Part shown: positions 1 to 64,000 of the stretch, one piece after another
How positions within the stretch are numbered: the stretch's first letter is position 1
Layout of the letters: every line of letters starts with the position of its first letter
DNA from: Microbacterium gubbeenense DSM 15944
GTDB lineage: Bacteria; Actinomycetota; Actinomycetes; Actinomycetales; Microbacteriaceae
Direction: 5' to 3'
Assembly: GCF_000422745.1 (NCBI RefSeq)
Contig: NZ_AUGQ01000001.1
Coordinates: forward strand, 186,001-250,000
Length of the DNA stretch: 64,000 bases
Notes under the pieces: generated by a model
The model's database searches: none
What the model saw: the letters and a program-made list of their open reading frames with translations, nothing else
Told to the model about the DNA's origin: nothing
Position numbers and translations under genes: made by a program

Positions 1-312
1 AGCGATCGGAGTGTCGTTCGGCAGCGCCAGCGCCACCAGCAGCGCCGTGGGACGCGCGCCCATCGCCGCGATGTCGGCGAGGTTGACGGCGGCGGCCTTC
101 CAGCCGAGCGAGTACCCGTCGGACCACTCGCGTCGGAAGTCGGGCCCCTCGATGAGAGTGTCGGTCGTCGCGACGACCGCTCCGCTGACGGCGAGCACCG
201 CCGCATCATCGCCGACACCGATCATGGTCGCGCGCGCCGTGCCCGTGCGCGCGGCGATCCGCGACAAGATCTCGCGCTCGGAGAGGTCGCCGACGACCTG
301 GGGTGTGCTCAC
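1..312 (-). CDS. thiL: Thiamine-monophosphate kinase, N-terminal part (cut by window edge)
   Basis: Catalyses ATP-dependent phosphorylation of thiamine monophosphate to thiamine diphosphate in the cytosol. Only the first 104 codons are present; the gene runs off the left edge. Reading from a GTG at 312, the translation shows the ThiL hallmarks: SEREIL near the N-terminus, the metal-binding GVGDDAAVL segment at about residues 33-41, TTDTLIEGPDFRREW, then GWKAAAVNLADIAAMGA. This is the AIRS/PurM-like N-terminal domain. Divergent from the DUF3515 lipoprotein, with 47 bp between the starts. The same thiL / DUF3515 / ddl / gpsA neighbourhood is known from mycobacteria. The start is chosen because the family begins just before SERE; the purine-rich GAAGG touches the GTG, so a leaderless start is possible. 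Confidence 0.93.
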   Translation of the reverse strand, partial: MSTPQVVGDLSEREILSRIAARTGTARATMIGVGDDAAVLAVSGAVVATTDTLIEGPDFRREWSDGYSLGWKAAAVNLADIAAMGARPTALLVALALPNDTPIA

Positions 313-347
313 CCTTCAACCCTAAGGAGCACACAGGCGCGCACGAA

Positions 348-353
348 TAGGCT
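348..353 (+). promoter_or_regulatory. Putative -10 box (TAGGCT) of the DUF3515 gene
   Basis: TAGGCT ends 6 nt before the GTG at 360, and no separate Shine-Dalgarno can be seen. This spacing puts transcription initiation at or next to the start codon, as for several other genes in this window. No clear -35 is visible. Confidence 0.4.
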
Positions 354-359
354 GAGAGG

Positions 360-848
360 GTGATTCGTCGTCTGTCCGCACTCGGAGCGCTCGCGCTCAT
401 CGCCGTTGCCGCGGGATGCACCCCGACGGTGCACCTCGAGACCGCGCCGAACGCGAACGATCCGCTGTGCGCGGACGTCAGCGTGCGCCTGCCGCAGACG
501 ATCGGCGACAACGACCGCGTGTGGACGGACGCGCAGTCGACGGCCGCCTGGGGGGATCCGAGCGTGGTGCTGTTCACCTGCGGACTCGAACCGCCCGCCC
601 CCTCGACGCTGCAGTGCGTCTCGTTCGGCGGCGTCGACTGGCTCGTCGACGACGCCGAACGGCCCTACCTGCGGCTGACGACGTACGGCCGCACGCCGGC
701 CGCGCAGGTGTATGTGAACACCGAGGAGATCTCGGGAGACGCGGCGCTCGATGCCATCTCCCTGCAGGTCGCCGCACTGCCGCAGGATTCCGAGTGCACC
801 TCGGTCGAGGAATCGGACCCCGACCAGAACGCCCCGCAGACGGGCTAA
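360..848 (+). CDS. DUF3515 family lipoprotein
   Basis: 162-residue predicted lipoprotein of unknown function. It starts with a short basic signal peptide (MIRR), a hydrophobic stretch of about 12 residues and a lipobox ending AAGC, so Cys20 would be lipidated and the mature protein would face outwards. The mature part has several Cys residues (LCAD, FTCG, LQCV, SECT) and a VSFGGVDWLV segment typical of DUF3515 proteins. It lies on the opposite strand inside an otherwise minus-strand cell-wall/cofactor cluster, and its stop overlaps the ddl stop by 4 nt (CTAA). The M. tuberculosis counterpart next to ddlA has the same inverted orientation. Start is GTG with a -10-like TAGGCT 6 nt upstream. Function is not known; an envelope role is only suggested by the neighbours. 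Confidence 0.85.
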   Translation: MIRRLSALGALALIAVAAGCTPTVHLETAPNANDPLCADVSVRLPQTIGDNDRVWTDAQSTAAWGDPSVVLFTCGLEPPAPSTLQCVSFGGVDWLVDDAERPYLRLTTYGRTPAAQVYVNTEEISGDAALDAISLQVAALPQDSECTSVEESDPDQNAPQTG

Positions 849-1930
849 GCCCTGGCGAGCTCGATCAGCTCGGAGATCAGGTCGGCGTAGCTGAGACCGG
901 TCGCCACCCAGCACTTCGGGTACATCGAGATCGGCGTGAAGCCGGGCATCGTGTTCAGCTCGTTGACGATGACCTCGCCGTCGTCCGTGAGGAACACGTC
1001 GACGCGCGCGAGCCCGCGGCCGTCGACCGCGTCGAACGCGCGAGCGCCGATCTCGCGGATCCGCACCGTCTGTTCGTCGGTGAGGTCGGCCGGGCACACG
1101 ACATCGGCGCCGTCGCCGCCGAGGTACTTGCCCTCGAAGTCGTAGAACTCGCGCGTGGTCAGCACGATCTCGCCCGGCAGCGACGCGCGGGTGGGCTCGG
1201 ATCCGCGCCCCTCGAGCACGGCGACCTCGATCTCGCGCCCGACGATGCCGCGCTCGATCAGCACCTTGTCGTCCTCGGCGTACGCCACGGCCATGGCCTC
1301 GGCCAGCTCGGACTCGTCGTGGGCCTTGGACACGCCGACGCTCGAGCCCGCGCGCGCGGGCTTCACGAACACCGGGTACGACAGCTCGGCGACCTCGCCG
1401 CGCACGACACCGGGTTCGGCGTTCCAGCGGCCTCGGCGCACCGTGATGCCCGGAGCCGTGGGAATGCCGTCGGCCTCGAGAGCGATCTTCATGAAGTGCT
1501 TGTCCATGCAGATGGCCGAATCGAGCACGCCGCCGCCGGCGTAAGGAATCTCGAGGATGTCGAGGAAGCCCTGCACCGTGCCGTCCTCGCCGTGCAGGCC
1601 ATGCAGGATCGGCAGCACGACGTCGACCTCGCCGAGCGACTCGACGGATCCGTTCTCGCGCTCCACGCGCAGCTCGCGGGGGCCGCCCGGCATCGGCCAG
1701 ATGATCCGCGATCCGTTGTCGACGACCTGCGGCAGCTTGTCGGCATCGAGACGGAACCGCGCGGGATCGTCCTTCTCGAGGACGAAGACGCCGTCGCGCG
1801 TGATGCCGATCGGAATCACGTTGTACCGCTCTCGGTCAATTGCGCCGAGAACTCCCCCCGCCGTCGCCGAAGAGATCTCGTGCTCGCTCGAGCGTCCGCC
1901 GAAGAGCACCGCCACGGTCGCCTGCTGCAT
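845..1930 (-). CDS. ddl: D-alanine--D-alanine ligase
   Basis: Makes the D-Ala-D-Ala dipeptide for peptidoglycan precursors, using ATP in the cytosol. 361 residues, the usual length. Visible family features are the N-terminal VLFGGRSSEHEIS (preATP-grasp), the ATP-grasp VKPARAGSSVGVSKA, the EFYDFEGKYL omega-loop region, and the C-terminal ARVDVFLTDDGEVIVNELNTMPGFT with the Mg-binding Asn and Glu. A strong Shine-Dalgarno (AGGAGGAG) ends about 7 nt before the ATG and sits inside the 3' end of gpsA. It shares a 95-nt overlap with gpsA upstream and a 4-nt convergent overlap with the DUF3515 gene downstream. It would be transcribed with murA-plsC-gpsA as a cell-wall/membrane operon. Confidence 0.97.
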   Translation of the reverse strand: MQQATVAVLFGGRSSEHEISSATAGGVLGAIDRERYNVIPIGITRDGVFVLEKDDPARFRLDADKLPQVVDNGSRIIWPMPGGPRELRVERENGSVESLGEVDVVLPILHGLHGEDGTVQGFLDILEIPYAGGGVLDSAICMDKHFMKIALEADGIPTAPGITVRRGRWNAEPGVVRGEVAELSYPVFVKPARAGSSVGVSKAHDESELAEAMAVAYAEDDKVLIERGIVGREIEVAVLEGRGSEPTRASLPGEIVLTTREFYDFEGKYLGGDGADVVCPADLTDEQTVRIREIGARAFDAVDGRGLARVDVFLTDDGEVIVNELNTMPGFTPISMYPKCWVATGLSYADLISELIELARA

Positions 1931-2942
1931 GCTGAATCTCCTCCTGGGGAGTGTCGTCGTCTGTCGTCAGGTGCGGTGCGATGTCTCGCGGCACCATCGT
2001 GCCATCGAGCACCATCTTCACCTGCTGCACGATCGGCATGTCGACGCCCTTGGCCTGCGCGAGCTGCAGGATCGGGGCGACCGAGCTGAGCCCCTCCGCC
2101 GTCTGTTCCATGTGCGCGACGACGTCGTTGAGCGTGTAGCCCTGACCGAGCAGACGACCAGCGGTGTTGTTGCGGCTCAGCGGCGACTGGCACGTGGCGA
2201 TCAGGTCGCCGAGCCCCGCCAGGCCCTGCATCGTCTCGTGCTGCGCACCGTAGGCGACGGCGAAGTCGGTCATCTCGACGAGCCCGCGGGTGATGATCGA
2301 TGCCTTGGTGTTCTCGCCGTAGCCGACGCCGTCGACGATGCCGGTCGCCACGGCGATGAGGTTCTTCAGCACGCCGCCGAACTCGGTTCCGGCGACATCG
2401 GTGTTGACGAACGTGCGGAAGTAGCTGTTCGAGCAGGTGCGCGCGACCTGCGCGGCCGTGTCCGCGCTGTGCGACGAGGCCACCGCCGCGGTCGGCTGCT
2501 CCTGCGCGACCTCGCGGGCGAGGTTCGGGCCCCCGACGACCGCGACGCGCGATCGGTCGCAGCCGAGGACCTCCTCGATGATCTCGCTCATCCGGCGCCC
2601 GGAGCGCTGTTCGACGCCCTTCATCAAGCTCACGACCGGCGCATCGCTCTTGGCGAGGATGGGGCGCACCTGCTTGAGCGTCTCGCGCGCCGATTTGCTC
2701 GGAACCGCGATGTAGACCTCGTCGGCGCCCTCGAGGGCGCGCGCGATGTCGTGCGTGGCGTGCATCGAACGGGGCAGGTTGATGCCCGACAGGTAGCGCG
2801 AGTTGCGCTTGGCCTCGTCGATCTCGCGCGCGAGCTCGGGCCGCCTCGCCCACATCGTCACGCGGGATCCGCCGTCGGCGAGGATCTTGCCGAACGTCGT
2901 TCCCCAGCTTCCGGCGCCGAGAACCGTGATCCGGGCGCTCAC
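1836..2942 (-). CDS. gpsA: Glycerol-3-phosphate dehydrogenase [NAD(P)+]
   Basis: Reduces dihydroxyacetone phosphate to sn-glycerol 3-phosphate, the backbone for phospholipids. Rossmann motif VLGAGSWGTTFGK is at residues 6-18; the catalytic region has GGPNLAREVA, the catalytic Lys in LKNLIAVATGI, and NTKASIITRGLVEM; the C-terminal domain has GLAGLGDLIATC and SRNNTAGRLLG. The GTG start at 2942 overlaps the plsC stop (GTGA). The protein is 368 residues, longer than the usual 330-340. The extra C-terminal part (about 31 residues, ending GGGSSRRN) is read out of frame through the ddl Shine-Dalgarno and first codons, giving an unusual 95-nt overlap. Either the ancestral stop was lost or the reading frame shifts near 1950. 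The catalytic core is intact, so activity is expected. Confidence 0.95.
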   Translation of the reverse strand: MSARITVLGAGSWGTTFGKILADGGSRVTMWARRPELAREIDEAKRNSRYLSGINLPRSMHATHDIARALEGADEVYIAVPSKSARETLKQVRPILAKSDAPVVSLMKGVEQRSGRRMSEIIEEVLGCDRSRVAVVGGPNLAREVAQEQPTAAVASSHSADTAAQVARTCSNSYFRTFVNTDVAGTEFGGVLKNLIAVATGIVDGVGYGENTKASIITRGLVEMTDFAVAYGAQHETMQGLAGLGDLIATCQSPLSRNNTAGRLLGQGYTLNDVVAHMEQTAEGLSSVAPILQLAQAKGVDMPIVQQVKMVLDGTMVPRDIAPHLTTDDDTPQEEIQHAAGDRGGALRRTLERARDLFGDGGGSSRRN

Positions 2943-3679
2943 ATGCGCCCCGTCTCGTTCTGACCGTTCTTCATCGGATCCCACCGCTCGAGCGGAGCGG
3001 TCTCGCCGCGAAGCTGCTCGAGCAGTCGCGTGATCGCCGCCATCACGCGATCTGTCGCCTCGGTGAACGTGCCCTGCGCGTGCTCGCGGCCCGCGAGGTC
3101 GCTGACATCGACCCGCTCGCCGATGACGACCGTCACCTGGCGGCGCGGCGGGAACGGCTTGAGCTTGCCGTACCGCGGCATGAACTGCTGCTCGCCCCAG
3201 TGGGCGACCGGGATGAGGGGGATGTCGCCGGCCAGCGCGAGCCGCACGGCGCCCGACTTGCCGCGCATCGGCCACAGGTCGGGGTCGCGCGTCAGCGTGC
3301 CCTCGGGGTAGACGATGACGCCGCGCGAATTCTCGACGATTTCGGTCGCCTGGGCGATCGACTGCGCTGCCCCGGACTTGCCGCGGGTGACCGGCACCAT
3401 TCCGGTCGAGCGCATGGCCCAGCCAAGCACGGGAACCTTGAAGAGGCTCTCCTTCGCCATGAATCGCGGAGCGCGCCCGATGCGCCACGTGGCGATTGCG
3501 ACCGTCAGCGGATCGATTTCGCTGTGGTGATTGGGAGTGAGCACGTAGGCGCCGTCGCTCGGAAGGTTCTCCGCGCCACGCACCTCAATCTTCGCGAACC
3601 ACCCCATGACGGGGATCACGATCGCGGCGAGCAGCCAGAACAGACTCGGTCGCGACTTCTCCTGCGAGGCCCGCGCCAT
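2939..3679 (-). CDS. PlsC-like lysophospholipid acyltransferase
   Basis: 1-acyl-sn-glycerol-3-phosphate acyltransferase family, acting at the inner face of the membrane. One N-terminal hydrophobic segment (LFWLLAAIVIPVMGWF) precedes the catalytic HX4D motif in TPNHHSEIDPL; further blocks are RFMAKESLF, the VIVYPEGTLTRD motif that binds the glycerol-phosphate, and LIPVAHWGEQQ. Family length (246 residues). ATG at 3679 overlaps the murA stop by 1 nt (TGATG) and the stop overlaps the gpsA start by 4 nt, so translational coupling is likely. Being next to gpsA, which makes its glycerol-phosphate precursor, supports a phospholipid role, although the exact acyl acceptor cannot be read from sequence. 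Confidence 0.92.
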   Translation of the reverse strand: MARASQEKSRPSLFWLLAAIVIPVMGWFAKIEVRGAENLPSDGAYVLTPNHHSEIDPLTVAIATWRIGRAPRFMAKESLFKVPVLGWAMRSTGMVPVTRGKSGAAQSIAQATEIVENSRGVIVYPEGTLTRDPDLWPMRGKSGAVRLALAGDIPLIPVAHWGEQQFMPRYGKLKPFPPRRQVTVVIGERVDVSDLAGREHAQGTFTEATDRVMAAITRLLEQLRGETAPLERWDPMKNGQNETGRM

Positions 3680-5040
3680 CAGCCTACGACGTCGAAATCA
3701 GCGCCGAGCGCGATGAGCTTGTCGAAGAACTTCTCGTACCCGCGGCGGATGATGCCGACGTTCGAGACCACGGACGTGCCTTCGGCAGCGAGCGCCGCGA
3801 TCACGTACGCGAACCCGCCGCGGAGGTCGGGAACGACGATGTCAGCGCCCTTGAGCGGAGTCGGGCCGGTGATGACGGCGGCCTGCTCCAGCTCGCGCTC
3901 CGGAACGCGGCGGTACGCGCCCTTGAGCCCGTCGTGGTGCACGACGATGTCGGACCCCATCTGGTTCAGCGCCGAGGTGAAGCCCAGCCGGTTCTCGTAG
4001 ACGGTCTCGTGCACGATCGATACGCCCTCCGCCTGGGTGAGCGCGACGATGAGCGGCTGCTGCCAGTCGGTCATGAAGCCGGGGTGCACGTCGGTCTCGA
4101 CCATGACGGGCGTCAGCGGGGTCTTCGAGCGGCGGAACGTGATGCCGTCGTCGGTGATATCGAAGGATCCGCCGGTCTTGCGGAAGACGTTGAGGAACGT
4201 GAGCATCTCGTACTGGCGCGCGCCCTTGACGAAGATCTCGCCGTCGGTCGCGAGCGCGGCGCAGGCCCAGCTGGCGGCTTCGTTGCGGTCGAACAGGCTG
4301 CGGTGGTCGTAGCCCTTGAGCTCGGAGACGCCCTCGATGAAGATGACGCGGTTCGGCTCGTACGAGATGATGGCGCCCATCTTCTGCAGCACGCCGATGA
4401 GGTCCATGATCTCGGGCTCGATCGCCGCGTTGCGCAGCTCGGTGACGCCCTTCGCGCGCACGGCTGTCAGGAGCACCTGCTCCGTCGCGCCGACGCTCGG
4501 GTACGGCAGCTCGATGTTCGCGCCGTGCAGGCCGTCGGGCGCCGACAGGCGGATGCCGTTCGGCTGCTTGTCGACGATGGCGCCGAAGTTGCGGAGCGCC
4601 TCGAGGTGGAAGTCGATCGGGCGATCGCCGATACGGCATCCACCGAGGTCGGGGATGAACGCCTGTCCGAGCACGTGCAGCAGCGGGCCGCAGAACAGGA
4701 TCGGAATCCGGCTCGACCCGGCGTGCGCGTCGATCTCCTCGAACCCTGCGGACTTCGCGCGCGTCGGGTCGAGCACGAGCGAGCCCGGCTCGTCACCCTC
4801 AGTCACGCTGACGCCGTGCACCTCGAGGAGCGACCGGACGACCTCGACGTCGCGGATCTCCGGGACATCGCGGAGCGTCGACGGCGTCTCACCCAGGAGC
4901 GAGGCCACCATCGCTTTCGTCGCGAGGTTCTTCGCGCCCTTCACGTCGACCTGCCCGCGCAGCGGCTGGCCGCCCCGGATCTCCAGAACGTCGCCCTTGG
5001 CGGGTGTCTTCTGCGCGTCAGTTCCTGCTACGAGCGTCAT
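3679..5040 (-). CDS. murA: UDP-N-acetylglucosamine 1-carboxyvinyltransferase
   Basis: Transfers enolpyruvate from PEP to UDP-GlcNAc, the first committed step of peptidoglycan synthesis. 453 residues; the two-domain EPSP-synthase fold shows as VDVKGAKNLATKAMVASLL near residue 31 and repeated domain blocks. The catalytic, fosfomycin-sensitive Cys is present as Cys135 in DLGGCRIGDRPID, unlike mycobacteria, where it is Asp. The N-terminus carries about 15 extra residues before LEIRGG; an alternative internal start cannot be excluded. It leads the murA-plsC-gpsA-ddl run and lies 64 bp after leuD. Confidence 0.96.
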   Translation of the reverse strand: MTLVAGTDAQKTPAKGDVLEIRGGQPLRGQVDVKGAKNLATKAMVASLLGETPSTLRDVPEIRDVEVVRSLLEVHGVSVTEGDEPGSLVLDPTRAKSAGFEEIDAHAGSSRIPILFCGPLLHVLGQAFIPDLGGCRIGDRPIDFHLEALRNFGAIVDKQPNGIRLSAPDGLHGANIELPYPSVGATEQVLLTAVRAKGVTELRNAAIEPEIMDLIGVLQKMGAIISYEPNRVIFIEGVSELKGYDHRSLFDRNEAASWACAALATDGEIFVKGARQYEMLTFLNVFRKTGGSFDITDDGITFRRSKTPLTPVMVETDVHPGFMTDWQQPLIVALTQAEGVSIVHETVYENRLGFTSALNQMGSDIVVHHDGLKGAYRRVPERELEQAAVITGPTPLKGADIVVPDLRGGFAYVIAALAAEGTSVVSNVGIIRRGYEKFFDKLIALGADFDVVG

Positions 5041-5104
5041 TCCAGTGGATCCTCACTTCGATACCGCGACCAGCCGCGCCCGGGTCTCGGGTCGGCCTCT
5101 CAGC

Positions 5105-5701
5105 TCACGGAACCGGAAGGGTCCGCGGCCGCCACGCCTCTCGGCGGGCCTCGAACTTCGTGATCTCGTCCTGATGCCGGAGCGTGAGCCCGATATCGTC
5201 GAGGCCTTCGAGGAGCCGCCACCTAGTGTAATCGTCGATCTCGAACGGAGCCGTATAGTCGCCAAGAGTCACGGTGCACGCCACGAGATCGACCGTGATC
5301 TCGACGCCCGGGTTCGCGCCGATCGCGGCCCAGAGATTCTCGAGGACCTCCTCGGTGATGACGCCGGCGATCAGCCCCTGCTTCCCGGCGTTGCCGCGGA
5401 AGATGTCGGCGAACCGCGGCGACAGCACGACCTGGAAGCCGTAGTCGCGCAGCGCCCAGACGGCGTGCTCGCGGCTCGAACCGGTGCCGAAATCGGGCCC
5501 CGCCACGAGAACCGTCGCGTTCCGGAAGGCATCCTGGTTCAGCACGAAATCATCCTGCTGGCGCCAGTTGTAGAACAGCGCGTCGTCGAAGCCGGTCTTC
5601 GTGACCCGCTTGAGGAAGACCGCCGGGATCACCTGGTCGGTGTCGACGTTCGACCGCTTCAGCGGCGCGGCCACACCCGTGTGCGTCGTGAACTTCTCCA
5701 T
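5105..5701 (-). CDS. leuD: 3-isopropylmalate dehydratase, small subunit
   Basis: Small (swivel-domain) subunit of isopropylmalate isomerase in leucine synthesis, pairing with LeuC. 198 residues, the bacterial length. Recognised by [20 protein letters not shown] at the N-terminus, the substrate-binding [14 protein letters not shown] block, and [22 protein letters not shown] at 5701 follows the leuC stop by 2 nt, so the pair is translationally linked. It overlaps a long reading frame in the same register that runs back through leuC; the LeuD start is set by homology and by the leuC stop. Confidence 0.96.
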
Positions 5702-5703
5702 GA

Positions 5704-7164
5704 TCAGGCTCCCACCAGCTCGCGGTCGTCGGCATTGTCGAGGTCGCTCGGGCTCGACAGGGTGCCGCGCACCGCCGTCGCCGCCGCCACCAGCGGAGAA
5801 ACCAGGTGCGTGCGCCCGCCCTTGCCCTGGCGGCCCTCGAAGTTGCGGTTGCTCGTCGAGGCGCACCGCTCCCCCGGCGCCAACTGATCCGGGTTCATGC
5901 CGAGGCACATCGAGCAGCCGGCGAAGCGCCATTCCGCGCCGAAGTCGGTGACGATCTTGTCGATCCCCTCCGCCTCGGCTTCCAGCCGAACGCGGGCCGA
6001 GCCGGGAACGACCATGACCCGGACGCCCTCGGCCTTCGTGCGGCCCTGGATGACCGACGCGAACGCGCGCAGATCCTCGATGCGACTGTTCGTGCACGAG
6101 CCCATGAACACGGCGTCGACCGCGATGTCCTTCATCGGGGTGCCGGGCGCGATATCCATGTACTCGAATGCGCGCTCGGCGCTCTGGCGCGCCTCGTCGT
6201 CGGCGAAGCTGTCGAGCGTCGGGACTGCGTCGTTCAGCGACACACCCTGGCCGGGGTTCGTGCCCCACGTGACGAAGGGCTCGAGCTCGTTCGCGTCGAT
6301 GAACACCTCGGCGTCGAACGTTGCACCCTCGTCGGTCGGCAGCGTCGTCCAATACGCGACCGCGTCGTCCCAGTCCTGGCCCTTCGGCGCGTGGTCGCGG
6401 CCCTTCACGTACTCGAACGTCGTCTCGTCGGGCGCGACCATGCCGGCCCGGGCGCCTGCCTCGATCGACATGTTGCAGATCGTCATGCGACCTTCCATCG
6501 ACAGGGCGCGGATCGCGCTGCCGCGGTACTCGAGCACGTAGCCCTGGCCGCCGCCGGTGCCGATCTTCGCGATGACCGCGAGGATGATGTCCTTCGCCGT
6601 CACGCCGGTCTTCAGCTCGCCCTCGACGTTGATCGCCATCGTCTTGAACGGCTTCAGCGGCAGGGTCTGCGTGGCCATGACGTGCTCGACCTCGCTGGTG
6701 CCGATGCCGAACGCCAGCGAACCGAACGCGCCGTGGGTCGAGGTGTGGCTGTCGCCGCAGACGACCGTCATGCCCGGCATCGTGAGCCCGAGCTGCGGGC
6801 CCATGACGTGCACGATGCCCTGTTCGGCGTCGCCCAGCGAATGCAGGCGCACGCCGTACTCCGCGGCGTTCTTCCGCAGCGTGTCGACCTGTGTGCGGCT
6901 CGTGAGGTCGACGATCGGCTTGTCGATCGCCAGCGTCGGAGTGTTGTGATCCTCCGTGCCGATCGTCAGGTCGACGCGTCGAAGCGGACGACCTTCGGTG
7001 CGGAGGCCGTCGAACGCCTGCGGGCTCGTCACCTCGTGGATCAGGTGGAGGTCGATGTAGATCAGATCGGGTTCCTGGCCCGAACCGGGAACGACGACGT
7101 GGTCGTCCCACAGCTTCTCGGCCAGCGTGCGCGGGTGATCAGTGATGTGGATGTCAGCGCTCAT
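5704..7164 (-). CDS. leuC: 3-isopropylmalate dehydratase, large subunit
   Basis: Aconitase-superfamily [4Fe-4S] subunit that isomerises 2- to 3-isopropylmalate. 486 residues. The three cluster ligands are visible: Cys357 (FMGSCTNSR) and Cys417/Cys420 ([10 protein letters not shown]). Other family blocks are [28 protein letters not shown] and [25 protein letters not shown] Shine-Dalgarno lies about 12 nt before the ATG. It heads the leuCD pair; leuB and ilvE of the same pathway lie about 20 kb away in this window. Confidence 0.97.
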
Positions 7165-7286
7165 GCGTGTTTCTTACTCCTAGACGAAGCGGTGTCGGCC
7201 GTCGACAGACTCCGCGACGGGGAAGGCCTAGAAACGGATCCCGTCGCGGCAGCTAAGAAGGAGGCTGTTGCACCGCACACGACGAG
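7165..7286. other. Leader/promoter region of leuCD, no gene seen
   Basis: No convincing open frame. This stretch should contain the leuC leader. A TATTCT on the minus strand at 7285-7290 could be its -10, but it coincides with the T-rich tail of the terC terminator, so assignment is uncertain. No T-box or leucine-rich leader peptide was recognised. Confidence 0.3.
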
Positions 7287-7341
7287 AATAACAGAGTGCT
7301 CACCGCCGACCGTTCACGATGGCCGATCGGTGAGCACTCTG
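7287..7341 (-). terminator. Terminator downstream of terC
   Basis: A perfect 14-bp inverted repeat (CAGAGTGCTCACCG at 7292-7305 and its complement at 7328-7341) with a 22-nt loop is followed on the minus strand by TGTTATTCT. It lies 25 bp beyond the terC stop and upstream of leuC. Confidence 0.75.
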
Positions 7342-7365
7342 CTCAGGCATACACGCTGTGGCGTG

Positions 7366-8361
7366 TCATTCATTGCGGCTGGCCTGCTTCGACTCGAGGG
7401 AGTTCGCGATGAGGCTCGCCACGGTCGCGACGACCATCGACGCGACGATGACGCCGAGCGACAGCCAGTTGCTGATCTCCGGAGCCCACAGGATCGGCTC
7501 GCCGCCGTTGATGAACGGCAGCTCGTTGACGTGCATCGCGTGGAAGAACAGTTTCACGCCGATGAAGGCCAGGATGAACGCGACGCCGTACTTGAGGTAG
7601 CGCAGCTTGTCGAGCAGGTCACCGAGCAGGAAGTACAGCTGGCGCAGGCCCATGAGCGCGAACAGGTTCGTGGCGAAGACCAGGAACGGGTTCTGCGTGA
7701 TGCCGAAGATCGCGGGGATCGAGTCGATCGCGAAGATCAGGTCGGTCACACCGATCGACACGAAGACGATCACCATCGGCGTCAGTATCTTCTTGCCGTT
7801 CACCACCGTCCGCAGCTTCGCACCGTCGTACGCGTCGTGGATCGGGATGAACCGTCGCAGCACCCGCACGATGAACGATTCCGCCTGGGCGTCGCCGTCG
7901 TGCTCCTTCTCGAACACCTGCTTGGCCGCCGTGTATACGAGGAACGCGCCGAAGATGAAGAAGATCCAGCTGAAGTTCTCGATGAGCGCGGCGCCCAGGA
8001 GGATGAATCCGCCGCGCAGGATCAGCGCGATGATGATGCCGAACATCAGCACTTCCTGCTGATAACGCCTCGGCACCGAGAACTGCGTCATGATCAGCAC
8101 GAAGACGAACAGGTTATCGATCGATAGGCTGTACTCGGTGAGCCAGCCGCTCAAGAACTGGACGGCGTGCTCCGAGTCGCCGATCATCCAGAGCACCAGC
8201 GCGAATATCAGTGCGAGCGTGACGTAGAACGCGACCCAGAGCGCGGATTCCTTCGTCGAGGGAATGTGCGGCCGCTTGAGGATGAGCAACAGATCGGCGA
8301 TCAGGATCAGGACCAGGACGGTCATCGATCCGATCTCGAACCAGAGCGGAATAACATCCAT
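7366..8361 (-). CDS. TerC/Alx-family membrane protein (likely Mn2+ exporter)
   Basis: 331-residue integral membrane protein with 8-9 predicted transmembrane helices. Two conserved acidic family signatures are present: YSLSIDNLFVF (about residue 80) and DLIFAIDSIPAIFGIT (about residue 210). A hydrophilic loop (KEHDGDAQAESF) separates the two halves. Bacterial TerC/Alx/MeeF proteins export manganese, in part to load secreted metalloproteins, and are commonly controlled by the yybP-ykoY riboswitch; the leader here matches that element (8391-8495). The ATG has GAGAGG 6 nt upstream. A terminator follows. Tellurite resistance, the historical name of the family, is less likely as the main role. Confidence 0.92.
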   Translation of the reverse strand: MDVIPLWFEIGSMTVLVLILIADLLLILKRPHIPSTKESALWVAFYVTLALIFALVLWMIGDSEHAVQFLSGWLTEYSLSIDNLFVFVLIMTQFSVPRRYQQEVLMFGIIIALILRGGFILLGAALIENFSWIFFIFGAFLVYTAAKQVFEKEHDGDAQAESFIVRVLRRFIPIHDAYDGAKLRTVVNGKKILTPMVIVFVSIGVTDLIFAIDSIPAIFGITQNPFLVFATNLFALMGLRQLYFLLGDLLDKLRYLKYGVAFILAFIGVKLFFHAMHVNELPFINGGEPILWAPEISNWLSLGVIVASMVVATVASLIANSLESKQASRNE

Positions 8362-8390
8362 AGGGTGCCTCTCGGGGGGTCTGTTGACGT

Positions 8391-8495
8391 CCGAAAGTCT
8401 CTCCCCGCATCGGACGGATGCGCCACACGCCCGGAGCCTCTTCGATGGTGCTCGTGTTGACGCTGCGTGCGGTGACGGGATACTCCCTCTCGCGC
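8391..8495 (-). ncRNA. yybP-ykoY-type manganese riboswitch in the terC leader
   Basis: The terC leader contains the conserved parts of this family in the right order. The 5' element GGGAGTATC follows CGAGA, which pairs with TTTCG at the 3' end (P1). A stem CCGCACGC/GCGTGTGG (8465-8472 with 8423-8430) encloses the conserved CGTCAACACG and CTCCGG. A hairpin CGCATC/GATGCG (8417-8422 with 8406-8411) then leads into GGGGAGAGAC, equivalent to the conserved AGCAAGACC-type 3' strand. Alignment by eye to the Lactococcus lactis element keeps CGUCAA, CCGG and the GAGAC end. The outer P1 helix is short. In known members Mn2+ binding turns on the downstream exporter gene. Confidence 0.8.
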
Positions 8496-8500
8496 AGACC

Positions 8501-8506
8501 AGGTTA
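8501..8506 (-). promoter_or_regulatory. Putative -10 box (TAACCT) for the terC leader
   Basis: TAACCT lies about 7 nt upstream of the first base of the riboswitch P1 stem, which fits a transcript beginning with the aptamer. It sits within 20 bp of the T-tract of the tRNA-Glu terminator. No good -35 can be named. Confidence 0.45.
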
Positions 8507-8520
8507 CCGCGTCTCTGCGA

Positions 8521-8558
8521 AGAAAAAGACGAGCGCCCGAACCGAAGTTCAGGCGCTC
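8521..8558 (-). terminator. Rho-independent terminator of tRNA-Glu
   Basis: Stem GAGCGCC...GGCGCTC (8531-8558 region), extended inside by TGAAC/GTTCG-type pairing, is followed by GTCTTTTTCTT on the minus strand, 12 nt after the tRNA 3' end. Confidence 0.88.
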
Positions 8559-8569
8559 ATCTTCTGCGG

Positions 8570-8642
8570 TGACCCCAGCGGGATTCGAACCCGCGTTACC
8601 GGCGTGAGAGGCCAGCGTACTAGGCCGCTATACGATGGGGCC
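8570..8642 (-). tRNA. tRNA-Glu (CTC anticodon)
   Basis: Cloverleaf read on the minus strand: acceptor GGCCCCA/TGGGGTC, anticodon stem CTGGC/GCCGG around loop CTCTCAC (anticodon CTC), T-arm GCGGGTTCGAATCCCGC. Discriminator base A; CCA is not encoded. It decodes GAG, the dominant Glu codon in this GC-rich genome. Confidence 0.96.
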
Positions 8643-8684
8643 GCATGTTTTTCACTTGTTGTTCCCGCTCGCGGCAACTAGATC

Positions 8685-8713
8685 ACTATATACGGATCGC
8701 GAGTGCACGACAA
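8685..8713 (-). promoter_or_regulatory. Promoter of tRNA-Glu
   Basis: On the minus strand, TTGTCG (8708-8713) and TATAGT (8685-8690) are separated by 17 bp, the best sigma-70-type promoter in this part of the window. Transcription would begin about 36 nt before the mature tRNA. Confidence 0.7.
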
Positions 8714-8816
8714 AATCAGGCGACGCACTGCGTGTCGCCCGGGCGTGTCCGCTGATTCGGATCCTAATCGACATCGTCGCTTCACGAAACCCTCGATCTC
8801 ATGGCACGGTGAGGGT

Positions 8817-9452
8817 ATGCGCATCACGAAGCACGACCACGCCTACCTCACGCTCGAGAAGCGCGGCGAAACTCTCGTCATCGACCCCGGTGTCTTCGCC
8901 GCGGACGTCAGTGACCTGTCCGATGTCGTCGGCGTCGTCATCACCCACGAGCACGCGGATCACTGGACGCCCGACCACCTGCAGGCGATCGCCGCCGCGT
9001 TCCCCGGCGCGCCGATGTTCACGACGGCCGCGACCGCGCAGTCCGCGCCCGTGGAGATGACGGCCGTCTCCCCCGGCGACGAGGTGCGGGCCGGCTCGTT
9101 CTCGCTGCGCTTCTTCGGCGGGACCCACAACGAGATCCACTCGTCGATCCCCCTCATCGACAACGTCGGCGTGCTGATCGACGACATCCTCTACTACCCC
9201 GGCGATTCGTACGCCGTCCCCGAGGGCGTGGACGTGCGCGTTCTCGCGGCGCCCGTCGGGGCGCCCTGGCTCAAGATCGGCGAGGCGATGGACTTCGTAC
9301 TCGCGGTCGCGCCGCGCGAGGCGTTCGGCACGCACGATTCGACGCTGTCGTCCGCCGGCCTCGGCATGCACCGCGATCGCCTCGCGTGGGCGGCCGAACA
9401 ATCGGGCGGCACATTCCATCGCCTCGACAGCGGCGACTCGATCGAGGTCTGA
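8817..9452 (+). CDS. MBL-fold metal-dependent hydrolase
   Basis: 211-residue metallo-beta-lactamase-fold protein of the UlaG-like type. The HxHxDH metal motif is present as THEHADHW (about residues 42-49), with further ligands in the GGTHNEIH block, YPGDSY (Asp) and FGTHDSTLS (His). The start MRITKHDHAYL is the usual one for this group; the frame extends upstream but that extension is low-complexity and unconserved in character. No signal peptide, so cytosolic. Substrate unknown. It converges on the lipid kinase gene and stands alone, with the tRNA-Glu promoter upstream on the other strand. Confidence 0.88.
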   Translation: MRITKHDHAYLTLEKRGETLVIDPGVFAADVSDLSDVVGVVITHEHADHWTPDHLQAIAAAFPGAPMFTTAATAQSAPVEMTAVSPGDEVRAGSFSLRFFGGTHNEIHSSIPLIDNVGVLIDDILYYPGDSYAVPEGVDVRVLAAPVGAPWLKIGEAMDFVLAVAPREAFGTHDSTLSSAGLGMHRDRLAWAAEQSGGTFHRLDSGDSIEV

Positions 9453-9470
9453 CGATTCGTTCCCTCGGGG

Positions 9471-10394
9471 TCAGCGCACCCGGATCGCATCCGGCTGGAC
9501 GCTGATCCGCACGCGCGTGACCTCGCCGACGTCGTCGCCGTCGACCTCGAACACGCGCGGCTCGGCGAGCACGATGTCGATCGATGTGAGGCGCCGATGG
9601 GTCACGCTGTCGCTGCTGGCTGCGGTCCGATCCTTTCGGAAGACGCGCCCGATTCCGTTGTCCCAGACGACGTTCTTGAGCGTGTCGGCCCAGCCGCTCG
9701 CATCGGTCGCGTCGAGCACGATCAGATCGAGCTCGCCGTCGGACGGATCCGCGTCGGGCAGCAGCGTGATGCCGCCCTGCAGCATGCCGCAGTTGCCGAC
9801 GATGAGCGTGTGGACGGAGTGCTGCTCGGCTTCCGCGTCGTCGGTCGCGACCGTCACCTCGATCACCTCGCTCGCCGACAGCGCACGTCCGAGCGACTCG
9901 ACGTACGCGAGCCAGCCCGCGCGCGACTTCAGGTCGTCGTCGGTCTCCGTGATCATGTGCGCGTCGATCCCGAACCCCGCCATGACGACGAACGCGTATC
10001 GCGACTCGTCCGTGTCGGCCCACGCGGCGTCGATCACGCGCGGCTCTCCGGACAGGGCCCGGTCGACCGCCCCGCGGATGCTGTTCAGCGGCACCCCGAG
10101 ATTCCGAGCGAGCAGGTTGCCCGTGCCGAGGGGGACGATGCCGAGATCCGCCTGCGCTTCAGAGTCGGCCAGGTGCTCGCAGACCGCCCGCACCGTGCCG
10201 TCGCCGCCCGCCGCGATCACGAGATCGGCGCCCGCCGCCAGGGCCTCGCGCGTCGCCCCGACGCCGGGATCGTCGACGGACGTCTCGTGCCAGGTCACGG
10301 GGAGGCCGGTGGCGTCGGCGATCGACCTCTCGAGGTCATCGCGCTCGCCCTTGGACGGGTTGAACACGATTCCGATGTGGGTCGTCTCGGACAT
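9471..10394 (-). CDS. Diacylglycerol kinase-family lipid kinase
   Basis: 307-residue DAGK/YegS-type kinase that phosphorylates a membrane lipid, probably diacylglycerol, using ATP. The nucleotide loop GGDGT is at residues 63-67 (IAAGGDGTVRAV), followed by IVPLGTGNLLARNLG at about 86-100 and the C-terminal beta-sandwich ending with VDGDDVG. The start at 10394 is set by a clear AAGGAG Shine-Dalgarno about 8 nt upstream; a longer frame upstream crosses the divergent folP2 promoter. A TACAAT -10-like box lies at 10444-10449. It could recycle diacylglycerol released by lipoprotein or polymer synthesis, which is an inference. Confidence 0.9.
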   Translation of the reverse strand: MSETTHIGIVFNPSKGERDDLERSIADATGLPVTWHETSVDDPGVGATREALAAGADLVIAAGGDGTVRAVCEHLADSEAQADLGIVPLGTGNLLARNLGVPLNSIRGAVDRALSGEPRVIDAAWADTDESRYAFVVMAGFGIDAHMITETDDDLKSRAGWLAYVESLGRALSASEVIEVTVATDDAEAEQHSVHTLIVGNCGMLQGGITLLPDADPSDGELDLIVLDATDASGWADTLKNVVWDNGIGRVFRKDRTAASSDSVTHRRLTSIDIVLAEPRVFEVDGDDVGEVTRVRISVQPDAIRVR

Positions 10395-10496
10395 GTTCGA
10401 TCTCCTTCGATGCCCGCGCCGGCCATCGGCGGAGGATGAGGCGATTGTAAGACGGAATGCGCGCCCGGCGGCACGCCTGGCGTCCGCCGCGCCGCG

Positions 10497-10502
10497 TAGC
10501 AT
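10497..10502 (+). promoter_or_regulatory. Putative -10 box (TAGCAT) of folP2
   Basis: TAGCAT ends 6 nt before the ATG at 10509, and there is no Shine-Dalgarno, so the transcript is probably leaderless. It lies in a 114-bp divergent promoter region shared with the lipid kinase. Confidence 0.5.
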
Positions 10503-10508
10503 GCAGTC

Positions 10509-11414
10509 ATGGATCCATACGTGCTCGCCGCGGAGCGGACGGTTCATAGGATCGGCCGCCGCGACTTCGACTTCTCGCACCAGATCGCGGTGATGGCCGT
10601 GATCAATCGCACGCCCGATTCGTTCTTCGACCAGGGGGCGACGTTCGCCCTCGACAGCGCCGTGGCGGCCTGCGTGCAGGCGGCCCGGAACGGCGCCGAC
10701 TGGGTCGACATCGGGGGCGTGCCGTTCGGGCGGGGGCCGATCGTGTCGGCGGAGGAGGAGATCGACCGCGTGGCGCCGGTCGTCCGCGCCGTCGCCGCCG
10801 AGACCGACGTCGTGATCTCAGTCGACACCAATCGCGCCGAGGTGGCGCAAGCCGCCATCGACGCCGGCGCCGCCGTCATCAACGACACGAGCGGCCTCGG
10901 CGACCCCGACATGGCGGACGTCATCGCCCGATCCGGCGTGCACGTCGTCATCACGCACAGCGTCGGGCCGCCGCGGATGGAGAAGCCCGCTGCCCGCTTC
11001 GACGATGTCGTCAACGAGGTGCGCGAGTTCCTCGTCGAACGCGTCGACCGCGCGACGGCCGCCGGTGTTCCGCGCGAGAAGATCATCATCGATCCGGGAC
11101 ACGACCTCGACAAGAACACGCTCCACTCCCTCGAGCTCACGCGGCGGCTCGACGAGATCTCGGACATCGGGCTGCCCGTTCTCGCGGCCGTGTCGAACAA
11201 GGACTTCATCGGAGAGTCGCTCGAGCGCGCGAAGCCCGATCGCCTCGCCGGTTCGCTCGCGGCCATGGTGATGTGCGTCGAGCGCGGCGCGCGGATCCTT
11301 CGCATGCACGACGTCGCGGCCTCGGTCGACGCCGCGCGCATGGTCGAATCGGTCATGGGCTGGCGGAAGCCGGTTCGCCTCGAGCACAACACCCACCCGA
11401 CGCACAACGTATGA
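10509..11414 (+). CDS. FolP2-type dihydropteroate synthase homologue
   Basis: 301-residue TIM-barrel protein of the pterin-binding family. It keeps VINRTPDSFFDQGATF (residues 31-46), ISVDTNRAEVAQAAIDAGAAVINDTSGL and IIIDPGHDLDKNTLHSLEL. It lacks the canonical sulfa/pABA loop: where true FolP has GGESTRPG, this has DIGGVPFGRGP. SNKDFIGESL replaces the usual S-R-K-type segment. These differences match mycobacterial FolP2 (Rv1207-like), whose M. leprae form is reported not to have dihydropteroate synthase activity. The stop overlaps the start of the RibD-like reductase (ATGA), so the two are translationally coupled. A second, canonical folP is expected elsewhere in the genome. Likely a pterin- or folate-related enzyme of undefined reaction. 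Confidence 0.85.
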   Translation: MDPYVLAAERTVHRIGRRDFDFSHQIAVMAVINRTPDSFFDQGATFALDSAVAACVQAARNGADWVDIGGVPFGRGPIVSAEEEIDRVAPVVRAVAAETDVVISVDTNRAEVAQAAIDAGAAVINDTSGLGDPDMADVIARSGVHVVITHSVGPPRMEKPAARFDDVVNEVREFLVERVDRATAAGVPREKIIIDPGHDLDKNTLHSLELTRRLDEISDIGLPVLAAVSNKDFIGESLERAKPDRLAGSLAAMVMCVERGARILRMHDVAASVDAARMVESVMGWRKPVRLEHNTHPTHNV

Positions 11415-12163
11415 GCGCGCGCATCGACCGGCTGTGGCCGGACCCCGAACTCGACGTCGACGACGACTCGCTCGTCGAGACCTACGCCTTCCCGGACGGG
11501 CCGTGGCTGCGCATGAACTTCATTTCGAGCCTCGACGGGGCCGCAACGCGGGAGGGGCTCTCCGGCGGACTCGGCGACGACGCCGATCATCGGGTGTTCG
11601 ATCTGCTCCGCCGCCCCGCCGACGCGGTGCTCGTCGCCGCCGGAACGGTTCGCGCCGAGGGGTACGAGGCCATGCGGCTCGATGACGATTCGGTCGCGTG
11701 GCGCACGCGCCGCGGAAAGCCGCCGCACCCGGTCTTCGCGCTCGTCTCGCTTTCGCTCGACCTCGATCCGGCCTCGCCCGTGTTCGCGGATGCGCCAGTG
11801 CGTCCGATCGTCTACACCACGCAGAACGCCCCCGCCGATCGGCGCTCGGTGCTCGAGCGGGTCGCCGATGTCGTGGCGGTCGGCGCCGAGGAGGTCGAGC
11901 TTCCGGCCGTCGTCGCCGACCTCGCGCGTCGGGGTCTCCGGCATATCCACTCCGAGGGCGGGCCGAGCATGTTCGGATCGTCTCTCGCGCAGGGCGCGGT
12001 CGACGAGCTGTGCCTCACGCTCGCGCCGACGCTCGAGGGCGGCACGGCACGGCGGATCGCCGCCAGCGCAGAGGCCTCCCCCACGCCGATGCAGCTCGTC
12101 TCGGTGCTGCGCTCGAGCGAGGAGCTGCTGCTGCGGTATCGCCGGACGCGAGAAGCTTCCTGA
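11411..12163 (+). CDS. RibD C-terminal/DHFR-like reductase
   Basis: 250-residue NADPH-dependent reductase of the RibD C-terminal (pyrimidine reductase) family, which shares the dihydrofolate reductase fold. Visible blocks are WLRMNFISSLDGAAT, the nucleotide-binding VLVAAGTVRAEGY, and the C-terminal IHSEGGPSMFGSSL ... VDELCLTLAPTLEGG. There is no deaminase domain, so it is not a bifunctional riboflavin RibD. The M. tuberculosis stand-alone homologue Rv2671 has been reported to have dihydrofolate reductase activity. Its 4-nt overlap with folP2 suggests a joint pterin/folate step. The true substrate is unresolved. Confidence 0.85.
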   Translation: MSARIDRLWPDPELDVDDDSLVETYAFPDGPWLRMNFISSLDGAATREGLSGGLGDDADHRVFDLLRRPADAVLVAAGTVRAEGYEAMRLDDDSVAWRTRRGKPPHPVFALVSLSLDLDPASPVFADAPVRPIVYTTQNAPADRRSVLERVADVVAVGAEEVELPAVVADLARRGLRHIHSEGGPSMFGSSLAQGAVDELCLTLAPTLEGGTARRIAASAEASPTPMQLVSVLRSSEELLLRYRRTREAS

Positions 12164-12234
12164 CCGCGTACTGACCTCGCTCATACCGTGAGCGTGTAGC
12201 GTCGCGACGACCGCAAAGACAATCTGGAGGCCAT

Positions 12235-12963
12235 ATGTCGATCTCGCGTGCCCTATTCGCCGTCGGGACGGTTGCCGTTCTCGCGCTCGCCGGATGCAGC
12301 GCATCAGGCGAGCCGGAAGCGACGCCCGAACCGACCGAGGCAGCCGCCGCCCCTGAGGCCGACCTCAGCGGGCTGCCCGACGTCGTCGCCACCGTCAACG
12401 ACGAGGAGATCGGGCTCGAGGAGTTCACTCAGGCGTACGAGGCGCAGTTCCAGCAGGCCACCATGATGCAGCAGCAGGGCGGCGAGGCCGTCGATCAGGA
12501 CGCGCTCAAGCAGCAGACCGCTGATCTGCTCGTCAACAATGCGCTGCTCACGCAGGCCGCGGCCGGTTCAGGTATCGAGGCGACCAACGAAGACGTCGAC
12601 TCGGTGCTGCAGGACATCGCGGATCAGAACGGCCTGGGATCGGTCGACGAGGTCGTCAAGGCCTTCGGCGAGCAGGGCCTGGACGAGGACGCGCTGCGCG
12701 AGCAGGCCGAGGGGCAGTTCCTCGTCGACTCCTACGTCGATCAGGAGGCTGACGTCGCGGAGCCGAGCGAGGAAGAGCTGAAGGCGCAGTACGACGAGCT
12801 CGTCGAGCAGGCCAAGGCGCAGGGCGCCGAGGATCAGGTTCCGGAGTTCGAGGACGCGAAGCAGCAGCTCACCGATCAGGCCGTCTCCGAGAGCCAGAAC
12901 GCGGCGATCGAGCAGATCCTGGAGACGCTCCGCAAGGACGCGAAGGTCGACGTCAAGCTCTGA
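12235..12963 (+). CDS. SurA N-terminal domain lipoprotein
   Basis: 242-residue secreted lipoprotein. A signal peptide (MSISRALFAVGTVAVLALAGC) ends in lipobox LAGC, with Cys at position 20. A Glu/Pro/Ala-rich linker follows, then a SurA-N-type helical chaperone domain starting at VVATVNDEEIGLEEF. The sequence is strongly acidic and Gln-rich. No parvulin prolyl-isomerase domain is visible, so this is a PrsA/SurA-like chaperone lacking the catalytic part. GGAGG lies 5 nt before the ATG, one of the clearer ribosome sites in the window. It probably helps fold exported proteins at the outer face of the membrane. Confidence 0.85.
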   Translation: MSISRALFAVGTVAVLALAGCSASGEPEATPEPTEAAAAPEADLSGLPDVVATVNDEEIGLEEFTQAYEAQFQQATMMQQQGGEAVDQDALKQQTADLLVNNALLTQAAAGSGIEATNEDVDSVLQDIADQNGLGSVDEVVKAFGEQGLDEDALREQAEGQFLVDSYVDQEADVAEPSEEELKAQYDELVEQAKAQGAEDQVPEFEDAKQQLTDQAVSESQNAAIEQILETLRKDAKVDVKL

Positions 12964-12974
12964 CGCGGCACGCA

Positions 12975-13023
12975 CACAGTGAAGGGGAGGGACGCGCTGG
13001 TCGCGTCCCTCCCCTTCACTGTG
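12975..13023. terminator. Bidirectional terminator, 22-bp perfect stem
   Basis: A perfect 22-bp inverted repeat (12975-12996 and 13002-13023) with loop CTGGT lies between the convergent SurA-N lipoprotein gene and msrA. There is no long T-run on either side. Confidence 0.8.
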
Positions 13024-13024
13024 G

Positions 13025-13570
13025 TCAGGCGGCGCGCTTCGGCAGCACCCATCCCGCGCGCGGGAAGTGACAGGTGTACCCGTTGGGGTACGTGATCAGG
13101 TAGTCCTGGTGCTCCGGCTCGGCCTCCCAGAACGGGCCGACGGGCTCGATCGTCGTGACGGCCTTCCCCGGCCAGAGACCGGACGCATCCACGTCCGCGA
13201 TCGTCTCCCGCGCGACGGCCTCCTGTTCGGGCGTCACCGGGAAGATCGTCGACCGGTAGCTCGCACCGACGTCGTTGCCCTGTCGGTCGAGCGTCGACGG
13301 GTCGTGGATCTGGAAGAAGAACGCCAGGATGTCGCGGTACGTCGTCTCGGCCGGGTCGAACACGATCTCGACGGCCTCGGCGTGCCCGGGGTGGTTGCGG
13401 TACGTCGCGTGGTCGTTGTCGCCGCCCGTGTACCCGACCCGCGTGCTCTTCACTCCCGGCTGGCTCCTGATCAGGTCTTCCATGCCCCAGAAGCACCCGC
13501 CCGCGAGGACGGCGGTCTCCGTGCCGGGCTCGATCGTCAGCTCGCCCGTGTCCTGCGTTCCGCTCGTCAT
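13025..13570 (-). CDS. msrA: Peptide-methionine (S)-S-oxide reductase MsrA
   Basis: Reduces methionine-S-sulfoxide in proteins and free Met. The catalytic Cys26 lies in [35 protein letters not shown] and [19 protein letters not shown] are classic MsrA blocks. 181 residues. There is no MsrB fusion and only one further Cys (YTCHF, near the C-terminus), which could be the resolving residue. GAGGAG lies about 9 nt before the ATG. It sits next to the MetNIQ importer on the same strand, but a hairpin lies between them. Confidence 0.96.
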
Positions 13571-13631
13571 CGTCTGCGCTCCTCGCTATCGGTCGTACGA
13601 GACCACAGTACGCGGCCTCCCCCACGTACAA

Positions 13632-13671
13632 CGCGGGTCGGCGTCCGGAACATTCCGGACGCCGACCCGCG
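13632..13671. terminator. Terminator hairpin, 19-bp perfect stem
   Basis: Perfect inverted repeat CGCGGGTCGGCGTCCGGAA (13632-13650) and its complement (13653-13671), with only two bases between the arms. It lies 15 bp beyond the metQ stop and probably ends the metNIQ transcript before msrA. Confidence 0.75.
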
Positions 13672-13686
13672 TGTGAACTGCGGTCG

Positions 13687-14526
13687 TCAGTCGACCGCGA
13701 TGACGGATCCGTCCGACCACGTGTCAGCGATGAACTGGCGCGTCTCTTCCGAGTGCAGCAGGTCGTTGAGCGCGACCAGCGCCTCGTTGGTCTCGTCGCC
13801 TGCCCGCACCGCGAGGAAGTTCGCGTAGGGGTTGTCGGCGCCGGCCTCGACGAGCAGTCCGTCGGTCGTCGGCGACAGGCCGGCCTCGATCGCGTAGTTG
13901 CCGTTGATGACGGAGGCGTCCACGTCGTCGAGGGTGCGGGCCAGCGACGCCGCATCGGCCTCGATGAACTCGAAGTTGTGGGGGTTGTCGACGATGTCGG
14001 CGACGGTCGCCGAGACGACGTCCACCGAGTCGTCGAGCGTCAGGAGGTCGGCCTGCGCGAGCAGGTCGAGCGCGCGGCCCTGGTTCGACGGGTCGTTGTT
14101 GATGCCGATCGTGGCGCCGTCGGGCAGGTCGGCGACGTCCGTGACCGTGTTCGAGTACAGCGCGAACGGCTCGATGTGCACGCCCGGGAAGTGCGCGAGC
14201 TCGTAGCCCTGGCTCTCGACCTCGGAGTCGTAGTAGGGAAGGTGCTGGAAGTAGTTCGCGTCGAGCTCGCCGTCGACGAGCGCGCGGTTCGGCAGCGCGT
14301 AGTCGTCGTACGACACGATCTCGAGGTCGAGCCCCGCGTCCTCCGCGAGGTTGTCGCGCACGAACTCGAGGATCTCGCCGTGCGGAACGGGCGAGACGCC
14401 GACGGTGAGCGTCGTGATGCCGCCGTCATCGGATCCGACCTCTTCGTCTGCGCCGGACGCGCCGCAGCCGGCGAGAACGAGCGTCGCCGCGGCCGCGGCT
14501 GCGAGGGTGGTGAGGGTGCGTCGCAT
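13687..14526 (-). CDS. metQ: Methionine ABC transporter substrate-binding lipoprotein MetQ
   Basis: 279-residue NlpA/MetQ-family binding lipoprotein. Signal peptide with lipobox LAGC (Cys21), then an acidic spacer. Family blocks: VGVSPVPHGEILEFV, VSYDDYALPNRALVDGELDANYFQHLPY, GINNDPSNQGRALDLL and VINGNYAIEAGL. It delivers D/L-methionine to MetI-MetN at the outer membrane face. It is the last gene of metN-metI-metQ, in the usual order. Confidence 0.95.
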   Translation of the reverse strand: MRRTLTTLAAAAAATLVLAGCGASGADEEVGSDDGGITTLTVGVSPVPHGEILEFVRDNLAEDAGLDLEIVSYDDYALPNRALVDGELDANYFQHLPYYDSEVESQGYELAHFPGVHIEPFALYSNTVTDVADLPDGATIGINNDPSNQGRALDLLAQADLLTLDDSVDVVSATVADIVDNPHNFEFIEADAASLARTLDDVDASVINGNYAIEAGLSPTTDGLLVEAGADNPYANFLAVRAGDETNEALVALNDLLHSEETRQFIADTWSDGSVIAVD

Positions 14527-14563
14527 GGTGGTGCTTCTTCCTGTGCTGTGAGGGATCCGCTGT

Positions 14564-15247
14564 TCAGCGGTGGTCGATCTTCTTCACGATGGCGTCGCCC
14601 GCCCACTGCATGAGCGCCACGAGGGCGACGAGCAGCACGATGCAGGCGATCATCGTGTCGGATTGGTAGCGCCGGTAGCCGTAGTCGATCGCGAGGGCAC
14701 CGAGGCCCCCGCCGCCGATCGTGCCCGCCATGGCGGTGTAGCCGATGAGGGTGACGACGGTGACGGTGAGCGCGCCGACGATGGCCGGCAGCGCCTCGCG
14801 CACGAGGACGTGCAGCGTGATGTGGCGCTTTGAGGCGCCCATCATCTGAACGGCCTCGATCTTTCCCGCGTCGATCTCGCGCAGGGCATTCTGCACGAGT
14901 CGAGCGAAGAACGGGATCGCACCCACCGCCAGCGGCACGACCGTCGCCTGCCATCCGAGCGCGCTGCCGACGACGAACCGCGTGAACGGTATCAGGGCGA
15001 TCATCAGGATGATGAACGGGATCGACCGCCCGAAGTCGACGATGAGGCTCAGCACGCGATAGACGGGGGCCTGAGGCGTGAGGCCCTTCGCGCTCGTGGC
15101 GTGCAGCAGGAGACCGAGCGGCAGGCCGATGATCGCGACCGCGAGGGTCGTGAAGATCATCATCAGAACCGTCTCGCCGGTCGCCTCCCAGAGGCGGTCG
15201 TGGAACACCGGGTTGTTCCAGAAGATCTCGTCGGCCGCGAGCCTCAT
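14564..15247 (-). CDS. metI: Methionine ABC transporter permease MetI
   Basis: 227-residue permease with about 5 transmembrane helices and the EAA-type coupling loop (IEAVQMMGASKRHITLHVLVREALPAI). The C-terminal half contains TVVTLIGYTAMAGTIGGGGLGALAIDYGY, diagnostic of MetI. ATG at 15247 overlaps the metN stop (ATGA). A homodimer would pair with two MetN subunits. Confidence 0.95.
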   Translation of the reverse strand: MRLAADEIFWNNPVFHDRLWEATGETVLMMIFTTLAVAIIGLPLGLLLHATSAKGLTPQAPVYRVLSLIVDFGRSIPFIILMIALIPFTRFVVGSALGWQATVVPLAVGAIPFFARLVQNALREIDAGKIEAVQMMGASKRHITLHVLVREALPAIVGALTVTVVTLIGYTAMAGTIGGGGLGALAIDYGYRRYQSDTMIACIVLLVALVALMQWAGDAIVKKIDHR

Positions 15248-16272
15248 GAGCCCGCCTCCTCGTCTGCGGCGCGCTCGTCGGTGCGAGCGGCCGCCTGTGC
15301 CGTCGTGACCTCGGCCGAGGCGCCGGCGCCGCGCAGCGCGTCCGCGATCCGCTCGGCCTCGGCGGCGTCGCGGGCGAGGAAGCGGAGGCGACCGACCTGC
15401 TGATCGTGCATCGTCTCGATCGTGCCCGCCGCGATCCGCGCGGGAAGCTCCGCGCGGCCGAGGGCGGCGAAGAGCGCTCCGACGTCGCGCGCAGCGGGGC
15501 CCGTGAGAAACGCCTCCACGATCGTCTCGTCGGGATCCAGGGCGGCCGGCGGAAGCGCGATCAGGTCGCGCGACAGCGCTGATCCGCCGTCGCTGATCAC
15601 ATCGAGCAGTGATCCGGTGCGCACAACGCGTCCGTCCTCGAGCAGCGACACCGCGTCGCAGATCTCGCGCACGACCGACATCTCGTGCGTGATGATGACC
15701 ACGGCGATCCCGAGCCGGTCGCGCAGCGAGCGGATGAGACCGAGGATCTGCCGGGTCGTGGCGGTGTCGAGGGCCGAGGTCGGCTCGTCGCAGAGCAGAA
15801 CGCGCGGCTCGGCGGCCAGCGCTCGGGCGATGCCGACGCGCTGCTTCTGCCCGCCCGAGAGCTGCGCGGGGTAGCTGCGGCGGCGATCGGTGAGCCCGAC
15901 GAGCGCGAGGAGCTCGGCGACGCGGCGTCTGCGCTCCGCGGCGGGGACGCCGGCGACCTCGAGCGGGTGCGAGATGTTCTGCTCCGCGGTGCGCGAGTCG
16001 AGCAGGTTGACGTGTTGGAAGACCATACCGATCTTGCGACGGGCCCGTGCGAGGTCGGATCCGCGCGCCGCACCGATGTCCGTGCCGTCGATCTCGATGC
16101 GACCGCTCGTGGCGGGGTCGAGCCCGGTGAGGCAGCGGATGAGCGTCGATTTCCCGGCGCCCGATCGCCCGACGATCCCGTGGATCTCTCCCGCGGCCAC
16201 CGACAGGCTCACGCCGTTGAGGGCGGTCACTCCCCCGGCGTGCACTTTCGTGACGTCGCGCAGCTCGATCAT
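15244..16272 (-). CDS. metN: Methionine ABC transporter ATP-binding protein MetN
   Basis: 342-residue ABC ATPase. Walker A is in GRSGAGKST, the signature is LSGGQKQRVGIARAL, and Walker B is RVLLCDEPTSALD followed by the switch HEMSVVREICD. A C-terminal NIL-type domain (from about residue 260) senses methionine in known MetN proteins and closes the transporter when Met is high. Start at 16272 follows GAGAGG by 5 nt; a longer frame upstream has no support. No S-box or other methionine riboswitch was seen in the 88 bp upstream. Confidence 0.95.
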   Translation of the reverse strand: MIELRDVTKVHAGGVTALNGVSLSVAAGEIHGIVGRSGAGKSTLIRCLTGLDPATSGRIEIDGTDIGAARGSDLARARRKIGMVFQHVNLLDSRTAEQNISHPLEVAGVPAAERRRRVAELLALVGLTDRRRSYPAQLSGGQKQRVGIARALAAEPRVLLCDEPTSALDTATTRQILGLIRSLRDRLGIAVVIITHEMSVVREICDAVSLLEDGRVVRTGSLLDVISDGGSALSRDLIALPPAALDPDETIVEAFLTGPAARDVGALFAALGRAELPARIAAGTIETMHDQQVGRLRFLARDAAEAERIADALRGAGASAEVTTAQAAARTDERAADEEAGS

Positions 16273-16360
16273 CGGTTCCTCTCCGGCCGCACGGCGACCT
16301 GGCTGATCCACCGTGCCAGAAACTTGGGGCGACGAGGAATTCAGCGACGAATTGTGACGC

Positions 16361-17220
16361 TCAGGCCGGCTCGGGCTCCGAAACCTCGAGGGCGACGTCG
16401 CCCATGGGCTCCTCGAGCAGCCATCGAGCGAACGTCTTCACGATCGGATGTCGCACGGCGGGCACGGATCCGTGGATCCCCTTGCGCACGACGACGAAGC
16501 GCGCGTCCGGCATCGAACGGTTAAGCGCCTCGGCCGTCGCACGGAAATAGTCGGCGCTGTGTTCTCCCACGAGAATGCAAAGATCGGGCGGCATATGGGC
16601 GAAGTCCGAGCCGCGAGCCTCCTCCGCGAACGCGGCCGTGAGCTCCGCGACACCGGCGGGTAAAACCGCCTTCGACATGCCTCGCAGACCCGTGCGCACG
16701 CTCACCCCCATGACCCCAGCAACCATCCAGGACGGCGCCCGTGAGAGCGTCGACGACATGCCCATGACCTTCTCGATGACGGCCATCGCGCGGCCCCAGC
16801 GGCGCTTGTCGACCAGTTGCTGGAACTTCGGCAGCCAGGACGTGTCGAGCGAGCCGTCGAGATTGATCGCGGGGTCGTACACCGTCGTGGTCGCCGGCAG
16901 CAGCGGATCGTCGCCCGCGGCCATGGAGCGCACCGCGTGCAGCACGATGGATCCGCCGAGCGAATGACCGAGCAGGTGACGCGCGCCGGTCTCGCGCAGC
17001 GCGGTACGCACGTCGTCGAGTTCGGTGTCGAACGAGTAGGAGTCATCGACCGGGGAGGATTAGCCCTTGCCGCGCCGGTCGTAGACGTGCACGGCCCAGT
17101 CGGAACCGAGCTGCTCGACGAGCGCCGACGCGAACGGCGCGTAGACGAGGGCGGGCAGGAACGCGCCGCACACGATGACGACGCTGCGCTCGGGGCTCGC
17201 GGACGGTCAACGAATCCCAT
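16361..17220 (-). pseudogene. Alpha/beta-hydrolase, decayed (in-frame stop and N-terminal frameshift)
   Basis: The intact C-terminal part (216 codons from a Met at 17011) has the nucleophile elbow LLGHSLGGS and a later GIHGSVPAV His region typical of alpha/beta-hydrolases. Upstream in the same frame the sequence still reads as family protein (SVVIVCGAF ... WAVHVYDRRGKG), but a TAA at 17060-17062 interrupts it just after the conserved Y-D-R-x-G segment, then SSPVDDSYSFDTELDDV resumes. Further upstream the frame meets a TGA, and the plausible ATG at 17220 (MGFVDRP...) is in a different frame, so the N-terminus has also suffered an indel. Only a truncated product lacking the first strands could be made. 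It abuts the tRNA-Gln terminator. Confidence 0.85.
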
Positions 17221-17245
17221 GAAAAAACCCCCGGCGAACCGGGGG
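17221..17245 (-). terminator. Rho-independent terminator of tRNA-Gln
   Basis: Stem CCCCCGG/CCGGGGG with a TTCG tetraloop and a following TTTTTT on the minus strand, 11 nt after the tRNA 3' end. A textbook intrinsic terminator. Confidence 0.93.
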
Positions 17246-17256
17246 TCTTCATCTTG

Positions 17257-17328
17257 CTGGGGTACCTGGACTCGAACCAAGAATGGCGGTACCAGAAACC
17301 GCTGTGTTGCCAATTACACCATACCCCA
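17257..17328 (-). tRNA. tRNA-Gln (CTG anticodon)
   Basis: Minus-strand cloverleaf: acceptor TGGGGTA/TACCCCA, anticodon stem GCGGT/ACCGC around loop TTCTGGT (anticodon CTG), T-arm loop GGTTCGAGTCC. Discriminator G; CCA is not encoded. In actinobacteria this tRNA is normally first charged with Glu by GltX, the next gene upstream. Confidence 0.95.
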
Positions 17329-17363
17329 AGGGCGCTCAGGCTCTCGCCGTCACAAGAGAACAG

Positions 17364-17391
17364 CTTATATGAGTCTGAGACCAGGCGCCAA
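17364..17391 (-). promoter_or_regulatory. Promoter of tRNA-Gln
   Basis: TTGGCG (17386-17391) and TATAAG (17364-17369) on the minus strand, 16 bp apart, about 30 bp upstream of the tRNA. An alternative -10 is TAAGCT two bases on. Confidence 0.5.
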
Positions 17392-17424
17392 TTCGAGCGT
17401 GCAACCGGGGCGTGTCGCGCCGGT

Positions 17425-18933
17425 TCAGCCCGCCAGCCGAGGGATCAGCGCGGCCAGGCGCGCGAGCGTGCGCTCTTTGCCGAGCAGCTCCATCGACTCG
17501 AACAGCGGCGGCGATACGCGGCGGCCCGAGATCGCGACGCGCGGTGACGCGTACGCCACACGCGGCTTCAGCTCGAGCCCCTCGATCAAAGCCGCGGACA
17601 GCGCGCCCTGGATCGACTCCGCGTCGAATGCCTCGAGCGGCGTCAGTGCGTCGATGCTCGCCTGGAGCACGCGCGGGGCGTCGTCCGTGAGCTTTGCCAC
17701 CGCGTCGTCGTCGTAGGCGAGCTCGTCGGTGAACAGGAAGCCGAGCATGTCGCCCACCTCCCCGAGCAGCTGCATGCGCTCCTTGACGAGGGGCGCGGCC
17801 GCCGCGACGAGCGCGAGCTCATCGGCGCTCGGCGTCTCCCCCAGCGCACCGGCCTGCTGCAGGTACGGCACGAGGCGGCCGGCGAAGTCGTCGAGCTCGA
17901 GCAGACGGATGTGGTCGCCGTTGATCGACTCGGCCTTCTTCTGGTCGAATCGCGCCGGGTTGGGGTTCACGTCGGTGATATCGAACGCGGCCACGAACTC
18001 GTCGAGCGAGAACACGTCGCGGTCGGGCGCGATCGACCAGCCGAGCAGCGAAAGGTAGTTGAGCAGGCCCTCGCGCACGAACCCCTTGTCGCGCTGCAGG
18101 AACAGATCCGCCCGCGGATCGCGCTTGGACAGCTTCTTGTTGCCGTCGCCGAGCACGAGCGGCATGTGGCCGAAGCGCGGGACGAACGACGTGACGCCGG
18201 CATCGATGAGCGCGCTGTAGAGCACGATCTGGCGCGGCGTCGACGGCATGAGGTCCTCGCCGCGCAGCACGTGGGTGATGCCCATGAGCGCGTCGTCGAC
18301 CGGGTTGACGAACGTGTACAGCGGAATCCCGTTCGGGCGCACGATGACGAAGTCGGTGAAGCTGCCGGCGGGGAAGGTCACCTCGCCGCGCACGAGGTCG
18401 TCGTAGGTGATGTCCTCATCCGGCACCTTCAGGCGGAGCGCAGGCTTCCGGCCCTCCGCGCGGAACGCGGCCTTCTGCTCGTCCGTGAGGTCGCGGTCGA
18501 AGTTGTCATAGCCCTGCTGCTTCGCGCGGCCGTTCGCCTCGTTGCGGGCGTCGATCTCCTCCGCCGTCGAGAAGCTCTCGTACACGAGGCCCTTTTCGAG
18601 CAGCTTGTCGAGTGCTTCGCGGTACAGGCCGTGGCGCTCCGACTGGCGATAGGGCTCGTGCGGGCCGCCGACTTCGACGCCCTCGTCCCAGTCGATGCCG
18701 AGCCACGTGAGGGCGTCGATCAGCTGATCGTAGCTCTCCTGGCTGTCGCGGTTCGCGTCGGTGTCCTCGATGCGGAACACGAGCTTCCCGCCGTGGTGGC
18801 GCGCGAAGCCCCAGTTGAACAGCGCGGTTCGGATCAGGCCGACGTGCGGCAGGCCGGTCGGCGACGGGCAGAAGCGCACGCGTACGTCGCTGCCGGTGGC
18901 CGTTGTGGTGCGGGGATCAGGTGCAGATGACAT
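17425..18933 (-). CDS. gltX: Glutamyl-tRNA synthetase (non-discriminating type expected)
   Basis: Class I aminoacyl-tRNA synthetase, 502 residues. The HIGH-type motif is [23 protein letters not shown] and the KMSKS-type motif is [20 protein letters not shown] and [14 protein letters not shown] are further GluRS blocks. It charges tRNA-Glu and, in organisms without GlnRS, tRNA-Gln, which GatCAB then amidates. tRNA-Gln lies directly downstream and tRNA-Glu 9 kb away. Start at 18933 (ATG) is favoured because the conserved region begins 17 residues later; upstream frame is unsupported. No zinc-type Cys cluster was noted in the first half. Confidence 0.96.
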
Positions 18934-18980
18934 CACCTGCGATCCTACGCCGCGCGGCGCGACGGATCCGGGAAGACGCC

Positions 18981-19748
18981 TTACGCGGCGTCGCGCGCGA
19001 TGTTGCGCAGGATGCCGATGCCCGGCACCTCGACCTCGACCGAATCGCCCGCCTGGAACGCCCCGACGCCGGCCGGCGTGCCGGTGAGCACCAGATCGCC
19101 CGGCAGCAGCGTGAACGCCGCGGAGACGTACTCGATGATCGACGGGATGTCGAAGATCATGTCGGTGAAGGATCCGCGCTGCACCTCGACGTCGTTGTGA
19201 CGCGTGATGATCTCGCCCTTGGAGACGTCGAAATCGGTCTCGATCGCCGGGCCGACGGGGCAGAACGTGTCCATGCCCTTCGCGCGCGCCCACTGGCGAT
19301 CCGGACCCTGCAGGTCGCGGGCCGTGATGTCGTTGGCGATCGTGTAGCCGAAGATCACGTCGGATGCGTCGGCGGCCGCGACGTTCTTCGCGATCTTGCC
19401 GATCACGATGGCGAGCTCGCCCTCCCACTGCGTGTCGTTCGTCTGGGGCGGGCGCACGATCGCATCGCCCGGGCCGATCACGGCCGTGTTGGGCTTGAAG
19501 AACAGCAGCGGCTCGCTCGGCACGTCGTTGTTCAGCTCGGCGGCGTGATCGCGATAGTTGCGTCCGACGCACACGACCTTCGAGCGCGGGATCACGGGCG
19601 CGAGCAGCGCGACGTCACCGAGCGACACGCGCTCCCCCGTCGTATCGAACCCCGCGAACAGGGGATCCCCGGCGAGGACGACGAGCTCCGTCCCGTCGAC
19701 GATTCCGAACTTGATGGCGTCGTTATGGCTGAACCGCGTGATTTTCAC
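18981..19748 (-). CDS. Fumarylacetoacetate hydrolase-family protein
   Basis: 255-residue FAH-fold enzyme. Conserved blocks are [43 protein letters not shown] (metal-binding Glu residues), [14 protein letters not shown] and [10 protein letters not shown]. The family splits or hydrates beta-diketo acids (acylpyruvases, oxaloacetate decarboxylases); many actinobacterial members are oxaloacetate decarboxylase/acylpyruvase, but the substrate here cannot be read. It lies 9 bp after the ROK kinase gene and 47 bp before gltX, so it could share the amino-sugar transcript, without being part of that pathway. Confidence 0.9.
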
Positions 19749-19757
19749 GGGATCAGC

Positions 19758-20666
19758 CTATCCCGCGCCGACGCCGATCGCCGCGCTCCGCGCGTCCGAG
19801 AGCGCGGCGCCGATCGCGCCGATCGGCACGCCCCGCGGCAGGAGTTCGATGCGGGCGGCCAGGCGCAGCGAACCGAGGAACGCCGAGCCGTTCGCCGCAC
19901 GCTCGAGCTCGCCGATGACCGGCGCCAGGAGCCGGTCGCCGAGCCGGGCGATGCCCCCGCCGATGACGATGCGCTCGGGATCGACCGCGAGCGCGAGCGT
20001 GCGGATCGCGGCCGCGGCGCCGCGCGCGACGCCCGAGACGACCTCGCGCGCGGCGGGATCCCCGTCATCGGCGCGATCGAACGCGTCGCGGACCGCGAAC
20101 GGCCCGCCGCCCGTGCGCTGCGCGATCGCGCCGCCACCGACGAACGCCTCGATGCAGCCGCGCTGGCCGCACGCGCACACCGGACCGGCCGGATCGATGG
20201 AGAGGTGCCCGATCTCGCCCGCGACCCCGCGGGATCCGCCGTTGACGCGCCCGTCGACGAGCACGCCCGCCGCGACGCCCGTGCCGAGATTGAGGTACGC
20301 GAGCGACGCGATCTGCTTCTGCCTGCCGATGCCGCGCGTCGCGGCCCGCACGTCGTTCTCGAGGTGCACGACGGCTGCGAACCGCGCGGCGACCGGCCCC
20401 GACAGATCCGCTTCGGAAATGCCGAGGTTCACGGCATCGTGAACGTGCCCGTCCGCGACCCGGCCGGGCACGCCGATGCCGATCGACGAGATGACGTCAT
20501 CTGCCGAGACCGCCTCGATCGCGGCGATGATGCCGCCTGTGACGCCGGCAGCCCCGGGGATCGTGGCGCGCTCGTGGCGCGCGATGACCGATCCCGCGCC
20601 GTTCAGCGCGACCGCCTCGGTCGTGGATCCGCCGACGTCGACGCCGACGCGCACGCCGGCGCTCAT
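19758..20666 (-). CDS. ROK-family sugar kinase (probable N-acetylglucosamine kinase)
   Basis: 302-residue cytosolic sugar kinase with an ASKHA fold. Phosphate motif GVDVGGSTTEA near the N-terminus; catalytic-loop GHVHDAVNLG and LENDVRAA; ROK zinc motif CACGQRGCIEAF; GEIGHLSID just before it. There is no DNA-binding domain, so it is an enzyme and not a repressor. ATG at 20666 overlaps the permease stop (ATGA). It is the last enzyme of the uptake operon; with the GH20 hexosaminidase and NgcEFG-like transporter nearby, GlcNAc is the likely substrate, with glucose or another N-acylhexosamine possible. Confidence 0.85.
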   Translation of the reverse strand: MSAGVRVGVDVGGSTTEAVALNGAGSVIARHERATIPGAAGVTGGIIAAIEAVSADDVISSIGIGVPGRVADGHVHDAVNLGISEADLSGPVAARFAAVVHLENDVRAATRGIGRQKQIASLAYLNLGTGVAAGVLVDGRVNGGSRGVAGEIGHLSIDPAGPVCACGQRGCIEAFVGGGAIAQRTGGGPFAVRDAFDRADDGDPAAREVVSGVARGAAAAIRTLALAVDPERIVIGGGIARLGDRLLAPVIGELERAANGSAFLGSLRLAARIELLPRGVPIGAIGAALSDARSAAIGVGAG

Positions 20667-21577
20667 CCCTTCACCGCGCCCGCGACGAGGCCGCCCGTCA
20701 TGCGTCCCTGCACGATGAGGAAGAAGATGACGACCGGGATGCAGATCAGCGTCGACCCCGCCATGACCGCGCCGTAGTTCGTCGCCTCGGTCGCCGACTG
20801 GAACGAGTTGAGCCAGGTCGGAAGCGTGAGGTTGTTGCCCTTCATGATGAGCAGCGCCATCGTGAACTCGTTCCACGACTGCATGAACGCGAAGATGCCG
20901 GTCGAGACCAGCCCCGGCGCGAGGAGCGGGAAGGTGACCTTCCAGAACGCCTGCGGCTTCGAGCATCCATCGATCTGCGCCGCCTCCTCGAGCTCGATCG
21001 GAACCCCCGCGACGAAGCCGCGCAGCGTCCAGATCGTGAAGGGGATCACCGACGCGATGTGCACGAGAGCCAGCCCCATCAGGGTGTTCATCAGGCGCAT
21101 GTCGTCGACGAGGTTGTAGACCGTGAACATCATCGCCTCGCCGGGAATCATCTGCACGACGAGGATCCCGACGATGAACGCGTGCCGCCCGCGGAAGCGG
21201 AACCGCGCGAGCGCGATCGAGGCGAGGAACGCGACGAACAGCGCCGCGACGACGACCACGAGGACGATCAGCAGGCTGGTCCTCAGCGCGTTCGGGAAGT
21301 CCGTCTGGCCGGGGGCCGCGGGGCGCGTCCACGCGGTGACGAAGTTGCGCAGCGTGGGCTCGCGCGGCACGACGGACGGATCGCGGCTGATGATCTGGTT
21401 TCCCGGCGTGAACGAGAGGTTCACCATCCAATACACCGGGAACACCGAGCACGCGAAGACGATGACGCCCAGCACGTTGAAGAGGATCCGGTGAGCGGGC
21501 CGGCGCACGGGCGACGCGGGCGAGCGGCGCGCGCGCCGCGCGGGGGTCACGAGGGCACGGGTGGCGAGGGCCGTCAT
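20663..21577 (-). CDS. Sugar ABC transporter permease, MalG/NgcG type
   Basis: 304-residue carbohydrate permease with 6 predicted helices. N-terminal basic cytosolic tail, VIVFACSVFPVYWMVNLSFTPG as the first helix, and the EAA coupling loop ELEEAAQIDGCSKPQAFWKVTFPLLAPGL. TGATG 1-nt overlap with the preceding permease and ATGA overlap with the ROK kinase. It pairs with the adjacent MalF-type permease. No ATPase is encoded here; carbohydrate importers of this type in actinobacteria usually borrow a shared MsiK-like ATPase from elsewhere. Confidence 0.92.
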   Translation of the reverse strand: MTALATRALVTPARRARRSPASPVRRPAHRILFNVLGVIVFACSVFPVYWMVNLSFTPGNQIISRDPSVVPREPTLRNFVTAWTRPAAPGQTDFPNALRTSLLIVLVVVVAALFVAFLASIALARFRFRGRHAFIVGILVVQMIPGEAMMFTVYNLVDDMRLMNTLMGLALVHIASVIPFTIWTLRGFVAGVPIELEEAAQIDGCSKPQAFWKVTFPLLAPGLVSTGIFAFMQSWNEFTMALLIMKGNNLTLPTWLNSFQSATEATNYGAVMAGSTLICIPVVIFFLIVQGRMTGGLVAGAVKG

Positions 21578-22518
21578 CAGTCGTCCTCTTTCAGGAGCAG
21601 GCGAATGTTGTACCAGCTGATCGCGAGCATGATCACGACGATGAGCATGCCGATGGCGCTCGTCTCGCCGAACTCGCCGATACCCTGGCGGAAGAGGTAC
21701 ACGGGAAGGACGTTCGTATCGGCGGCGATGCCGCCGCGGCTCTGCAGCGCGTACACCTGGGTGAACAGCTTCATGTTCCAGATGATCTGCAGGATCAGCA
21801 CGCCGCCGAGCACGGGGCGGATCGCGGGGAAGATCACTCCCCAGAACCGCTGCCACCCGCCGGCCCCGTCGATCTCGGCCGCCTCGAGGGTCTCGCGGGG
21901 CACCTGACCGAGGCCAGCATAGGACGTGAACGCCACGAACGGGATCGCACCCCAGACGACGATGATCGTCAGGACCATCACGAACGTCCACGGGTTCAGC
22001 AGCCACGGGTGGTTGTGCCAGTCGTTGGTGCCCGTCACGGTGTTGAGCAGCCAGTTGACGAGCCCGTACTCGGTGTCGAAGATGAAGCCCCACACGACGG
22101 TCGCCGTCAGCGGCGGAATCGCCCAGGCCAGCAGCAGACCGACCGACACGAGAAGGCGCATCGCGCGGCCGAGCTTCGTCATCAGCACGGCGATCAGGAC
22201 GCCGCCGATCATGATCAGGGTCGTCGTCAGAACCATGATGCCGATCGTGCGCGCGAGCACCTCCGGGAAGTCGCTGCTCGTGAGGATCTTGGTGAAGTTG
22301 TCGAGCCCCACGAAGCTCGCGGGGGTGCCCTGGATCTTGTTGCGCACCTGGTAGTCGGTGAACGACTGCCAGACCATCGTCAGGCCGGGGTATCCGACCA
22401 TCAGCGCGATCAGCGCGATCGACGGCACGAGGAGGGCCCAGGCGGAGATCGACTGCGATCTGCGGCGCCGCCTGGCGCGTTCGGCGCGCGCGGGCGCGAC
22501 GGAAGCTGTTGCGTACAC
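21577..22518 (-). CDS. Sugar ABC transporter permease, MalF/NgcF type
   Basis: 313-residue permease with about 6 helices and an Arg-rich cytosolic N-terminus (AERARRRRRSQS). EAA loop ETLEAAEIDGAGGWQRFWGVIFPAI; periplasmic-side loop between helices 1 and 2 contains SFVGLDNFTKIL, typical of MalF-type subunits. Starts 64 bp after the binding-protein stop. Works with the adjacent MalG-type permease to import a sugar, probably GlcNAc or a chito-oligosaccharide as judged from context. Confidence 0.92.
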   Translation of the reverse strand: MYATASVAPARAERARRRRRSQSISAWALLVPSIALIALMVGYPGLTMVWQSFTDYQVRNKIQGTPASFVGLDNFTKILTSSDFPEVLARTIGIMVLTTTLIMIGGVLIAVLMTKLGRAMRLLVSVGLLLAWAIPPLTATVVWGFIFDTEYGLVNWLLNTVTGTNDWHNHPWLLNPWTFVMVLTIIVVWGAIPFVAFTSYAGLGQVPRETLEAAEIDGAGGWQRFWGVIFPAIRPVLGGVLILQIIWNMKLFTQVYALQSRGGIAADTNVLPVYLFRQGIGEFGETSAIGMLIVVIMLAISWYNIRLLLKEDD

Positions 22519-22582
22519 GGGGTGTCCTTCCGGGACGAGGAGTGCGGGGCGGGCGCATGGTGCGCGCCCGCCCCGAGCCGGG

Positions 22583-23857
22583 TCAGCCGTTCAGGATCTC
22601 CTCGATCCGCTGGTCGAGCGCCTCCGCGACCTCCGCGGTGTCATCGCCCTGCGCGATGCGCACGAGCGAATCCTGGATCACGAGGCTCGACTCGACCTCC
22701 TGCCATTTCGCCGTCGTCGGCACGCTCTTGGACACGGCCAGAGCGGCCGCCTGCGACTGCGCGACGTCGGTGTCGGGAAGCGCCTCGTTCGAGTCGAGGA
22801 GCGCGGGCGTCAGGCCGGCCGCGGCCATCACGTCCTGGTACTCCTTCGACAGCATGATCTTGACGGCGTCCTTCGCCATCGCCGGGCTGTCGCTGAGGGC
22901 GGCGACGCCGACGTTCGATCCGCCCGCGAAGACCGGCGCGGGTTCGCCCTCGGTGAGCCCCGGCAGCGGGAATGCGCGCAGGTCCTTGCCGTAGGTCTCG
23001 GCGCAGCCGGGCACCTCGGCGTCCTCCGGCGCGGTGATGGATCCGGCCATCCACGCCGGCGCCGACAGGAACGCGGTCTCGCCCGCGCAGAACGGCACGT
23101 TGGCATCGGCCTCGTCGCCGTCGGTCGGCGCGTTCGTCGCCTCCAGGTAGACCTTCTGCAGCAGTTTCAGGCCCTCCTGCGACTCGGCGCTCGAGAACTG
23201 TGCGTCCCAGGTGTCGCCGTCCTGCACCGCGATCTCGCCGCCGTACGACCAGATGTACGGGAGCATGTTGTACCAGTCGCGGCCGGGCGCGTAGATGCCC
23301 GACATGCTGTCGGTGCGGTACTCGATGCCCTGGTCGACGTACTCCTCGAGCGTGGTCGGCAGGTTGTCGGGATCGACGTTCTCGGGCGAGTAGAAGACGA
23401 CGCGGCCGCCCGCGTAGTAGGGCGCGGCGTAGAACACGCCGTCCGCGGTTCCGGACTCTTCGAGGCCGGGGTTGAGGTCGCCGAGATCGCCGCGGATATC
23501 GGTGAGATCGGCGAAGAGGCCCTGGTCGATGAAGCCGATCGCCTGCGTGTTTCCGACCTCGACGACGTCGGGGGCGTCGTTGGACTGCAGCGCGGCGACG
23601 TAGCTCTCCGACACGTCGGCCCAGGTCTTCTCCTCGACGTGCAGCGTCCAGCCGTCGTTCTGTTCCTCGAAGGTCGACGCGAGCAGCTCGCGCGCCTCGT
23701 CGGGCGTATCGGTGCCGACCAGCCACACGGTGAGCTCGCCGGAGTCGGCGGGCTCGGCGTCGGCGGCGGATCCCCCGGATCCGCTGGAGCAGCCTGCGAG
23801 CGCGAGCGATGCGCCCGCGAGGATCGCCCCGGTGGCGACAATCGTTTTGCGATTCAT
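22583..23857 (-). CDS. Extracellular sugar-binding lipoprotein
   Basis: 424-residue family 1 solute-binding protein. Signal peptide MNRKTIVATGAILAGASLAL and lipobox LAGC, then a Ser/Gly-rich tether. SBP blocks include ELTVWLVGTDTPDEARELLASTFEEQN, DAPDVVEVGNTQAIGFIDQGLFADLTD and GVFYAAPYYAGGRVVFYSPE. It captures the sugar for the two permeases downstream. AAGGA lies upstream of the ATG. The specificity is inferred from the neighbouring hexosaminidase and ROK kinase (GlcNAc-type), not from residues. Confidence 0.9.
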   Translation of the reverse strand: MNRKTIVATGAILAGASLALAGCSSGSGGSAADAEPADSGELTVWLVGTDTPDEARELLASTFEEQNDGWTLHVEEKTWADVSESYVAALQSNDAPDVVEVGNTQAIGFIDQGLFADLTDIRGDLGDLNPGLEESGTADGVFYAAPYYAGGRVVFYSPENVDPDNLPTTLEEYVDQGIEYRTDSMSGIYAPGRDWYNMLPYIWSYGGEIAVQDGDTWDAQFSSAESQEGLKLLQKVYLEATNAPTDGDEADANVPFCAGETAFLSAPAWMAGSITAPEDAEVPGCAETYGKDLRAFPLPGLTEGEPAPVFAGGSNVGVAALSDSPAMAKDAVKIMLSKEYQDVMAAAGLTPALLDSNEALPDTDVAQSQAAALAVSKSVPTTAKWQEVESSLVIQDSLVRIAQGDDTAEVAEALDQRIEEILNG

Positions 23858-23916
23858 GAGAGGACTTCCTTGTCTGTTCGTTCGTTCGGGATGGCGGGCG
23901 CCTGTGCCCACCGGAA

Positions 23917-25059
23917 TCAGGTGATACCGAGCTCGCCGTGCAGCAGCATCGCGGTCGCGCCGAGGAGGACGACGTCTTCGCCGAGCGCCGACATCCGCAC
24001 CTGCACGTCGTCGTGGAGGAAGACGCGCTCGCGCAGCGTGCGCTCCGCCGTGTCGCGCAGCAGGCCGTCGAGGTGCTGCACCGGGCCGGAGAGAACGACC
24101 TCCGAGAGGTCGAGGGCACCGACGACCGGTGCGATCGCGATGCTGACGCGCTCCCCCGCCTCGCGCAGGACGCGCTCGGCGGGCTCGCCCTCCGAGATCC
24201 GCGTCTCGATCGTTCTGACCGAGGCCCACGTCTCGAGGCATCCGCGGCGGCCGCACGCGCAGAGGCGGCCGGCATCGGTGCCGACCGTGACGTGGCCGAC
24301 CTCGCCGGCGGCATAGCGGCTGCCGCGCGCGAGCTCGCCGCGCACGACCACGCCGCCGCCGACGCCGCGATCGATCTTGAGGAGCATGAAGTTCTCGCCC
24401 GCGCCGCCGAGCGTGCGCTCCGCGAGGGTCGCGACGTCGGCGTCGTTGGCGACGTACACCGGAAGGCCCGTGCGCTCGCGGAGGTTCTCCTGCAGCGGCA
24501 GATCGTGCCAGCCGATGTCCGGGGACGCGACCACGACGCCGGTGTCCGAGACGATTCCCGGCGTGCCGACGCCGACGCCGAGCACCCGTCCCGTCGCCGA
24601 TTCGCGGAGGTCGTCGATCAGCCGCTCGAGAATCGCGAGCGTCTCGGACGCGTCACCGTCGGCCGGCCGCCGGACGTTCGATCGATGCAGCACGGTGCCC
24701 GACAGGTCGAGCACGGCGCCGCGGATCTCGTGCGAGCCCGAGAGATCGACGCCGATGATCGTGAGGCCGGTGCGGTCGAGGTCGACGACGACGGCGGGCT
24801 TGCCCGGCCCCGACGCCTCGCGTGCGCCCTGTTCGCGGACGAGGCCCGCCGTCACGAGGTCGCCGACGAGCGCCGAGATCGTGACGCGGGTCAGCCCCGT
24901 CGTCCGCGCGAGGTCCGCGCGGCTCATCGCCCCATCGTGGAACAGCGCGGTGAGAACGAGCGAGCGATTGTGCTGGCGCATCTGATCGGGCAGCGCTTTG
25001 ACGCGGCCACCGCGACCCGCTCCGGTGGCCGTGTGCGTCGTGAGGACCGTCTTCGGCAT
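23917..25059 (-). CDS. ROK-family transcriptional repressor (NagC/XylR type)
   Basis: 380 residues: N-terminal winged helix-turn-helix (about 28-85; MSRADLARTTGLTRVTISALVGDLVTAGLV), then a ROK sugar-binding domain with CACGRRGCLETW. It would release its operators when bound to an amino-sugar or its phosphate. Two operator-like repeats lie between this gene and the divergent hexosaminidase gene, one directly against its own start codon, which suggests autoregulation. No Shine-Dalgarno precedes the ATG at 25059; translation may be leaderless or start at an internal GTG before KALPDQMRQHN. Only 59 bp separate it from the binding-protein gene, so it probably leads the uptake operon. Confidence 0.9.
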   Translation of the reverse strand: MPKTVLTTHTATGAGRGGRVKALPDQMRQHNRSLVLTALFHDGAMSRADLARTTGLTRVTISALVGDLVTAGLVREQGAREASGPGKPAVVVDLDRTGLTIIGVDLSGSHEIRGAVLDLSGTVLHRSNVRRPADGDASETLAILERLIDDLRESATGRVLGVGVGTPGIVSDTGVVVASPDIGWHDLPLQENLRERTGLPVYVANDADVATLAERTLGGAGENFMLLKIDRGVGGGVVVRGELARGSRYAAGEVGHVTVGTDAGRLCACGRRGCLETWASVRTIETRISEGEPAERVLREAGERVSIAIAPVVGALDLSEVVLSGPVQHLDGLLRDTAERTLRERVFLHDDVQVRMSALGEDVVLLGATAMLLHGELGIT

Positions 25060-25060
25060 G

Positions 25061-25081
25061 TTTGTAAGGAAAGCTTACAAA
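25061..25081. promoter_or_regulatory. ROK repressor operator 1
   Basis: Perfect inverted repeat TTTGTAAG-N5-CTTACAAA, starting 1 bp upstream of the repressor start codon. AT-rich against a 70% GC background. Its form matches site 2 and would block the repressor/uptake transcript. Confidence 0.75.
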
Positions 25082-25107
25082 CGGGCATCGCGCAAGGGTC
25101 TGCGCCA

Positions 25108-25130
25108 TTTTGTGAGTGACCTTTACAAAA
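25108..25130. promoter_or_regulatory. ROK repressor operator 2
   Basis: TTTTGTGAG-N5-TTTACAAAA has the same spacer and arms as site 1 with two arm mismatches. Its centre is about 48 bp from that of site 1 and 61 bp upstream of the hexosaminidase start, suited to repression of that gene or to looping with site 1. Confidence 0.65.
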
Positions 25131-25143
25131 CCGTGATGTTGCC

Positions 25144-25172
25144 TCGACCTGGCGGCACGCACGTGCTAGCGT
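25144..25172 (+). promoter_or_regulatory. Putative leaderless promoter of the hexosaminidase gene
   Basis: TAGCGT (25167-25172) lies exactly 7 nt before the ATG, with TCGACC 17 bp further upstream as a weak -35. There is no ribosome-binding site, so the transcript probably starts at the A of the ATG. Confidence 0.5.
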
Positions 25173-25179
25173 CCCGGGC

Positions 25180-26643
25180 ATGACACCCGCTCTCGTGCCC
25201 TGGCCGACGTCCGTCACGCTCACCGGCGGTGCGCTGCGCGCGGAGGGCGCGGGCACGCGATCCGCCGTCGCCGCGACGCTCGCGCGCGACGCTTCTCGCG
25301 ATACCAGCGCGGCCGAGTACGGCGCCGAGGGCTACGCGCTGCGCGTCGACGGCGACGGCGTCGTCATCGAATCCTCGACCGCGGCCGGCGCGTTCTACGC
25401 CGAGCAGACGCTCGAACAGCTCATCGACCGCGACGACGACGGCTTCTTCCTCCCCTGCGCGGACATCCGGGACGAGCCGCGCTTCGCGTACCGCGGCGTC
25501 ATGCTCGACGTCGCCCGGCACTTCCATTCCGCCTCGACCGTGATCTCGCTCATCGGCCGCGCCGCGGCGCTGAAGCTCAACGCGCTGCACCTGCACCTCA
25601 CCGACGACCAGGGGTGGCGCGTCGAGATCGCCTCGCACCCCGAGCTGACCGAGCGCGGTTCGTCGTCGAGCACGGGCGGGGATCCCGGCGGTTTCTACAC
25701 GCGAGACGACGTGCGCCTCATCGTCGAGGCCGCCGAACGACACCATATGATCGTCGTTCCCGAGATCGACGTGCCGGGCCACACGCATGCGCTCGGCCTC
25801 AGCCACCCGGATCTCGTCGCGGATCCCGTCATCGGCGAGGAGGTCGTAGCCGTCACCGCGGAGTACGGCGGTGAGCTGCCGCGCGCCGGTGCGCCGTACA
25901 CGGGGCTCGGCGTGGGGTTCTCGTCGTTGCGCGCGGACGCGGCCGGGACCGAGGCTCTGCTGCGCGACGTCTTCGGCGAGGTCGCCGCGATGACGCCCGG
26001 GCCGTACGTCCACCTCGGCGGCGACGAAGCGCTCGGCACCTCGACCGACGACTATCGCGCGCTGGTGGCGCTCGCATCGAGGATCGTCGCCGAGACCGGG
26101 AAGACCCCGGTCGCGTGGCACGAGGCGGGCGACGCCGATCTCCCGGACGGATCCGTCGTGCAGTTCTGGGGACTCCTCGACCCCGACCCGGAGCACGCCA
26201 GAAGGGTGATCCGCGCCGTGTCCCGCGGCGGACAGGTCGTGCTCTCCCCCGCCGACGCGATCTACCTCGACATGAAGTACGACGCTTCGTCGCCCATGGG
26301 ACTGACGTGGGCGAACGGCCCGACGAGCGTCGAGCGCTCGTACGCGTGGGATCCGGCCGACGTCATCGCGGGCATCACGGACGAGCACATCCTGGGCGTC
26401 GAGGCGGCGATGTGGACCGAGACGATCGCCGATGCGACCGCTGTCGAGGCCATGGCCTTCCCGCGGATCGCGTCTGCGGCGGAGGCGGCGTGGTCGCGGC
26501 CGCTCGGCTCGCCTCAGCGCGACTGGGCGTCATTCCGCGCGCGGGTCGGGCGACGCGGACCGGCGTGGCGCGAGGCCGGCATCCGATTCCACGCGTCGCC
26601 CGAGATCGACTGGGATCAGGACAGCTCGTACAACCAGTTGTGA
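25180..26643 (+). CDS. Cytosolic beta-N-acetylhexosaminidase, GH20
   Basis: 487-residue glycoside hydrolase family 20 enzyme removing terminal GlcNAc (or GalNAc) from oligosaccharides by substrate-assisted catalysis. The GH20b N-terminal domain (1-100) leads to the barrel: GVMLDVARHFHS, LNALHLHLTDDQGWRVEI, VVPEIDVPGHTHAL, and the catalytic pair Asp282-Glu283 in HLGGDEA. Trp-rich substrate-site segments (VAWHEAGD, VVQFWG, AAMWTETI) follow. No signal peptide, so it should act on imported disaccharides such as chitobiose. Divergent from the ROK repressor with two operators between. The 3' end overlaps ilvE by 28 nt, tail to tail. Confidence 0.93.
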   Translation: MTPALVPWPTSVTLTGGALRAEGAGTRSAVAATLARDASRDTSAAEYGAEGYALRVDGDGVVIESSTAAGAFYAEQTLEQLIDRDDDGFFLPCADIRDEPRFAYRGVMLDVARHFHSASTVISLIGRAAALKLNALHLHLTDDQGWRVEIASHPELTERGSSSSTGGDPGGFYTRDDVRLIVEAAERHHMIVVPEIDVPGHTHALGLSHPDLVADPVIGEEVVAVTAEYGGELPRAGAPYTGLGVGFSSLRADAAGTEALLRDVFGEVAAMTPGPYVHLGGDEALGTSTDDYRALVALASRIVAETGKTPVAWHEAGDADLPDGSVVQFWGLLDPDPEHARRVIRAVSRGGQVVLSPADAIYLDMKYDASSPMGLTWANGPTSVERSYAWDPADVIAGITDEHILGVEAAMWTETIADATAVEAMAFPRIASAAEAAWSRPLGSPQRDWASFRARVGRRGPAWREAGIRFHASPEIDWDQDSSYNQL

Positions 26644-27707
26644 CGGTCCTCGCGGCGCCCGTACTGGATGTCGGTGAGCTCCTCGCGCAGCGAGAGCGCC
26701 AGGGATCCGATGGGCTGCTCGTCGGTGAAGCCGGCCGCCTTGAGCGTGCCGATCGGCGTCACGACCGCGGCCGTGCCGCACGCGAACACCTCGACGATGT
26801 CGCCCGACGCGATGCCCTCGCGCCACTCGTTCAGCGAGATCGGGCGGCGCTCGATGGAGTGTCCGCGATCCTCGGCGAGCTGCAGCAGCGAGTTGCGGGT
26901 CACGCCGTCGAGGATCGTGTCCGAGGCGGGTGTGACGAGCGTGCCGTCCTTCTTCACGAACACGATGTTCATGCCGCCGAGCTCCTCGACGTTGCCGTGC
27001 GCGTCGAGGAAGACGACCTGGTCGCAGTCCTTGTCGTACGCCTCCGACTGCGGCAGCAGGCTCGAGGCGTAGTTGCCGCCCGTCTTCGCCGATCCGGTTC
27101 CGCCCTCCGACGCGCGGGCGTAGGTCTCGCTGAGCCAGATCGAGACCGGCTTCACGCCGCCCGTGAAGTAGGCGCCGGCGGGGCTGCCGATCACATAGAA
27201 CCCGTACTTCTTCGCCGGGCGCACGCCGAGGAAGGCTTCCTTGGCGAACATGAACGGGCGCAGGTACAGGGTCTGGTCCTCGCCCGAGGGCACCCAGGCC
27301 TCGTCGACCGCGATGAGTTCGCGGAGCGCCTGGATGAACACGCCCTCCGGGAGCTCGGGCATCGACAGGCGCTTGGCGCTGCGGTTGAAGCGGCGCGCGT
27401 TCTGCTCAGGGCGGAAGGTGTGCACCGATCCGTCGGCGTGCCGATACGCCTTCATGCCCTCGAACACCTCCTGCGCGTAGTGCAGGACGGCGGCGGCGGG
27501 GTCGAGCGAGATCGGGCCGTACGGCTGCACGCGCGGACGGTGCCAGCCGCCCTTCTCGGACCAGCACACGTCGACCATGTGGTCGGTGAAGACGCTGCCG
27601 AATCCCGGGTCGGCGAGCAGCTGCTCGCGCTCCGCCGGCGATTTCGCGGCGAGGTTCTTCGTGACCTGGAAGTCCAGCGTCGTGAGGTCGGGGTCGGTCG
27701 TGGTCAT
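26616..27707 (-). CDS. ilvE: Branched-chain amino acid aminotransferase
   Basis: 363-residue fold-type IV PLP enzyme interconverting Leu/Ile/Val and their 2-oxo acids with glutamate. PLP lysine is Lys208 in GSAKTGGNYA. Other family blocks: HYAQEVFEGMKAYR, FRPEQNARRFNRSA, LYLRPFMFAKEAFLG, VEELGGMNIVFV and VFACGTAAVVTPIG. Lies 43 bp downstream of leuB on the same strand, so leuB-ilvE form an operon. Its 3' end overlaps the convergent GH20 gene by 28 nt. Confidence 0.96.
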   Translation of the reverse strand: MTTTDPDLTTLDFQVTKNLAAKSPAEREQLLADPGFGSVFTDHMVDVCWSEKGGWHRPRVQPYGPISLDPAAAVLHYAQEVFEGMKAYRHADGSVHTFRPEQNARRFNRSAKRLSMPELPEGVFIQALRELIAVDEAWVPSGEDQTLYLRPFMFAKEAFLGVRPAKKYGFYVIGSPAGAYFTGGVKPVSIWLSETYARASEGGTGSAKTGGNYASSLLPQSEAYDKDCDQVVFLDAHGNVEELGGMNIVFVKKDGTLVTPASDTILDGVTRNSLLQLAEDRGHSIERRPISLNEWREGIASGDIVEVFACGTAAVVTPIGTLKAAGFTDEQPIGSLALSLREELTDIQYGRREDRHNWLYELS

Positions 27708-27750
27708 GTGCGTTCCTGTCTGCGCGGCGCGGTTGCGCGAAATCTGTGGA

Positions 27751-28803
27751 TCAGGCCGTGAGGCGCGCCGCGATGGCGTCGCCGACCTGTGCCGTCGTGC
27801 GGTGCTCGCCGGTCCGTGCGGCGAGGTCGTCCTCGATCGCGCGGGTCACGCGCTGAGACTCGGCGGTGAGGCCGAGGTGCTCGAGGAGCAGTGCGACGGA
27901 GCCGATCGCGGCAGTGGGATCGGCCTTCTGGGTTCCCGCGATGTCGGGCGCCGAACCGTGCACGGGCTCGAACATCGATGGGAATGCGCCCGACGGGTTG
28001 AGGTTCCCCGAGGCGGCGAGACCGATTCCGCCGGTGATCGCCCCGGCCAGGTCTGTGAGGATGTCGCCGAAGAGGTTGTCGGTGACGATGACGTCGAAGC
28101 GGCTCGGGTTGTCGACCATGTGAATGGTTGCCGCATCGATGTGCATATAGTCTACGGCGACATCCGGGTGCTCTGCGCCGACCTCCGCCGTGATGCGCGC
28201 CCAGAGCTTGCCGGCGTTGACCATGACGTTCGTCTTGTGCACGAGCGTGAGCTTGCCGCGGCGCTTCTGGGCGAGATCGAACGCGTATTCGACCACCCGG
28301 CGCACGCCGTGCGCGGTGTTCACGCCGAGCTCGTTCGCGATCTCGTGCTCGGTGCCCTGGCGCAGCACGCCGCCGTTTCCGACGTACGATCCCTCGGTCC
28401 CCTCGCGCACGACGACGAAATCGACCTCGCCCGGGTTCTTCAGCGGGCCGGGCACGCTCGGGAACAGCTTCGACGGGCGCAGGTTCACATAGTGGTCGAG
28501 GCTGAAGCGCAGCTTCAGCAGCAGGCCGCGCTCGATGTTGGCATCGGCCAGCCTCGGGTCGTTCGGCGTGCCGCCCACGGCGCCGAGCAGGATCGCGTCG
28601 TGCGCCGCAAGCGCGGCGAGGTCGTCATCGGTGAGCACGTCGCCCGTCTGGATGAACCGGTCGGCGCCGAGCGAGAAGTGCGTCTTGTCGAACGAGACGT
28701 CGCTTCCGTTCGTCGCGGCGTCGAGCACCTTGTCGGCCTCGGCGATGACTTCGGGGCCGATTCCATCACCGGGGATGATGGCCAACTTCACGACGCGCGA
28801 CAT
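27751..28803 (-). CDS. leuB: 3-isopropylmalate dehydrogenase
   Basis: NAD-dependent oxidative decarboxylase of leucine synthesis, 350 residues. [17 protein letters not shown] at the N-terminus, the substrate-binding NLRPSKLFP and [12 protein letters not shown], catalytic Lys in [12 protein letters not shown], metal-binding [14 protein letters not shown] and NAD-binding [13 protein letters not shown]. This is the actinobacterial-length version. AAGGAG lies about 6 nt before the ATG. Upstream is an unrelated MFS gene (31-bp gap), downstream ilvE. Confidence 0.96.
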
Positions 28804-28834
28804 TCATGCTCCTTGACTCGGGAGGGAGGATCGA

Positions 28835-30364
28835 TCACCGCGACGCCACCGTGCGGCTTGATCCCAGCGTAGTCGCAGACACGACGCACGCGATCACGAG
28901 CAGCGCCGCGCCGATGAGGCTCGTGACGGTGATTCCGCCGTCGAACGCGGCGGCCGCCGCCTCCGCGAGTGCGCCGCCCGCGGTGCCGCCGAGCTGCTCT
29001 GCCGCGTTCATGGCGCCGGCGAGCGTCTCCCGCGCGTGCCCGGCGAGGTTCTGCGGCACGCCCTCCGGGATGACGAGCGCCGTGCGGTACCAGGCCGTTA
29101 GGATCCCGCCGAGGATCGACGTGCCGAGGACCGCGCCGAACTCGTATGCGGTCTCGCTGATGGCGCTCGCGGCGCCCGCGCGGTGGGCCGGCGCCGACGA
29201 GATGATCAGCTCGCCGGAGACGGTCTGCGCCGCCGCCGCGCCGCCGCCCATGACGACGAACGCGACCACGAGCATCCAGACGTCGCCCGCTCCGGCGAAC
29301 GCGACCAGCACGAGGCCCGCCGCGCCGATCGCGAGGCAGATCGGCACCACGATCGCCGCCGAGAACCGGCTCGCGAAGGGGGTCACGACGAAGCCCGCGA
29401 CGATCGAGCACACGGCGCCCGGGATGAGCGCGAGGCCCGCCTCCATGGGCGAGAGCCCGGCGATCATCTGCAGGTGCTGCGAGACGAAGTACAGGAAGCC
29501 GATGTACGCCATGACGCAGCACAGGTTCACGGCGAGGGATCCAGAGAACTTGCGGCGCCGGAACAGCGCCATGTCGAGCATGGGGTGCGGGATCCGCAGC
29601 TGGCGCCGGACGAACAGCCAGCCGAACACCAGCCCCGCGACGATGCCGATCGCGCCCGGCCAGCCCGTCACGGCGAGCTCCTTGATGCCGTAGGCGAGGG
29701 GCGCGAGCGCGAGCATCGAGAGCAGGATGCCCCAGCCGTCGATCGGACCGGGGTTCGGGTCGCGGCTCTCGACGATGAAGATCGGCGCGCCGATCAGCAT
29801 CAGCGCGACCATCGGAACCGCGAGCAGGAACACGCTCTGCCACGGGAAGTGCTCGATCAGGAACCCGCCGACGACAGGGCCGAGGGCGCCGCCCGCGGCG
29901 AAGGCGCCCGACCAAGCGGCGATCGCGATGCGGCGCTGGCCGCGGTGACGGAACGTCGAGCGCAGCAGCGACATCGTCGACGGCATCAGCGTAGCGCCGA
30001 AGACGCCCATCGCCGCGCGCGCCGCGATGAGCCACTCGGCGGTCGGCGCGAATGCCGCAGCGATCGACACGAGCATGAACCCGACGGCGCCGAAGAGCAG
30101 CATCTTGCGCCGGCCGATCCGGTCGCCGAACGAGCCCGCCGTGACGAGCAGGCCCGCGAGCATGAGCGAGTACGCGTCGATGATCCAGAGCTGCTCGGCG
30201 CTCGTCGGTTCGAGCTCGCGCGCGATCGCGGGCAGCGCGAAGTTGAGGATCGTGTTGTCCATCGAGACGAGCAGCACGGGCAGCATCAGCACGGTGAGCG
30301 CGGCCCATGCGCGCCATCCTGCGCGCGGGCCGTCGGTGGCGATCGCGTCGGTGGAGAGACTCAC
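28835..30364 (-). CDS. MFS transporter, DHA2 (14-helix) drug exporter type
   Basis: 509-residue major facilitator with about 14 predicted helices. LLVSMDNTILNFALPAIARELEPT resembles motif D1 of DHA2 proteins, GSFGDRIGRRKMLLFG is motif A, and GAFAAGGALGPVVGGFLIEHFPWQSVFL is motif C of proton antiporters. Similar to SmvA/LfrA-type exporters of cationic drugs. Start GTG at 30364 is supported by AGGA about 8 nt upstream. Lies between serA and leuB; a terminator hairpin separates it from serA. Confidence 0.9.
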   Translation of the reverse strand: MSLSTDAIATDGPRAGWRAWAALTVLMLPVLLVSMDNTILNFALPAIARELEPTSAEQLWIIDAYSLMLAGLLVTAGSFGDRIGRRKMLLFGAVGFMLVSIAAAFAPTAEWLIAARAAMGVFGATLMPSTMSLLRSTFRHRGQRRIAIAAWSGAFAAGGALGPVVGGFLIEHFPWQSVFLLAVPMVALMLIGAPIFIVESRDPNPGPIDGWGILLSMLALAPLAYGIKELAVTGWPGAIGIVAGLVFGWLFVRRQLRIPHPMLDMALFRRRKFSGSLAVNLCCVMAYIGFLYFVSQHLQMIAGLSPMEAGLALIPGAVCSIVAGFVVTPFASRFSAAIVVPICLAIGAAGLVLVAFAGAGDVWMLVVAFVVMGGGAAAAQTVSGELIISSAPAHRAGAASAISETAYEFGAVLGTSILGGILTAWYRTALVIPEGVPQNLAGHARETLAGAMNAAEQLGGTAGGALAEAAAAAFDGGITVTSLIGAALLVIACVVSATTLGSSRTVASR

Positions 30365-30395
30365 TGCCTGATTCCTGTTCTGTTCATCCCGAGAC

Positions 30396-30431
30396 GACCG
30401 CGCCCCCCGCCGAGCGGCGAGGGGCGCGGTC
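30396..30431 (-). terminator. Terminator hairpin after serA
   Basis: GACCGCGCCCC (30396-30406) pairs with GGGGCGCGGTC (30421-30431), enclosing a smaller GCCG/CGGC stem. 13 bp after the serA stop; no T-run. Confidence 0.65.
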
Positions 30432-30443
30432 CGAAAGGTGCTG

Positions 30444-32033
30444 CTACGCCTCGACGATCTCGATCTGGCGGATGATGCGGGCGTCGATCGCGCCGGCGAT
30501 GCGCGCGAGGAGGTCATCGGGAACGCGCTTGTCGACCGTGACGACCGAGAGCGCCTCCTCGCCGGTGGCGCGCGCGACCTGCAGGCCGTCGATGTTGATG
30601 CCGTTCTCGCCGAACTGCTCGGCGTAGACCGCGACGACCCCGGGGCGGTCCTTGTAGAGGATCACGAGGTGGTGCTCGGCGAGCGGCGCATCGAGCTCGT
30701 AGCCGTTGATGCCCACGAGCTTCTGCACCATGCGCGTACCCGCGAGCGTGCCCGCGACCGACAGAACGGTGCCGTCGGAGAGCGTGCCGGTGAGGGTGGT
30801 GAGGTTGCGGAACTCGGGGCTGTCCTTCTCGACGTTCAGACGCGTCTCGATGCCGCGCTGCTCGGCGAGGATGGGCGCGTTGACGTAGGAGACCTTCTCG
30901 CTGACGACGCTGCCGAGGATGCCCTTGAGCGCCGCGAGCTTGTAGACGCTGACGTCGTACTCCGCGAGCTCGCCGCGCACGTCGATCTCGAGGCTCGTGA
31001 GGGGTCCGTGAGATATCCCGCTGAAGACCTGGCCGAGTTTCTCGACGAGCGCGATGCCGGGGCGCACGAACGGATCGATCGCACCGCCGGCGACGTTGAC
31101 CGCGTCGGGCACGAGGTCGCCCTCGAGCGCGAGCTTGACCGACTTCGCGACCGAGACGCCCGCCTTCTCCTGCGCCTCGGCGGTCGAGGCGCCGAGGTGC
31201 GGGGTGACGACGGCGCGGTGCTGGCGCGTGAGCGAGTCGTCGGCCGGCGGCTCCTGCGTGAACACGTCGATTCCGGCGCCGGCGATCTCGCCGGCCTCGA
31301 GGGCCGCGGCGAGGGCCTGCTCGTCGATGAGGCCGCCGCGAGCGACGTTGACGACGTACGCGGTCTTCTTCATCGCCTTCAGCTGTGCCTCGCCGATCAT
31401 GCCCGTCGTCTCGGGAGTCTTCGGCATGTGGATCGTCAGGAAGTCGGCCTGCGCGACGAGCTCGTCGAGCGAGACGAGCTCGGCGCCGAGCTGCTGCGCG
31501 CGAGCGGGCGTGACGTAGGGGTCGAACGCGACCACGCGCATGCCGAATGCCTGCATGCGGGCCGCGACGAGCGCGCCGATCCGGCCGAGGCCGATGACGC
31601 CGAGGGTCTTCTCGAACAGCTCGGTGCCCGTGAACGAGCTGCGCTTCCACGCGCCGTCCGACAGCGAGGCGTTCGCCGCGGGGATGTGGCGCGCCAGGCT
31701 GATGATGTGGCCGCAGGTCAGCTCGGCGGCCGAGATGATGTTCGAGGTCGGCGCGTTGACGACCATGACGCCGGCCGTCGTGGCGGCCTTGATGTCGACG
31801 TTGTCGAGGCCGACGCCCGCGCGGGCGATGACCTTGAGGTTCGGCGCGTGCGAAATCGCTTCCTCGTCCATCTTCGTCGCGGAGCGGATCAGGACGGCGC
31901 TCGCATCGGCCAGGGCCTCGAAGAGCGCCGGTCGGTCGGTCCCATCGACCGAGCGGACGTCGAAATCAGGCCCGAGGGCATCGACGGTTGCGGGGGAAAG
32001 CTGCTCTGCAAGAAGGACGACGGGCTTCGACAA
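30444..32033 (-). CDS. serA: D-3-phosphoglycerate dehydrogenase
   Basis: First enzyme of serine synthesis, oxidising 3-phosphoglycerate with NAD. 529 residues, the long actinobacterial form. Catalytic/NAD domain (about 1-310) with GVIGLGRIGALVAARMQAFGM, the catalytic-site VNVARGGLIDE and HLGASTAEAQEKAG; an intervening (ASB) domain (about 320-445); and a C-terminal ACT domain (HHLVILYKDRPGVVAVYAEQFGENGINI) that gives serine feedback inhibition in known homologues. TTG start at 32033 is chosen because AAAGGA lies about 6 nt upstream and SKPVVLLAE begins the conserved part; the frame extends further but is Arg-rich and unlike protein. Confidence 0.96.
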   Translation of the reverse strand: MSKPVVLLAEQLSPATVDALGPDFDVRSVDGTDRPALFEALADASAVLIRSATKMDEEAISHAPNLKVIARAGVGLDNVDIKAATTAGVMVVNAPTSNIISAAELTCGHIISLARHIPAANASLSDGAWKRSSFTGTELFEKTLGVIGLGRIGALVAARMQAFGMRVVAFDPYVTPARAQQLGAELVSLDELVAQADFLTIHMPKTPETTGMIGEAQLKAMKKTAYVVNVARGGLIDEQALAAALEAGEIAGAGIDVFTQEPPADDSLTRQHRAVVTPHLGASTAEAQEKAGVSVAKSVKLALEGDLVPDAVNVAGGAIDPFVRPGIALVEKLGQVFSGISHGPLTSLEIDVRGELAEYDVSVYKLAALKGILGSVVSEKVSYVNAPILAEQRGIETRLNVEKDSPEFRNLTTLTGTLSDGTVLSVAGTLAGTRMVQKLVGINGYELDAPLAEHHLVILYKDRPGVVAVYAEQFGENGINIDGLQVARATGEEALSVVTVDKRVPDDLLARIAGAIDARIIRQIEIVEA

Positions 32034-32138
32034 AGTGGATCCTTTGGGACGGCGCTGCACACGGGAACGGCCGCGCCCACGGCGCCGCCGTGCGCTCAAG
32101 CTTAGTCGCGTCGAGCGGGTGCCCCGCACACCCCGCGG

Positions 32139-32504
32139 TCAGGCGATGATGCGCGCGGTCATCGTGAACGCCTGCACGTCGAGCCAGAACACCGAGGTGA
32201 TGGCGAGGCCGGCGAGCAGCAGCAGCGCGAGTTTCCACGCGGCTTTTCCGCGCCCGAGAACCATCGCGATCGCGAAGGCGGCGATCGGCACGAGGATCGC
32301 CATGACGAGCGCGATCCATGCGACGGGCGTGAGCGCGACCTCGGCGCCGAGCAGCTCCTCCTGGCGGGAGATCTCCTGCAGGGTCACCATGAGGTACTGC
32401 ACTCCGGCCCACACGGCGTATGCGTAGAACAGGCCGAAGAGGCCGGCGATGCTCGCGAGGACCCACGCGGGGGCGGACCTCTTCGAGGAAGCGGTATCGG
32501 TCAC
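32139..32504 (-). CDS. Small membrane protein of unknown function (three to four helices)
   Basis: 121 residues with three to four predicted transmembrane helices (WVLASIAGLFGLFYAYAVWA, VAWIALVMAILVPIAAFAIAMVL, LALLLLAGLAITSVFWLDV). No catalytic motif. The GTG start overlaps the stop of the preceding membrane protein (GTGA), so the two are coupled and probably work together. Downstream of prfB, transcribed with it. I do not recognise the family. Confidence 0.75.
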   Translation of the reverse strand: MTDTASSKRSAPAWVLASIAGLFGLFYAYAVWAGVQYLMVTLQEISRQEELLGAEVALTPVAWIALVMAILVPIAAFAIAMVLGRGKAAWKLALLLLAGLAITSVFWLDVQAFTMTARIIA

Positions 32505-32962
32505 TGTCCGACCACCCCCACCATCATGAAGGGCCACGGCACGAGCAGCAGCACGCCGAGACCGAGCCAGAGGAATCGCTGCCACGGACGCTTTCCGCGG
32601 GTGCCGAGAACGGCGGTCACGAACCACACGGCGGGCGTCACGATCGCGAGCACCATGCTGCCGAGGAACATGAAGTCGGCGACCGCGCCGGTGGCTCCTT
32701 CGATGCGCTCCCGCAGGCGCATCGCCCCGAGCACCCAGCCGGCCGTCCACAGCGCGTAGATCCCGCCGAGCACGCCGTACGCGACGAGCGCGACGTTGCC
32801 GGATCCGGCTACGGGCTCGGCCTCATCGCCAGCGGGCTCGGACACCGGAGCCGCGACCTTCCGCGGCGCCGGGGCCTCGTCGCGCGGCGTCGCCCGCAGG
32901 GTCGGATCGTCGTCGCCGTCCCAGCGGAGGGCGTCGTCGTCAGCGGACGTCTCGTCAGTCAT
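32501..32962 (-). CDS. Acidic-tailed membrane protein of unknown function
   Basis: 153 residues: an acidic, Pro/Ala-rich cytosolic N-terminus of about 55 residues (TDETSADDDALRWDGDDDP) followed by three predicted helices. No known domain recognised. Its start lies 8 nt inside prfB and its stop overlaps the next small membrane protein by 4 nt, giving a prfB-x-y operon. Such disordered N-tails are common in actinobacterial membrane proteins. Confidence 0.75.
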   Translation of the reverse strand: MTDETSADDDALRWDGDDDPTLRATPRDEAPAPRKVAAPVSEPAGDEAEPVAGSGNVALVAYGVLGGIYALWTAGWVLGAMRLRERIEGATGAVADFMFLGSMVLAIVTPAVWFVTAVLGTRGKRPWQRFLWLGLGVLLLVPWPFMMVGVVGQ

Positions 32963-34064
32963 TGTCCGCTCGCTTGCGCCACCGGATGCCGGCGTTGATG
33001 AGCCCCTCGAGATCGCCGTCGAACACCTGGTCGGGCTGCGTCATCTCGTATCCGGTGCGCAGGTCCTTGACCAGCTGCTGGCCGTAGAGGAAGTAGGAAC
33101 GGATCTGATCGCCCCAGCTCGCCGTGATGTTGCCGGCGAGCTCCTTCTTCTTCGCCGCTTCCTGCTCGCGCTGGAGCAGCAGCAGGCGCGTCTGCAGCAG
33201 GCGCATCGCCGCGGCGCGGTTCTGGATCTGCGACTTCTCGTTCTGCATCGAGATCACGATGCCCGTCGGGATGTGCGTGATGCGCACAGCCGAGTCGGTC
33301 GTGTTCACCGACTGGCCGCCGGGGCCGGACGAGCGGAACACGTCCACACGGATGTCGTTCTCGGGGATGTCGACCTCGGTCGCCTCCTCCATAAGGGGGA
33401 TGACCTCGACGGCGGCGAAGCTCGTCTGGCGCTTGTCCGCGGATCCGAACGGGCTGATGCGCGCGAGGCGGTGCGTGCCGGCCTCGACCGACAGCACGCC
33501 GAACGCGTACGGGGCGTCGATCTCGAACGTCGCCGACTTGATGCCCGCGCCCTCGGCGTAGGACGTGTCGAGCACCTTCGTCGAGTAGCTGTTGCGCTCG
33601 GCCCACCGCAGGTACATGCGCATGAGCATCTCGGCGAAGTCGGTGGCGTCGTCGCCGCCCGCTCCGGCGCGGATCGTGACGACCGCGGCGCGCTCGTCGT
33701 ATTCGCCGTCGAGCAGCGTCTGCACCTCGAGGTCCTGGATCGTGGTCTCGAGCGCGGCGAGCTCGGTGCGCGCCTCGGTCGCCGCGTCCTCGTCGTCCAT
33801 CTCATTGGCGAGGTCGACCATCACCTCGAGATCGTCGAGGCGCGATGCCGCCGACTCGATCTTGCGGATCGCCGCCTTGTGGTGGCTGAGCGCGCTCGTG
33901 ACCTTCTGCGCGTTCTCCTGATCGTTCCAGAGGTCGGGATCGGCCGCGCGCTCCTCGAGCTTGGCGACCTCGGCGCGCTGGCCATCGACGTCGACCACCT
34001 CGCGGATGTTGTCGAAGGTGGTGCGCAGCGAGTGGATTTCGGCGGAGAGATCGAGTTCTAGCAT
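32955..34064 (-). CDS. prfB: Peptide chain release factor 2
   Basis: 369-residue class I release factor recognising UGA/UAA stops. The peptidyl-tRNA hydrolysis motif GGQ is in SSGPGGQSVNTTDSAVRI, and the tripeptide stop-recognition motif SPF is in RISPFGSADKR, which identifies RF2 and not RF1. N-terminal coiled-coil helices span residues 1-100. The frame is continuous from ATG, so there is no programmed +1 frameshift of the E. coli kind. Downstream genes encode two membrane proteins. Confidence 0.97.
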   Translation of the reverse strand: MLELDLSAEIHSLRTTFDNIREVVDVDGQRAEVAKLEERAADPDLWNDQENAQKVTSALSHHKAAIRKIESAASRLDDLEVMVDLANEMDDEDAATEARTELAALETTIQDLEVQTLLDGEYDERAAVVTIRAGAGGDDATDFAEMLMRMYLRWAERNSYSTKVLDTSYAEGAGIKSATFEIDAPYAFGVLSVEAGTHRLARISPFGSADKRQTSFAAVEVIPLMEEATEVDIPENDIRVDVFRSSGPGGQSVNTTDSAVRITHIPTGIVISMQNEKSQIQNRAAAMRLLQTRLLLLQREQEAAKKKELAGNITASWGDQIRSYFLYGQQLVKDLRTGYEMTQPDQVFDGDLEGLINAGIRWRKRADND

Positions 34065-34126
34065 GTCCTGAGAAGCTTATCCTGCTCACGCGGGGAGCGT
34101 TCTCACTGCGAGCGACCTGGAGTGCA

Positions 34127-35434
34127 ATGACCGGACAACCCGCGGCGCGGGGCGCGGCTGGGCGGGCGATCCGCGCGTACTGGCCGATGATCTACGCTCC
34201 CACGGCGATGTACTCGATGGGTCAGGGCGCGCTCATCCCCGTGCTGCCGAAGATCGCCGCGCACCATGCGGCGGGGCTCGCCCCCGAGGCCCTGCTGCCG
34301 GCCGCGGCGCTCGTGGCGGCGATGATTCCGGTCGGTCAGCTGTGCGGAAACCTGCCCGCCGGCGTCTTCATCGCGCGCTTCGGCGAGCGGGCCGCGATGA
34401 TCGTCGCCGCGGGGATCTCGCTCGTCGGCATTGCGGTCATGCTGCTCGCGCCCAACATCGCGGTGCTCGGCCTCGGGGCCCTGCTCATCGGCACGTGCGC
34501 ATCGGTCTTCGCGCTCGCGCGGCACGCGTTCATGACCACGCGCGCGCCGCTCGCGTTCCGCGCGCGGGCGCTCGCCCTGATCGGCGGATCCTTCCGGCTC
34601 GGCACGTTCACCGGCCCCCTCATGGCGGCGGGCCTCATCGCGATGACCGGCAGCGAGACGTCGACGCTGTGGTTCTTCGGCGCGTGTCTCGTCGCGATGG
34701 GCCTCCTCGTCGCGTTCGGACCGGATCCGGAGACGCGCGCCGCCGCGGACGATCGCGCGCGGCGCGCACGGGAGCGATCGATGGAGCTGGAGGACACGGG
34801 CGAACCGGTGACCGGATCGATCCCTGCGGCCGGTCGACACGGCCTGTTCGCGACGATCCGCCGGCACCGCGGCGTGCTCGCGCGCCTCGGGCTGTCGGCG
34901 GCCTCGATGGCCGCGGTGCGCGCGGGGCGCCAAGCGATCCTCCCGCTGTGGGGGCTCGCGATCGGCCTCGAATCGTGGCAGATCTCGCTCATCGTCGGCT
35001 TCGCCGGCGCGGCCGAGTTCTCGCTGTTCTACGCGAGCGGCCAGGTGATGGACCGCTTCGGCCGCATCTGGGCGACCGTGCCGTCACAGCTCATGATGGG
35101 CCTGTCGCTGCTCTGCCTCGCGCTGACGCACAATGCCGGATCGGCGGAGATCGCGTTCGCCGTGTGCGCCATCATCATCGGCATCGGCAACGGGCTCTCG
35201 TCGGGCGCGCTCATGACGCTCGGATCCGACCAGGCGCCGCAGGACGATCCGGCCCCGTTCCTCGGGGCGTGGCGCACGATGACGGACGGCGGGGCGTCGG
35301 CCACTCCCCTGCTCGTCGCCGGGATCACCGCGATCGCGTCGCTTCCCGTGGCCACCGGCGTCATCGGCGCCATCGGCCTCGTCGGTGCGCTCGGCTTCAT
35401 GCGGTGGGTGCCGCGATACTCGCCGAACAGGTAG
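34127..35434 (+). CDS. MFS transporter, 12-helix, unknown substrate
   Basis: 435-residue major facilitator with 12 predicted helices and a central hydrophilic loop (about residues 200-250, rich in Asp/Arg/Glu). N-half contains a motif-A-like ARFGERAAMIVA, the C-half ASGQVMDRFGRIWATVP. GGAG lies 4 nt before the ATG. Monocistronic, divergent from prfB (62 bp) and followed by tRNA-Leu on the other strand. Exporter-like, but no substrate can be named. Confidence 0.87.
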   Translation: MTGQPAARGAAGRAIRAYWPMIYAPTAMYSMGQGALIPVLPKIAAHHAAGLAPEALLPAAALVAAMIPVGQLCGNLPAGVFIARFGERAAMIVAAGISLVGIAVMLLAPNIAVLGLGALLIGTCASVFALARHAFMTTRAPLAFRARALALIGGSFRLGTFTGPLMAAGLIAMTGSETSTLWFFGACLVAMGLLVAFGPDPETRAAADDRARRARERSMELEDTGEPVTGSIPAAGRHGLFATIRRHRGVLARLGLSAASMAAVRAGRQAILPLWGLAIGLESWQISLIVGFAGAAEFSLFYASGQVMDRFGRIWATVPSQLMMGLSLLCLALTHNAGSAEIAFAVCAIIIGIGNGLSSGALMTLGSDQAPQDDPAPFLGAWRTMTDGGASATPLLVAGITAIASLPVATGVIGAIGLVGALGFMRWVPRYSPNR

Positions 35435-35448
35435 CGCGCCGCGCTGGG

Positions 35449-35530
35449 TGCGGGCGGCGGGACTTGAACCCGCACGGCCGAAGCCACAGGAACCTAAATC
35501 CTGCGTGTCTACCGATTCCACCACGCCCGC
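35449..35530 (-). tRNA. tRNA-Leu (TAG anticodon)
   Basis: Minus-strand class II tRNA with a variable arm (TGGCTTCGGCC). Acceptor GCGGGCG/CGCCCGC, anticodon stem CAGGA/TCCTG around TTTAGGT (anticodon TAG), T-arm GCGGGTTCAAGTCCCGC. Discriminator A; CCA not encoded. A TAGAAT -10-like box lies at 35540-35545, within 10-15 bp of the 5' end. Confidence 0.95.
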
Positions 35531-35555
35531 GCGCCGACCATTCTATGGCGTCGGG

Positions 35556-36497
35556 CTAGCCGATCAGCGCAACGCCGAAACCCGCGACGACGGCCCGCAC
35601 CTCGGTGAGGTAGCGCTGCGCCTGCTCGCTGAGCGGGATCGAGGAATGGCCGATCCAGCCGATCTCCATGCGTTCGTCGACATCGAGCGGAATCGCGACG
35701 ATCTCGGGGTCGAGGTCGTCGCTGATGATGCCCGTCGAGATCGTGTAGCCGTCGAGTCCGCTCATGAGGTTGAAGATGGTCGCGCGGTCGGAGACCCGGA
35801 TCTCCCTACTGGTCGACATCGTGGAGAGGATCTCCTCGGCGAAGTAGAACGAGTTGTTCGCGCCCTGGTCGAACGTGAGCCGCGGAAACTCGGCGAGATC
35901 CGCGAGGGTGACGCGATCTCTCGATGCGAGCGGGTTCTTCCGCGAGATGAAGATGTGCGGCACGGCGAGGAAGAGCGGGTGGAACGCCAGCCCCGAATCG
36001 CGCAGCAGCTTGTCGATGACCTTGCGGTTGAAGTCGTTCCGATAGAGGATTCCGAGTTCGCTGCGGAGCGTGCGGACGTCCTCGATGATGTCCCAGGTGC
36101 GGGTCTCTCGCAGCGAGAACTCGTACTCGTCCGCCCCGCCGTCCTTCACCATGCGGACGAACGCGTCGACGACGAACGAGTAGTGCTGCGCGGATACCCC
36201 GAGCAGGCGTCGCGACAGCGGCTGACCGAGATAGCGGTGTTCGAGCAGCGCAACCTGCTCGACGACCTGCCGGGCGTATCCGAGGAACTCGGCGCCCTCA
36301 TCCGTGAGCGTCACGCCGCGGGCGGACCGGCGCAGGAGGGCGCGGCCGACCCTCGTCTCGAGATCCTTCATCGCCGCGGACATCGTCGGCTGGGCCACGT
36401 AGAGCAGGTCGGCGGCGGCCGAGATCGATCCCTCCGCCGCGACCTCGATGAAATAGCGCAGCTGCTGCAGGGTGATGCCGCTCGATCCTCGGGTCAT
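35556..36497 (-). CDS. LysR-family transcriptional regulator
   Basis: About 313 residues: winged helix-turn-helix at the N-terminus (LQQLRYFIEVAAEGSISAAADLLYVAQPTMSAAMKDLE), then a type 2 periplasmic-binding effector domain (from about residue 95). It is divergent from mesX-mesD, and LysR regulators usually control the divergent operon and themselves; so it probably governs methionine synthesis here, with an unknown co-inducer. Start: ATG at 36497 has a TATAGT -10 box only 8 nt upstream (leaderless); a TTG at 36503 in the same frame is the alternative. No Shine-Dalgarno. A GTCATAGTC repeat pair overlaps this promoter. Confidence 0.9.
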   Translation of the reverse strand: MTRGSSGITLQQLRYFIEVAAEGSISAAADLLYVAQPTMSAAMKDLETRVGRALLRRSARGVTLTDEGAEFLGYARQVVEQVALLEHRYLGQPLSRRLLGVSAQHYSFVVDAFVRMVKDGGADEYEFSLRETRTWDIIEDVRTLRSELGILYRNDFNRKVIDKLLRDSGLAFHPLFLAVPHIFISRKNPLASRDRVTLADLAEFPRLTFDQGANNSFYFAEEILSTMSTSREIRVSDRATIFNLMSGLDGYTISTGIISDDLDPEIVAIPLDVDERMEIGWIGHSSIPLSEQAQRYLTEVRAVVAGFGVALIG

Positions 36498-36524
36498 AGT
36501 CAAAAACTATAGAACGTCATAGTC
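36493..36524. promoter_or_regulatory. Candidate LysR operator and autoregulated promoter
   Basis: GTCATAGTC occurs twice in direct orientation (36493-36501 and 36516-36524), 23 bp apart, about two helical turns. Between and across them is the inverted repeat ACTAT-N8-ATAGT (36506-36523). TATAGT on the minus strand (36506-36511) is the apparent -10 of the LysR gene, so the regulator would cover its own promoter. mesX starts about 100 bp away on the other strand. Confidence 0.6.
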
Positions 36525-36621
36525 GAGCCGGGTTACTCGATGACCGCGGCGCGCACGTAACGTAGCCGAATCGACTTCCGTTAGGCCGGGCCCGGCCGAC
36601 CAACCACCGGATTGGCCGCTC

Positions 36622-37614
36622 ATGGCGAACGACTTCACCTTCAGCATCACCACCACCCGCTTCGACGAGGACTACTCGCCGACGGACAGTTCGCGGATCA
36701 CCACGAACTTCGCGAACCTCGCTCGGGGCGAGCACCGTCAGCAGAACCTCCGGAACGCGCTGACGATGATCGACCGCCGGTTCAACGCTCTCGCGCACTG
36801 GGACAACCCGAACCGCGACCGCTACACCCTCGAGCTCGACATCGTGTCCGTCGCACTCGAGTTCACGGCCGAGGGCGACGATCGGGCGTTCCCGCTGCTC
36901 GAGGTCCTGGACATCCAGATCGTCGACCGCCACACCGGCCGGCGCCACCACGGCATCGTGGGCAACAACTTCTCGTCCTACGTTCGCGACTACGACTTCA
37001 GCGTGCTGCTGCCGGCGGCTCGCGACGCCTCGAACGGCCCCGCCGTTCCGGCCGACTTCGGCGATCTGCACGGCAAGCTGTTCGAGCACTTCCTCGCCTC
37101 CCCGGTGTATCGGGAGCGCTTCGCGATGCCGCCCGTGATCTGCATCAGCGTGTCGACGAGCCGCACGTACTCTCGCACCGAGAACCACCACCCGGTGCTC
37201 GGCGTCGAGTATCGGCAGGACGACTTCTCGATGACCGACGAGTACTTCGGAAAGATGGGGCTGCGGGTGCGCTACTTCATGCCCGCCGGCAGCTCTGCGC
37301 CCCTCGCGTTCTACTTCCGCGGAGACCTGCTCAACGACTACTCCCACCTGCAGCTCATCGGCACCATCAGCACGATGGAGACGTTCCAGAAGATCTATCG
37401 ACCCGAGATCTACGGCGCGAACGTTCCCGCCGCCGACGTCTACCGACCGAGCCTGGAGGGGCAGGACTTCACGCCGACGCAGATCGCTTACGATCGCGTG
37501 GAGCGCAGCGAGCTCGCGATCACGCAGGGACGATACACGGAGGAGCACTTCATGAAGCCGCACGGGGAGATCCTCGAACAGTGGGCCGCCGCCTACCCGG
37601 TGCCCGCCGCATGA
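36622..37614 (+). CDS. mesX: MesX (DUF1852), partner of methionine synthase MesD
   Basis: 330-residue DUF1852 protein. The family was shown by others to be required with MesD for folate-independent, oxygen-dependent methionine synthesis. It starts FTFSITTTRFDEDYSPTDSSRITTNFANLARG, as DUF1852 proteins do, and continues with NNFSSYVRDYDFSVLLP and FRGDLLNDYSHLQLIGTISTMETFQ. No known catalytic motif. The stop overlaps the mesD start by 4 nt (ATGA), so the two are made together. No strong Shine-Dalgarno. Divergent from a LysR regulator. Confidence 0.88.
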   Translation: MANDFTFSITTTRFDEDYSPTDSSRITTNFANLARGEHRQQNLRNALTMIDRRFNALAHWDNPNRDRYTLELDIVSVALEFTAEGDDRAFPLLEVLDIQIVDRHTGRRHHGIVGNNFSSYVRDYDFSVLLPAARDASNGPAVPADFGDLHGKLFEHFLASPVYRERFAMPPVICISVSTSRTYSRTENHHPVLGVEYRQDDFSMTDEYFGKMGLRVRYFMPAGSSAPLAFYFRGDLLNDYSHLQLIGTISTMETFQKIYRPEIYGANVPAADVYRPSLEGQDFTPTQIAYDRVERSELAITQGRYTEEHFMKPHGEILEQWAAAYPVPAA

Positions 37615-38672
37615 CCGGCGCAGAGCGCCCGGTCACGCCCGCGCTGCTCCCCACCTCCATCGTCGGCAGCCTGCCGAAGCCGTCGTGGCTCGCACAGCCG
37701 GAGATCCTGTGGTCGCCGTGGAAGCTCGAGGGCGACGACCTGGTCGAGGGCAAGCAGGATGCGCTGCGCGTCGCGGTCCAGGAGCAGCGCCGCCGCGGCA
37801 TCGACATCGTCAGCGACGGCGAACAGACCCGCCAGCACTTCGTGACGACGTTCATCGAGCACCTCAGCGGCGTCGACTTCGAGAAGCGCGAGACGGTCCG
37901 GATCCGCGACCGCTACGACGCGAGCGTGCCGACCGTCGTCGGTGCCGTGAGCCGCGAGAGGCCCGTCTTCGTCGAGGACGCGACGTTCCTCCGCCAGCAG
38001 ACCGATCAGCCGATCAAGTGGGCGCTGCCCGGCCCGATGACCATGATCGACACGCTCTACGACAGCCACTACAAGAGCCGCGAGAAGCTCGCGTGGGAGT
38101 TCGCGACGATCCTCAACCAGGAGGCGCGAGACCTCGAGGCGGCGGGCGTCGACATCATCCAGTTCGACGAGCCCGCGTTCAACGTCTACTTCGATGAGAT
38201 GCACGACTGGGGCATCGCGGCGCTCGAGCGGGCGGCAGAGGGCCTGCGCGCCGAGACCGCCGTGCACATCTGCTACGGCTACGGGATCGCGGCGAACAAC
38301 GATTGGAAGGCGAGCCTCGGGTCGGAGTGGCGGCAGTACGAGAAGTCGTTCCCGCTCCTGCAGCAGTCGGCCATCGACATCGTCTCGCTGGAATCGCACC
38401 ACTCCCACGTCCCGATGGATCTCATCGAGCTCATCCGGGGCAAGAAGGTCATGCTCGGAGCGATCGACGTCGCGAGCGAGACGATCGAGACGCCGGAGGA
38501 GGTCGCCGACACCCTCCGGAAGGCGCTCGCGTTCGTCGATGCCGACAAGCTCGTGCCGAGCACGAACTGCGGCATGGCGCCCCTGTCCCGCGACGTCGCG
38601 CTCGGCAAGCTGAGCGCGCTCAGCGCGGGCTCGAGCATCGTTCGCAAGGAGCTCGAGGCGACGACGCACTGA
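37611..38672 (+). CDS. mesD: Core methionine synthase MesD (MetE C-terminal-like)
   Basis: 353 residues, equivalent to only the C-terminal catalytic half of cobalamin-independent MetE, without the N-terminal folate-binding half. The zinc site is complete: His219 and Cys221 (VHICYGYG), Glu261 (SLESHHSH), Cys320 (PSTNCGMAP). ISDGEQ-type blocks (DIVSDGEQTRQHF), IKWALPGPMTM and IIQFDEPAFN match the homocysteine-binding barrel. MesD proteins methylate homocysteine using a non-folate methyl donor that is not established, and need MesX and oxygen in work on other bacteria. Overlaps mesX by 4 nt. Confidence 0.88.
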   Translation: MTGAERPVTPALLPTSIVGSLPKPSWLAQPEILWSPWKLEGDDLVEGKQDALRVAVQEQRRRGIDIVSDGEQTRQHFVTTFIEHLSGVDFEKRETVRIRDRYDASVPTVVGAVSRERPVFVEDATFLRQQTDQPIKWALPGPMTMIDTLYDSHYKSREKLAWEFATILNQEARDLEAAGVDIIQFDEPAFNVYFDEMHDWGIAALERAAEGLRAETAVHICYGYGIAANNDWKASLGSEWRQYEKSFPLLQQSAIDIVSLESHHSHVPMDLIELIRGKKVMLGAIDVASETIETPEEVADTLRKALAFVDADKLVPSTNCGMAPLSRDVALGKLSALSAGSSIVRKELEATTH

Positions 38673-38728
38673 GAGGATTCCTCCACGGAGGCTGGTCAAT
38701 CCCAGGTCAGAGGCCGAAAACTTCTGGT

Positions 38729-38737
38729 TGTGGATAA
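38729..38737 (-). promoter_or_regulatory. Single consensus DnaA box upstream of the Tad locus
   Basis: TGTGGATAA on the plus strand is the exact complement of the DnaA box TTATCCACA, 39 bp before tadA. Only one copy was seen, so this is not a replication origin; it may be chance or a DnaA-responsive promoter element. Confidence 0.4.
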
Positions 38738-38776
38738 CTTTCGAGGCTGATCTCGGATTTCTGGCACGCTTGCCGG

Positions 38777-39961
38777 ATGAATCCGGAGCAGCACTCGATC
38801 GTCGAGCGCGTGCGCGAGCGCATCCGCGGCGATCAGTCGGTCCTCAGCGGTCGCGCCGTGCTGGCCGACGACGTCCGGCGCCTCGCGTTCGCGGAGATCC
38901 GGCGCCACAACGACTACGCGCTCGCACGCGGATCCCGCACCGTCGACGACCTCGACGCCGCCGCCCGCGAGGTCGTCGCCGCCGTGGCGGGATACGGCCC
39001 GCTGCAGCCGCTCCTCGACGACCCCGGCATCGAAGAGATCTGGCTGAACTCCGCCCGAGACGTGTTCATCGCTCGGGCCGGCGTCTCCGAGCGCGTGCCG
39101 ATGGAGCTCACCGACGATCTGGTGCGCGACATCGTCGAGCGCATGCTGCACACGTCGGGACGGCGCATCGACATCAGCCAGCCGTTCGTCGACGCCTCGC
39201 TGCCCGACGGCTCGCGATTGCACGTCGTGCACGGCGGAATCGCGCGGGGCAGCTGGGCCGTCAACATCCGAAAGTTCCTGCCGTCCGTCGGGTCCCTCGA
39301 CCGCCTCGTCGAGCTGGATTCGCTCCCCCGCCGCACGGCCGACCTGCTCGGGGACGCGATGCGCGAGGGACGCTCGGTGCTCGTGTCCGGGGCCACGCAC
39401 GCCGGAAAGACCACGCTGCTCGGCGCCCTCGCCTCCGAGTGCCGGCCCGAGCAGCGCATCGTGACGGTCGAGGAGACCTTCGAGCTGTCGATCGATGCAC
39501 CCGACCTCGTCGCGATGCAGGGGCGGCAGCCGAGCCTCGAGGGCACGGGCGAGATCACGCTGCGCCGCCTGGTGAAGGAGGCCCTCCGCATGCGGCCGGA
39601 CCGGCTCATCGTCGGAGAGGTGCGCGACGCGGAGGCGCTCGATCTCGTGCTCGCGCTCAACACGGGCCTCCCCGGCGCCGCCACGATCCACGCCAACTCC
39701 GCGGCGGACGCGCTCGTGAAGCTCTCGGCTCTGCCGCTGCTCGCGGGCCGCAACATCGACCGCGATTTCGTTCTCCCGGCCGTGGCCGGGTCGCTGGATC
39801 TCGTCGTGCACTGCGCGCGGTCTGCCGACGGCGCTCGCTACGTCGAGGAGATCATCGAGCCGACGGGCGAGATCACGGGCGGCGCACCGACCACGCGCAC
39901 GATCTACCGCGCGCATACCGACCGCGCCCCGTCACTGCGCCGATCGGAGCGCGCCGCATGA
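38777..39961 (+). CDS. tadA: Tad pilus secretion ATPase TadA/CpaF
   Basis: 394-residue type II/IV secretion ATPase that powers Flp pilus assembly at the inner membrane. N1D-type helical part (1-70), then YGPLQPLLDDPGIEEIWLNS, RIDISQPFVDASLPDGSRLHVV, Walker A GATHAGKT (205-212), the VEETFEL Asp/Glu box and Walker B RPDRLIVGEVRDAEALDLV, and the His box TIHANSAADAL. First gene of a seven-gene tad locus; its stop overlaps tadB (ATGA). The usual TadZ/CpaE-like gene found before tadA in actinobacteria is not present here. Confidence 0.94.
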   Translation: MNPEQHSIVERVRERIRGDQSVLSGRAVLADDVRRLAFAEIRRHNDYALARGSRTVDDLDAAAREVVAAVAGYGPLQPLLDDPGIEEIWLNSARDVFIARAGVSERVPMELTDDLVRDIVERMLHTSGRRIDISQPFVDASLPDGSRLHVVHGGIARGSWAVNIRKFLPSVGSLDRLVELDSLPRRTADLLGDAMREGRSVLVSGATHAGKTTLLGALASECRPEQRIVTVEETFELSIDAPDLVAMQGRQPSLEGTGEITLRRLVKEALRMRPDRLIVGEVRDAEALDLVLALNTGLPGAATIHANSAADALVKLSALPLLAGRNIDRDFVLPAVAGSLDLVVHCARSADGARYVEEIIEPTGEITGGAPTTRTIYRAHTDRAPSLRRSERAA

Positions 39962-40830
39962 TCGCCCTCCTCGGCGGAGGGCTCGGCATCGGCTTTCTGC
40001 TCGTCGCGTCCCCCTGGCTATGGCCCGCGGATCGCTCGCGCGCGCGGGCGCCGAAGGGTCCGAACGCGCTCGTCTCGCGAGCGACCGAGCTGCTCGAGGC
40101 GGCCGGATACGCGCAGGTCGCGCCGCGCGTGCTCGGCGCGGTCATGGCCGGGTGCGCGCTCACCGCGGCCGCCGTGGCGTGGCTCGTGACGACCGCGGGC
40201 GCGCTCGCCCTTCTCGCCGGGGTTGCGGCCGCGTGGGCGCCCCTCGTGTGGCTGCGCTCGCGCGCGGCCCGGCTCGTGCGCGTGCGCCGCGCGGTGTGGC
40301 CCGACGTGTGCGATCTGCTCGTCGGGTCGGTGCGCGCGGGGCTCTCCCTGCCCGACGCGGTCGCGGTGCTCGGAGATTCGGCGCCCAGCGCCGTGCGGCC
40401 CGCCTTCGCCCAGTTCGACCGCGATGTGCGCGCATCGGGTCACTTCGCGTCGAGCCTCGACCGGCTGAAGCAGCAGCTCTCCGATCCGATGGCCGACCGC
40501 ATCGTCGAGACGCTGCGCATGGCCCGCGAGGTCGGCGGCACCGAGCTCGTGCCCGTCCTCCGGGCGCTGTCGGTCTCGATCCGATCGGATGCCGCTCTCC
40601 GCGGCGAGGTCGAGTCGAAGCAGTCGTGGACGAAGGGGGCCGCCGTGCTCGGCGTTGTCGCCCCGTGGGCGGTGCTCGCCGTGATGTCGGTTCGACCCGA
40701 GGGCGCGCAGGCCTACGCGAGCGCGTCGGGGGTCACGCTCATCCTCGTCGGTGCGGTCATCTCGTTCGTCGCCTACCGAATCATGCTGCGCGTCGGGCGC
40801 CTCCCCGAGCCGCGGAGGTGGTTCGCGTGA
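39958..40830 (+). CDS. tadB: Tad pilus membrane platform protein TadB
   Basis: 290 residues, GspF-type inner-membrane platform. Hydrophobic N-terminal helices (MIALLGGGLGIGFLLVAS; GCALTAAAVAWLVTTAGALALLAGVAAAW), then the T2SSF domain with VRRAVWPDVCDLLVGSVRAGLSLPDAVAVLG and LRMAREVGGTELVPVLRALS, and C-terminal helices. Overlaps both neighbours by 4 nt (ATGA and GTGA). Confidence 0.9.
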   Translation: MIALLGGGLGIGFLLVASPWLWPADRSRARAPKGPNALVSRATELLEAAGYAQVAPRVLGAVMAGCALTAAAVAWLVTTAGALALLAGVAAAWAPLVWLRSRAARLVRVRRAVWPDVCDLLVGSVRAGLSLPDAVAVLGDSAPSAVRPAFAQFDRDVRASGHFASSLDRLKQQLSDPMADRIVETLRMAREVGGTELVPVLRALSVSIRSDAALRGEVESKQSWTKGAAVLGVVAPWAVLAVMSVRPEGAQAYASASGVTLILVGAVISFVAYRIMLRVGRLPEPRRWFA

Positions 40831-41768
40831 CCGGGGCCACCGATGTGGCGATCGCCCTGCTCCTCGGCGGCGGCATCGGCGTGGGCGCGTGGTGCGTGGC
40901 GGCGGCGCTTCCGTCATGGCGATCCCCCGCGCTCGTGCGCCGCGTCGGGCCGTACGTGCGCGACGTCACGGATCCCGCCGGCACGACGCTCGCCGACGCC
41001 ATCACCGATCCGACCGCGGCGCTCGCGGGCGGCGTCGGATCGCTGTGGCGGCGCGGGCAGGCGAAGTTCGCCCGGATCCTCGGCGGCGCGGAATCGCTCG
41101 AACTGCGGCTCGCGCAGGCGGGCCGGACCCCGGACGTCGCGGCGTTCCGCGGCTCGCAGCTGGTCTGGGGCCTCGCGGGCCTCGGCATCGGCGCCGCGAT
41201 CGTCGTCGCGATGATGACCGCCGGGCGCATGTCCGTCGCCGCGATCGCCGTCCCGTTCATCGCCGCGGCCGCCGGAGTCGTCGCGCGCGACCTGCTGCTC
41301 TCGGCGGCGGCCCGCTCGCGCGTCGCGCGCATCGAGGAGGAGCTGCCGACCGTCCTGGAGTTCCTCGCCCTGTGCCTGTCGGCTGGCGAGGGCGTGCTCG
41401 GCAGCGTCCGGCGCGTCGCCGACGTCGGAACCGGCGAGCTGACCGCCGAGCTGCGCGCCGCGACCGTCGAGGTCGACACCGGCGCCACGCTCACCGACGC
41501 GCTCACCGCGATGACGAGGCGCATCAAGGCGCCCGTGCTCACGCGCGCGATCGATCACGCCGTGGCCGCGATTGAGCGGGGCTCGCCGCTGGCCGAGACG
41601 CTCGAAGCACAGGCATCGGACGCGCGCGAGGACGCCAAGCGCGCGCTCATCGAGACGGCCGGGCGCAAGGAGATTCTGATGATGATTCCGCTCGTCTTCG
41701 GCCTCCTCCCCCTCTCCGTTCTGTTCGCGATCTTCCCCGGGGTCGCGATTCTCCAACAGGGGTTCTGA
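40827..41768 (+). CDS. tadC: Tad pilus membrane platform protein TadC
   Basis: 313 residues, second T2SSF-type platform subunit. Central helices (LVWGLAGLGIGAAIVVAMM, VAAIAVPFIAAAAGVVA), cytosolic domain with RIEEELPTVLEFLALCLSAGEGVLGSVRRVA and MTRRIKAPVLTRAIDHAVAAIERGSPLAETL, and the C-terminal FGLLPLSVLFAIFPGVAIL. GTG start at 40827 overlaps the tadB stop; a GTG slightly upstream is possible. Confidence 0.9.
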   Translation: MTGATDVAIALLLGGGIGVGAWCVAAALPSWRSPALVRRVGPYVRDVTDPAGTTLADAITDPTAALAGGVGSLWRRGQAKFARILGGAESLELRLAQAGRTPDVAAFRGSQLVWGLAGLGIGAAIVVAMMTAGRMSVAAIAVPFIAAAAGVVARDLLLSAAARSRVARIEEELPTVLEFLALCLSAGEGVLGSVRRVADVGTGELTAELRAATVEVDTGATLTDALTAMTRRIKAPVLTRAIDHAVAAIERGSPLAETLEAQASDAREDAKRALIETAGRKEILMMIPLVFGLLPLSVLFAIFPGVAILQQGF

Positions 41769-41791
41769 TCCGCAGATGAAAGGCGACACGC

Positions 41792-42004
41792 ATGTACGAC
41801 CGACTGACAGAACTGACCATCAGAGGCTCGATCCGAGCCCGCGACGCGTGGGGCGAGATCCGCGACGAGGAGCGTGGCGACATCCCTGGCTGGGTACTCA
41901 TAACTCTGATGACCGTGACGATCGGCGTCGCGATCTGGGCGATCGCCGGTCCCGCGCTCGAGGGGCTGTTCGGCAAGGCGCTCGGGCTCATCAACGGCAT
42001 GTGA
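41792..42004 (+). CDS. Flp-type pilin
   Basis: 70-residue small pilin. After a cytosolic leader of about 29 residues (ending EERGD) comes a single hydrophobic helix IPGWVLITLMTVTIGVAIWAIAGPAL and a short tail. The Gly-Asp position before the helix is the probable processing site. It would form the fibre of the Tad pilus. Followed by tadE with a 1-nt stop/start overlap (TGATG). No prepilin peptidase gene is in this locus. Confidence 0.88.
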   Translation: MYDRLTELTIRGSIRARDAWGEIRDEERGDIPGWVLITLMTVTIGVAIWAIAGPALEGLFGKALGLINGM

Positions 42005-42396
42005 TGGCCGAGCCCGACAGCGCGGGCGAACGCGGGTCGGCGCCCGCCGAGTTCATCCTCGTCGGGTTGCTGCTCACGGCGCTCACCCTCGCGGTGCTGC
42101 AGTTCGGGCTCGCGATGTACGCCCGCAACATCGTGCAGGACGCGGCCGTCGAGGCCGCCTTCCATGCGGCGCTCGCCGACACGAGCGACGCGGAGGCCGA
42201 GCACCGCGCTCACGAGGTGGTGACGGCCGCGCTCGGTCACGACACGATCGAGTGGGCGCTCGTGACGCGGATGAGCATGAACGGCGTCGATATGGTCAAG
42301 GTCGACCTCGGTGCGACCTATCCGCTCGTCGGGTTCTTCGGCATCTCGGCCGGATCGGTGGTGACCGCGCATGCGCCCGTGGAATCCGCGGGATGA
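42004..42396 (+). CDS. TadE-like minor pseudopilin
   Basis: 130 residues. The start ERGSAPAEFILVGLLLTALTLAVLQFGLAMYARN is the TadE hallmark: a Glu inside a hydrophobic helix after a Gly-Ser. The rest is an extracellular alpha/beta domain beginning IVQDAAVEAAFHAAL. ATG at 42004 overlaps the pilin stop; a GTG at 42001 in the same frame is possible. Minor subunit of the Tad pilus. Confidence 0.88.
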   Translation: MAEPDSAGERGSAPAEFILVGLLLTALTLAVLQFGLAMYARNIVQDAAVEAAFHAALADTSDAEAEHRAHEVVTAALGHDTIEWALVTRMSMNGVDMVKVDLGATYPLVGFFGISAGSVVTAHAPVESAG

Positions 42397-42802
42397 CGAG
42401 CGCGGCAGCGCGTCGCTCGAGTTCATCGTCGCCGGGCTGATCCTGCTCGTGCCGATCGTCTACCTGGTGCTCGCGCTCGGGGCGGTGCAGAACGCCGCGC
42501 TCGGTGCCGAGGCCACCGCGCGCTTCGTCGCGCGCACGATCGCCTCCGGCGACGAGGCCGCAGCGACCGTGGTGCGCGACAGCGTCGCGGCCGGGTACGG
42601 GCTCGATCCCGCATCCCTGGCGATCCGCGTCGAGTGCGTTCCCGCGGGCGCGCACTGCCCGGCGGCGGGCGCGACGGTTCTCGTCACGGTCTCCGACACC
42701 GTCTCGCTCCCCTTCATGCCCGACCTCTTCGGGCTCGCGGACGCCACGGCGATCCCGGTCGACGCGACCGGCACGTACCGCGTGGAGAGGCTGACCGAAT
42801 GA
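42371..42802 (+). CDS. TadE/TadF-like minor pseudopilin
   Basis: 143 residues with DDERGSASLEFIVAGLILLVPIVYLVLALGAVQNAALGAEATARFVART, the same Ser/Leu-Glu-Phe pseudopilin start as TadE. Extracellular part has two Cys (VECVPAGAHCP) that may form a disulfide. It overlaps the preceding gene by 26 nt, if the ATG at 42371 is used, and the next by 4 nt. Confidence 0.85.
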   Translation: MRPWNPRDDERGSASLEFIVAGLILLVPIVYLVLALGAVQNAALGAEATARFVARTIASGDEAAATVVRDSVAAGYGLDPASLAIRVECVPAGAHCPAAGATVLVTVSDTVSLPFMPDLFGLADATAIPVDATGTYRVERLTE

Positions 42803-43227
42803 TCGGCGCGGACGAGGTCGGGGACGACGAGCGCGGCAGCGTGCTGCCCCTCATCCTCGTGTACATGCTGCTCGGAATCGCGCTGACGCTGGTGTGCGCG
42901 AACGCGGTCTCGCTCTTCACCGCGCAGAAGCGCACGGATGCCCTGGCGGACGCCGCGGCGCTCGCGGCCTCCGATGGGTTCGAGATCGTCGCGGACGCGG
43001 GCGGGGCGCGGATCCGGCTCGACCCCGCTCTCGCGCGCCGTCAAGCCGAGGAGGTGCTCGCGGTCTCCCCCGTCGATGCGCACCTCGCCGAGATCACGAC
43101 CCCCGATCCGTCGACCGCCCGCGCCGTCGTCGCCACGACGTGGCATCCGATCATGCTCTCGCTCTTCGTGCCCGACGGCGTCGTGCTCGACGCGGTGGGC
43201 ACGAGCCGCGCCTCGCTCGCCGGCTGA
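42799..43227 (+). CDS. TadG/Rv3654-like pilus-associated protein
   Basis: 142 residues. ERGSVLPLILVYMLLGIALTLVCANAVSLFTAQKRTDALADAAALAASDGF is typical of TadG-type and actinobacterial helicase/secretion-neighbourhood pseudopilin proteins, with one N-terminal transmembrane helix and an extracellular domain. Last gene of the tad locus; 4-nt overlap (ATGA) with the gene before it. It converges on rdgB after 35 bp. Confidence 0.82.
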   Translation: MIGADEVGDDERGSVLPLILVYMLLGIALTLVCANAVSLFTAQKRTDALADAAALAASDGFEIVADAGGARIRLDPALARRQAEEVLAVSPVDAHLAEITTPDPSTARAVVATTWHPIMLSLFVPDGVVLDAVGTSRASLAG

Positions 43228-43262
43228 GGCCGGGCGAGAAGGCGCGGATCCGAGCGCTCGCG

Positions 43263-43850
43263 TCAGAGCGCCTCGAGCAGCGGCACGATCGCCTCGAGCG
43301 CGCGGGAGCGGTGCGAGACGGCGTTCTTCTCCGACGCCGTCAGCTCGGCCGCCGAACGGTCGTCGCCGTCGGGAACGAAGATCGGGTCGTATCCGAACCC
43401 GCCCTCGCCGCGCGGCTCGCGGGCCACGCGCCCCGGCCAGATCCCCTCGACCGTGTGCTCCTCGCCCTCGGGTGTCACGAGCGCGATCACCGAGGTGTAA
43501 TGCGCTGTGCGGTCCTCGTCGCGCGCGAGGTCGGAGATCTGGTCGAGCAGCAGCGCGAGGTTCGCCGAGTCGTCTTTGTCGTGCCCCGCCCAGTACGCCG
43601 AGAAGACGCCCGGCGATCCGCCGAGCACGTCGACGCAGATTCCGGAGTCGTCCGCGAGTGCGACGAGGCCCGTGTGCGCGGCCGCCGCGCGGGCCTTGAT
43701 GAGCGCGTTCGCCTGGAACGACGTGCCGTCCTCGACCGGCTCGGGGCCGTCGTAGGAGACGACCTCGATGTCGGGGCGCACGCGCGAGACGATCGACTGC
43801 AGCTCGGCGACCTTGTGCGCGTTGTGCGTCGCCAGTACGACTCGGATCAT
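43263..43850 (-). CDS. rdgB: Non-canonical purine NTP pyrophosphatase RdgB/HAM1
   Basis: 195-residue house-cleaning enzyme that hydrolyses dITP, ITP and XTP to monophosphates. [16 protein letters not shown], the [26 protein letters not shown] active-site block and [13 protein letters not shown] are diagnostic. ATG at 43850 overlaps the rph stop by 4 nt, the usual rph-rdgB arrangement in many bacteria. Confidence 0.96.
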
Positions 43851-44575
43851 CGGCCGAGCGCCGCCTGCTGCAGCTGGGTGAGGTCGGCGCAGCCCTTCGC
43901 GCCCAGCTCGAGCAGCTGATCCAACTCGGCCTTGTCGAACGGCGCGGCCTCCGCGGTCCCCTGCACCTCGACGAACTTGCCCGAACCGGTCATGACGATG
44001 TTCATGTCGGTGTCGGCGCGCGAGTCCTCCTCGTACGGCAGGTCGAGCATGGGGGTTTTGTCGATGATGCCCACCGAGATCGCGGCGATCGAGTCACTGA
44101 GCGGCGTGGCCTTCTTCGCGACGAAGCCCTTCTCCCGGCCCCACTCGATTGCGTCGACGAGGGCGACGTATGCGCCCGTGATCGACGCCGTGCGGGTGCC
44201 GCCATCGGCCTGCAGCACGTCGCAGTCGATGACGATCGTGTTCTCGCCGAGCGACTTCGTGTCGACGACGGCGCGCAGGGCACGGCCGATCAGGCGCGAG
44301 ATCTCGTGCGTGCGTCCGCCGATCTTGCCCTTCACGCTCTCGCGCGTCGAGCGATCGTTCGTGGCGCGGGGCAGCATCGCATACTCCGCCGTGACCCAGC
44401 CCTTGCCCTTGCCGGTGAGCCAGCGGGGCACGCCGTTCGTGAAGCTCGCCGTGCACAACACCTTCGTGCCGCCGAAGCTGATCAGGGCGGATCCCTCCGC
44501 CTGGCTGCTCCAGCCTCGTTCGATTGTGACGGGGCGGAGCTGGTCGAGTGCGCGACCGTCGGCGCGAGTTGTCAT
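43847..44575 (-). CDS. rph: Ribonuclease PH
   Basis: 242-residue phosphorolytic 3'-5' exoribonuclease that trims tRNA 3' ends. [52 protein letters not shown] and [25 protein letters not shown] mark RNase PH. AGAGGA lies upstream of the ATG at 44575. First gene of rph-rdgB; it follows murD2 after 65 bp. Confidence 0.96.
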
Positions 44576-44640
44576 GGGGATCCTCTCAGAGCGATGCTTG
44601 TCAGCGCGGGCGCGATGGGCCCCGCGCACCACGTTCGACC

Positions 44641-45948
44641 CTACTGTGCGTGTTCGGCCGCGAAGCCGCGGAACGCGGCCGCGCGCGCCTCGTAGTCGGC
44701 GAACTCATCGAAACTCGGCGCGCCCGGCGAGAGCAGGATCGCGTCGCCGGACGCCGTCAGCGAGCGCGCGATGGCAACGGCGTCGGCGAAGCCGCTCGCG
44801 ACATGGATCCGCGCGGCGCGGCCCTGCGCCTCGCGGGCGAGGCGCGCCCCGGCGGGTCCCGTGCACACGAGCTCGACGTCGTCGCGCCCCGCGAGGGCGT
44901 CGACGATCGGCGAGAAGTCGAGGTCGCGCTCCGAACCGCCCGCGATCAGCGCGATGCGGGGCGCGACAACGCTCGTGAGCGCGGCGGCGACCGCCTGCGG
45001 CGCCGTGGCGAGCCCATCGTCGATCCAGGTGCGGCCGTCGCCCGACGGCACGACCTCGAGCCGGTGCGCGAGCGGGACGAACGTCGCGACCGCCTCGAGC
45101 GCGCGCGAGCGGTCCGACGCGCCGAGATAGGCATCGACGGCGGCCAGCGCGAGCGCGGCGTTCGTGAGATTGTGCGTGCCCACGAGATTCATGTCCGCAA
45201 GGGCGAGCGATCCGGCGCCGTCCCACGAGATCGCGCGCTCGGTCACCGCGATGCCGAGGCTCGCGGGCGAGAGCATCCGCGCGTCGCCCGCGACCGCGCG
45301 CACGCGGCGGCCGAGGTCGTCCGACGGATCCGGCACGACGACGGTGTCGGGGCCGAACGCCGCGAGGCGCAGCTTGTCGGCGACGTAGTTCTCGAACCCG
45401 CCGTGCCACGGCAGGTGCTCCGGGTACAGGGAGGTGATCACGGCCACGCGCGGCGACGCCGTGAGCTCTGCGGCCTGGTAGCTCGAGACTTCGGTCACGG
45501 CGCAGTCGATGTCGTCGCCGACGTGCGCGCCGACCGGGATGCCGATGTTTCCGGCCAGCTCGGCGGTGCGGCCGAGCGCGGTGAGGATGTGCTGCACGAG
45601 CGCCGAAGTCGTGCTCTTCCCCTTCGTGCCCGTGACGGCGATGACCCGGTCGCGGTTCTCCGTCAGCCAGAGGTCCATGAGCGACGTGATCGGAACGCCC
45701 GCGTCTCGCAGCGCGATGTACTCGCCGGACGTGTGCGGGATCCCCGGCGACTTCACGATGGCGCCGGCGCTCTGGAGCAGCGCCCACGCCGCGTCGCCCG
45801 TGACGACGCCGTCCGGCGCGGGTCCGGTCCCGGTGACCGCGATCACGGATCCGATTCCGCGGCCCGCGAGCTCGCGGTGCGCGGCCATGCCCTCGCGCCC
45901 GGCGCCCCAGATGACGACATCGCGTGCCGCCAGCTCGTCAAATCTCAC
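44641..45948 (-). CDS. murD2: MurD2-type ligase (UDP-MurNAc-L-Ala--L-glutamate ligase)
   Basis: 435-residue Mur ligase. Rossmann-like N-terminal domain ([13 protein letters not shown]), ATPase domain with the P-loop VTGTKGKST (105-113), middle [11 protein letters not shown], and a C-terminal domain with PLAHRLEVV and [17 protein letters not shown]. It resembles MurD but sits in an 11-nt overlap with murL, the partner in the alternative pathway described in Xanthomonas, where MurD2 adds L-Glu (not D-Glu) to UDP-MurNAc-L-Ala and MurL then epimerises it. GTG start at 45948. Context, more than motif, separates it from canonical MurD; a canonical murD may exist in the dcw cluster elsewhere. Confidence 0.82.
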
Positions 45949-47272
45949 GCGCGACCGCCTCGAGCTCGGGCGAGAGGAAGTGCTCGGATCCGCGCCACGC
46001 GAACACGCTGTCGCGCTCGGCATCCGTCGACGACACGGCCCGGACCTCGGGCCGGGCGAGGAACGGATGACCGGCCCAGTCGTCGCGGTCCCGCAGCATG
46101 TCGAGCGCGACGCGGCACTCGTCGGGCTCTCCGACGCACTCAAACGGCTTGAACAGGCCGTCCACGCCGAGCAGCTCGAGGAAGCCCTCGGTCTGCTGCT
46201 CGTCCGCGAACAGGTCGCGTCCGGCGAAGATCTGAAGCAGCGCGTCGCGGCTGAGGAAGGGCGCGAGGATGAGGAAGACGAACCGGCACTTCGGGCACTC
46301 GCCGCACCAGGTGGCGTCGGCGGCCGCGCTCATGCGGAACGCGCGGTTGCAGCTCGTGAAGACCGAGTGGTACGCCGGGTGCTGTGCGAACCGGCGCGCG
46401 ATGCGGATCTCGGTGATCGGGCGCAGGAGCGAGACGTAGTCGGGCGCGCCGTGAGGGAGGCTCTGGCGCAGCAGCGCCTCGAACTCGCTGCTCTTCGACC
46501 ACTGGTGGTTGATGTCGCGGCCCGCCCATCGCTGGTTGCCGTAGGACGCGCTCGCCTCGTTGCTGAACACGACGGTGCCGTACCCGTTCGCCGCGGCGGT
46601 GATCAGCGCGATGAGGGAGTTGATGGCCGTCACCGGCACGTGGCCGTTGGGCGCGCCCTCGCCGTTGAGCCGCAGCAGCAGCGGGGCGATCCGGCGCTTC
46701 GCGCGCTCGAGGCCGATGCCCGCGACCTCGGCCGTGGCCTCGATGGGCCCGCGCGGATTGATCGCGAACAGCCCGACCTCGATGCCTGAGGCCTTCAGCG
46801 CCTCGATCGACACGACCGAGTCCTTGCCGCCGCCGACCGCCACGAGCGAACGCGCTCCGGTTCGCTCCCGGCCTGCCGGCACCGGATCCGCGAGCGACGG
46901 CGCGAGGACGACGGGATCGAGGACCTCGGGCAGGTCGTTGACGATCGCGAACTCGCCGAGACCGCCCGTGATCAGCTCCGTGACGAACCGGCGTTCGGCG
47001 GACGTCAGGCCGCCCGGAACGGCGAAGGTCGTCGGCGCGAAGGCCTTGAAGTAGCTCAGGGACGCCGCGAGGGCGAGCAGTCGCGCGAGGCCCTCGGTCA
47101 GGGGCGAATCCGGGATCTCGCCGGGGATCTCGACCTCCTCGACGAACTCGTAGATCGGCCCGTCGTCGCCCGCGGCCGCGTACCGCAGCCGGATCAGGTT
47201 TCCCCGTGTCTCCGGCTGCCTCACCTCGAACCGAGTGACGGCCGAACGTGCCTCGGAGAATGCGATTCCCAT
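45938..47272 (-). CDS. murL: MurL, UDP-MurNAc-L-Ala-L-Glu epimerase
   Basis: 444 residues. An N-terminal domain of about 140 residues leads to an ATP-pyrophosphatase-like loop VAVGGGKDSVVSIEAL (GGGKDS 147-152), FSNEASASYGNQRWAG (about 237-251) and a Cys cluster, WCGECPKCRF (Cys323/326/329), as in the MurL family. In Xanthomonas, MurL inverts the terminal L-Glu of UDP-MurNAc-L-Ala-L-Glu in an ATP-dependent reaction, giving the D-Glu needed for the peptide stem without glutamate racemase. Coupled to murD2 (11-nt overlap). Start ATG 47272 has TAGATT 8 nt upstream; longer frames run into the divergent pncB promoter. TilS/ExsB-like proteins are the alternative reading but fit less well. Confidence 0.85.
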   Translation of the reverse strand: MGIAFSEARSAVTRFEVRQPETRGNLIRLRYAAAGDDGPIYEFVEEVEIPGEIPDSPLTEGLARLLALAASLSYFKAFAPTTFAVPGGLTSAERRFVTELITGGLGEFAIVNDLPEVLDPVVLAPSLADPVPAGRERTGARSLVAVGGGKDSVVSIEALKASGIEVGLFAINPRGPIEATAEVAGIGLERAKRRIAPLLLRLNGEGAPNGHVPVTAINSLIALITAAANGYGTVVFSNEASASYGNQRWAGRDINHQWSKSSEFEALLRQSLPHGAPDYVSLLRPITEIRIARRFAQHPAYHSVFTSCNRAFRMSAAADATWCGECPKCRFVFLILAPFLSRDALLQIFAGRDLFADEQQTEGFLELLGVDGLFKPFECVGEPDECRVALDMLRDRDDWAGHPFLARPEVRAVSSTDAERDSVFAWRGSEHFLSPELEAVAREI

Positions 47273-47280
47273 AGCGGTCA

Positions 47281-47353
47281 AATCTACACGGCCGTGCCCT
47301 CGAAAGCCCCGGACGCACGCCTGCCGATGACCGCCGCCGCACGCCAGTAGAGT
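47281..47353. promoter_or_regulatory. Divergent leaderless promoters of murL and pncB
   Basis: Minus strand TAGATT (47281-47286) lies 8 nt before the murL ATG; plus strand TAGAGT (47348-47353) lies exactly 7 nt before the pncB ATG. Neither gene has a Shine-Dalgarno. The 88-bp region has no other visible element. Confidence 0.5.
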
Positions 47354-47360
47354 GGCGATC

Positions 47361-48659
47361 ATGCTTCAGTCGACCGCGCTCTTGACGGATCGTTACGAAC
47401 TCACGATGCTCGACGCGTCGCTGCGCGACGGCACGGCGCATCGTCGATGCGTGTTCGAGCTGTTCGGCAGGCGGCTATCGGGCGGCCGTCGATTCGGCGT
47501 CGCGGCGGGCCAGGGGCGCCTGATGTCGCTGCTGCGAGACTTCCGCTTCTCCGACGACGACCTGCGATTCCTCCGCGACCAGCGGGTCGTGGGCCCCGAG
47601 ACGCTGACGTACCTCGAGAACTACCGCTTCTCCGGATCCATCGCGGGCTACCGCGAAGGCGAGCTGTATTTCCCGGAGTCGCCGCTGCTGACGGTCGAGG
47701 CCACGTTCGCCGACGCCGTGATCCTCGAAACGCTCGCGCTGAGCGTGCTGAACTTCGACTCGGCGGTCGCGACCGCCGCGGCGCGCATGTCGATCGCCGC
47801 GGGCGATCGCCCGATCGCCGAGATGGGATCCCGTCGGGCCCACGAGTACGGCGCCGTCGCCGCCGCGCGCGCGGCCTATATTGCCGGGTTCACGTCGACG
47901 AGCAATCTCGAGGCGGGGCGCACCTGGGGCGTGCCCACCATGGGCACGGCGGCGCACGCCTGGACCCTCCTGCACGACACGGAGGAGGACGCGTTCCGCG
48001 CGCAGATCGACGCCCACGGAACCGGCACTGCCCTGCTGGTCGACACCTACGACATCTCGGAGGGCGTGCGCACGGCGGTCGAGATCGCGGGGCCGCAGCT
48101 GGGCGGCGTTCGCATCGACTCCGGCGATCTGCCGCTGGTCGCGGCGGACGTTCGCGATCACCTCGACCGGCTCGGAGCGACCGGCACGCGCATCACCGTC
48201 ACGAGTGATCTCGACGAGTACGCGATCGCGGCGCTCGCGGCGTCGCCGGTCGACTCGTACGGCGTCGGCACCTCGCTCGTGACGGGATCCGGATACCCGA
48301 CGGCCGGCCTCGTCTACAAGCTCGTGGCCCGCCAGGACGCGTCGGGCGCATGGATCCCGGTGGCGAAGAAGGCGCAGGACAAGGGATCGACGGGTGGGCG
48401 CAAGCAGGCCTTCCGCCGCGTCGAGCGCGGCACCGCGACCGAGGAGATCGTGCGTCTCACGATGGATGCGACCGTGCCGGAGGGCTCGCGCCCCCTCGTC
48501 GTGCCGTTCGTCGACGGAGGCGAGTTCGATTCGAGCCACGAGGGCCCGGCCGGTGTCGTCGCCGCGCGGGCGCACCACGCGCGCGCACGCCAGGAGCTGC
48601 CCGTGCGCGCGCTCGCGCTCAGCAAGTCGGATCCGGCGATCCCGACCGTCTCCGCCTGA
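47361..48659 (+). CDS. pncB: Nicotinate phosphoribosyltransferase
   Basis: Makes nicotinate mononucleotide from nicotinate and PRPP in NAD salvage. 432 residues. LLTDRYELTMLDA at the N-terminus, VFELFGRRLSGGRRFGVAAG, RRAHEYGAVAAARAAYIAGFTSTSN, the PRPP/phosphate-site GVRIDSGDLPLVA, and GVGTSLVTG are PncB blocks; the active-site His is in MGTAAHAW. ATG at 47361 is preferred over the in-frame GTG at 47352 because TAGAGT sits 7 nt upstream (leaderless). Divergent from murL, convergent on the DUF3039 gene (17-bp gap). Confidence 0.95.
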   Translation: MLQSTALLTDRYELTMLDASLRDGTAHRRCVFELFGRRLSGGRRFGVAAGQGRLMSLLRDFRFSDDDLRFLRDQRVVGPETLTYLENYRFSGSIAGYREGELYFPESPLLTVEATFADAVILETLALSVLNFDSAVATAAARMSIAAGDRPIAEMGSRRAHEYGAVAAARAAYIAGFTSTSNLEAGRTWGVPTMGTAAHAWTLLHDTEEDAFRAQIDAHGTGTALLVDTYDISEGVRTAVEIAGPQLGGVRIDSGDLPLVAADVRDHLDRLGATGTRITVTSDLDEYAIAALAASPVDSYGVGTSLVTGSGYPTAGLVYKLVARQDASGAWIPVAKKAQDKGSTGGRKQAFRRVERGTATEEIVRLTMDATVPEGSRPLVVPFVDGGEFDSSHEGPAGVVAARAHHARARQELPVRALALSKSDPAIPTVSA

Positions 48660-48676
48660 GGCGGAACCGGGCGCCG

Positions 48677-48943
48677 CTACTTCCGAAGGTCCTCGTAGAT
48701 CTCTTTGCAGGTCGGACAGACCGGAAACTTCTCGGGATCGCGCCCGGGGGTCCACTTCTTCCCACAGAGGGCGCGCACGGGCTTGCCCGTGATCGCCGAC
48801 TCCATGATCTTGTCCTTCTGCACGTAATGGCTGAAGCGTTCGTGGTCGCCCGGATCCTGAGTCTGCTCTTCGATGAGCTCTCTCAGTTCCCGGTCAAGAA
48901 GTGCGGTGCCGCCCCCATCGGGGCTGTCGAGTGGCGTGCTCAT
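48677..48943 (-). CDS. DUF3039 domain protein
   Basis: 88-residue small actinobacterial protein of unknown function. After an acidic start (LLDRELRELIEEQTQDPGDHERFSHYV) comes a C-terminal zinc-ribbon-like part with ALCGKKWTPGRDPEKFPVCPTCKEIYEDL, whose Cys residues could bind a metal. Start at 48943 is supported by TACAAT exactly 7 nt upstream (leaderless); a longer frame upstream is Ser/Cys-rich and not protein-like. Location between pncB and an ABC exporter gives no functional clue. Confidence 0.88.
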   Translation of the reverse strand: MSTPLDSPDGGGTALLDRELRELIEEQTQDPGDHERFSHYVQKDKIMESAITGKPVRALCGKKWTPGRDPEKFPVCPTCKEIYEDLRK

Positions 48944-48950
48944 GTTCTCG

Positions 48951-48956
48951 ATTGTA
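48951..48956 (-). promoter_or_regulatory. Leaderless promoter -10 (TACAAT) of the DUF3039 gene
   Basis: TACAAT on the minus strand, 7 nt before the ATG at 48943. Close to the ideal -10, so transcription should begin at the A of the start codon. Confidence 0.6.
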
Positions 48957-48980
48957 GAGGGAATTCGAGGGCGTGGCTCG

Positions 48981-50522
48981 TCAGAGCGCGCGCCCGACAT
49001 CGACGAGCAGGTGCCCGCGGCGCTGGAACACGAGTGCGCCGATGAGCACGCCGACGACGAGCGCGCCGACTCCGGTGACCGCGCCGCGCAGAAGCACGTC
49101 ATCGTCGAGCTGCGCGCCGCCGAGCAGCGTCTCGACGGCGGGGATCATCGTCGGCACGGCGGCGGCGACGGTGAGGATCAGGACCAGCGTCGGGGCGATC
49201 GCCCCGCGGGCCCCGAGGCGCTGCGGCTGCCGGAAGGGGCTGTCGCCCGGGCGCGCCACGGCGTACGGCGCGGCCGCCGAGGAGATGCTCGACAGCCCGA
49301 ACCCGGTGAGCGTCAGCGCGAGGGCGACCCCGATCAGGGCGGGCAGGTGATCCCACGCATCCGCGAACGAGGCCGTGAGCGCGATGGTCGCCGATAGGAC
49401 GGGAATCGCGAACAGCGTGACCGGTACGAGGCGCCCGAGGCGATCCGCGATTCCGCGCACACCGGTCACGAGGTGCAGCCACAGCGCTTCCGAGTCGTAC
49501 GCGAGGTCGTTGTGCGCGATCCAGCCGATGAACGCGGCGATGATCGGCAACGGCACGAGAGCGACGATGTCCGCGGGAACGCCGGCGATGAGCAGCGGAA
49601 CGATCGGCAACAGGCCCGCCACGGGGATGATCACGAGGTTCGCGAGGTATCGCACGTCGGCCGCCCAGTAGATGACGCCGCGCGCGCCGATCGCGCCGGT
49701 CGCCGTGCGCGGGAACACGCCGAGCCACCCCAGCCCGGAGCGCTGCGCGCCCGGCGCCTGAGGGAGGGACGAGAACGCGCGGCGCACGATGAGCGCCCAT
49801 CCGGCCGCGGCGGCGACGAGCGTCGCGATCGCGACGATGGAGATCGCGGTCGATCCGCCGGTGATCAGGCCGGCCGCCGCGCCGATCGGGGTGACAGCGA
49901 GCACATCGGCGACCCGGATCGCGAGCGCCGGCGCCCCGAGCTGCCACGACGCGGAGAGCGCGTAGCTGACGGCCGGCACGACCACGGCGATGCCGATGAG
50001 CACGGCGAGCACGGCACCCTCCCGGGTGCGCCCGCCGAGGCGGATCCGCACGAGCGCGGCGTAGCCGAGGCGTGCGAACAGCGCGCAGGTGAAGACGTGG
50101 CACGCGACGCCGGCGACGGCGATCCAGGCGGGTGCGCCGTGCGCGATGCTCGCGGTCGCGAGCCCGATGTCGAACGCGACAACCGCGAGGATCGGCACGC
50201 TGATCACGCTCGCGAGCGCCCCGCCGAGGGCGACGCCCGATCGCGGAACGGGCAGCAGCGCGAACGACGCGGGATCGAGGGGATCCGGGCGCGCGGACCC
50301 GGCCGGCGCGATGAAGAACGCGAGCGCGAGGAGGGATCCGGCAACGACGGTGACGACCCGCGCGGTGTCGACCGGCAGGCTGGCGAGGGCGAGGGCGCCC
50401 CAGACACCGAGGCCCGTCGCGATGACGACGCAGACGAGCACGACGACGGCGCGGAGCAACCGGTGCGATCGGTACGGCGCAAGCGCTTCGACAGCCCTCA
50501 GGCGGAGGACGTGTGCAACCAC
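48981..50522 (-). CDS. ABC-2-like exporter membrane protein
   Basis: 513 residues, about 12 predicted transmembrane segments in two halves. N-terminal LLRAVVVLVCVVIATGLGVWGALALASL; middle loop GAIGARGVIYWAADVRYLANLVIIPVAGLLPIV. No ATPase motif. Its GTG start lies 25 nt inside the ABC ATPase gene, so the two form one exporter, of the type annotated as ABC-2 transporter permease in actinobacteria. The substrate is unknown; drug, peptide or lipid export are all possible. Confidence 0.83.
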   Translation of the reverse strand: MVAHVLRLRAVEALAPYRSHRLLRAVVVLVCVVIATGLGVWGALALASLPVDTARVVTVVAGSLLALAFFIAPAGSARPDPLDPASFALLPVPRSGVALGGALASVISVPILAVVAFDIGLATASIAHGAPAWIAVAGVACHVFTCALFARLGYAALVRIRLGGRTREGAVLAVLIGIAVVVPAVSYALSASWQLGAPALAIRVADVLAVTPIGAAAGLITGGSTAISIVAIATLVAAAAGWALIVRRAFSSLPQAPGAQRSGLGWLGVFPRTATGAIGARGVIYWAADVRYLANLVIIPVAGLLPIVPLLIAGVPADIVALVPLPIIAAFIGWIAHNDLAYDSEALWLHLVTGVRGIADRLGRLVPVTLFAIPVLSATIALTASFADAWDHLPALIGVALALTLTGFGLSSISSAAAPYAVARPGDSPFRQPQRLGARGAIAPTLVLILTVAAAVPTMIPAVETLLGGAQLDDDVLLRGAVTGVGALVVGVLIGALVFQRRGHLLVDVGRAL

Positions 50523-51526
50523 TCGAGCCCGCCCCCTTCCGTGCCGCTTCCGCTGAGGTCGATGAACCGCTGCTCGAGCGTCATCTCGCCGCGCACTTCG
50601 TCAACCGTGCCCTCGGCGAGCACCTGGCCGGTCACGAGGACTGAGATGCGCGAACACATGCGCTCGATCAGGCTCATGCTGTGCCCCGAGAGGATCACGG
50701 TGCCGCCGCCCGCGACGTAGGTGCGGAGCACGTCGAGAAGCTTCTGGGACGAGATCGGGTCGACCGATTCGAACGGCTCGTCGAGCACGAGCAGGCGCGG
50801 TGCATGGATCATGGCGCACGCGAGCATGAGCTTCTTCGTCATGCCGGTGGAGTAGTCGGATACGGCACGGCCGAGCGCGGGCGCCAGGTCGAAGGCCTCG
50901 GCGAGCTCGTTCGCGCGCTCTCGCGCCGAGCGCGCCGACAGCCCGCGCAGCGAGCCGACGTAGTGCAGCAGCTGACGACCCGACAGGCGGTCGAACGTGC
51001 GCATGCGGTCGGGCAGCACGCCCATGAGGCGCTTGGCCGCGCGGGGATTCGCGCGAGCGTCCTCGCCGAACACGCGGATCTCCCCGCGATCCGCGCGCAG
51101 CAGCCCGGAGATCATCGACAGCGTCGTCGTCTTGCCCGCGCCGTTCGGTCCGACGAGCCCGTAGAAGGATCCCGCCGGAACGCTCAGGTCGATGCCCGCG
51201 ACCGCGGGCTCGCCCCGGTACGTCTTCACGACGCCGCGCAGTTCGAGGGCGAGCGCGGGTTCTGACTCGCTCACCGCGTGCGGTGCGCCGGACGGGGCCG
51301 CGTCAGTCTCGGCGGCGTCGATCTCGGCAGCGTCATCGGCTGGGGCCTCGGATGCATCGTCGGCGTCGGACGACGCCTCTGCGACGCGGTCATCCTCGAG
51401 CCGACGCGCAGCGTCTCCGGCGGTCTCTGCCGGTTTCGGCGGCGCGGGCACCAGGTCCGCGACTTCCGCGTCGGACGCGGGCTCTTCGCGCACGGCTGTC
51501 CCCTTCTGCCCCGGCGATCTCGTCAC
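50498..51526 (-). CDS. ABC transporter ATP-binding protein with acidic N-terminal extension
   Basis: 342 residues. The ATPase domain begins near residue 82 (LELRGVVKTYRGEPAVAGIDLS): Walker A GPNGAGKTT, signature YSTGMTKKLMLACAM (a variant LSGGQ typical of exporters), Walker B RLLVLDEPFESVD and switch SGHSMSLIE. The first 80 residues are a disordered Asp/Ala/Glu/Pro-rich extension (ASSDADDASEAPADDAAE) of unknown role. Start GTG 51526; an internal GTG 12 codons later (REEPASDAE) is an alternative. Partner is the membrane protein overlapping its 3' end. Confidence 0.9.
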   Translation of the reverse strand: MTRSPGQKGTAVREEPASDAEVADLVPAPPKPAETAGDAARRLEDDRVAEASSDADDASEAPADDAAEIDAAETDAAPSGAPHAVSESEPALALELRGVVKTYRGEPAVAGIDLSVPAGSFYGLVGPNGAGKTTTLSMISGLLRADRGEIRVFGEDARANPRAAKRLMGVLPDRMRTFDRLSGRQLLHYVGSLRGLSARSARERANELAEAFDLAPALGRAVSDYSTGMTKKLMLACAMIHAPRLLVLDEPFESVDPISSQKLLDVLRTYVAGGGTVILSGHSMSLIERMCSRISVLVTGQVLAEGTVDEVRGEMTLEQRFIDLSGSGTEGGGLEWLHTSSA

Positions 51527-51665
51527 CGCCCCAATCTAGCAATCGGATCGCGAACAGCCTCCGCGCCACGGCGGCGGGCGGCGGGAATCCTCCAGATCCG
51601 CCGCACAATCCTGCGTTTTTCAGCATCGGTTGGTATCCTGGCAACAGACAAGGGATGAATTCCTG

Positions 51666-51740
51666 ATGAACCGACCGCCACCGCGGGGTTCTCGGATTCA
51701 CGGGCAAGCCCCTCCCCCAGATCAAGGAGTAACCGCATGA
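51666..51740 (+). CDS. Possible short upstream ORF coupled to the nucleotidyltransferase
   Basis: 24-codon frame (MNRPPPRGSRIHGQAPPPDQ...) ending TGA, which overlaps the downstream ATG as ATGA. It is proline- and arginine-rich. A TATCCT -10-like box occurs about 25 bp upstream. It could be a translated leader that couples to the nucleotidyltransferase gene, but no sequence conservation can be shown here, and chance is quite possible. Confidence 0.3.
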   Translation: MNRPPPRGSRIHGQAPPPDQGVTA

Positions 51741-52432
51741 CCCTCCAGACCGTCATCCTCGCAGCAGGTATGGGCACGCGCCTCGGGCGCGAGCTGCCCA
51801 AGTCGCTGACGATGCTGTCCGACGGCCGCACCATCATGCAGCAGCAGCATGAGAACATTCGCGCCGCATTCGGATCCGATGCCCACATCACGAGCGTCGT
51901 CGGCTACCGCGCCGAGACGATCATCGACGCTTTCCCGGACGCCAGCTACGTCCACAACGAGGCGTACGACCAGACGAACACGTCGAAGAGCCTGATGCGC
52001 GCCCTCGCCGCAACCGGCCGCGGCGGCGTGCTCTGGATGAACGGCGACGTCGTCTTCGACCCGCGCGTTCTCGGCCGCGCCGTCGAGCTCATCGAGAACG
52101 AGCAGTCGTTCGTGACCGTCAACACCTCGCAGGTGAGCGACGAAGAGGTCAAGTACACGCTCGACCGCAACGGCTTCGTCGACGAACTGTCCAAGACCGT
52201 CGTCGGAGGCATCGGCGAGGCGGTCGGCATCAACTACATCGCCCGCCAGGACAAGCGCGCGCTCCTCGCACAGCTGCAGCGCGTCGATGACCAGGACTAC
52301 TTCGAGCGCGGCCTCGAGCTCGCCATCAGCGAGAACGGTGTGCGCATCGCCGCCATGGACATCAGCGACCTCTACGCCGTGGAGGTCGACTTCGCGGAAG
52401 ACCTCGTGCGGGCCAACGAGGTTCTGGCCTGA
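51737..52432 (+). CDS. NTP-transferase-fold sugar/polyol nucleotidyltransferase
   Basis: 231 residues with a Rossmann-like nucleotidyltransferase fold. Signature VILAAGMGTRLGRELPKSL at the N-terminus, then VVGYRAETI, ETNTSKSLMRAL-type substrate segment (YDQTNTSKSLMRALA), metal-binding WMNGDVVF, and VEVDFAEDL near the end. Closest in style to LicC-type cytidylyltransferases that activate phosphocholine or other small phosphates. Placed next to three CDP-glycerol-type transferases, it could make the CDP-polyol or CDP-alcohol donor; substrate is not proven. GGAG about 7 nt before the ATG. A strong terminator follows. Confidence 0.83.
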   Translation: MTLQTVILAAGMGTRLGRELPKSLTMLSDGRTIMQQQHENIRAAFGSDAHITSVVGYRAETIIDAFPDASYVHNEAYDQTNTSKSLMRALAATGRGGVLWMNGDVVFDPRVLGRAVELIENEQSFVTVNTSQVSDEEVKYTLDRNGFVDELSKTVVGGIGEAVGINYIARQDKRALLAQLQRVDDQDYFERGLELAISENGVRIAAMDISDLYAVEVDFAEDLVRANEVLA

Positions 52433-52447
52433 CGCATCCGCGTCGAG

Positions 52448-52490
52448 AACCCCTGACATTCGATCATCTGTTCGAATGTCAGGGGTTCTT
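52448..52490 (+). terminator. Terminator after the nucleotidyltransferase gene
   Basis: 16-bp perfect stem AACCCCTGACATTCGA (52448-52463) with complement at 52472-52487, loop of 8 nt, followed by CTTCGT. Just upstream of the next small gene. Confidence 0.85.
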
Positions 52491-52504
52491 CGTATGTTGA
52501 GGGC

Positions 52505-52786
52505 ATGACGCAGAACGTCGATTCCCTTCCCCGCCCTACCCCGTGGCGCGTGCAGCGCGACCTGCCGCACCCGATCGTCGCCAACGCGTCGGTCGAGCCT
52601 TTGGAATACGGGCGCGCCCTGATCCGCGCGGGCGATCGGGTGACGACCGAGCACTGGGGCACGATCCTGCCGGGCGACGAGAACGAGATCTGCCTGTGCA
52701 ACATCGACGTCGCCGACATGGCGATCACGCTCAGCTGGCGCCGCGCCGGCGTCGACGAGGAGCTGCTGTGGCAGTTCGTGTTCTAG
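52505..52786 (+). CDS. Small protein of unknown function
   Basis: 93 residues. I do not recognise a family. PWRVQRDLPHPIVANASVEPLEYGRALIRAGDRVTTEHWGTILPGDENEICLCNIDVADMAITL looks like a compact beta-rich domain with one Cys pair (CLC). No signal peptide or helix. TATGTT lies 6 nt before the ATG, so translation is probably leaderless. Its end overlaps the XRE regulator by 4 nt, tail to tail. It lies between a sugar nucleotidyltransferase and polymer genes, which may be incidental. Confidence 0.6.
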   Translation: MTQNVDSLPRPTPWRVQRDLPHPIVANASVEPLEYGRALIRAGDRVTTEHWGTILPGDENEICLCNIDVADMAITLSWRRAGVDEELLWQFVF

Positions 52787-53091
52787 TACACGACGCGCGT
52801 GCTGCGGCGGCGCTGCGGCAGCTCGGTGTATCCGTAGGGCAGCCGCCCGTTCTGCAGGTCGTCCACGCCGAGCCCGGTGACGAGCTCTCCCACGTCGACC
52901 TCGAGCGCCACGGCGATCTGCAGCAGCGTCGAGATCGTCGGGTTTCCGCGCCCGCGCTCGATGCGCTGGTAATTGGTCAGGTCCATGTCGGCGCTCTCGG
53001 CGAGAGCGCGAGCACTCACGCCCGCCTTGGCGCGGAACGCCGCGATGCGACGCCCGACCTCCGCGGAGGCGGGCGAATGAGTGGCGGGCAT
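52783..53091 (-). CDS. XRE-family helix-turn-helix protein
   Basis: 102 residues. N-terminal helix-turn-helix domain (VGRRIAAFRAKAGVSARALAESADMDLTNYQRIERGRGNPTISTLLQIAVALEVDVGEL) is a clean XRE/Cro-like DNA-binding domain, with a short tail. It is convergent with the small unknown gene, and 88 bp upstream of TagF1 on the same strand. A regulator of nearby genes or a stand-alone control element; no partner toxin is seen. Confidence 0.85.
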   Translation of the reverse strand: MPATHSPASAEVGRRIAAFRAKAGVSARALAESADMDLTNYQRIERGRGNPTISTLLQIAVALEVDVGELVTGLGVDDLQNGRLPYGYTELPQRRRSTRVVY

Positions 53092-53179
53092 GAATCGATG
53101 GTCTCGAGGCCACCGCGCAAACGCCTAAGCATTCACGCCGTAGCTTCTATGCCACCCCTCGATGAGCCGGAGGCCCACC

Positions 53180-54430
53180 TCATTCCGAGGCGAATCTCTC
53201 CCATTTCGTCATCAGTTGCGTGATCGCAGCGTGGAAGCGGGCCGTCGGCGCACCGGGCGCCGTGTCGCCGAAGTAGTGCTGCACCCAGACCGCGAGGCGC
53301 GATGTGGTGTCCGGGTCCTCGAGCACCCGCGTCAGCTCGGGCACGATGTCCGCCGACCCCGCCGTCGTCAGCCAGTCGCACGCCCCGAGGTACCCGCTCT
53401 CGTCGACGTCGGCAGACGGATCGACGGGCCGCGTGACCATCAGCGGCTTGCCCACCGCGAGACGGTCGTAGACCATGGCGGAGATGTCGACGATCGCGAC
53501 ATCCGCCGCGGCGAGCTGCCAGCCGAGTTCCGGCTTGTCGTCGAACACGTGCTGCGCCGAAGGATCGGCGGCGTTCGCCGCGGCTACGGCTGCGATGATG
53601 CGCCGGTTCGCCTCGCCGTATGCCGCATCCACGACGCCGCTGCGCGGATGCGGGCGGTAGATCACGCGGTAGCGCGGATCGGCCAGCAGCGTCGCCACGA
53701 GCGCCTCCCCATGGGTAGCGATCGATCCGTACGCGGCAGCGGGGCGGTCACCCTCCCACGTCGGCGCGTAGAGCACGACGGTGCGCCCATCGTCTGCGAA
53801 CGGCGTCACCCCCGAATAGTGATCGGCCTGCGGACGCCCGATATCGAGCGTCTTGTTGTCGAGGTCGAAGTCCCACAGGGTGCGGGCGAGGCGGTCGCGC
53901 GCTGCCTGCCCGGCGATCAGCGCATAGTCGTACGCCTTGTACTGGTTCGTCGTCATGTACATCTTGTCCGACTCGCCGTGGTTGATGAAGACGTGCCACC
54001 GACGGCCGTACCGGAACATCTGGAAGTTGCGCGTGTTCTGGTTCACGTACAGCACGATGCGGATGTCCTGCCGCTCGATGAAGCGCTCGACCCCCCGCAC
54101 CTCGGGAACGAACGCGACCGGCAGCGCGCCATCGTTCACGATCGCCTTCGCCCCCGTCGCGTTGCGCGCGATCACGACGACCGGCCACGTCTTCGCGAGC
54201 TCCTGGAGCGGCCGGTACCACTGCCGGATCTGGTACATGTTCACGTCGCCGTCGGCGAAGTACACCGCGATCTGGAAGCGTCCGCGCTCGAGCGGGCCCT
54301 GTTGCCTCATCGCGCCGGTGACCTCGCGATAAGCCGCGCGGGAGCGCCGCGCCTTCTTCACGAGTGCCACGGCCTTCTTCGCGTCATTCACCAGCTTCAC
54401 GCGTTCCACGGTATCCAGGCGTCCTGTCAT
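53180..54430 (-). CDS. CDP-glycerol glycerophosphotransferase-family protein (TagF-like 1)
   Basis: 416 residues of the TagF/TarL-type polyol-phosphate transferase family. The C-terminal half shows VLYAPTWEGDRPAAAYG, VIYRPHPRSG and DVAIVDISAMVYDRLAVGKPLM, the GT-B-like nucleotide-binding region; INHGESDK supplies the His motif in place of TWHGTPLK. The N-terminal part (1-40) is basic and probably amphipathic for membrane contact. It could build a glycerol- or other polyol-phosphate chain on a lipid-linked carrier. Start ATG 54430, weak GGGG upstream; the divergent GT2 gene starts 22 bp away. Confidence 0.85.
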   Translation of the reverse strand: MTGRLDTVERVKLVNDAKKAVALVKKARRSRAAYREVTGAMRQQGPLERGRFQIAVYFADGDVNMYQIRQWYRPLQELAKTWPVVVIARNATGAKAIVNDGALPVAFVPEVRGVERFIERQDIRIVLYVNQNTRNFQMFRYGRRWHVFINHGESDKMYMTTNQYKAYDYALIAGQAARDRLARTLWDFDLDNKTLDIGRPQADHYSGVTPFADDGRTVVLYAPTWEGDRPAAAYGSIATHGEALVATLLADPRYRVIYRPHPRSGVVDAAYGEANRRIIAAVAAANAADPSAQHVFDDKPELGWQLAAADVAIVDISAMVYDRLAVGKPLMVTRPVDPSADVDESGYLGACDWLTTAGSADIVPELTRVLEDPDTTSRLAVWVQHYFGDTAPGAPTARFHAAITQLMTKWERFASE

Positions 54431-54452
54431 GACCCCGTGCGATGATCGAAAA

Positions 54453-55562
54453 ATGCGTAACGATCCCGGCTCGATCTCCGCTGCACGCATCTCGAGGGAC
54501 GCTCCCGCGGTGCCGCGCGGATCCGGCGTGTCCTTCGTCATGCCCGTGCTCAACGAACGCGATTACCTGTCGCGCGCCGTCGCCTCCACGCTCGCGCAGG
54601 AGGTCGACGCGCCCATCGAGCTCGTGCTCGCCCTCGGCCCGTCCACCGACGGCACGACCGAGCTGGCGCGCGAGCTGGCCGCGAACGATCCCCGCATCGT
54701 GCTCGTCGACAACGCGGCGGCCGACATCCCGGTCGGGTTGAACCTCGCCATCCGCGCGTCGCATCACCCGACGATCGTGCGCGTCGACGCGCACTCCGAA
54801 CTCACTCCCGGATACACCAGGCGCGCCCTCGAGACGCTCGAGCGCACGGGCGCTGCGAACGTCGGCGGCGTGATGCGCGCCGAGGGAACGTCCGCGTTCC
54901 AGCGCGCGGCGGCCGCCGCCTACAACTCGCGGATCGGCCTCGGCGGCGGTGCCTATCACGGCGGCGGAACCGAGTCCGAGGCGGAGTCGGCGTACTTGGG
55001 CGTCATGCGCCGCGAGGTGCTCGACGAGGTCGGCTACTTCGATGAGTCCATCCGCCGCGGCGAGGACTGGGAGCTGAACCTCAGGATCCGCCGCGCCGGC
55101 TACCGCGTGATGTTCGATCCCGCGCTCTCGGTCACCTACCGTCCCCGCGAGAGCTGGCCGCGACTCGCGCGGCAGTTCCTCGCGACGGGGCGCTGGCGCG
55201 GAGAGCTCGTGCGCCGCTACGGATCTCGCAATTCGATGCGTTTCTTCGCGCCGCCCGCGCTCGTCGTCACGCTCGCCACCGCGCTCCTCGTGCGCGTGCT
55301 GCGCGGATCCGGCGCGCTCACGGGCGTCATCGGCGCGATCGCGAACCTCGTCTACGTTCCGGTGGCGCTGTATGCCGCGATCGTGACGGTGTTCGCCGCG
55401 GCACGCAGCGGCGCCACCCTGTCCGAGCGCGCGTGGATCCTCGCCGTCGTCCCGACGATGCACATCGCCTGGGGCGCCGGGTTCCTCGCGGGAGTCGCCC
55501 GCGGCGCGAGCGAAACGGTCGACACGTCGCGACTGTCCGGGCGGAACACGCCGCTCCCCTGA
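54453..55562 (+). CDS. GT2 glycosyltransferase with C-terminal membrane helices
   Basis: 369 residues. GT-A domain of family 2: VSFVMPVLNERDYLSRAVAS, ELVLALGPSTDGT, IVRVDAHSELTPGYT (the DxH/DxD metal motif as VDAH), and the acceptor GRGEDWELN-type RRGEDWELNLRIRRAGYRV. Two C-terminal helices (about 240-330) anchor it in the membrane. Similar to ExoA-like polymer glycosyltransferases. ATG at 54453 is preferred; ATG at 54429 is possible but shares a CATG with the start of the opposite gene. Likely decorates or elongates a wall polymer with the flanking TagF-like enzymes. Confidence 0.85.
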   Translation: MRNDPGSISAARISRDAPAVPRGSGVSFVMPVLNERDYLSRAVASTLAQEVDAPIELVLALGPSTDGTTELARELAANDPRIVLVDNAAADIPVGLNLAIRASHHPTIVRVDAHSELTPGYTRRALETLERTGAANVGGVMRAEGTSAFQRAAAAAYNSRIGLGGGAYHGGGTESEAESAYLGVMRREVLDEVGYFDESIRRGEDWELNLRIRRAGYRVMFDPALSVTYRPRESWPRLARQFLATGRWRGELVRRYGSRNSMRFFAPPALVVTLATALLVRVLRGSGALTGVIGAIANLVYVPVALYAAIVTVFAAARSGATLSERAWILAVVPTMHIAWGAGFLAGVARGASETVDTSRLSGRNTPLP

Positions 55563-55575
55563 CGCACTGAACCCG

Positions 55576-57006
55576 TCAGATCATGCGCTGGTCGATCAGG
55601 CGCGCGACGACGCGCTCGGCCGCGTGGCCGTCGTCGCGGGCGTTGAACACCGACCGCCACTCGGCGTACGCGTCGGCGTACGCGGACGGATCCATCTCGA
55701 GCGCCTCGATCAGCTCGTCCTGCGTGCGCACGACGGGGCCGGGAACGCGCTTCTCGAGGTCGAAGTAGAATCCGCGCAGGGTTCCTCGGTAGTGATCGAT
55801 ATCGGGTACCAGGAAGTACATCGGCTTGCCGGTGCCGGAAAAATCGAACATCACCGATGAATAGTCCGTGATGAGCGCGTCGGCGGCGAGCATCAGCCGT
55901 GAGGCGTCGGCGAAGCCGGTCACGTCGATGACGCGGGGCCCCGTCACGCTCTGCCCGGGGATCAGCGTGCGGCTGTGTCCGCGCACGAGCACGACCGACG
56001 AGGTGCGCTCGGCGAGCTCGGAGGGATCGACGAAATCGACCATCTCGTCGCGGTCATCGCGCCACGTCGGGGCGTAGAGGAGCACGCGCTCGCCGTCCGC
56101 GATGCCGAGCGATCGTCGCACCTCGGCGCTCGATCCGGTTGTCAGCACGTCATTGCGCGGATAGCCTTCGACCCACACCGGCCGGGTGAAGAACGCGTAC
56201 GCCTTCGACAGGATCCGCGCGGCGTAGGGGTTCTGCGCCAACATCACGTCCCAGCGTCGCGATTCCTTCAGCACCGCGCCCCACCGGCGGGGCTGGAAAC
56301 CGCGGCGGTGCAGCGCGAGCCGCTTGAGCGGCGTGCCGTGCCAGGTCTGCAGCACCTTCTGACTCTCGCGCTTCACGAAGCGGTGCCGCAGCCAGTCATT
56401 GACGATCAGCAGTCGCGCCTCGCCGCGGGCGCGCCACCAGTCGGCCGAGCGCTCGACGACAGGGATCGCGCCGTCGGGCACCTCGACGGAGAGGTCGACG
56501 ACGCTCCAGTAGCGCGTGATGTCCGGGCGCACGCGTGCGATCTCGCGGTCAAGAGCGAGCGGATTATCGCCGGCGACGCGCCCGTAGAAGCTCTCGAAGA
56601 ACACGGCGTCCTGGAGAGGAGTCGTCGGCGTCGAGTGGCGGCGCTCGAGCGCGGCGCGCGCCTCGGCGGACTCGATCGACGGATCCATCGGCGGACCGAT
56701 CGTCACCATCGCCCCGACGGCCGCGATACGCAGCCGATCGTCGATCGTCATCGGCATGGTGCCGCCGACCGTGGCGCCCGCGATCTCGATGCGGTACTCG
56801 CCCGACGGAAGCGGCAGCTGCTTGCCGCCCCAGCGGGACGAGACGAGCGGGAACTCCGCCCGCCAGGTCGCGTCGTCGCCGGTCAGCCGTGCGGATACGC
56901 TCGCCCGAGGCCCGATGAGCTCGGCGCTGGCCGGCCGGGGTCCCTCCCCCACGACGACGAGGTCGCCCGATGCGTGATCGATCTGTGTGACGGTCGCCTC
57001 GCTCAT
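55576..57006 (-). CDS. CDP-glycerol glycerophosphotransferase-family protein (TagF-like 2)
   Basis: 476 residues. The first 120 or so are a separate beta-rich domain of unknown role (EYRIEIAGATVGGTMPMTI). The TagF core follows: SFYGRVAGDNPLALDREIARVRPDI, TWHGTPLKRLALHRRGF (active-site His region), RVLLYAPTWRDDRDEM, VVLVRGHSRTL and DALITDYSSVMFDFSGTGKPM. All core motifs of polymerising CDP-glycerol transferases are present. ATG at 57006 overlaps the stop of TagF-like 3, so they are made together. Confidence 0.9.
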   Translation of the reverse strand: MSEATVTQIDHASGDLVVVGEGPRPASAELIGPRASVSARLTGDDATWRAEFPLVSSRWGGKQLPLPSGEYRIEIAGATVGGTMPMTIDDRLRIAAVGAMVTIGPPMDPSIESAEARAALERRHSTPTTPLQDAVFFESFYGRVAGDNPLALDREIARVRPDITRYWSVVDLSVEVPDGAIPVVERSADWWRARGEARLLIVNDWLRHRFVKRESQKVLQTWHGTPLKRLALHRRGFQPRRWGAVLKESRRWDVMLAQNPYAARILSKAYAFFTRPVWVEGYPRNDVLTTGSSAEVRRSLGIADGERVLLYAPTWRDDRDEMVDFVDPSELAERTSSVVLVRGHSRTLIPGQSVTGPRVIDVTGFADASRLMLAADALITDYSSVMFDFSGTGKPMYFLVPDIDHYRGTLRGFYFDLEKRVPGPVVRTQDELIEALEMDPSAYADAYAEWRSVFNARDDGHAAERVVARLIDQRMI

Positions 57007-58235
57007 GACCTGATCTCCCCGATCCGCTGAAGGATCTCGTCGAGCACACGACGCGTGTTGCGTCCGTCTCGAAATGTGTGGACCCGCGCGCTGAGGGCGC
57101 GCGCCGCGCCCGCTCGGCGCTCACGCTCCTCATCCTGCCCGAGAAACCGATCGATCTCGGGAAGAAGCGCCCGCCACGTCGTCGCGGGTTCCTCCCCCGC
57201 GATGTCGGAATACGAACCGTAGAAGCCGCGCCGGCCCGAATAGTCCTCGAGGTCAGGCGCGAGGAACAGCGACGGCACCCCCGCCAGCGCCGCGTCGTAC
57301 ACGAGCGACGAATAGTCGGTGATCAGCGCCGCGAACGCGGGGATCGCGGGGGTGACGTCCGGCAGCAGGTCCGCGCCGAGCAGCACGACGCGATCGGTGT
57401 CGACCGGAGGCGTGTAGTCGCCCTCGCCCAGCCGGTGCGAGCGGATCACGAGCACGGCATCGCGGCGCGCGAGCACCTCGATGATCGCGCCCCATTCCTC
57501 CGCGCTCGGGATGCCCGGATCCGCGTCGCCGTCGCGCCAAGTCGGCGCGTACAGCAGCAGCGTGCGTTCCGCGCCCGCCTCCGGAATCAGTCCCGCAACG
57601 ACCCTGCGGGCACCGTCGGGCGTCTCGGACGCGAGAACGTCGACGCGCGGTTCGCCCGTGACGGCGATCCGGCGGTGGTCGATGCCGAAGGCCGACTCGA
57701 GCCGGCCGCGCACGAGGTGGCTGGCCGCGGGGAGCACGCCGATGCGCTGCGCCGACCGGGCGTACATCCACCCGATGAGGCGGCGCACGAGCGCCGAGTT
57801 CGGCAGGAACGCGCTGCGCACGAGCTCTGGCGCATCGAGCCCGATGCGCTTCAGCGGGATCCCGTGCCACAGCTGCGCGACGAAGGCCCCCGTCACCGCG
57901 TAGGGATTGACGTCGCCGAATCCGTGCGTCACGACCGCGACGCGAGCGCGCGCCGTCGCCCAGAACCCGCGCCACGACATCTTCGGGAGCGTGGGGATCC
58001 CCGCCCCTTCCGCGTCGGCGCGCTCGTGCGGCGTCGTCGTCAGCCAGACCGCGTCGATCCCGCGCTTCTCCGCCTCGCGCCAGAGCGCGAGCGCGCCGTC
58101 CGCGATTCCCGCGCCGCAGCCGAAGACCCACCGACCCGTGCGGGGGGTGACGAGCGTGACGAGGCGTCCGAGACCGTAGAGCGGAATGCGCGCGAGCTTC
58201 TGAGCATTGCCCGCGCCGAACGAGAAGGACGCCAC
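57003..58235 (-). CDS. CDP-glycerol glycerophosphotransferase-family protein (TagF-like 3)
   Basis: 410 residues. WVFGCGAGIADGALALWREAEKRG near the start is typical of polyol-phosphate primases/polymerases. LWHGIPLKRIGLD is the TWHGTPLK equivalent; TLLLYAPTWRDGDADPG, VLVIRSHRLGEGDY and AALITDYSSLVYDAALAGVPSLFL complete the domain. N-terminal basic helix (MASFSFGAGNAQKLARIPLYGLGRLV) probably contacts the membrane. First gene of the two-gene run with TagF-like 2. Primase or polymerase roles cannot be separated by eye. Confidence 0.9.
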   Translation of the reverse strand: MASFSFGAGNAQKLARIPLYGLGRLVTLVTPRTGRWVFGCGAGIADGALALWREAEKRGIDAVWLTTTPHERADAEGAGIPTLPKMSWRGFWATARARVAVVTHGFGDVNPYAVTGAFVAQLWHGIPLKRIGLDAPELVRSAFLPNSALVRRLIGWMYARSAQRIGVLPAASHLVRGRLESAFGIDHRRIAVTGEPRVDVLASETPDGARRVVAGLIPEAGAERTLLLYAPTWRDGDADPGIPSAEEWGAIIEVLARRDAVLVIRSHRLGEGDYTPPVDTDRVVLLGADLLPDVTPAIPAFAALITDYSSLVYDAALAGVPSLFLAPDLEDYSGRRGFYGSYSDIAGEEPATTWRALLPEIDRFLGQDEERERRAGAARALSARVHTFRDGRNTRRVLDEILQRIGEIRS

Positions 58236-58282
58236 CCATCGAGCCTAGCGGCCCGCGGGCGGCGTCCTTCTCGCCTGGGGGA

Positions 58283-59677
58283 TTATTCGAGCGTGCCGAG
58301 GGTCGCCGTCGCCTCGTGCTCTTCGCCGTCGCGCACATAGACGAACGTCGCCTCGCTGCCGGCCGCGGCGGCGCGCACCTGCGCCGTGAGATCGACGGAG
58401 TCGTTGACGCGCACGCCGTTGAACTGCGTGATGACGTCGCCCTTCTTCAGGCCCGCCTCCTCGGCGGCACCGTCGCCGACGACCTCCGCGATGTACGCAC
58501 CGGTCGTCGTCGTGCCCTCTACGGAGGACGACGGCGTGACGCTCGCGCCGAGCAGTCCGTGGGTGGCCTGGCCGTCCTCGATGATCTCGTTCGCCACGCG
58601 CTCGGCGATGTTCGACGGGATCGCGAAGCCGAGGCCAATCGACCCGCCCTCCTCGCTCGAGCTGCTGCCCGTCGCGATCGCGACGTTGATGCCGATGAGC
58701 TTGCCCTCGTCGTCGACCAGTGCGCCGCCAGAGTTGCCGGGGTTGATGGCCGCGTCGGTCTGGAGCACGGCGATCTTGATCGACTCCGCCGACTGCCGCT
58801 GTTGCTCCTCCTGACCGGGAAGGTCGAAGAACCAAGGGCTCTGGCTGTTGTCGTCCTCGCCCTCGCCGCCCTGACCGCCCCCGGTGTCATCACCCTCCGG
58901 AGCCGCGGAGGACTGAATCTCGATCGAACGGTTGGTGTTGCTGATCACACCCGTCGTCACGGTGTTGGGCAGCCCCATCGGCGCGCCGATCGCCACGGAG
59001 TTGTCGCCGATGTTGACCTTCGACGAGTCGGCGAAGTCCATCGGCGTCATGCCGCTGGCGCCCTCGAGCTTGATCACCGCGAGGTCGTAAATGGGGTCGG
59101 TGCCGACGATCGTCGCGTCGTAGAGCGTGCCGTCGGATCCCGTCACGCGAATCTGAGCGTCTGAGGTCGCGCCGCCGAGCGTCACGACGTGCGTGTTCGT
59201 GAGCACGTAGCCGTCCTCGCTCAGCACCACACCGGATCCGCTGCCGCCCGCGCTCGACGACTGCGCCTCGATCGTCACGACGCTCGGGAGCGCCGACGCC
59301 GCCACCGCGGCCGTCTCGTTGACGTCGTCGGGGTTGTTGATCGTGATGCCCTGACCGGTGTTCGAGGCGACGGCCGCCGGCTCGTCGGATCCGTCGAACG
59401 CGGCCAGACCGAGCCAGGCGCCGCCGAAACCGACGCCGCCGCCGATCAGGGCCGCGACCACGACCAGGCCGGCCAGCTTCGCGCCGCCGGTCGAGCGCTC
59501 CTTCTTCTTCGGCTCGTTCTGGGGCTGCGGTGCCCACTGGTACGACGGCTGGGACGTGGGGCCGGGGTTCGGCGACTGGTACGTCGCGGTCGGAGGCGGG
59601 TAGGCGCCCTCGGCCGCCGCGTCCTGCGCCGACCGCTCGGGAAGCGGGGGAATCGGGGATCCGATGTCATTGCTCAT
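58283..59677 (-). CDS. HtrA-like trypsin-family serine protease with PDZ domain
   Basis: 464 residues. Pro/Gln-rich cytosolic tail (1-66), one transmembrane helix (about 67-94), protease domain with His163 (LTNTHVV), Asp198 (IYDLAVIKL) and Ser316 (NPGNSGGAL), then a C-terminal PDZ domain (from about 370). An acidic Gly/Glu/Gln-rich insertion (about 260-298) lies inside the protease domain. It anchors in the cytoplasmic membrane and faces outwards, where it would cleave misfolded envelope proteins. AAGGAG 7 nt before the ATG. The large gap to the neighbouring polymer genes is only 47 bp. Confidence 0.94.
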   Translation of the reverse strand: MSNDIGSPIPPLPERSAQDAAAEGAYPPPTATYQSPNPGPTSQPSYQWAPQPQNEPKKKERSTGGAKLAGLVVVAALIGGGVGFGGAWLGLAAFDGSDEPAAVASNTGQGITINNPDDVNETAAVAASALPSVVTIEAQSSSAGGSGSGVVLSEDGYVLTNTHVVTLGGATSDAQIRVTGSDGTLYDATIVGTDPIYDLAVIKLEGASGMTPMDFADSSKVNIGDNSVAIGAPMGLPNTVTTGVISNTNRSIEIQSSAAPEGDDTGGGQGGEGEDDNSQSPWFFDLPGQEEQQRQSAESIKIAVLQTDAAINPGNSGGALVDDEGKLIGINVAIATGSSSSEEGGSIGLGFAIPSNIAERVANEIIEDGQATHGLLGASVTPSSSVEGTTTTGAYIAEVVGDGAAEEAGLKKGDVITQFNGVRVNDSVDLTAQVRAAAAGSEATFVYVRDGEEHEATATLGTLE

Positions 59678-59771
59678 GGCTGACTCCTTCTGCCTGGTTC
59701 CCTCAGCATGCGCGCGAAACCTATGACGCGTCTATGTCCAGGGTACGTCGTTGTTGTGAGGGTGGTGCGGA

Positions 59772-59777
59772 TACCCT
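59772..59777 (+). promoter_or_regulatory. Leaderless promoter -10 (TACCCT) of the aminotransferase gene
   Basis: TACCCT lies exactly 7 nt before the ATG at 59785, with no ribosome-binding site. The 107-bp region also carries the HtrA promoter on the other strand. Confidence 0.5.
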
Positions 59778-59784
59778 TCTCGTC

Positions 59785-60987
59785 ATGACGCATGTGCACG
59801 GTTCATGGCTGCGGGCCGCGGACGCCGCCCGCCTGCTCGGCGCGGACGGCGCCGTCGCCCCGACGATCTTCGCGGAGATGTCCGCCCTCGCCGACGCGAC
59901 CGGCGCGATCAACCTGGGCCAGGGGTTCCCCGACGACGAGGGGCCGGCCGAGGTCCTGGAGACCGCGCGCGAGGCGATCTTGTCGGGGCAGAACCAGTAC
60001 CCGCCGGGGCGAGGCGCGCCCGTTCTGCGCGAGGCCATCGCCGAGCATCAGGAGCGGTTCTACGGTCTCTCGTGGGATCCGGAGACGGACATCATCGCGA
60101 CCGCGGGCGCCACGGAGGCCATCGCTGCCACGCTGCTCGCCCTGCTCGACGGCCCCGACGATGAGGTCGTCGTCTTCGAGCCGTTCTACGACGCGTACGC
60201 CGCCGTCATCGGGCTGGCGGGCGCGCGGATCGTCCCCGTGCGGCTGCGCTGGCCCGACTTCCAGCCAGATCTCGATGAGCTCTCGGCGGCGGTGACGGAT
60301 CGCACGCGCGTCATCCTCGTGAACGACCCGCACAACCCCACCGGCACGGTCTTCTCCCCCGACGTGCGCGCGCGGATCGTCGAGCTCGCCGAGCGCCACG
60401 ACGCGGTGATCGTGACCGATGAGGTGTACGAGCACCTCGTGTTCGGGGATCCGCATGTGCCGATCGCGACTGTTCCGGGCGCTGCGGATCGCACCGTGTC
60501 GATCTCGTCGGGCGGAAAGACGTTCCGCACGACGGGGTGGAAGATCGGGTGGGTGACGGCGCCCGAGCGCCTCACGACGGCGATCCTCGCGGTGAAGCAG
60601 TACCTCACCTATGCGAACGGTTCGCCGTTCCAACCGGCGATCGCCCGCGGCCTCAGAATGCCCGATGAGTTCTTCGCGGGCCTCGCGGCGGACATGCGGC
60701 AGAAATCGGCCGTGCTCGGCGCGGGGCTGACCGCTGCCGGGTTCGATGTCTCATCGCCTGCCGCGACCTACTTCACGGTCGCGGATACCTCCGCGCTCGG
60801 GTTCGACGACGCGGCGGAGTTCTGCCGGGCGCTCCCCGGCCTCGCCGGCGTCGTCGCCGTGCCGCTCACCGCGTTCGTGACGGCCGAACACCACGACGAG
60901 TACCGCCCGTTCGTGCGCTTCGCGGCGTGTAAGAAGCGCGAGGTGCTCGAACAGGCGGCGGACAGGCTCGCCGCGATCACGCGCTGA
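59785..60987 (+). CDS. Class I aminotransferase (glutamine/kynurenine/methionine type)
   Basis: 400-residue PLP enzyme of the Ib-like subgroup. INLGQGFPDDEGPAEVLETAREAI, NQYPPGRGAPVLREAIA, ATAGATEAIAATLLALL, VNDPHNPTGTVF, VTDEVYEHLVF, and the PLP Lys245 in SISSGGKTFRTTGWKIGW. This family includes glutamine transaminase K, kynurenine and methionine aminotransferases. Facing it, tail to tail 10 bp away, is an omega-amidase-type nitrilase, which suits the glutamine transaminase/omega-amidase cycle. Leaderless start. Confidence 0.88.
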   Translation: MTHVHGSWLRAADAARLLGADGAVAPTIFAEMSALADATGAINLGQGFPDDEGPAEVLETAREAILSGQNQYPPGRGAPVLREAIAEHQERFYGLSWDPETDIIATAGATEAIAATLLALLDGPDDEVVVFEPFYDAYAAVIGLAGARIVPVRLRWPDFQPDLDELSAAVTDRTRVILVNDPHNPTGTVFSPDVRARIVELAERHDAVIVTDEVYEHLVFGDPHVPIATVPGAADRTVSISSGGKTFRTTGWKIGWVTAPERLTTAILAVKQYLTYANGSPFQPAIARGLRMPDEFFAGLAADMRQKSAVLGAGLTAAGFDVSSPAATYFTVADTSALGFDDAAEFCRALPGLAGVVAVPLTAFVTAEHHDEYRPFVRFAACKKREVLEQAADRLAAITR

Positions 60988-60997
60988 GCCGGAGCTC

Positions 60998-61810
60998 TCA
61001 GTCCCGCGGCGCCACGCGGTACCGGCGCAGGTCGAGCGCGGGGTTCACACGGCGCACTCCCGTGATCTGCTCGTGGCTCGCCCACCCGATGGCGAGATCG
61101 CCCGCCGCCGTTCCGAGCGAGGCGATCGGCACGCCCTGAGGATCCACGATCATCGATCGGCCGACCCCGATGGGCGGCGCGTGGTCGGCCGCCGCGATGT
61201 ACACGGTGTTCTCGATCGCTCGGGCCGTGATGAGGGTCTCCCAGTGGTGCTCCTTGAGCGGACCGCGCACCCATTCCGCCGGAACGAGGATGATATCCGT
61301 GCCGGCATCGACGAGCGTGCGCGCGGCCTCGGGGAAACGCAGGTCGTAGCACGTCATCATGCCGAATCTCAGCCCGTCGACGACGAACGTCTCGGGCTCG
61401 CCGAGCGGCCCCGGCTCGATCCAGTCGCTCTCGGTCTGTCCGAAGGCGTCGTACAGGTGCTGCTTGCGGTACGCGGCGATCACGCCCGTTCCGTCGACGG
61501 CGACGGCGGCGTTGCGCACGCGATCGCCCGTGCCGCGCTCGACGAGGCCCGCAACGATCGTCAGATCGTGCTGCGCCGCGATCGTCGCGAGAGCGAGCGC
61601 GAACGGGCCGTCGAGATCCTGTGCGTTGTCGAGGAGCGAGGCGTCGAACGGGTTCACGAAGTAGCTCGAGTACTCGGGGGCGACGACCACGCGCGCTCCG
61701 CGCTCGGCCGCCGTCGCCACGAGCTCGGCGATGGCCGTGAGATTCGCGTCGGTATCCGCAGTCGGAACGAACTGCACAACCGCGATGCCAACCGGAGCAT
61801 GAGTCGTCAT
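60998..61810 (-). CDS. Carbon-nitrogen hydrolase (omega-amidase-like)
   Basis: 270-residue nitrilase-superfamily enzyme. Catalytic triad Glu46 (VVAPEYSSYF), Lys116 (AYRKQHLYDAFGQTES) and Cys154 (GMMTCYDLRFPE). The family includes omega-amidase (Nit2), which hydrolyses 2-oxoglutaramate from glutamine transamination; the convergent aminotransferase supports that role but other amides are possible. Start at 61810 is chosen at MTTHAPVGIAVVQF, as in relatives; a longer frame runs toward the tRNA promoter. Confidence 0.88.
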   Translation of the reverse strand: MTTHAPVGIAVVQFVPTADTDANLTAIAELVATAAERGARVVVAPEYSSYFVNPFDASLLDNAQDLDGPFALALATIAAQHDLTIVAGLVERGTGDRVRNAAVAVDGTGVIAAYRKQHLYDAFGQTESDWIEPGPLGEPETFVVDGLRFGMMTCYDLRFPEAARTLVDAGTDIILVPAEWVRGPLKEHHWETLITARAIENTVYIAAADHAPPIGVGRSMIVDPQGVPIASLGTAAGDLAIGWASHEQITGVRRVNPALDLRRYRVAPRD

Positions 61811-61879
61811 GACGCCATCATGCCACCCATACAGCTCCTCCACAGACACGCCCGGCACCGGGTTCCGGGCCGCCTGAAT

Positions 61880-61907
61880 TTGCCTCTGCGTGAACGGCTG
61901 GTAAAGT
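61880..61907 (+). promoter_or_regulatory. Promoter of initiator tRNA
   Basis: TTGCCT (61880-61885) and TAAAGT (61902-61907), 16 bp apart. Transcription should start within a few bases of the tRNA 5' end. Confidence 0.65.
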
Positions 61908-61918
61908 AATTGATGTAG

Positions 61919-61995
61919 CGCGGGATGGAGCAGTTCGGTAGCTCGCTGGGCTCATAACCCAGAGGTCGTAGGTTCAAATCCTGCTCCCGCAACCA
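61919..61995 (+). tRNA. Initiator tRNA-fMet (CAT anticodon), CCA encoded
   Basis: Cloverleaf with acceptor CGCGGGA/TCCCGCA, in which C1 faces A72, the unpaired first position of initiator tRNAs. Anticodon stem holds three consecutive G-C pairs (TGGG-CTCATAA-CCCA). T-arm GTAGGTTCAAATCCTGC. The 3' CCA is encoded. Confidence 0.97.
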
Positions 61996-62001
61996 AGTGG
62001 A

Positions 62002-62034
62002 AAGACCCGGATCCGATCGGATCCGGGTCTTTTT
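62002..62034. terminator. Terminator between tRNA-fMet and cupredoxin gene
   Basis: 14-bp perfect stem AAGACCCGGATCCG (62002-62015) with complement at 62018-62031, followed by TTT on the plus strand and TTTCC on the minus strand. It lies 7 nt after the tRNA and 5 bp past the convergent cupredoxin stop, so it can serve both. Confidence 0.85.
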
Positions 62035-62038
62035 CGTG

Positions 62039-62404
62039 TCACGAGGTGGCGACGATCGTTCCTTCCATCCCCATCTCGCGGTGGTTCGAGACCGAGCACC
62101 AGAACTCCATGTCCTCGCCCACCACGCCGACCTCGATCGCCGTGGTCTGTCCCGGGTTGATCCGCTCTGACGTCTCGCCGTTGCCGAACGCCATATCGTG
62201 CAGGTCGGTGCCCGTGTTCTCGAACTCGACGACGAGCTCGTCGCCGACCTGCACCTCGATCTCCGAGGGCGTGTAGTGCATGCCGTTGACCTGTACGGTG
62301 ACGGTCGTCGTCTCGCCGGTGGGCGTCACGTCGGGCTCGGAGGAGCAGGCGGTCACAGCCGCGATCGACAGGACAACGGCGGCACCGGAGAGGAGTCTTT
62401 TCAC
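62039..62404 (-). CDS. Cupredoxin-domain lipoprotein
   Basis: 121 residues. Signal peptide (KRLLSGAAVVLSIAAVTAC) with lipobox, then a plastocyanin-like fold. Copper ligands are visible: His in TDLHDMAF, Cys in EFWCSVSNHREMGMEG with following His and Met, the type I pattern. Probably a small exported electron carrier or copper-binding protein. GTG start at 62404; GGAGG immediately upstream overlaps it, and TACCGT lies 6 nt before it, so leaderless or weak SD initiation cannot be separated. It lies 23 bp downstream of the small membrane protein gene, same strand. Confidence 0.87.
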   Translation of the reverse strand: MKRLLSGAAVVLSIAAVTACSSEPDVTPTGETTTVTVQVNGMHYTPSEIEVQVGDELVVEFENTGTDLHDMAFGNGETSERINPGQTTAIEVGVVGEDMEFWCSVSNHREMGMEGTIVATS

Positions 62405-62427
62405 GCCTCCACGGTACCGCCGCTTGC

Positions 62428-62940
62428 TCACGAGAATGCGGTGATGACGCCCGTGAGGATCAGGGTGACAGCCGTCGTCCACCCGATGATGGCGATGAGC
62501 TGCCAGATCAGGATGCGGGTCCTGCCAATGCCGGACGCGGCGAGCATCGCCGCCGTGAACTGGGTGGGGATCAGTAACGGGCCGAGCAGGCTCACCCCGG
62601 GCACGCCGTATCGTGCGAAGGCGCGGGCGAACTTCTCGCGCCGGGCCTCCGACCGAGGAGCGACGTCCACCGACTCCGGCTCTCCCCCGCGCGCCCCGGC
62701 GCGGGCAACGACGGCCTGCCGCGCACCCGCGCCGAGGAGGACGACGAGCGCCACGCACAGGAAGTTGCCCGCGACGGCGGCGATGGCGGCGATGACCGGG
62801 TGGATCCCGCCGACGATGCCGATCGCGGCCGCGCCCTCCCCCTCGATGAACGGCACAGCCGCCGCGGCGGCGACGATCAGCGGCTGAATGAGATCCGGCA
62901 CCTGTGCGACCAGGTTCTGGAAGGTCTCGATGAGGTTCAT
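62428..62940 (-). CDS. Small membrane protein, Sm_multidrug_ex-like (PF06695 type)
   Basis: 170 residues, about four helices. VAAAAAVPFIEGEGAAAIGIVGGIHPVIAAIAAVAGNFLCVALVVLLGAGARQAV, then a basic loop (ARREKFARAFARYGVPGVSLLGPLLIPTQ) and two further helices. The GVPGVSLLGPLLIP block with conserved Gly/Pro is characteristic of the DUF/PF06695 group, also seen in SNARE-associated-like proteins. Transport role is only by annotation. GGAG 8 nt before ATG. Co-transcribed with the cupredoxin. Confidence 0.78.
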   Translation of the reverse strand: MNLIETFQNLVAQVPDLIQPLIVAAAAAVPFIEGEGAAAIGIVGGIHPVIAAIAAVAGNFLCVALVVLLGAGARQAVVARAGARGGEPESVDVAPRSEARREKFARAFARYGVPGVSLLGPLLIPTQFTAAMLAASGIGRTRILIWQLIAIIGWTTAVTLILTGVITAFS

Positions 62941-63078
62941 GGAGTGGCTCCGATCGTTTCGGGCGGGATCCCCGCCTGATTTGACCAGTTCACTCGAGTC
63001 CGGCCGCCCGCAGAAGTGGCGCCCTGTCACCGCTCACCGGACGTTGCGCATGGCGGTGGGTGACATCTGTCACGGACC

Positions 63079-63084
63079 TAAGCT
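63079..63084 (+). promoter_or_regulatory. Leaderless promoter -10 (TAAGCT) of the histidine kinase gene
   Basis: TAAGCT lies exactly 7 nt before the ATG at 63092, again without a ribosome-binding site. Confidence 0.5.
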
Positions 63085-63091
63085 TGAGTTC

Positions 63092-64000
63092 ATGACGACG
63101 CTCGATGCGGCGAGATTCGCGACAGGGGGCCGCCGCATGCGCGGACGCATCACGGCCGCATGGTGGTACACGGTGGCGGGCGTACTCGCGTTCGAGGTGA
63201 TCATGGCGCTGCTGATCGTCAGCGTGTCCGCGTCGCTGACCGACTCCGGGCTCGAGGTCGCCCTCGTCGCGATCGGAAGCGCGATCTGGGTCGCCGCGAC
63301 GGTGCCGCTCCTGATCGCCTATCGCGGCCGCGACGAGACGGATCCGGTGCGCGGACGCACGCTGGCCCTGCTGCTCGTGTGCGCCCTGTGCGGCGCCGGG
63401 GCATGGCTCGTCACCGGGATGTGGGTCGCGACCGTGTTCGCGATCGCTCAGCCGATCGTGATGCTCGACTGGCCGCGCGGCGTGCGCGTCAGGATCGTCA
63501 TCGCGATCACGATCCTGCTCGCCGCGCTGTGGTTCATCGACGTGCAGCGGCACGTCGATACCAATTCCGCGACGTTCGCGTTCTTCACCGTGGCAACGCC
63601 CGCGATGACGGTGCTCACCCTCTGGTGGTGGGACATCCTCCTCATGCTCGACACCGCTCGGCTCTCGGAGTCGCGCACCAGCGCCGCGCAGGAGAGGCTG
63701 CGGATCGCCACCGACCTGCACGACCTCCAGGGACATCACCTGCAGGTCATCGCGCTGCAGCTCGAACTCATCGATCGCCTCTGGGAGAGGGATCCCGCTG
63801 CCGCTCGCGAGCACGTGCGCATCGCCCGCGAGAGCGTCGACGACGCGCGGCAGGGCACGCGCGACCTCGCACGCGGGTTCCGCACCGTGCCCCTCGCTGA
63901 TGAGATCGCCAATGCGGCCGATCTGCTGCAGGCGGCGGGAGTGCGCACCGAGGTGCACGTCGACGCACGCTCCTCTGACGCGCCCGTGGACGTCTTCGGC
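63092..64000 (+). CDS. NarL-system sensor histidine kinase, N-terminal part (cut by window edge)
   Basis: First 303 codons; the gene continues beyond the window. Residues 20-190 hold about six membrane helices in three pairs (VLAFEVIMALLIVSV, VALVAIGSAIWVAATVPLLIA, LALLLVCALCGAGAWLV, VATVFAIAQPIVML, IVIAITILLAALWFI, VATPAMTVLTLWWWDILLM). The phospho-acceptor His210 lies in ERLRIATDLHDLQGHHLQVI, the HisKA_3 dimerisation block of DesK/NarX-type kinases. The HATPase_c domain should follow off the edge, and a LuxR-type response regulator gene is expected next. Upstream frames are in other registers. The signal sensed is unknown. Confidence 0.9.
   Translation, partial: MTTLDAARFATGGRRMRGRITAAWWYTVAGVLAFEVIMALLIVSVSASLTDSGLEVALVAIGSAIWVAATVPLLIAYRGRDETDPVRGRTLALLLVCALCGAGAWLVTGMWVATVFAIAQPIVMLDWPRGVRVRIVIAITILLAALWFIDVQRHVDTNSATFAFFTVATPAMTVLTLWWWDILLMLDTARLSESRTSAAQERLRIATDLHDLQGHHLQVIALQLELIDRLWERDPAAAREHVRIARESVDDARQGTRDLARGFRTVPLADEIANAADLLQAAGVRTEVHVDARSSDAPVDVFG

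What the first reader, a model, noticed from the sequence alone, without database searches (positions are those of the whole stretch)
44641..47272. MurD2-MurL pair: alternative route for D-glutamate in peptidoglycan
The GGGKDS loop, NEASASYG region and WCGECPKC cluster identify MurL, and an 11-nt overlap couples it to a MurD-like ligase. In Xanthomonas, MurD2 adds L-Glu and MurL inverts it, so no racemase or free D-Glu is needed. Finding the pair in a Microbacteriaceae-like genome, outside a dcw cluster, raises the question of whether it replaces MurI/MurD or adds to them.
Basis: partly seen in the sequence, partly recalled or inferred. Interest (0 to 1): 0.8.

Follow-up and report, generated by a model that had tools for sequence, protein, structure and literature searches.

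The report
MurL–MurD2 replaces MurI; MurD left truncated
In a small branch of Microbacterium, two genes have taken over the spot and the job of the usual enzyme that makes mirror-image glutamate for the cell wall, and the old ligase gene survives only as a shortened, apparently inactive protein that evolution still preserves.

Summary
MurL (45938-47272, -) and MurD2 (44641-45948, -) overlap by 11 nt. MurD2 carries the published L-Glu residues (Glu for E. coli Asp182, Arg for Lys348).

"Replace or add?" is answered: replace. The pair sits where relatives keep murI (pncB | X | rph-rdgB). Of 366 Microbacterium genomes, the six without any MurI match are the six with MurL. No D-amino-acid transaminase passes its cut-off.

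The surprising part is the second murD. The dcw slot between mraY and ftsW holds a MurD cut at the domain 2/3 boundary, without the glutamate-binding C-terminal domain. The slot is truncated in 22 of 25 MurL+ Microbacteriaceae and in 6 of 18 further MurL+ genomes (Nocardioides, Pimelobacter, Arachnia). The 27 intact truncated ORFs end 3-30 residues past that boundary; most catalytic residues are gone, yet dN/dS is 0.11-0.47.

Best reading: a complete MurD2-MurL route, acquired once in this clade; MurI lost in place; MurD reduced to a conserved non-catalytic protein, perhaps a divisome scaffold (inferred). MurL's model has the PP-loop fold, matching its ATP-to-AMP chemistry. The pathway is known; the in-place replacement and truncated MurD did not appear in searches.

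The parts
45938..47272 (-). [quoted passage not shown] PP-loop GGGKDS at residues 147-152, Cys cluster 323-329
44641..45948 (-). [quoted passage not shown] Glu/Leu/Arg at the positions of E. coli Asp182/Lys319/Lys348
45938..45948 (-). 11-nt overlap of murL stop and murD2 start
43847..44575 (-). rph (RNase PH), downstream flank of the murI slot
43263..43850 (-). rdgB/HAM1 NTP pyrophosphatase, downstream flank of the murI slot
47352..48659 (+). pncB (nicotinate phosphoribosyltransferase), divergent upstream flank of the murI slot

Best explanation
The pair is a complete alternative route for D-Glu at position 2 of the stem peptide. [quoted passage not shown] In this genome the route has replaced MurI at the murI locus, most simply once in the ancestor of five sequenced Microbacterium species. 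[quoted passage not shown] Shown here by computation: identity, gene order, no detectable MurI/Dat, residue changes, truncation, purifying selection. Inferred: the enzyme activities (from the X. oryzae, Micromonospora and Salinispora enzymes), the adenylation step, and a structural role of truncated MurD (about 0.6 that it is functional rather than a slow fossil).
For: MurI (PF01177) has no match in the 99.96% complete own genome; the controls ring in 10 of 14. Of 366 genus genomes, TIGR00067 has no match in six, and these are the six with MurL. Among 65 Microbacteriaceae, MurI is over cut-off in 0 of 26 MurL+ and 38 of 39 MurL-. Dat TIGR01121 is over cut-off in 0 of 26 MurL+ genomes; the weak own hit is ilvE. 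murL-murD2 lies between pncB and rph in 21 of 26 MurL+ loci; in 10 of 10 fetched MurL- loci murI stands there before rph-rdgB, with pncB mapped in 8 of 10, and in G150 too. Specificity residues: Glu at the D182 position in 23 of 26 and Arg at K348 in 26 of 26, Leu at K319 in 26 of 26; the review reports that E197D/R358K switch X. oryzae MurD2 to D-Glu and that K319T lets E. coli MurD take L-Glu (PMC8788868, text parts 1-2 of 3 read). MurL model pLDDT 94; PP-loop fold, QatC Z 18.5 over 311 residues, QueC Z 13.0. The dcw slot holds a 343-aa MurD without domain 3. The five Microbacterium species branch alike in the MurL tree and the dcw tree.
Against: MurL scores 324 bits against a cut-off of 700 for the only curated MurL model, which is named for Xanthomonadales. 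No activity was measured. The Dat cut-off is strict: only 1 of 14 control genomes passes it, and 26 of 26 MurL+ genomes have a weak match of at most 41 bits. Foldseek's own TM-score for MurL against QatC is only 0.42. Four MurL+ genomes keep a full-length MurD with the inspected catalytic residues intact (G524, G660, G667, G668), and Gordonia G674 has a MurI-like match over cut-off, so replacement is not complete everywhere. G013, without MurL, also shows no MurI match (a 0.9 Mb genome). Against a function of truncated MurD: murD is gone altogether in 7 of 18 further dcw regions, G177 carries a frameshift, dN/dS tends higher than in canonical MurD. The window genome's own truncated MurD still has the P-loop Lys and Glu157, so loss of ATP binding is not shown there.
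Confidence: 0.92

Rival explanations
1. The truncated dcw MurD is only a fossil: once MurD2-MurL arrived, canonical MurD decayed from the C-terminus and will be lost; the ORF stays open by chance, by high G+C, or because translation through it is needed for ftsW.
For: A graded series exists: intact (G524, G660, G667, G668), full length with damaged residues (G038, G166, G658), truncated (27 ORFs), absent (7 of 18). dN/dS is up to 0.47. G177 is frameshifted.
Against: dN/dS 0.11-0.47 in 10 pairs, where a drifting frame should give about 1; the 27 ORFs end 3-30 residues past the same boundary; 37 sites besides the start Met stay at least 90% conserved in both truncated and full groups, while P-loop and catalytic sites vary. 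Coupling alone would not conserve residues.
Confidence: 0.37
2. MurD2-MurL is an addition, and a hidden MurI/MurD or Dat still supplies D-Glu.
For: Profile searches can miss divergent enzymes; the genome is a draft of 74 contigs.
Against: 99.96% complete; PF01177 and TIGR00067 silent in it while TIGR00067 matches in 360 of 366 genus genomes; no full-length second MurD; Dat below cut-off.
Confidence: 0.04
3. MurL is not an epimerase here but another PP-loop carboxylate-activating enzyme, like QueC or the QatC defence protein.
For: Nearest solved folds are QatC, Cap9 and QueC.
Against: By sequence only the MurL model matches, no PADLOC model matches; it is coupled to MurD2 and complementary to MurI in the genus; MurD2/MurL orthologues from Micromonospora sp. 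and Salinispora tropica were confirmed in vitro (PMC8788868).
Confidence: 0.03
4. Truncated MurD is a partner subunit of MurD2 or MurL (for example holding UDP-MurNAc-L-Ala or channelling the L-Glu intermediate) rather than a divisome scaffold.
For: Truncation was seen only in MurL+ genomes: in 39 of 39 MurL- genomes the best MurD match spans the whole profile. N-terminal-domain glycines stay conserved.
Against: Micromonospora and Mycolicibacterium carry MurL with no murD in the dcw slot; no direct evidence of contact.
Confidence: 0.15

Closest known systems
MurD2-MurL of Xanthomonas oryzae (XOO_1320/XOO_1319), Micromonospora, Salinispora
   Same: Ligase and epimerase encoded by adjacent genes; E197/R358-type specificity residues; genome without MurI or Dat orthologue (X. 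oryzae: as stated in PMC8788868)
   Different: The pair lies in the old murI slot and a truncated canonical MurD is kept in the dcw cluster; X. oryzae gene order, overlap, dcw murD and its K319 residue were not compared here
MurI (glutamate racemase) at pncB-murI-rph-rdgB
   Same: Same locus and same pathway need (D-Glu at position 2)
   Different: Unrelated proteins; peptide-level epimerisation with ATP instead of free Glu racemisation
Canonical actinobacterial MurD (TIGR01087)
   Same: Truncated dcw protein aligns over the N-terminal and central domains (86.5 bits, profile 1-301 of 441)
   Different: No C-terminal domain; among 27 truncated ORFs P-loop Lys is kept in 6, Glu157 in 9, His183 in 1, Lys198 in 2
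QatC / Cap9 / QueC (PP-loop)
   Same: Predicted fold of MurL: QatC Z 18.5, 3.9 A, 311 residues; Cap9 Z 13.1; QueC Z 13.0; GGGKDS invariant in 52 MurL rows
   Different: 14-21% identity in those alignments; no QueC or PADLOC sequence hit; different pathway

Membership tests
MurL (glycopeptidyl-glutamate epimerase, broad family) | Full-length sequence relationship to characterised MurL | tested here: met
   NF041275 E 1e-96 over residues 14-411
NF041275 MurL_Xanthmoales equivalog | Score over the curated cut-off (700 bits) | tested here: not met
   324.2 bits; so it is not filed in this Xanthomonadales-specific equivalog
MurL (broad family) | Gene beside murD2 and no MurI/Dat | tested here: met
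MurL (broad family) | ATP-dependent one-way L-to-D epimerisation forming AMP | not testable with these tools
   Published for X. oryzae (PMC8788868)
MurD2 | MurD-family ligase over cut-off | tested here: met
   TIGR01087 279.5 bits, cut-off 211.95
MurD2 | Glu and Arg at E. coli Asp182/Lys348 positions | tested here: met
MurD2 | Uses L-Glu, not D-Glu | not testable with these tools
   needs enzyme assay
Canonical MurD (for the dcw protein) | Three domains with P-loop, His183, Lys198 and glutamate-binding C-domain | tested here: not met
   343 aa, C-domain absent; in G000 the His183 stretch is deleted and Lys198 is Leu, while P-loop Lys and Glu157 remain
PP-loop ATP pyrophosphatase fold (MurL) | SGGxDS-like loop (motif recalled) and fold | tested here: met
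   GGGKDS invariant in 52 sequences; Z 18.5/13.0 from a predicted model; Foldseek TM 0.42 for QatC
QueC | Sequence match to QueC models | tested here: not met
   NCBIfam and Pfam scans list no QueC for MurL at E 0.001

The most novel reading that the evidence does not exclude
MurD has a second, non-enzymatic job that outlives its catalysis. When MurD2-MurL makes its ligase activity redundant, several actinobacterial lineages independently trim MurD at the domain 2/3 boundary and keep the N-terminal and central domains as a dedicated scaffold or regulator between MraY and FtsW.
Probability: 0.5. Interest if true: 0.82.

Novelty: new variant of a known kind. Interest (0 to 1): 0.66.

Why it matters
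It gives a clean natural experiment: within one genus, D-Glu supply switched from MurI to MurD2-MurL at the same locus, with complementary distribution in 366 genomes. The enzyme made redundant did not simply vanish; in several lineages it was cut to the same two-domain form and kept under purifying selection. That makes a long-standing question testable: do Mur ligases have structural roles in the wall/division machinery apart from catalysis? Mur synthetases of M. tuberculosis were reported to contact FtsZ, FtsW, FtsQ, Wag31 and a SepF orthologue, though not each other (PMC3605390, passages). By inference, MurI inhibitors should not touch these bacteria. The PP-loop assignment gives MurL, said to lack known conserved domains (PMC5808125 passages; PMC8788868), a concrete mechanism to test.

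Tried and rejected
A second full-length MurD in the own genome: not found. Dat: the only own hit (32 bits) is a branched-chain aminotransferase, window 26616-27707. Two separate truncations within Microbacterium: the single-gene MurD tree split the five, but five other dcw proteins make them one clade at 90/89, not starred, so I count one. The parsimony figure of 9 changes is therefore probably too high; starred branches force at least 5 between truncated and full MurL+ rows, and that bootstrap had not settled. Shuffled labels did as well in 204 of 500, so the truncated label is not clustered on that tree, as expected of repeated events. MurL has no useful PDB sequence match (one at E 1) and no PADLOC match. 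Rows dropped: G676 (frameshifts across several dcw genes) and G177 (frameshift) from the MurD tree; G029's dcw was never fetched; one saturated dN/dS pair (G094/G294) has no ratio. Two of 26 MurL+ genomes had weak TIGR00067 matches (24-26 bits, cut-off 146.65). G524 (81% complete) has MurL on a 7.5-kb contig and may be contaminated. Paper searches (open-access PMC only; listings and abstract starts, and for 78 only 10 of 542) showed no report of truncated MurD with MurL or of MurL in Microbacterium; one search found no paper with QatC, QueC and adenylation together; one search listed none that, by title and term counts, links MurL to the PP-loop.

Full report
OBSERVATION. The two genes are as described. 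MurL is 45938-47272(-), 444 aa, with GGGKDS, NEASASYG and WCGECPKC; MurD2 is 44641-45948(-), 435 aa, GTG start; they overlap by 11 nt. MurD2 scores 279.5 bits on TIGR01087 (cut-off 211.95). MurL's only NCBIfam hit at E 0.001 is NF041275 MurL_Xanthmoales, E 1e-96, 324 bits, under its cut-off of 700. Pfam has no MurL hit at E 0.001.

THE LOCUS IS THE MURI LOCUS. Downstream are rph and rdgB, upstream the divergent pncB. Ten loci from MurL- Microbacteriaceae (L128-L137) all show murI before rph-rdgB; pncB was also mapped beside it in eight of the ten (not in L128 and L135). The same holds in G150, the sister of the window clade. Of 26 MurL+ loci, 21 have murL-murD2 between pncB and rph, 2 have rph only (G225; G267, where the contig starts), 1 has another order (Canibacter, G183: pair between rdgB and rph) and 2 have no flanking gene mapped (G166, G524). 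The fit is tight in Microbacterium; in several others there is extra sequence, up to about 1.8 kb, between pncB and murL (G027, G148, G233) or between murD2 and rph (G132, G219, G255).

REPLACEMENT, NOT ADDITION. The own genome (99.96% complete, 0.21% contaminated) has no PF01177 match. Over 366 genus genomes, MurL matches in 6 and TIGR00067 in 360 (358 over cut-off); the six without are G000, G343, G405, G450, G524 and G626, the same six that have MurL. In 65 Microbacteriaceae (26 MurL+, 39 MurL-) MurI is over cut-off in 0 of 26 and 38 of 39; two MurL+ genomes have 24-26-bit matches and the one MurL- miss is a 0.9 Mb genome. Dat (TIGR01121) is over cut-off in 0 of 26 MurL+ genomes; all 26 have weak matches of at most 41 bits against a cut-off of 277, and only 1 of 14 controls passes it; the own weak hit is ilvE.

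MURD2. Numbering was fixed on E. coli MurD. Asp182 is Glu in 23 of 26 MurD2 (Asp in G166, G225, G524) and Lys348 is Arg in 26 of 26; Lys319 is Leu in 26 of 26. The review by Ogasawara and Dairi reports that E197D/R358K turn X. oryzae MurD2 into a D-Glu ligase and that K319T lets E. coli MurD accept L-Glu (PMC8788868, text parts 1 and 2 of 3 read). So the window enzyme has the residues expected of an L-Glu ligase.

MURL. An alignment of 52 sequences keeps GGGKDS, NGH, NHQ, SCN and the WC..C.KC cluster invariant. AlphaFold2 gave pLDDT 94.2, pTM 0.94. Best solved folds by VIA-align: QatC of the QatABCD defence system (Z 18.5, 3.9 A, 311 residues), Cap9 (Z 13.1), QueC (Z 13.0), then YcfA, ThiI, NcsA/TtuA, LarE, TilS and NAD synthetases, mostly PP-loop enzymes (family knowledge). 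Foldseek puts QatC first at E 1.2e-4 with a TM-score of only 0.42 and QueC at E 1.7e-3. The published reaction uses one ATP and forms AMP, and the authors proposed adenylation of the alpha-carboxylate, while noting no known conserved domain (PMC8788868; PMC5808125 passages). The fold supports that proposal; it does not prove it.

THE OLD MURD. The dcw cluster (G000:C1:378-392 kb, L015) has murF-mraY-X-ftsW-murG-murC-ftsQ-ftsZ, X being a 343-aa ORF (L015:7239-8267, outside the window) that matches TIGR01087 only over 1-301 of 441, 86.5 bits. I fetched this slot from 25 of the 26 MurL+ family genomes (G029 missing): 22 are truncated (one, G177, frameshifted), 3 full length (G038, G166, G524). 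I fetched it from 18 further MurL+ genomes reached through named records (20 searched): 6 are truncated (Pimelobacter simplex; Nocardioides gilvus, phosphati, jejuensis; two Arachnia), 4 full (Leucobacter, also Microbacteriaceae; N. deserti; Saccharothrix; Parafrankia), 7 have no MurD match between mraY and ftsW (Micromonospora, Catenuloplanes, Gordonia, four Mycobacteriaceae), and 1 (G676) is too frameshifted to call. In 39 of 39 MurL- genomes the best MurD match spans the whole profile.

The 27 intact truncated ORFs end 3-30 residues past the domain 2/3 boundary, 24 of them within 15. In E. coli the N-terminal plus central domains are residues 1-299 and the C-terminal domain, which binds the amino acid, 300-437 (PMC4816537 passages). 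Kept catalytic residues in the 27: P-loop Lys115 6, Glu157 9, His183 1, Lys198 2; in 36 full rows 36, 36, 35, 35 (one MAFFT alignment). The window genome's own copy is among those that keep the P-loop Lys and Glu157, but its His183 stretch is deleted and Lys198 is Leu. Besides the start Met, 37 sites are at least 90% conserved in both groups, including N-terminal glycines and most of a DRAF motif. Nei-Gojobori dN/dS is 0.11-0.47 in 10 truncated pairs (an eleventh is saturated, pN/pS 0.30) and 0.10-0.29 in 7 full pairs over the same domains; pairs share some rows. Of the 7 full-length MurD rows in MurL+ genomes, Leucobacter G658 and G166 have damaged residues in the C-domain only, G038 in both central and C-domain, and four look intact, so the C-domain may go first.

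HISTORY. Microbacteriaceae MurL falls into three separate parts of a quick MurL tree (SH-aLRT only): the Microbacterium clade near Leucobacter, Arachnia and Nocardioides; the Pontimonas/Galbitalea/Salinibacterium group near Micromonosporaceae; and G166/G225/G524 near Mycobacteriaceae. Starred branches force at least 4 changes of that label. Members of the first two groups occupy the same murI slot, so that slot has held at least two MurL lineages. In Microbacterium, five dcw proteins place the five MurL+ species together (90/89) with MurI+ G150 as sister, with the same branching as in the MurL tree: most simply one acquisition, then vertical descent. The MurD N+central tree needs 9 state changes and starred branches force 5 between truncated and full MurL+ rows, but it splits Microbacterium, which the dcw tree does not.

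INTERPRETATION. Certain enough: MurD2-MurL is the only detectable D-Glu route here, placed in MurI's slot. Likely: truncated MurD is expressed and constrained. A scaffold role is inferred; M. tuberculosis Mur synthetases were reported to contact FtsZ, FtsW, FtsQ, Wag31 and the SepF orthologue, not each other, and MurI only the enzyme that uses its product (PMC3605390 passages). A fossil in slow decay remains the main rival.

Noticed in passing
G000:C1:384238-385266 (L015:7239-8267, -), outside the window: 343-aa MurD lacking the C-terminal domain between mraY and ftsW; the most interesting part of this case.
   Followed up: yes
L173 (Saccharibacteria MAG): murD2 precedes murL, the reverse of the order seen in the other mapped loci.
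   Followed up: no
G669, G670, G671, G673 (Mycolicibacterium/Mycobacterium sp.): MurL with MurD2, no MurI match, and no MurD match between mraY and ftsW: some mycobacteria seem to run this pathway alone.
   Followed up: partly
G674 (Gordonia alkaliphila): MurL-MurD2 (with pncB and rph within a few kb) plus a MurI-like match over cut-off (160 bits) but no dcw murD; the racemase may serve another role.
   Followed up: no
G166, G225, G524 MurD2: Asp instead of Glu at the position that sets L-Glu preference in X. oryzae MurD2.
   Followed up: no
window 38728-43227 (+): Run of ORFs that look like Tad pilus genes (TadB/TadC/TadE-like by eye, recalled, not tested) just beyond rdgB.
   Followed up: no
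L151 (Leucobacter), L167 (Canibacter): MurL-MurD2 lies near rph-rdgB but in a different arrangement, as if the region were a repeated landing site.
   Followed up: partly
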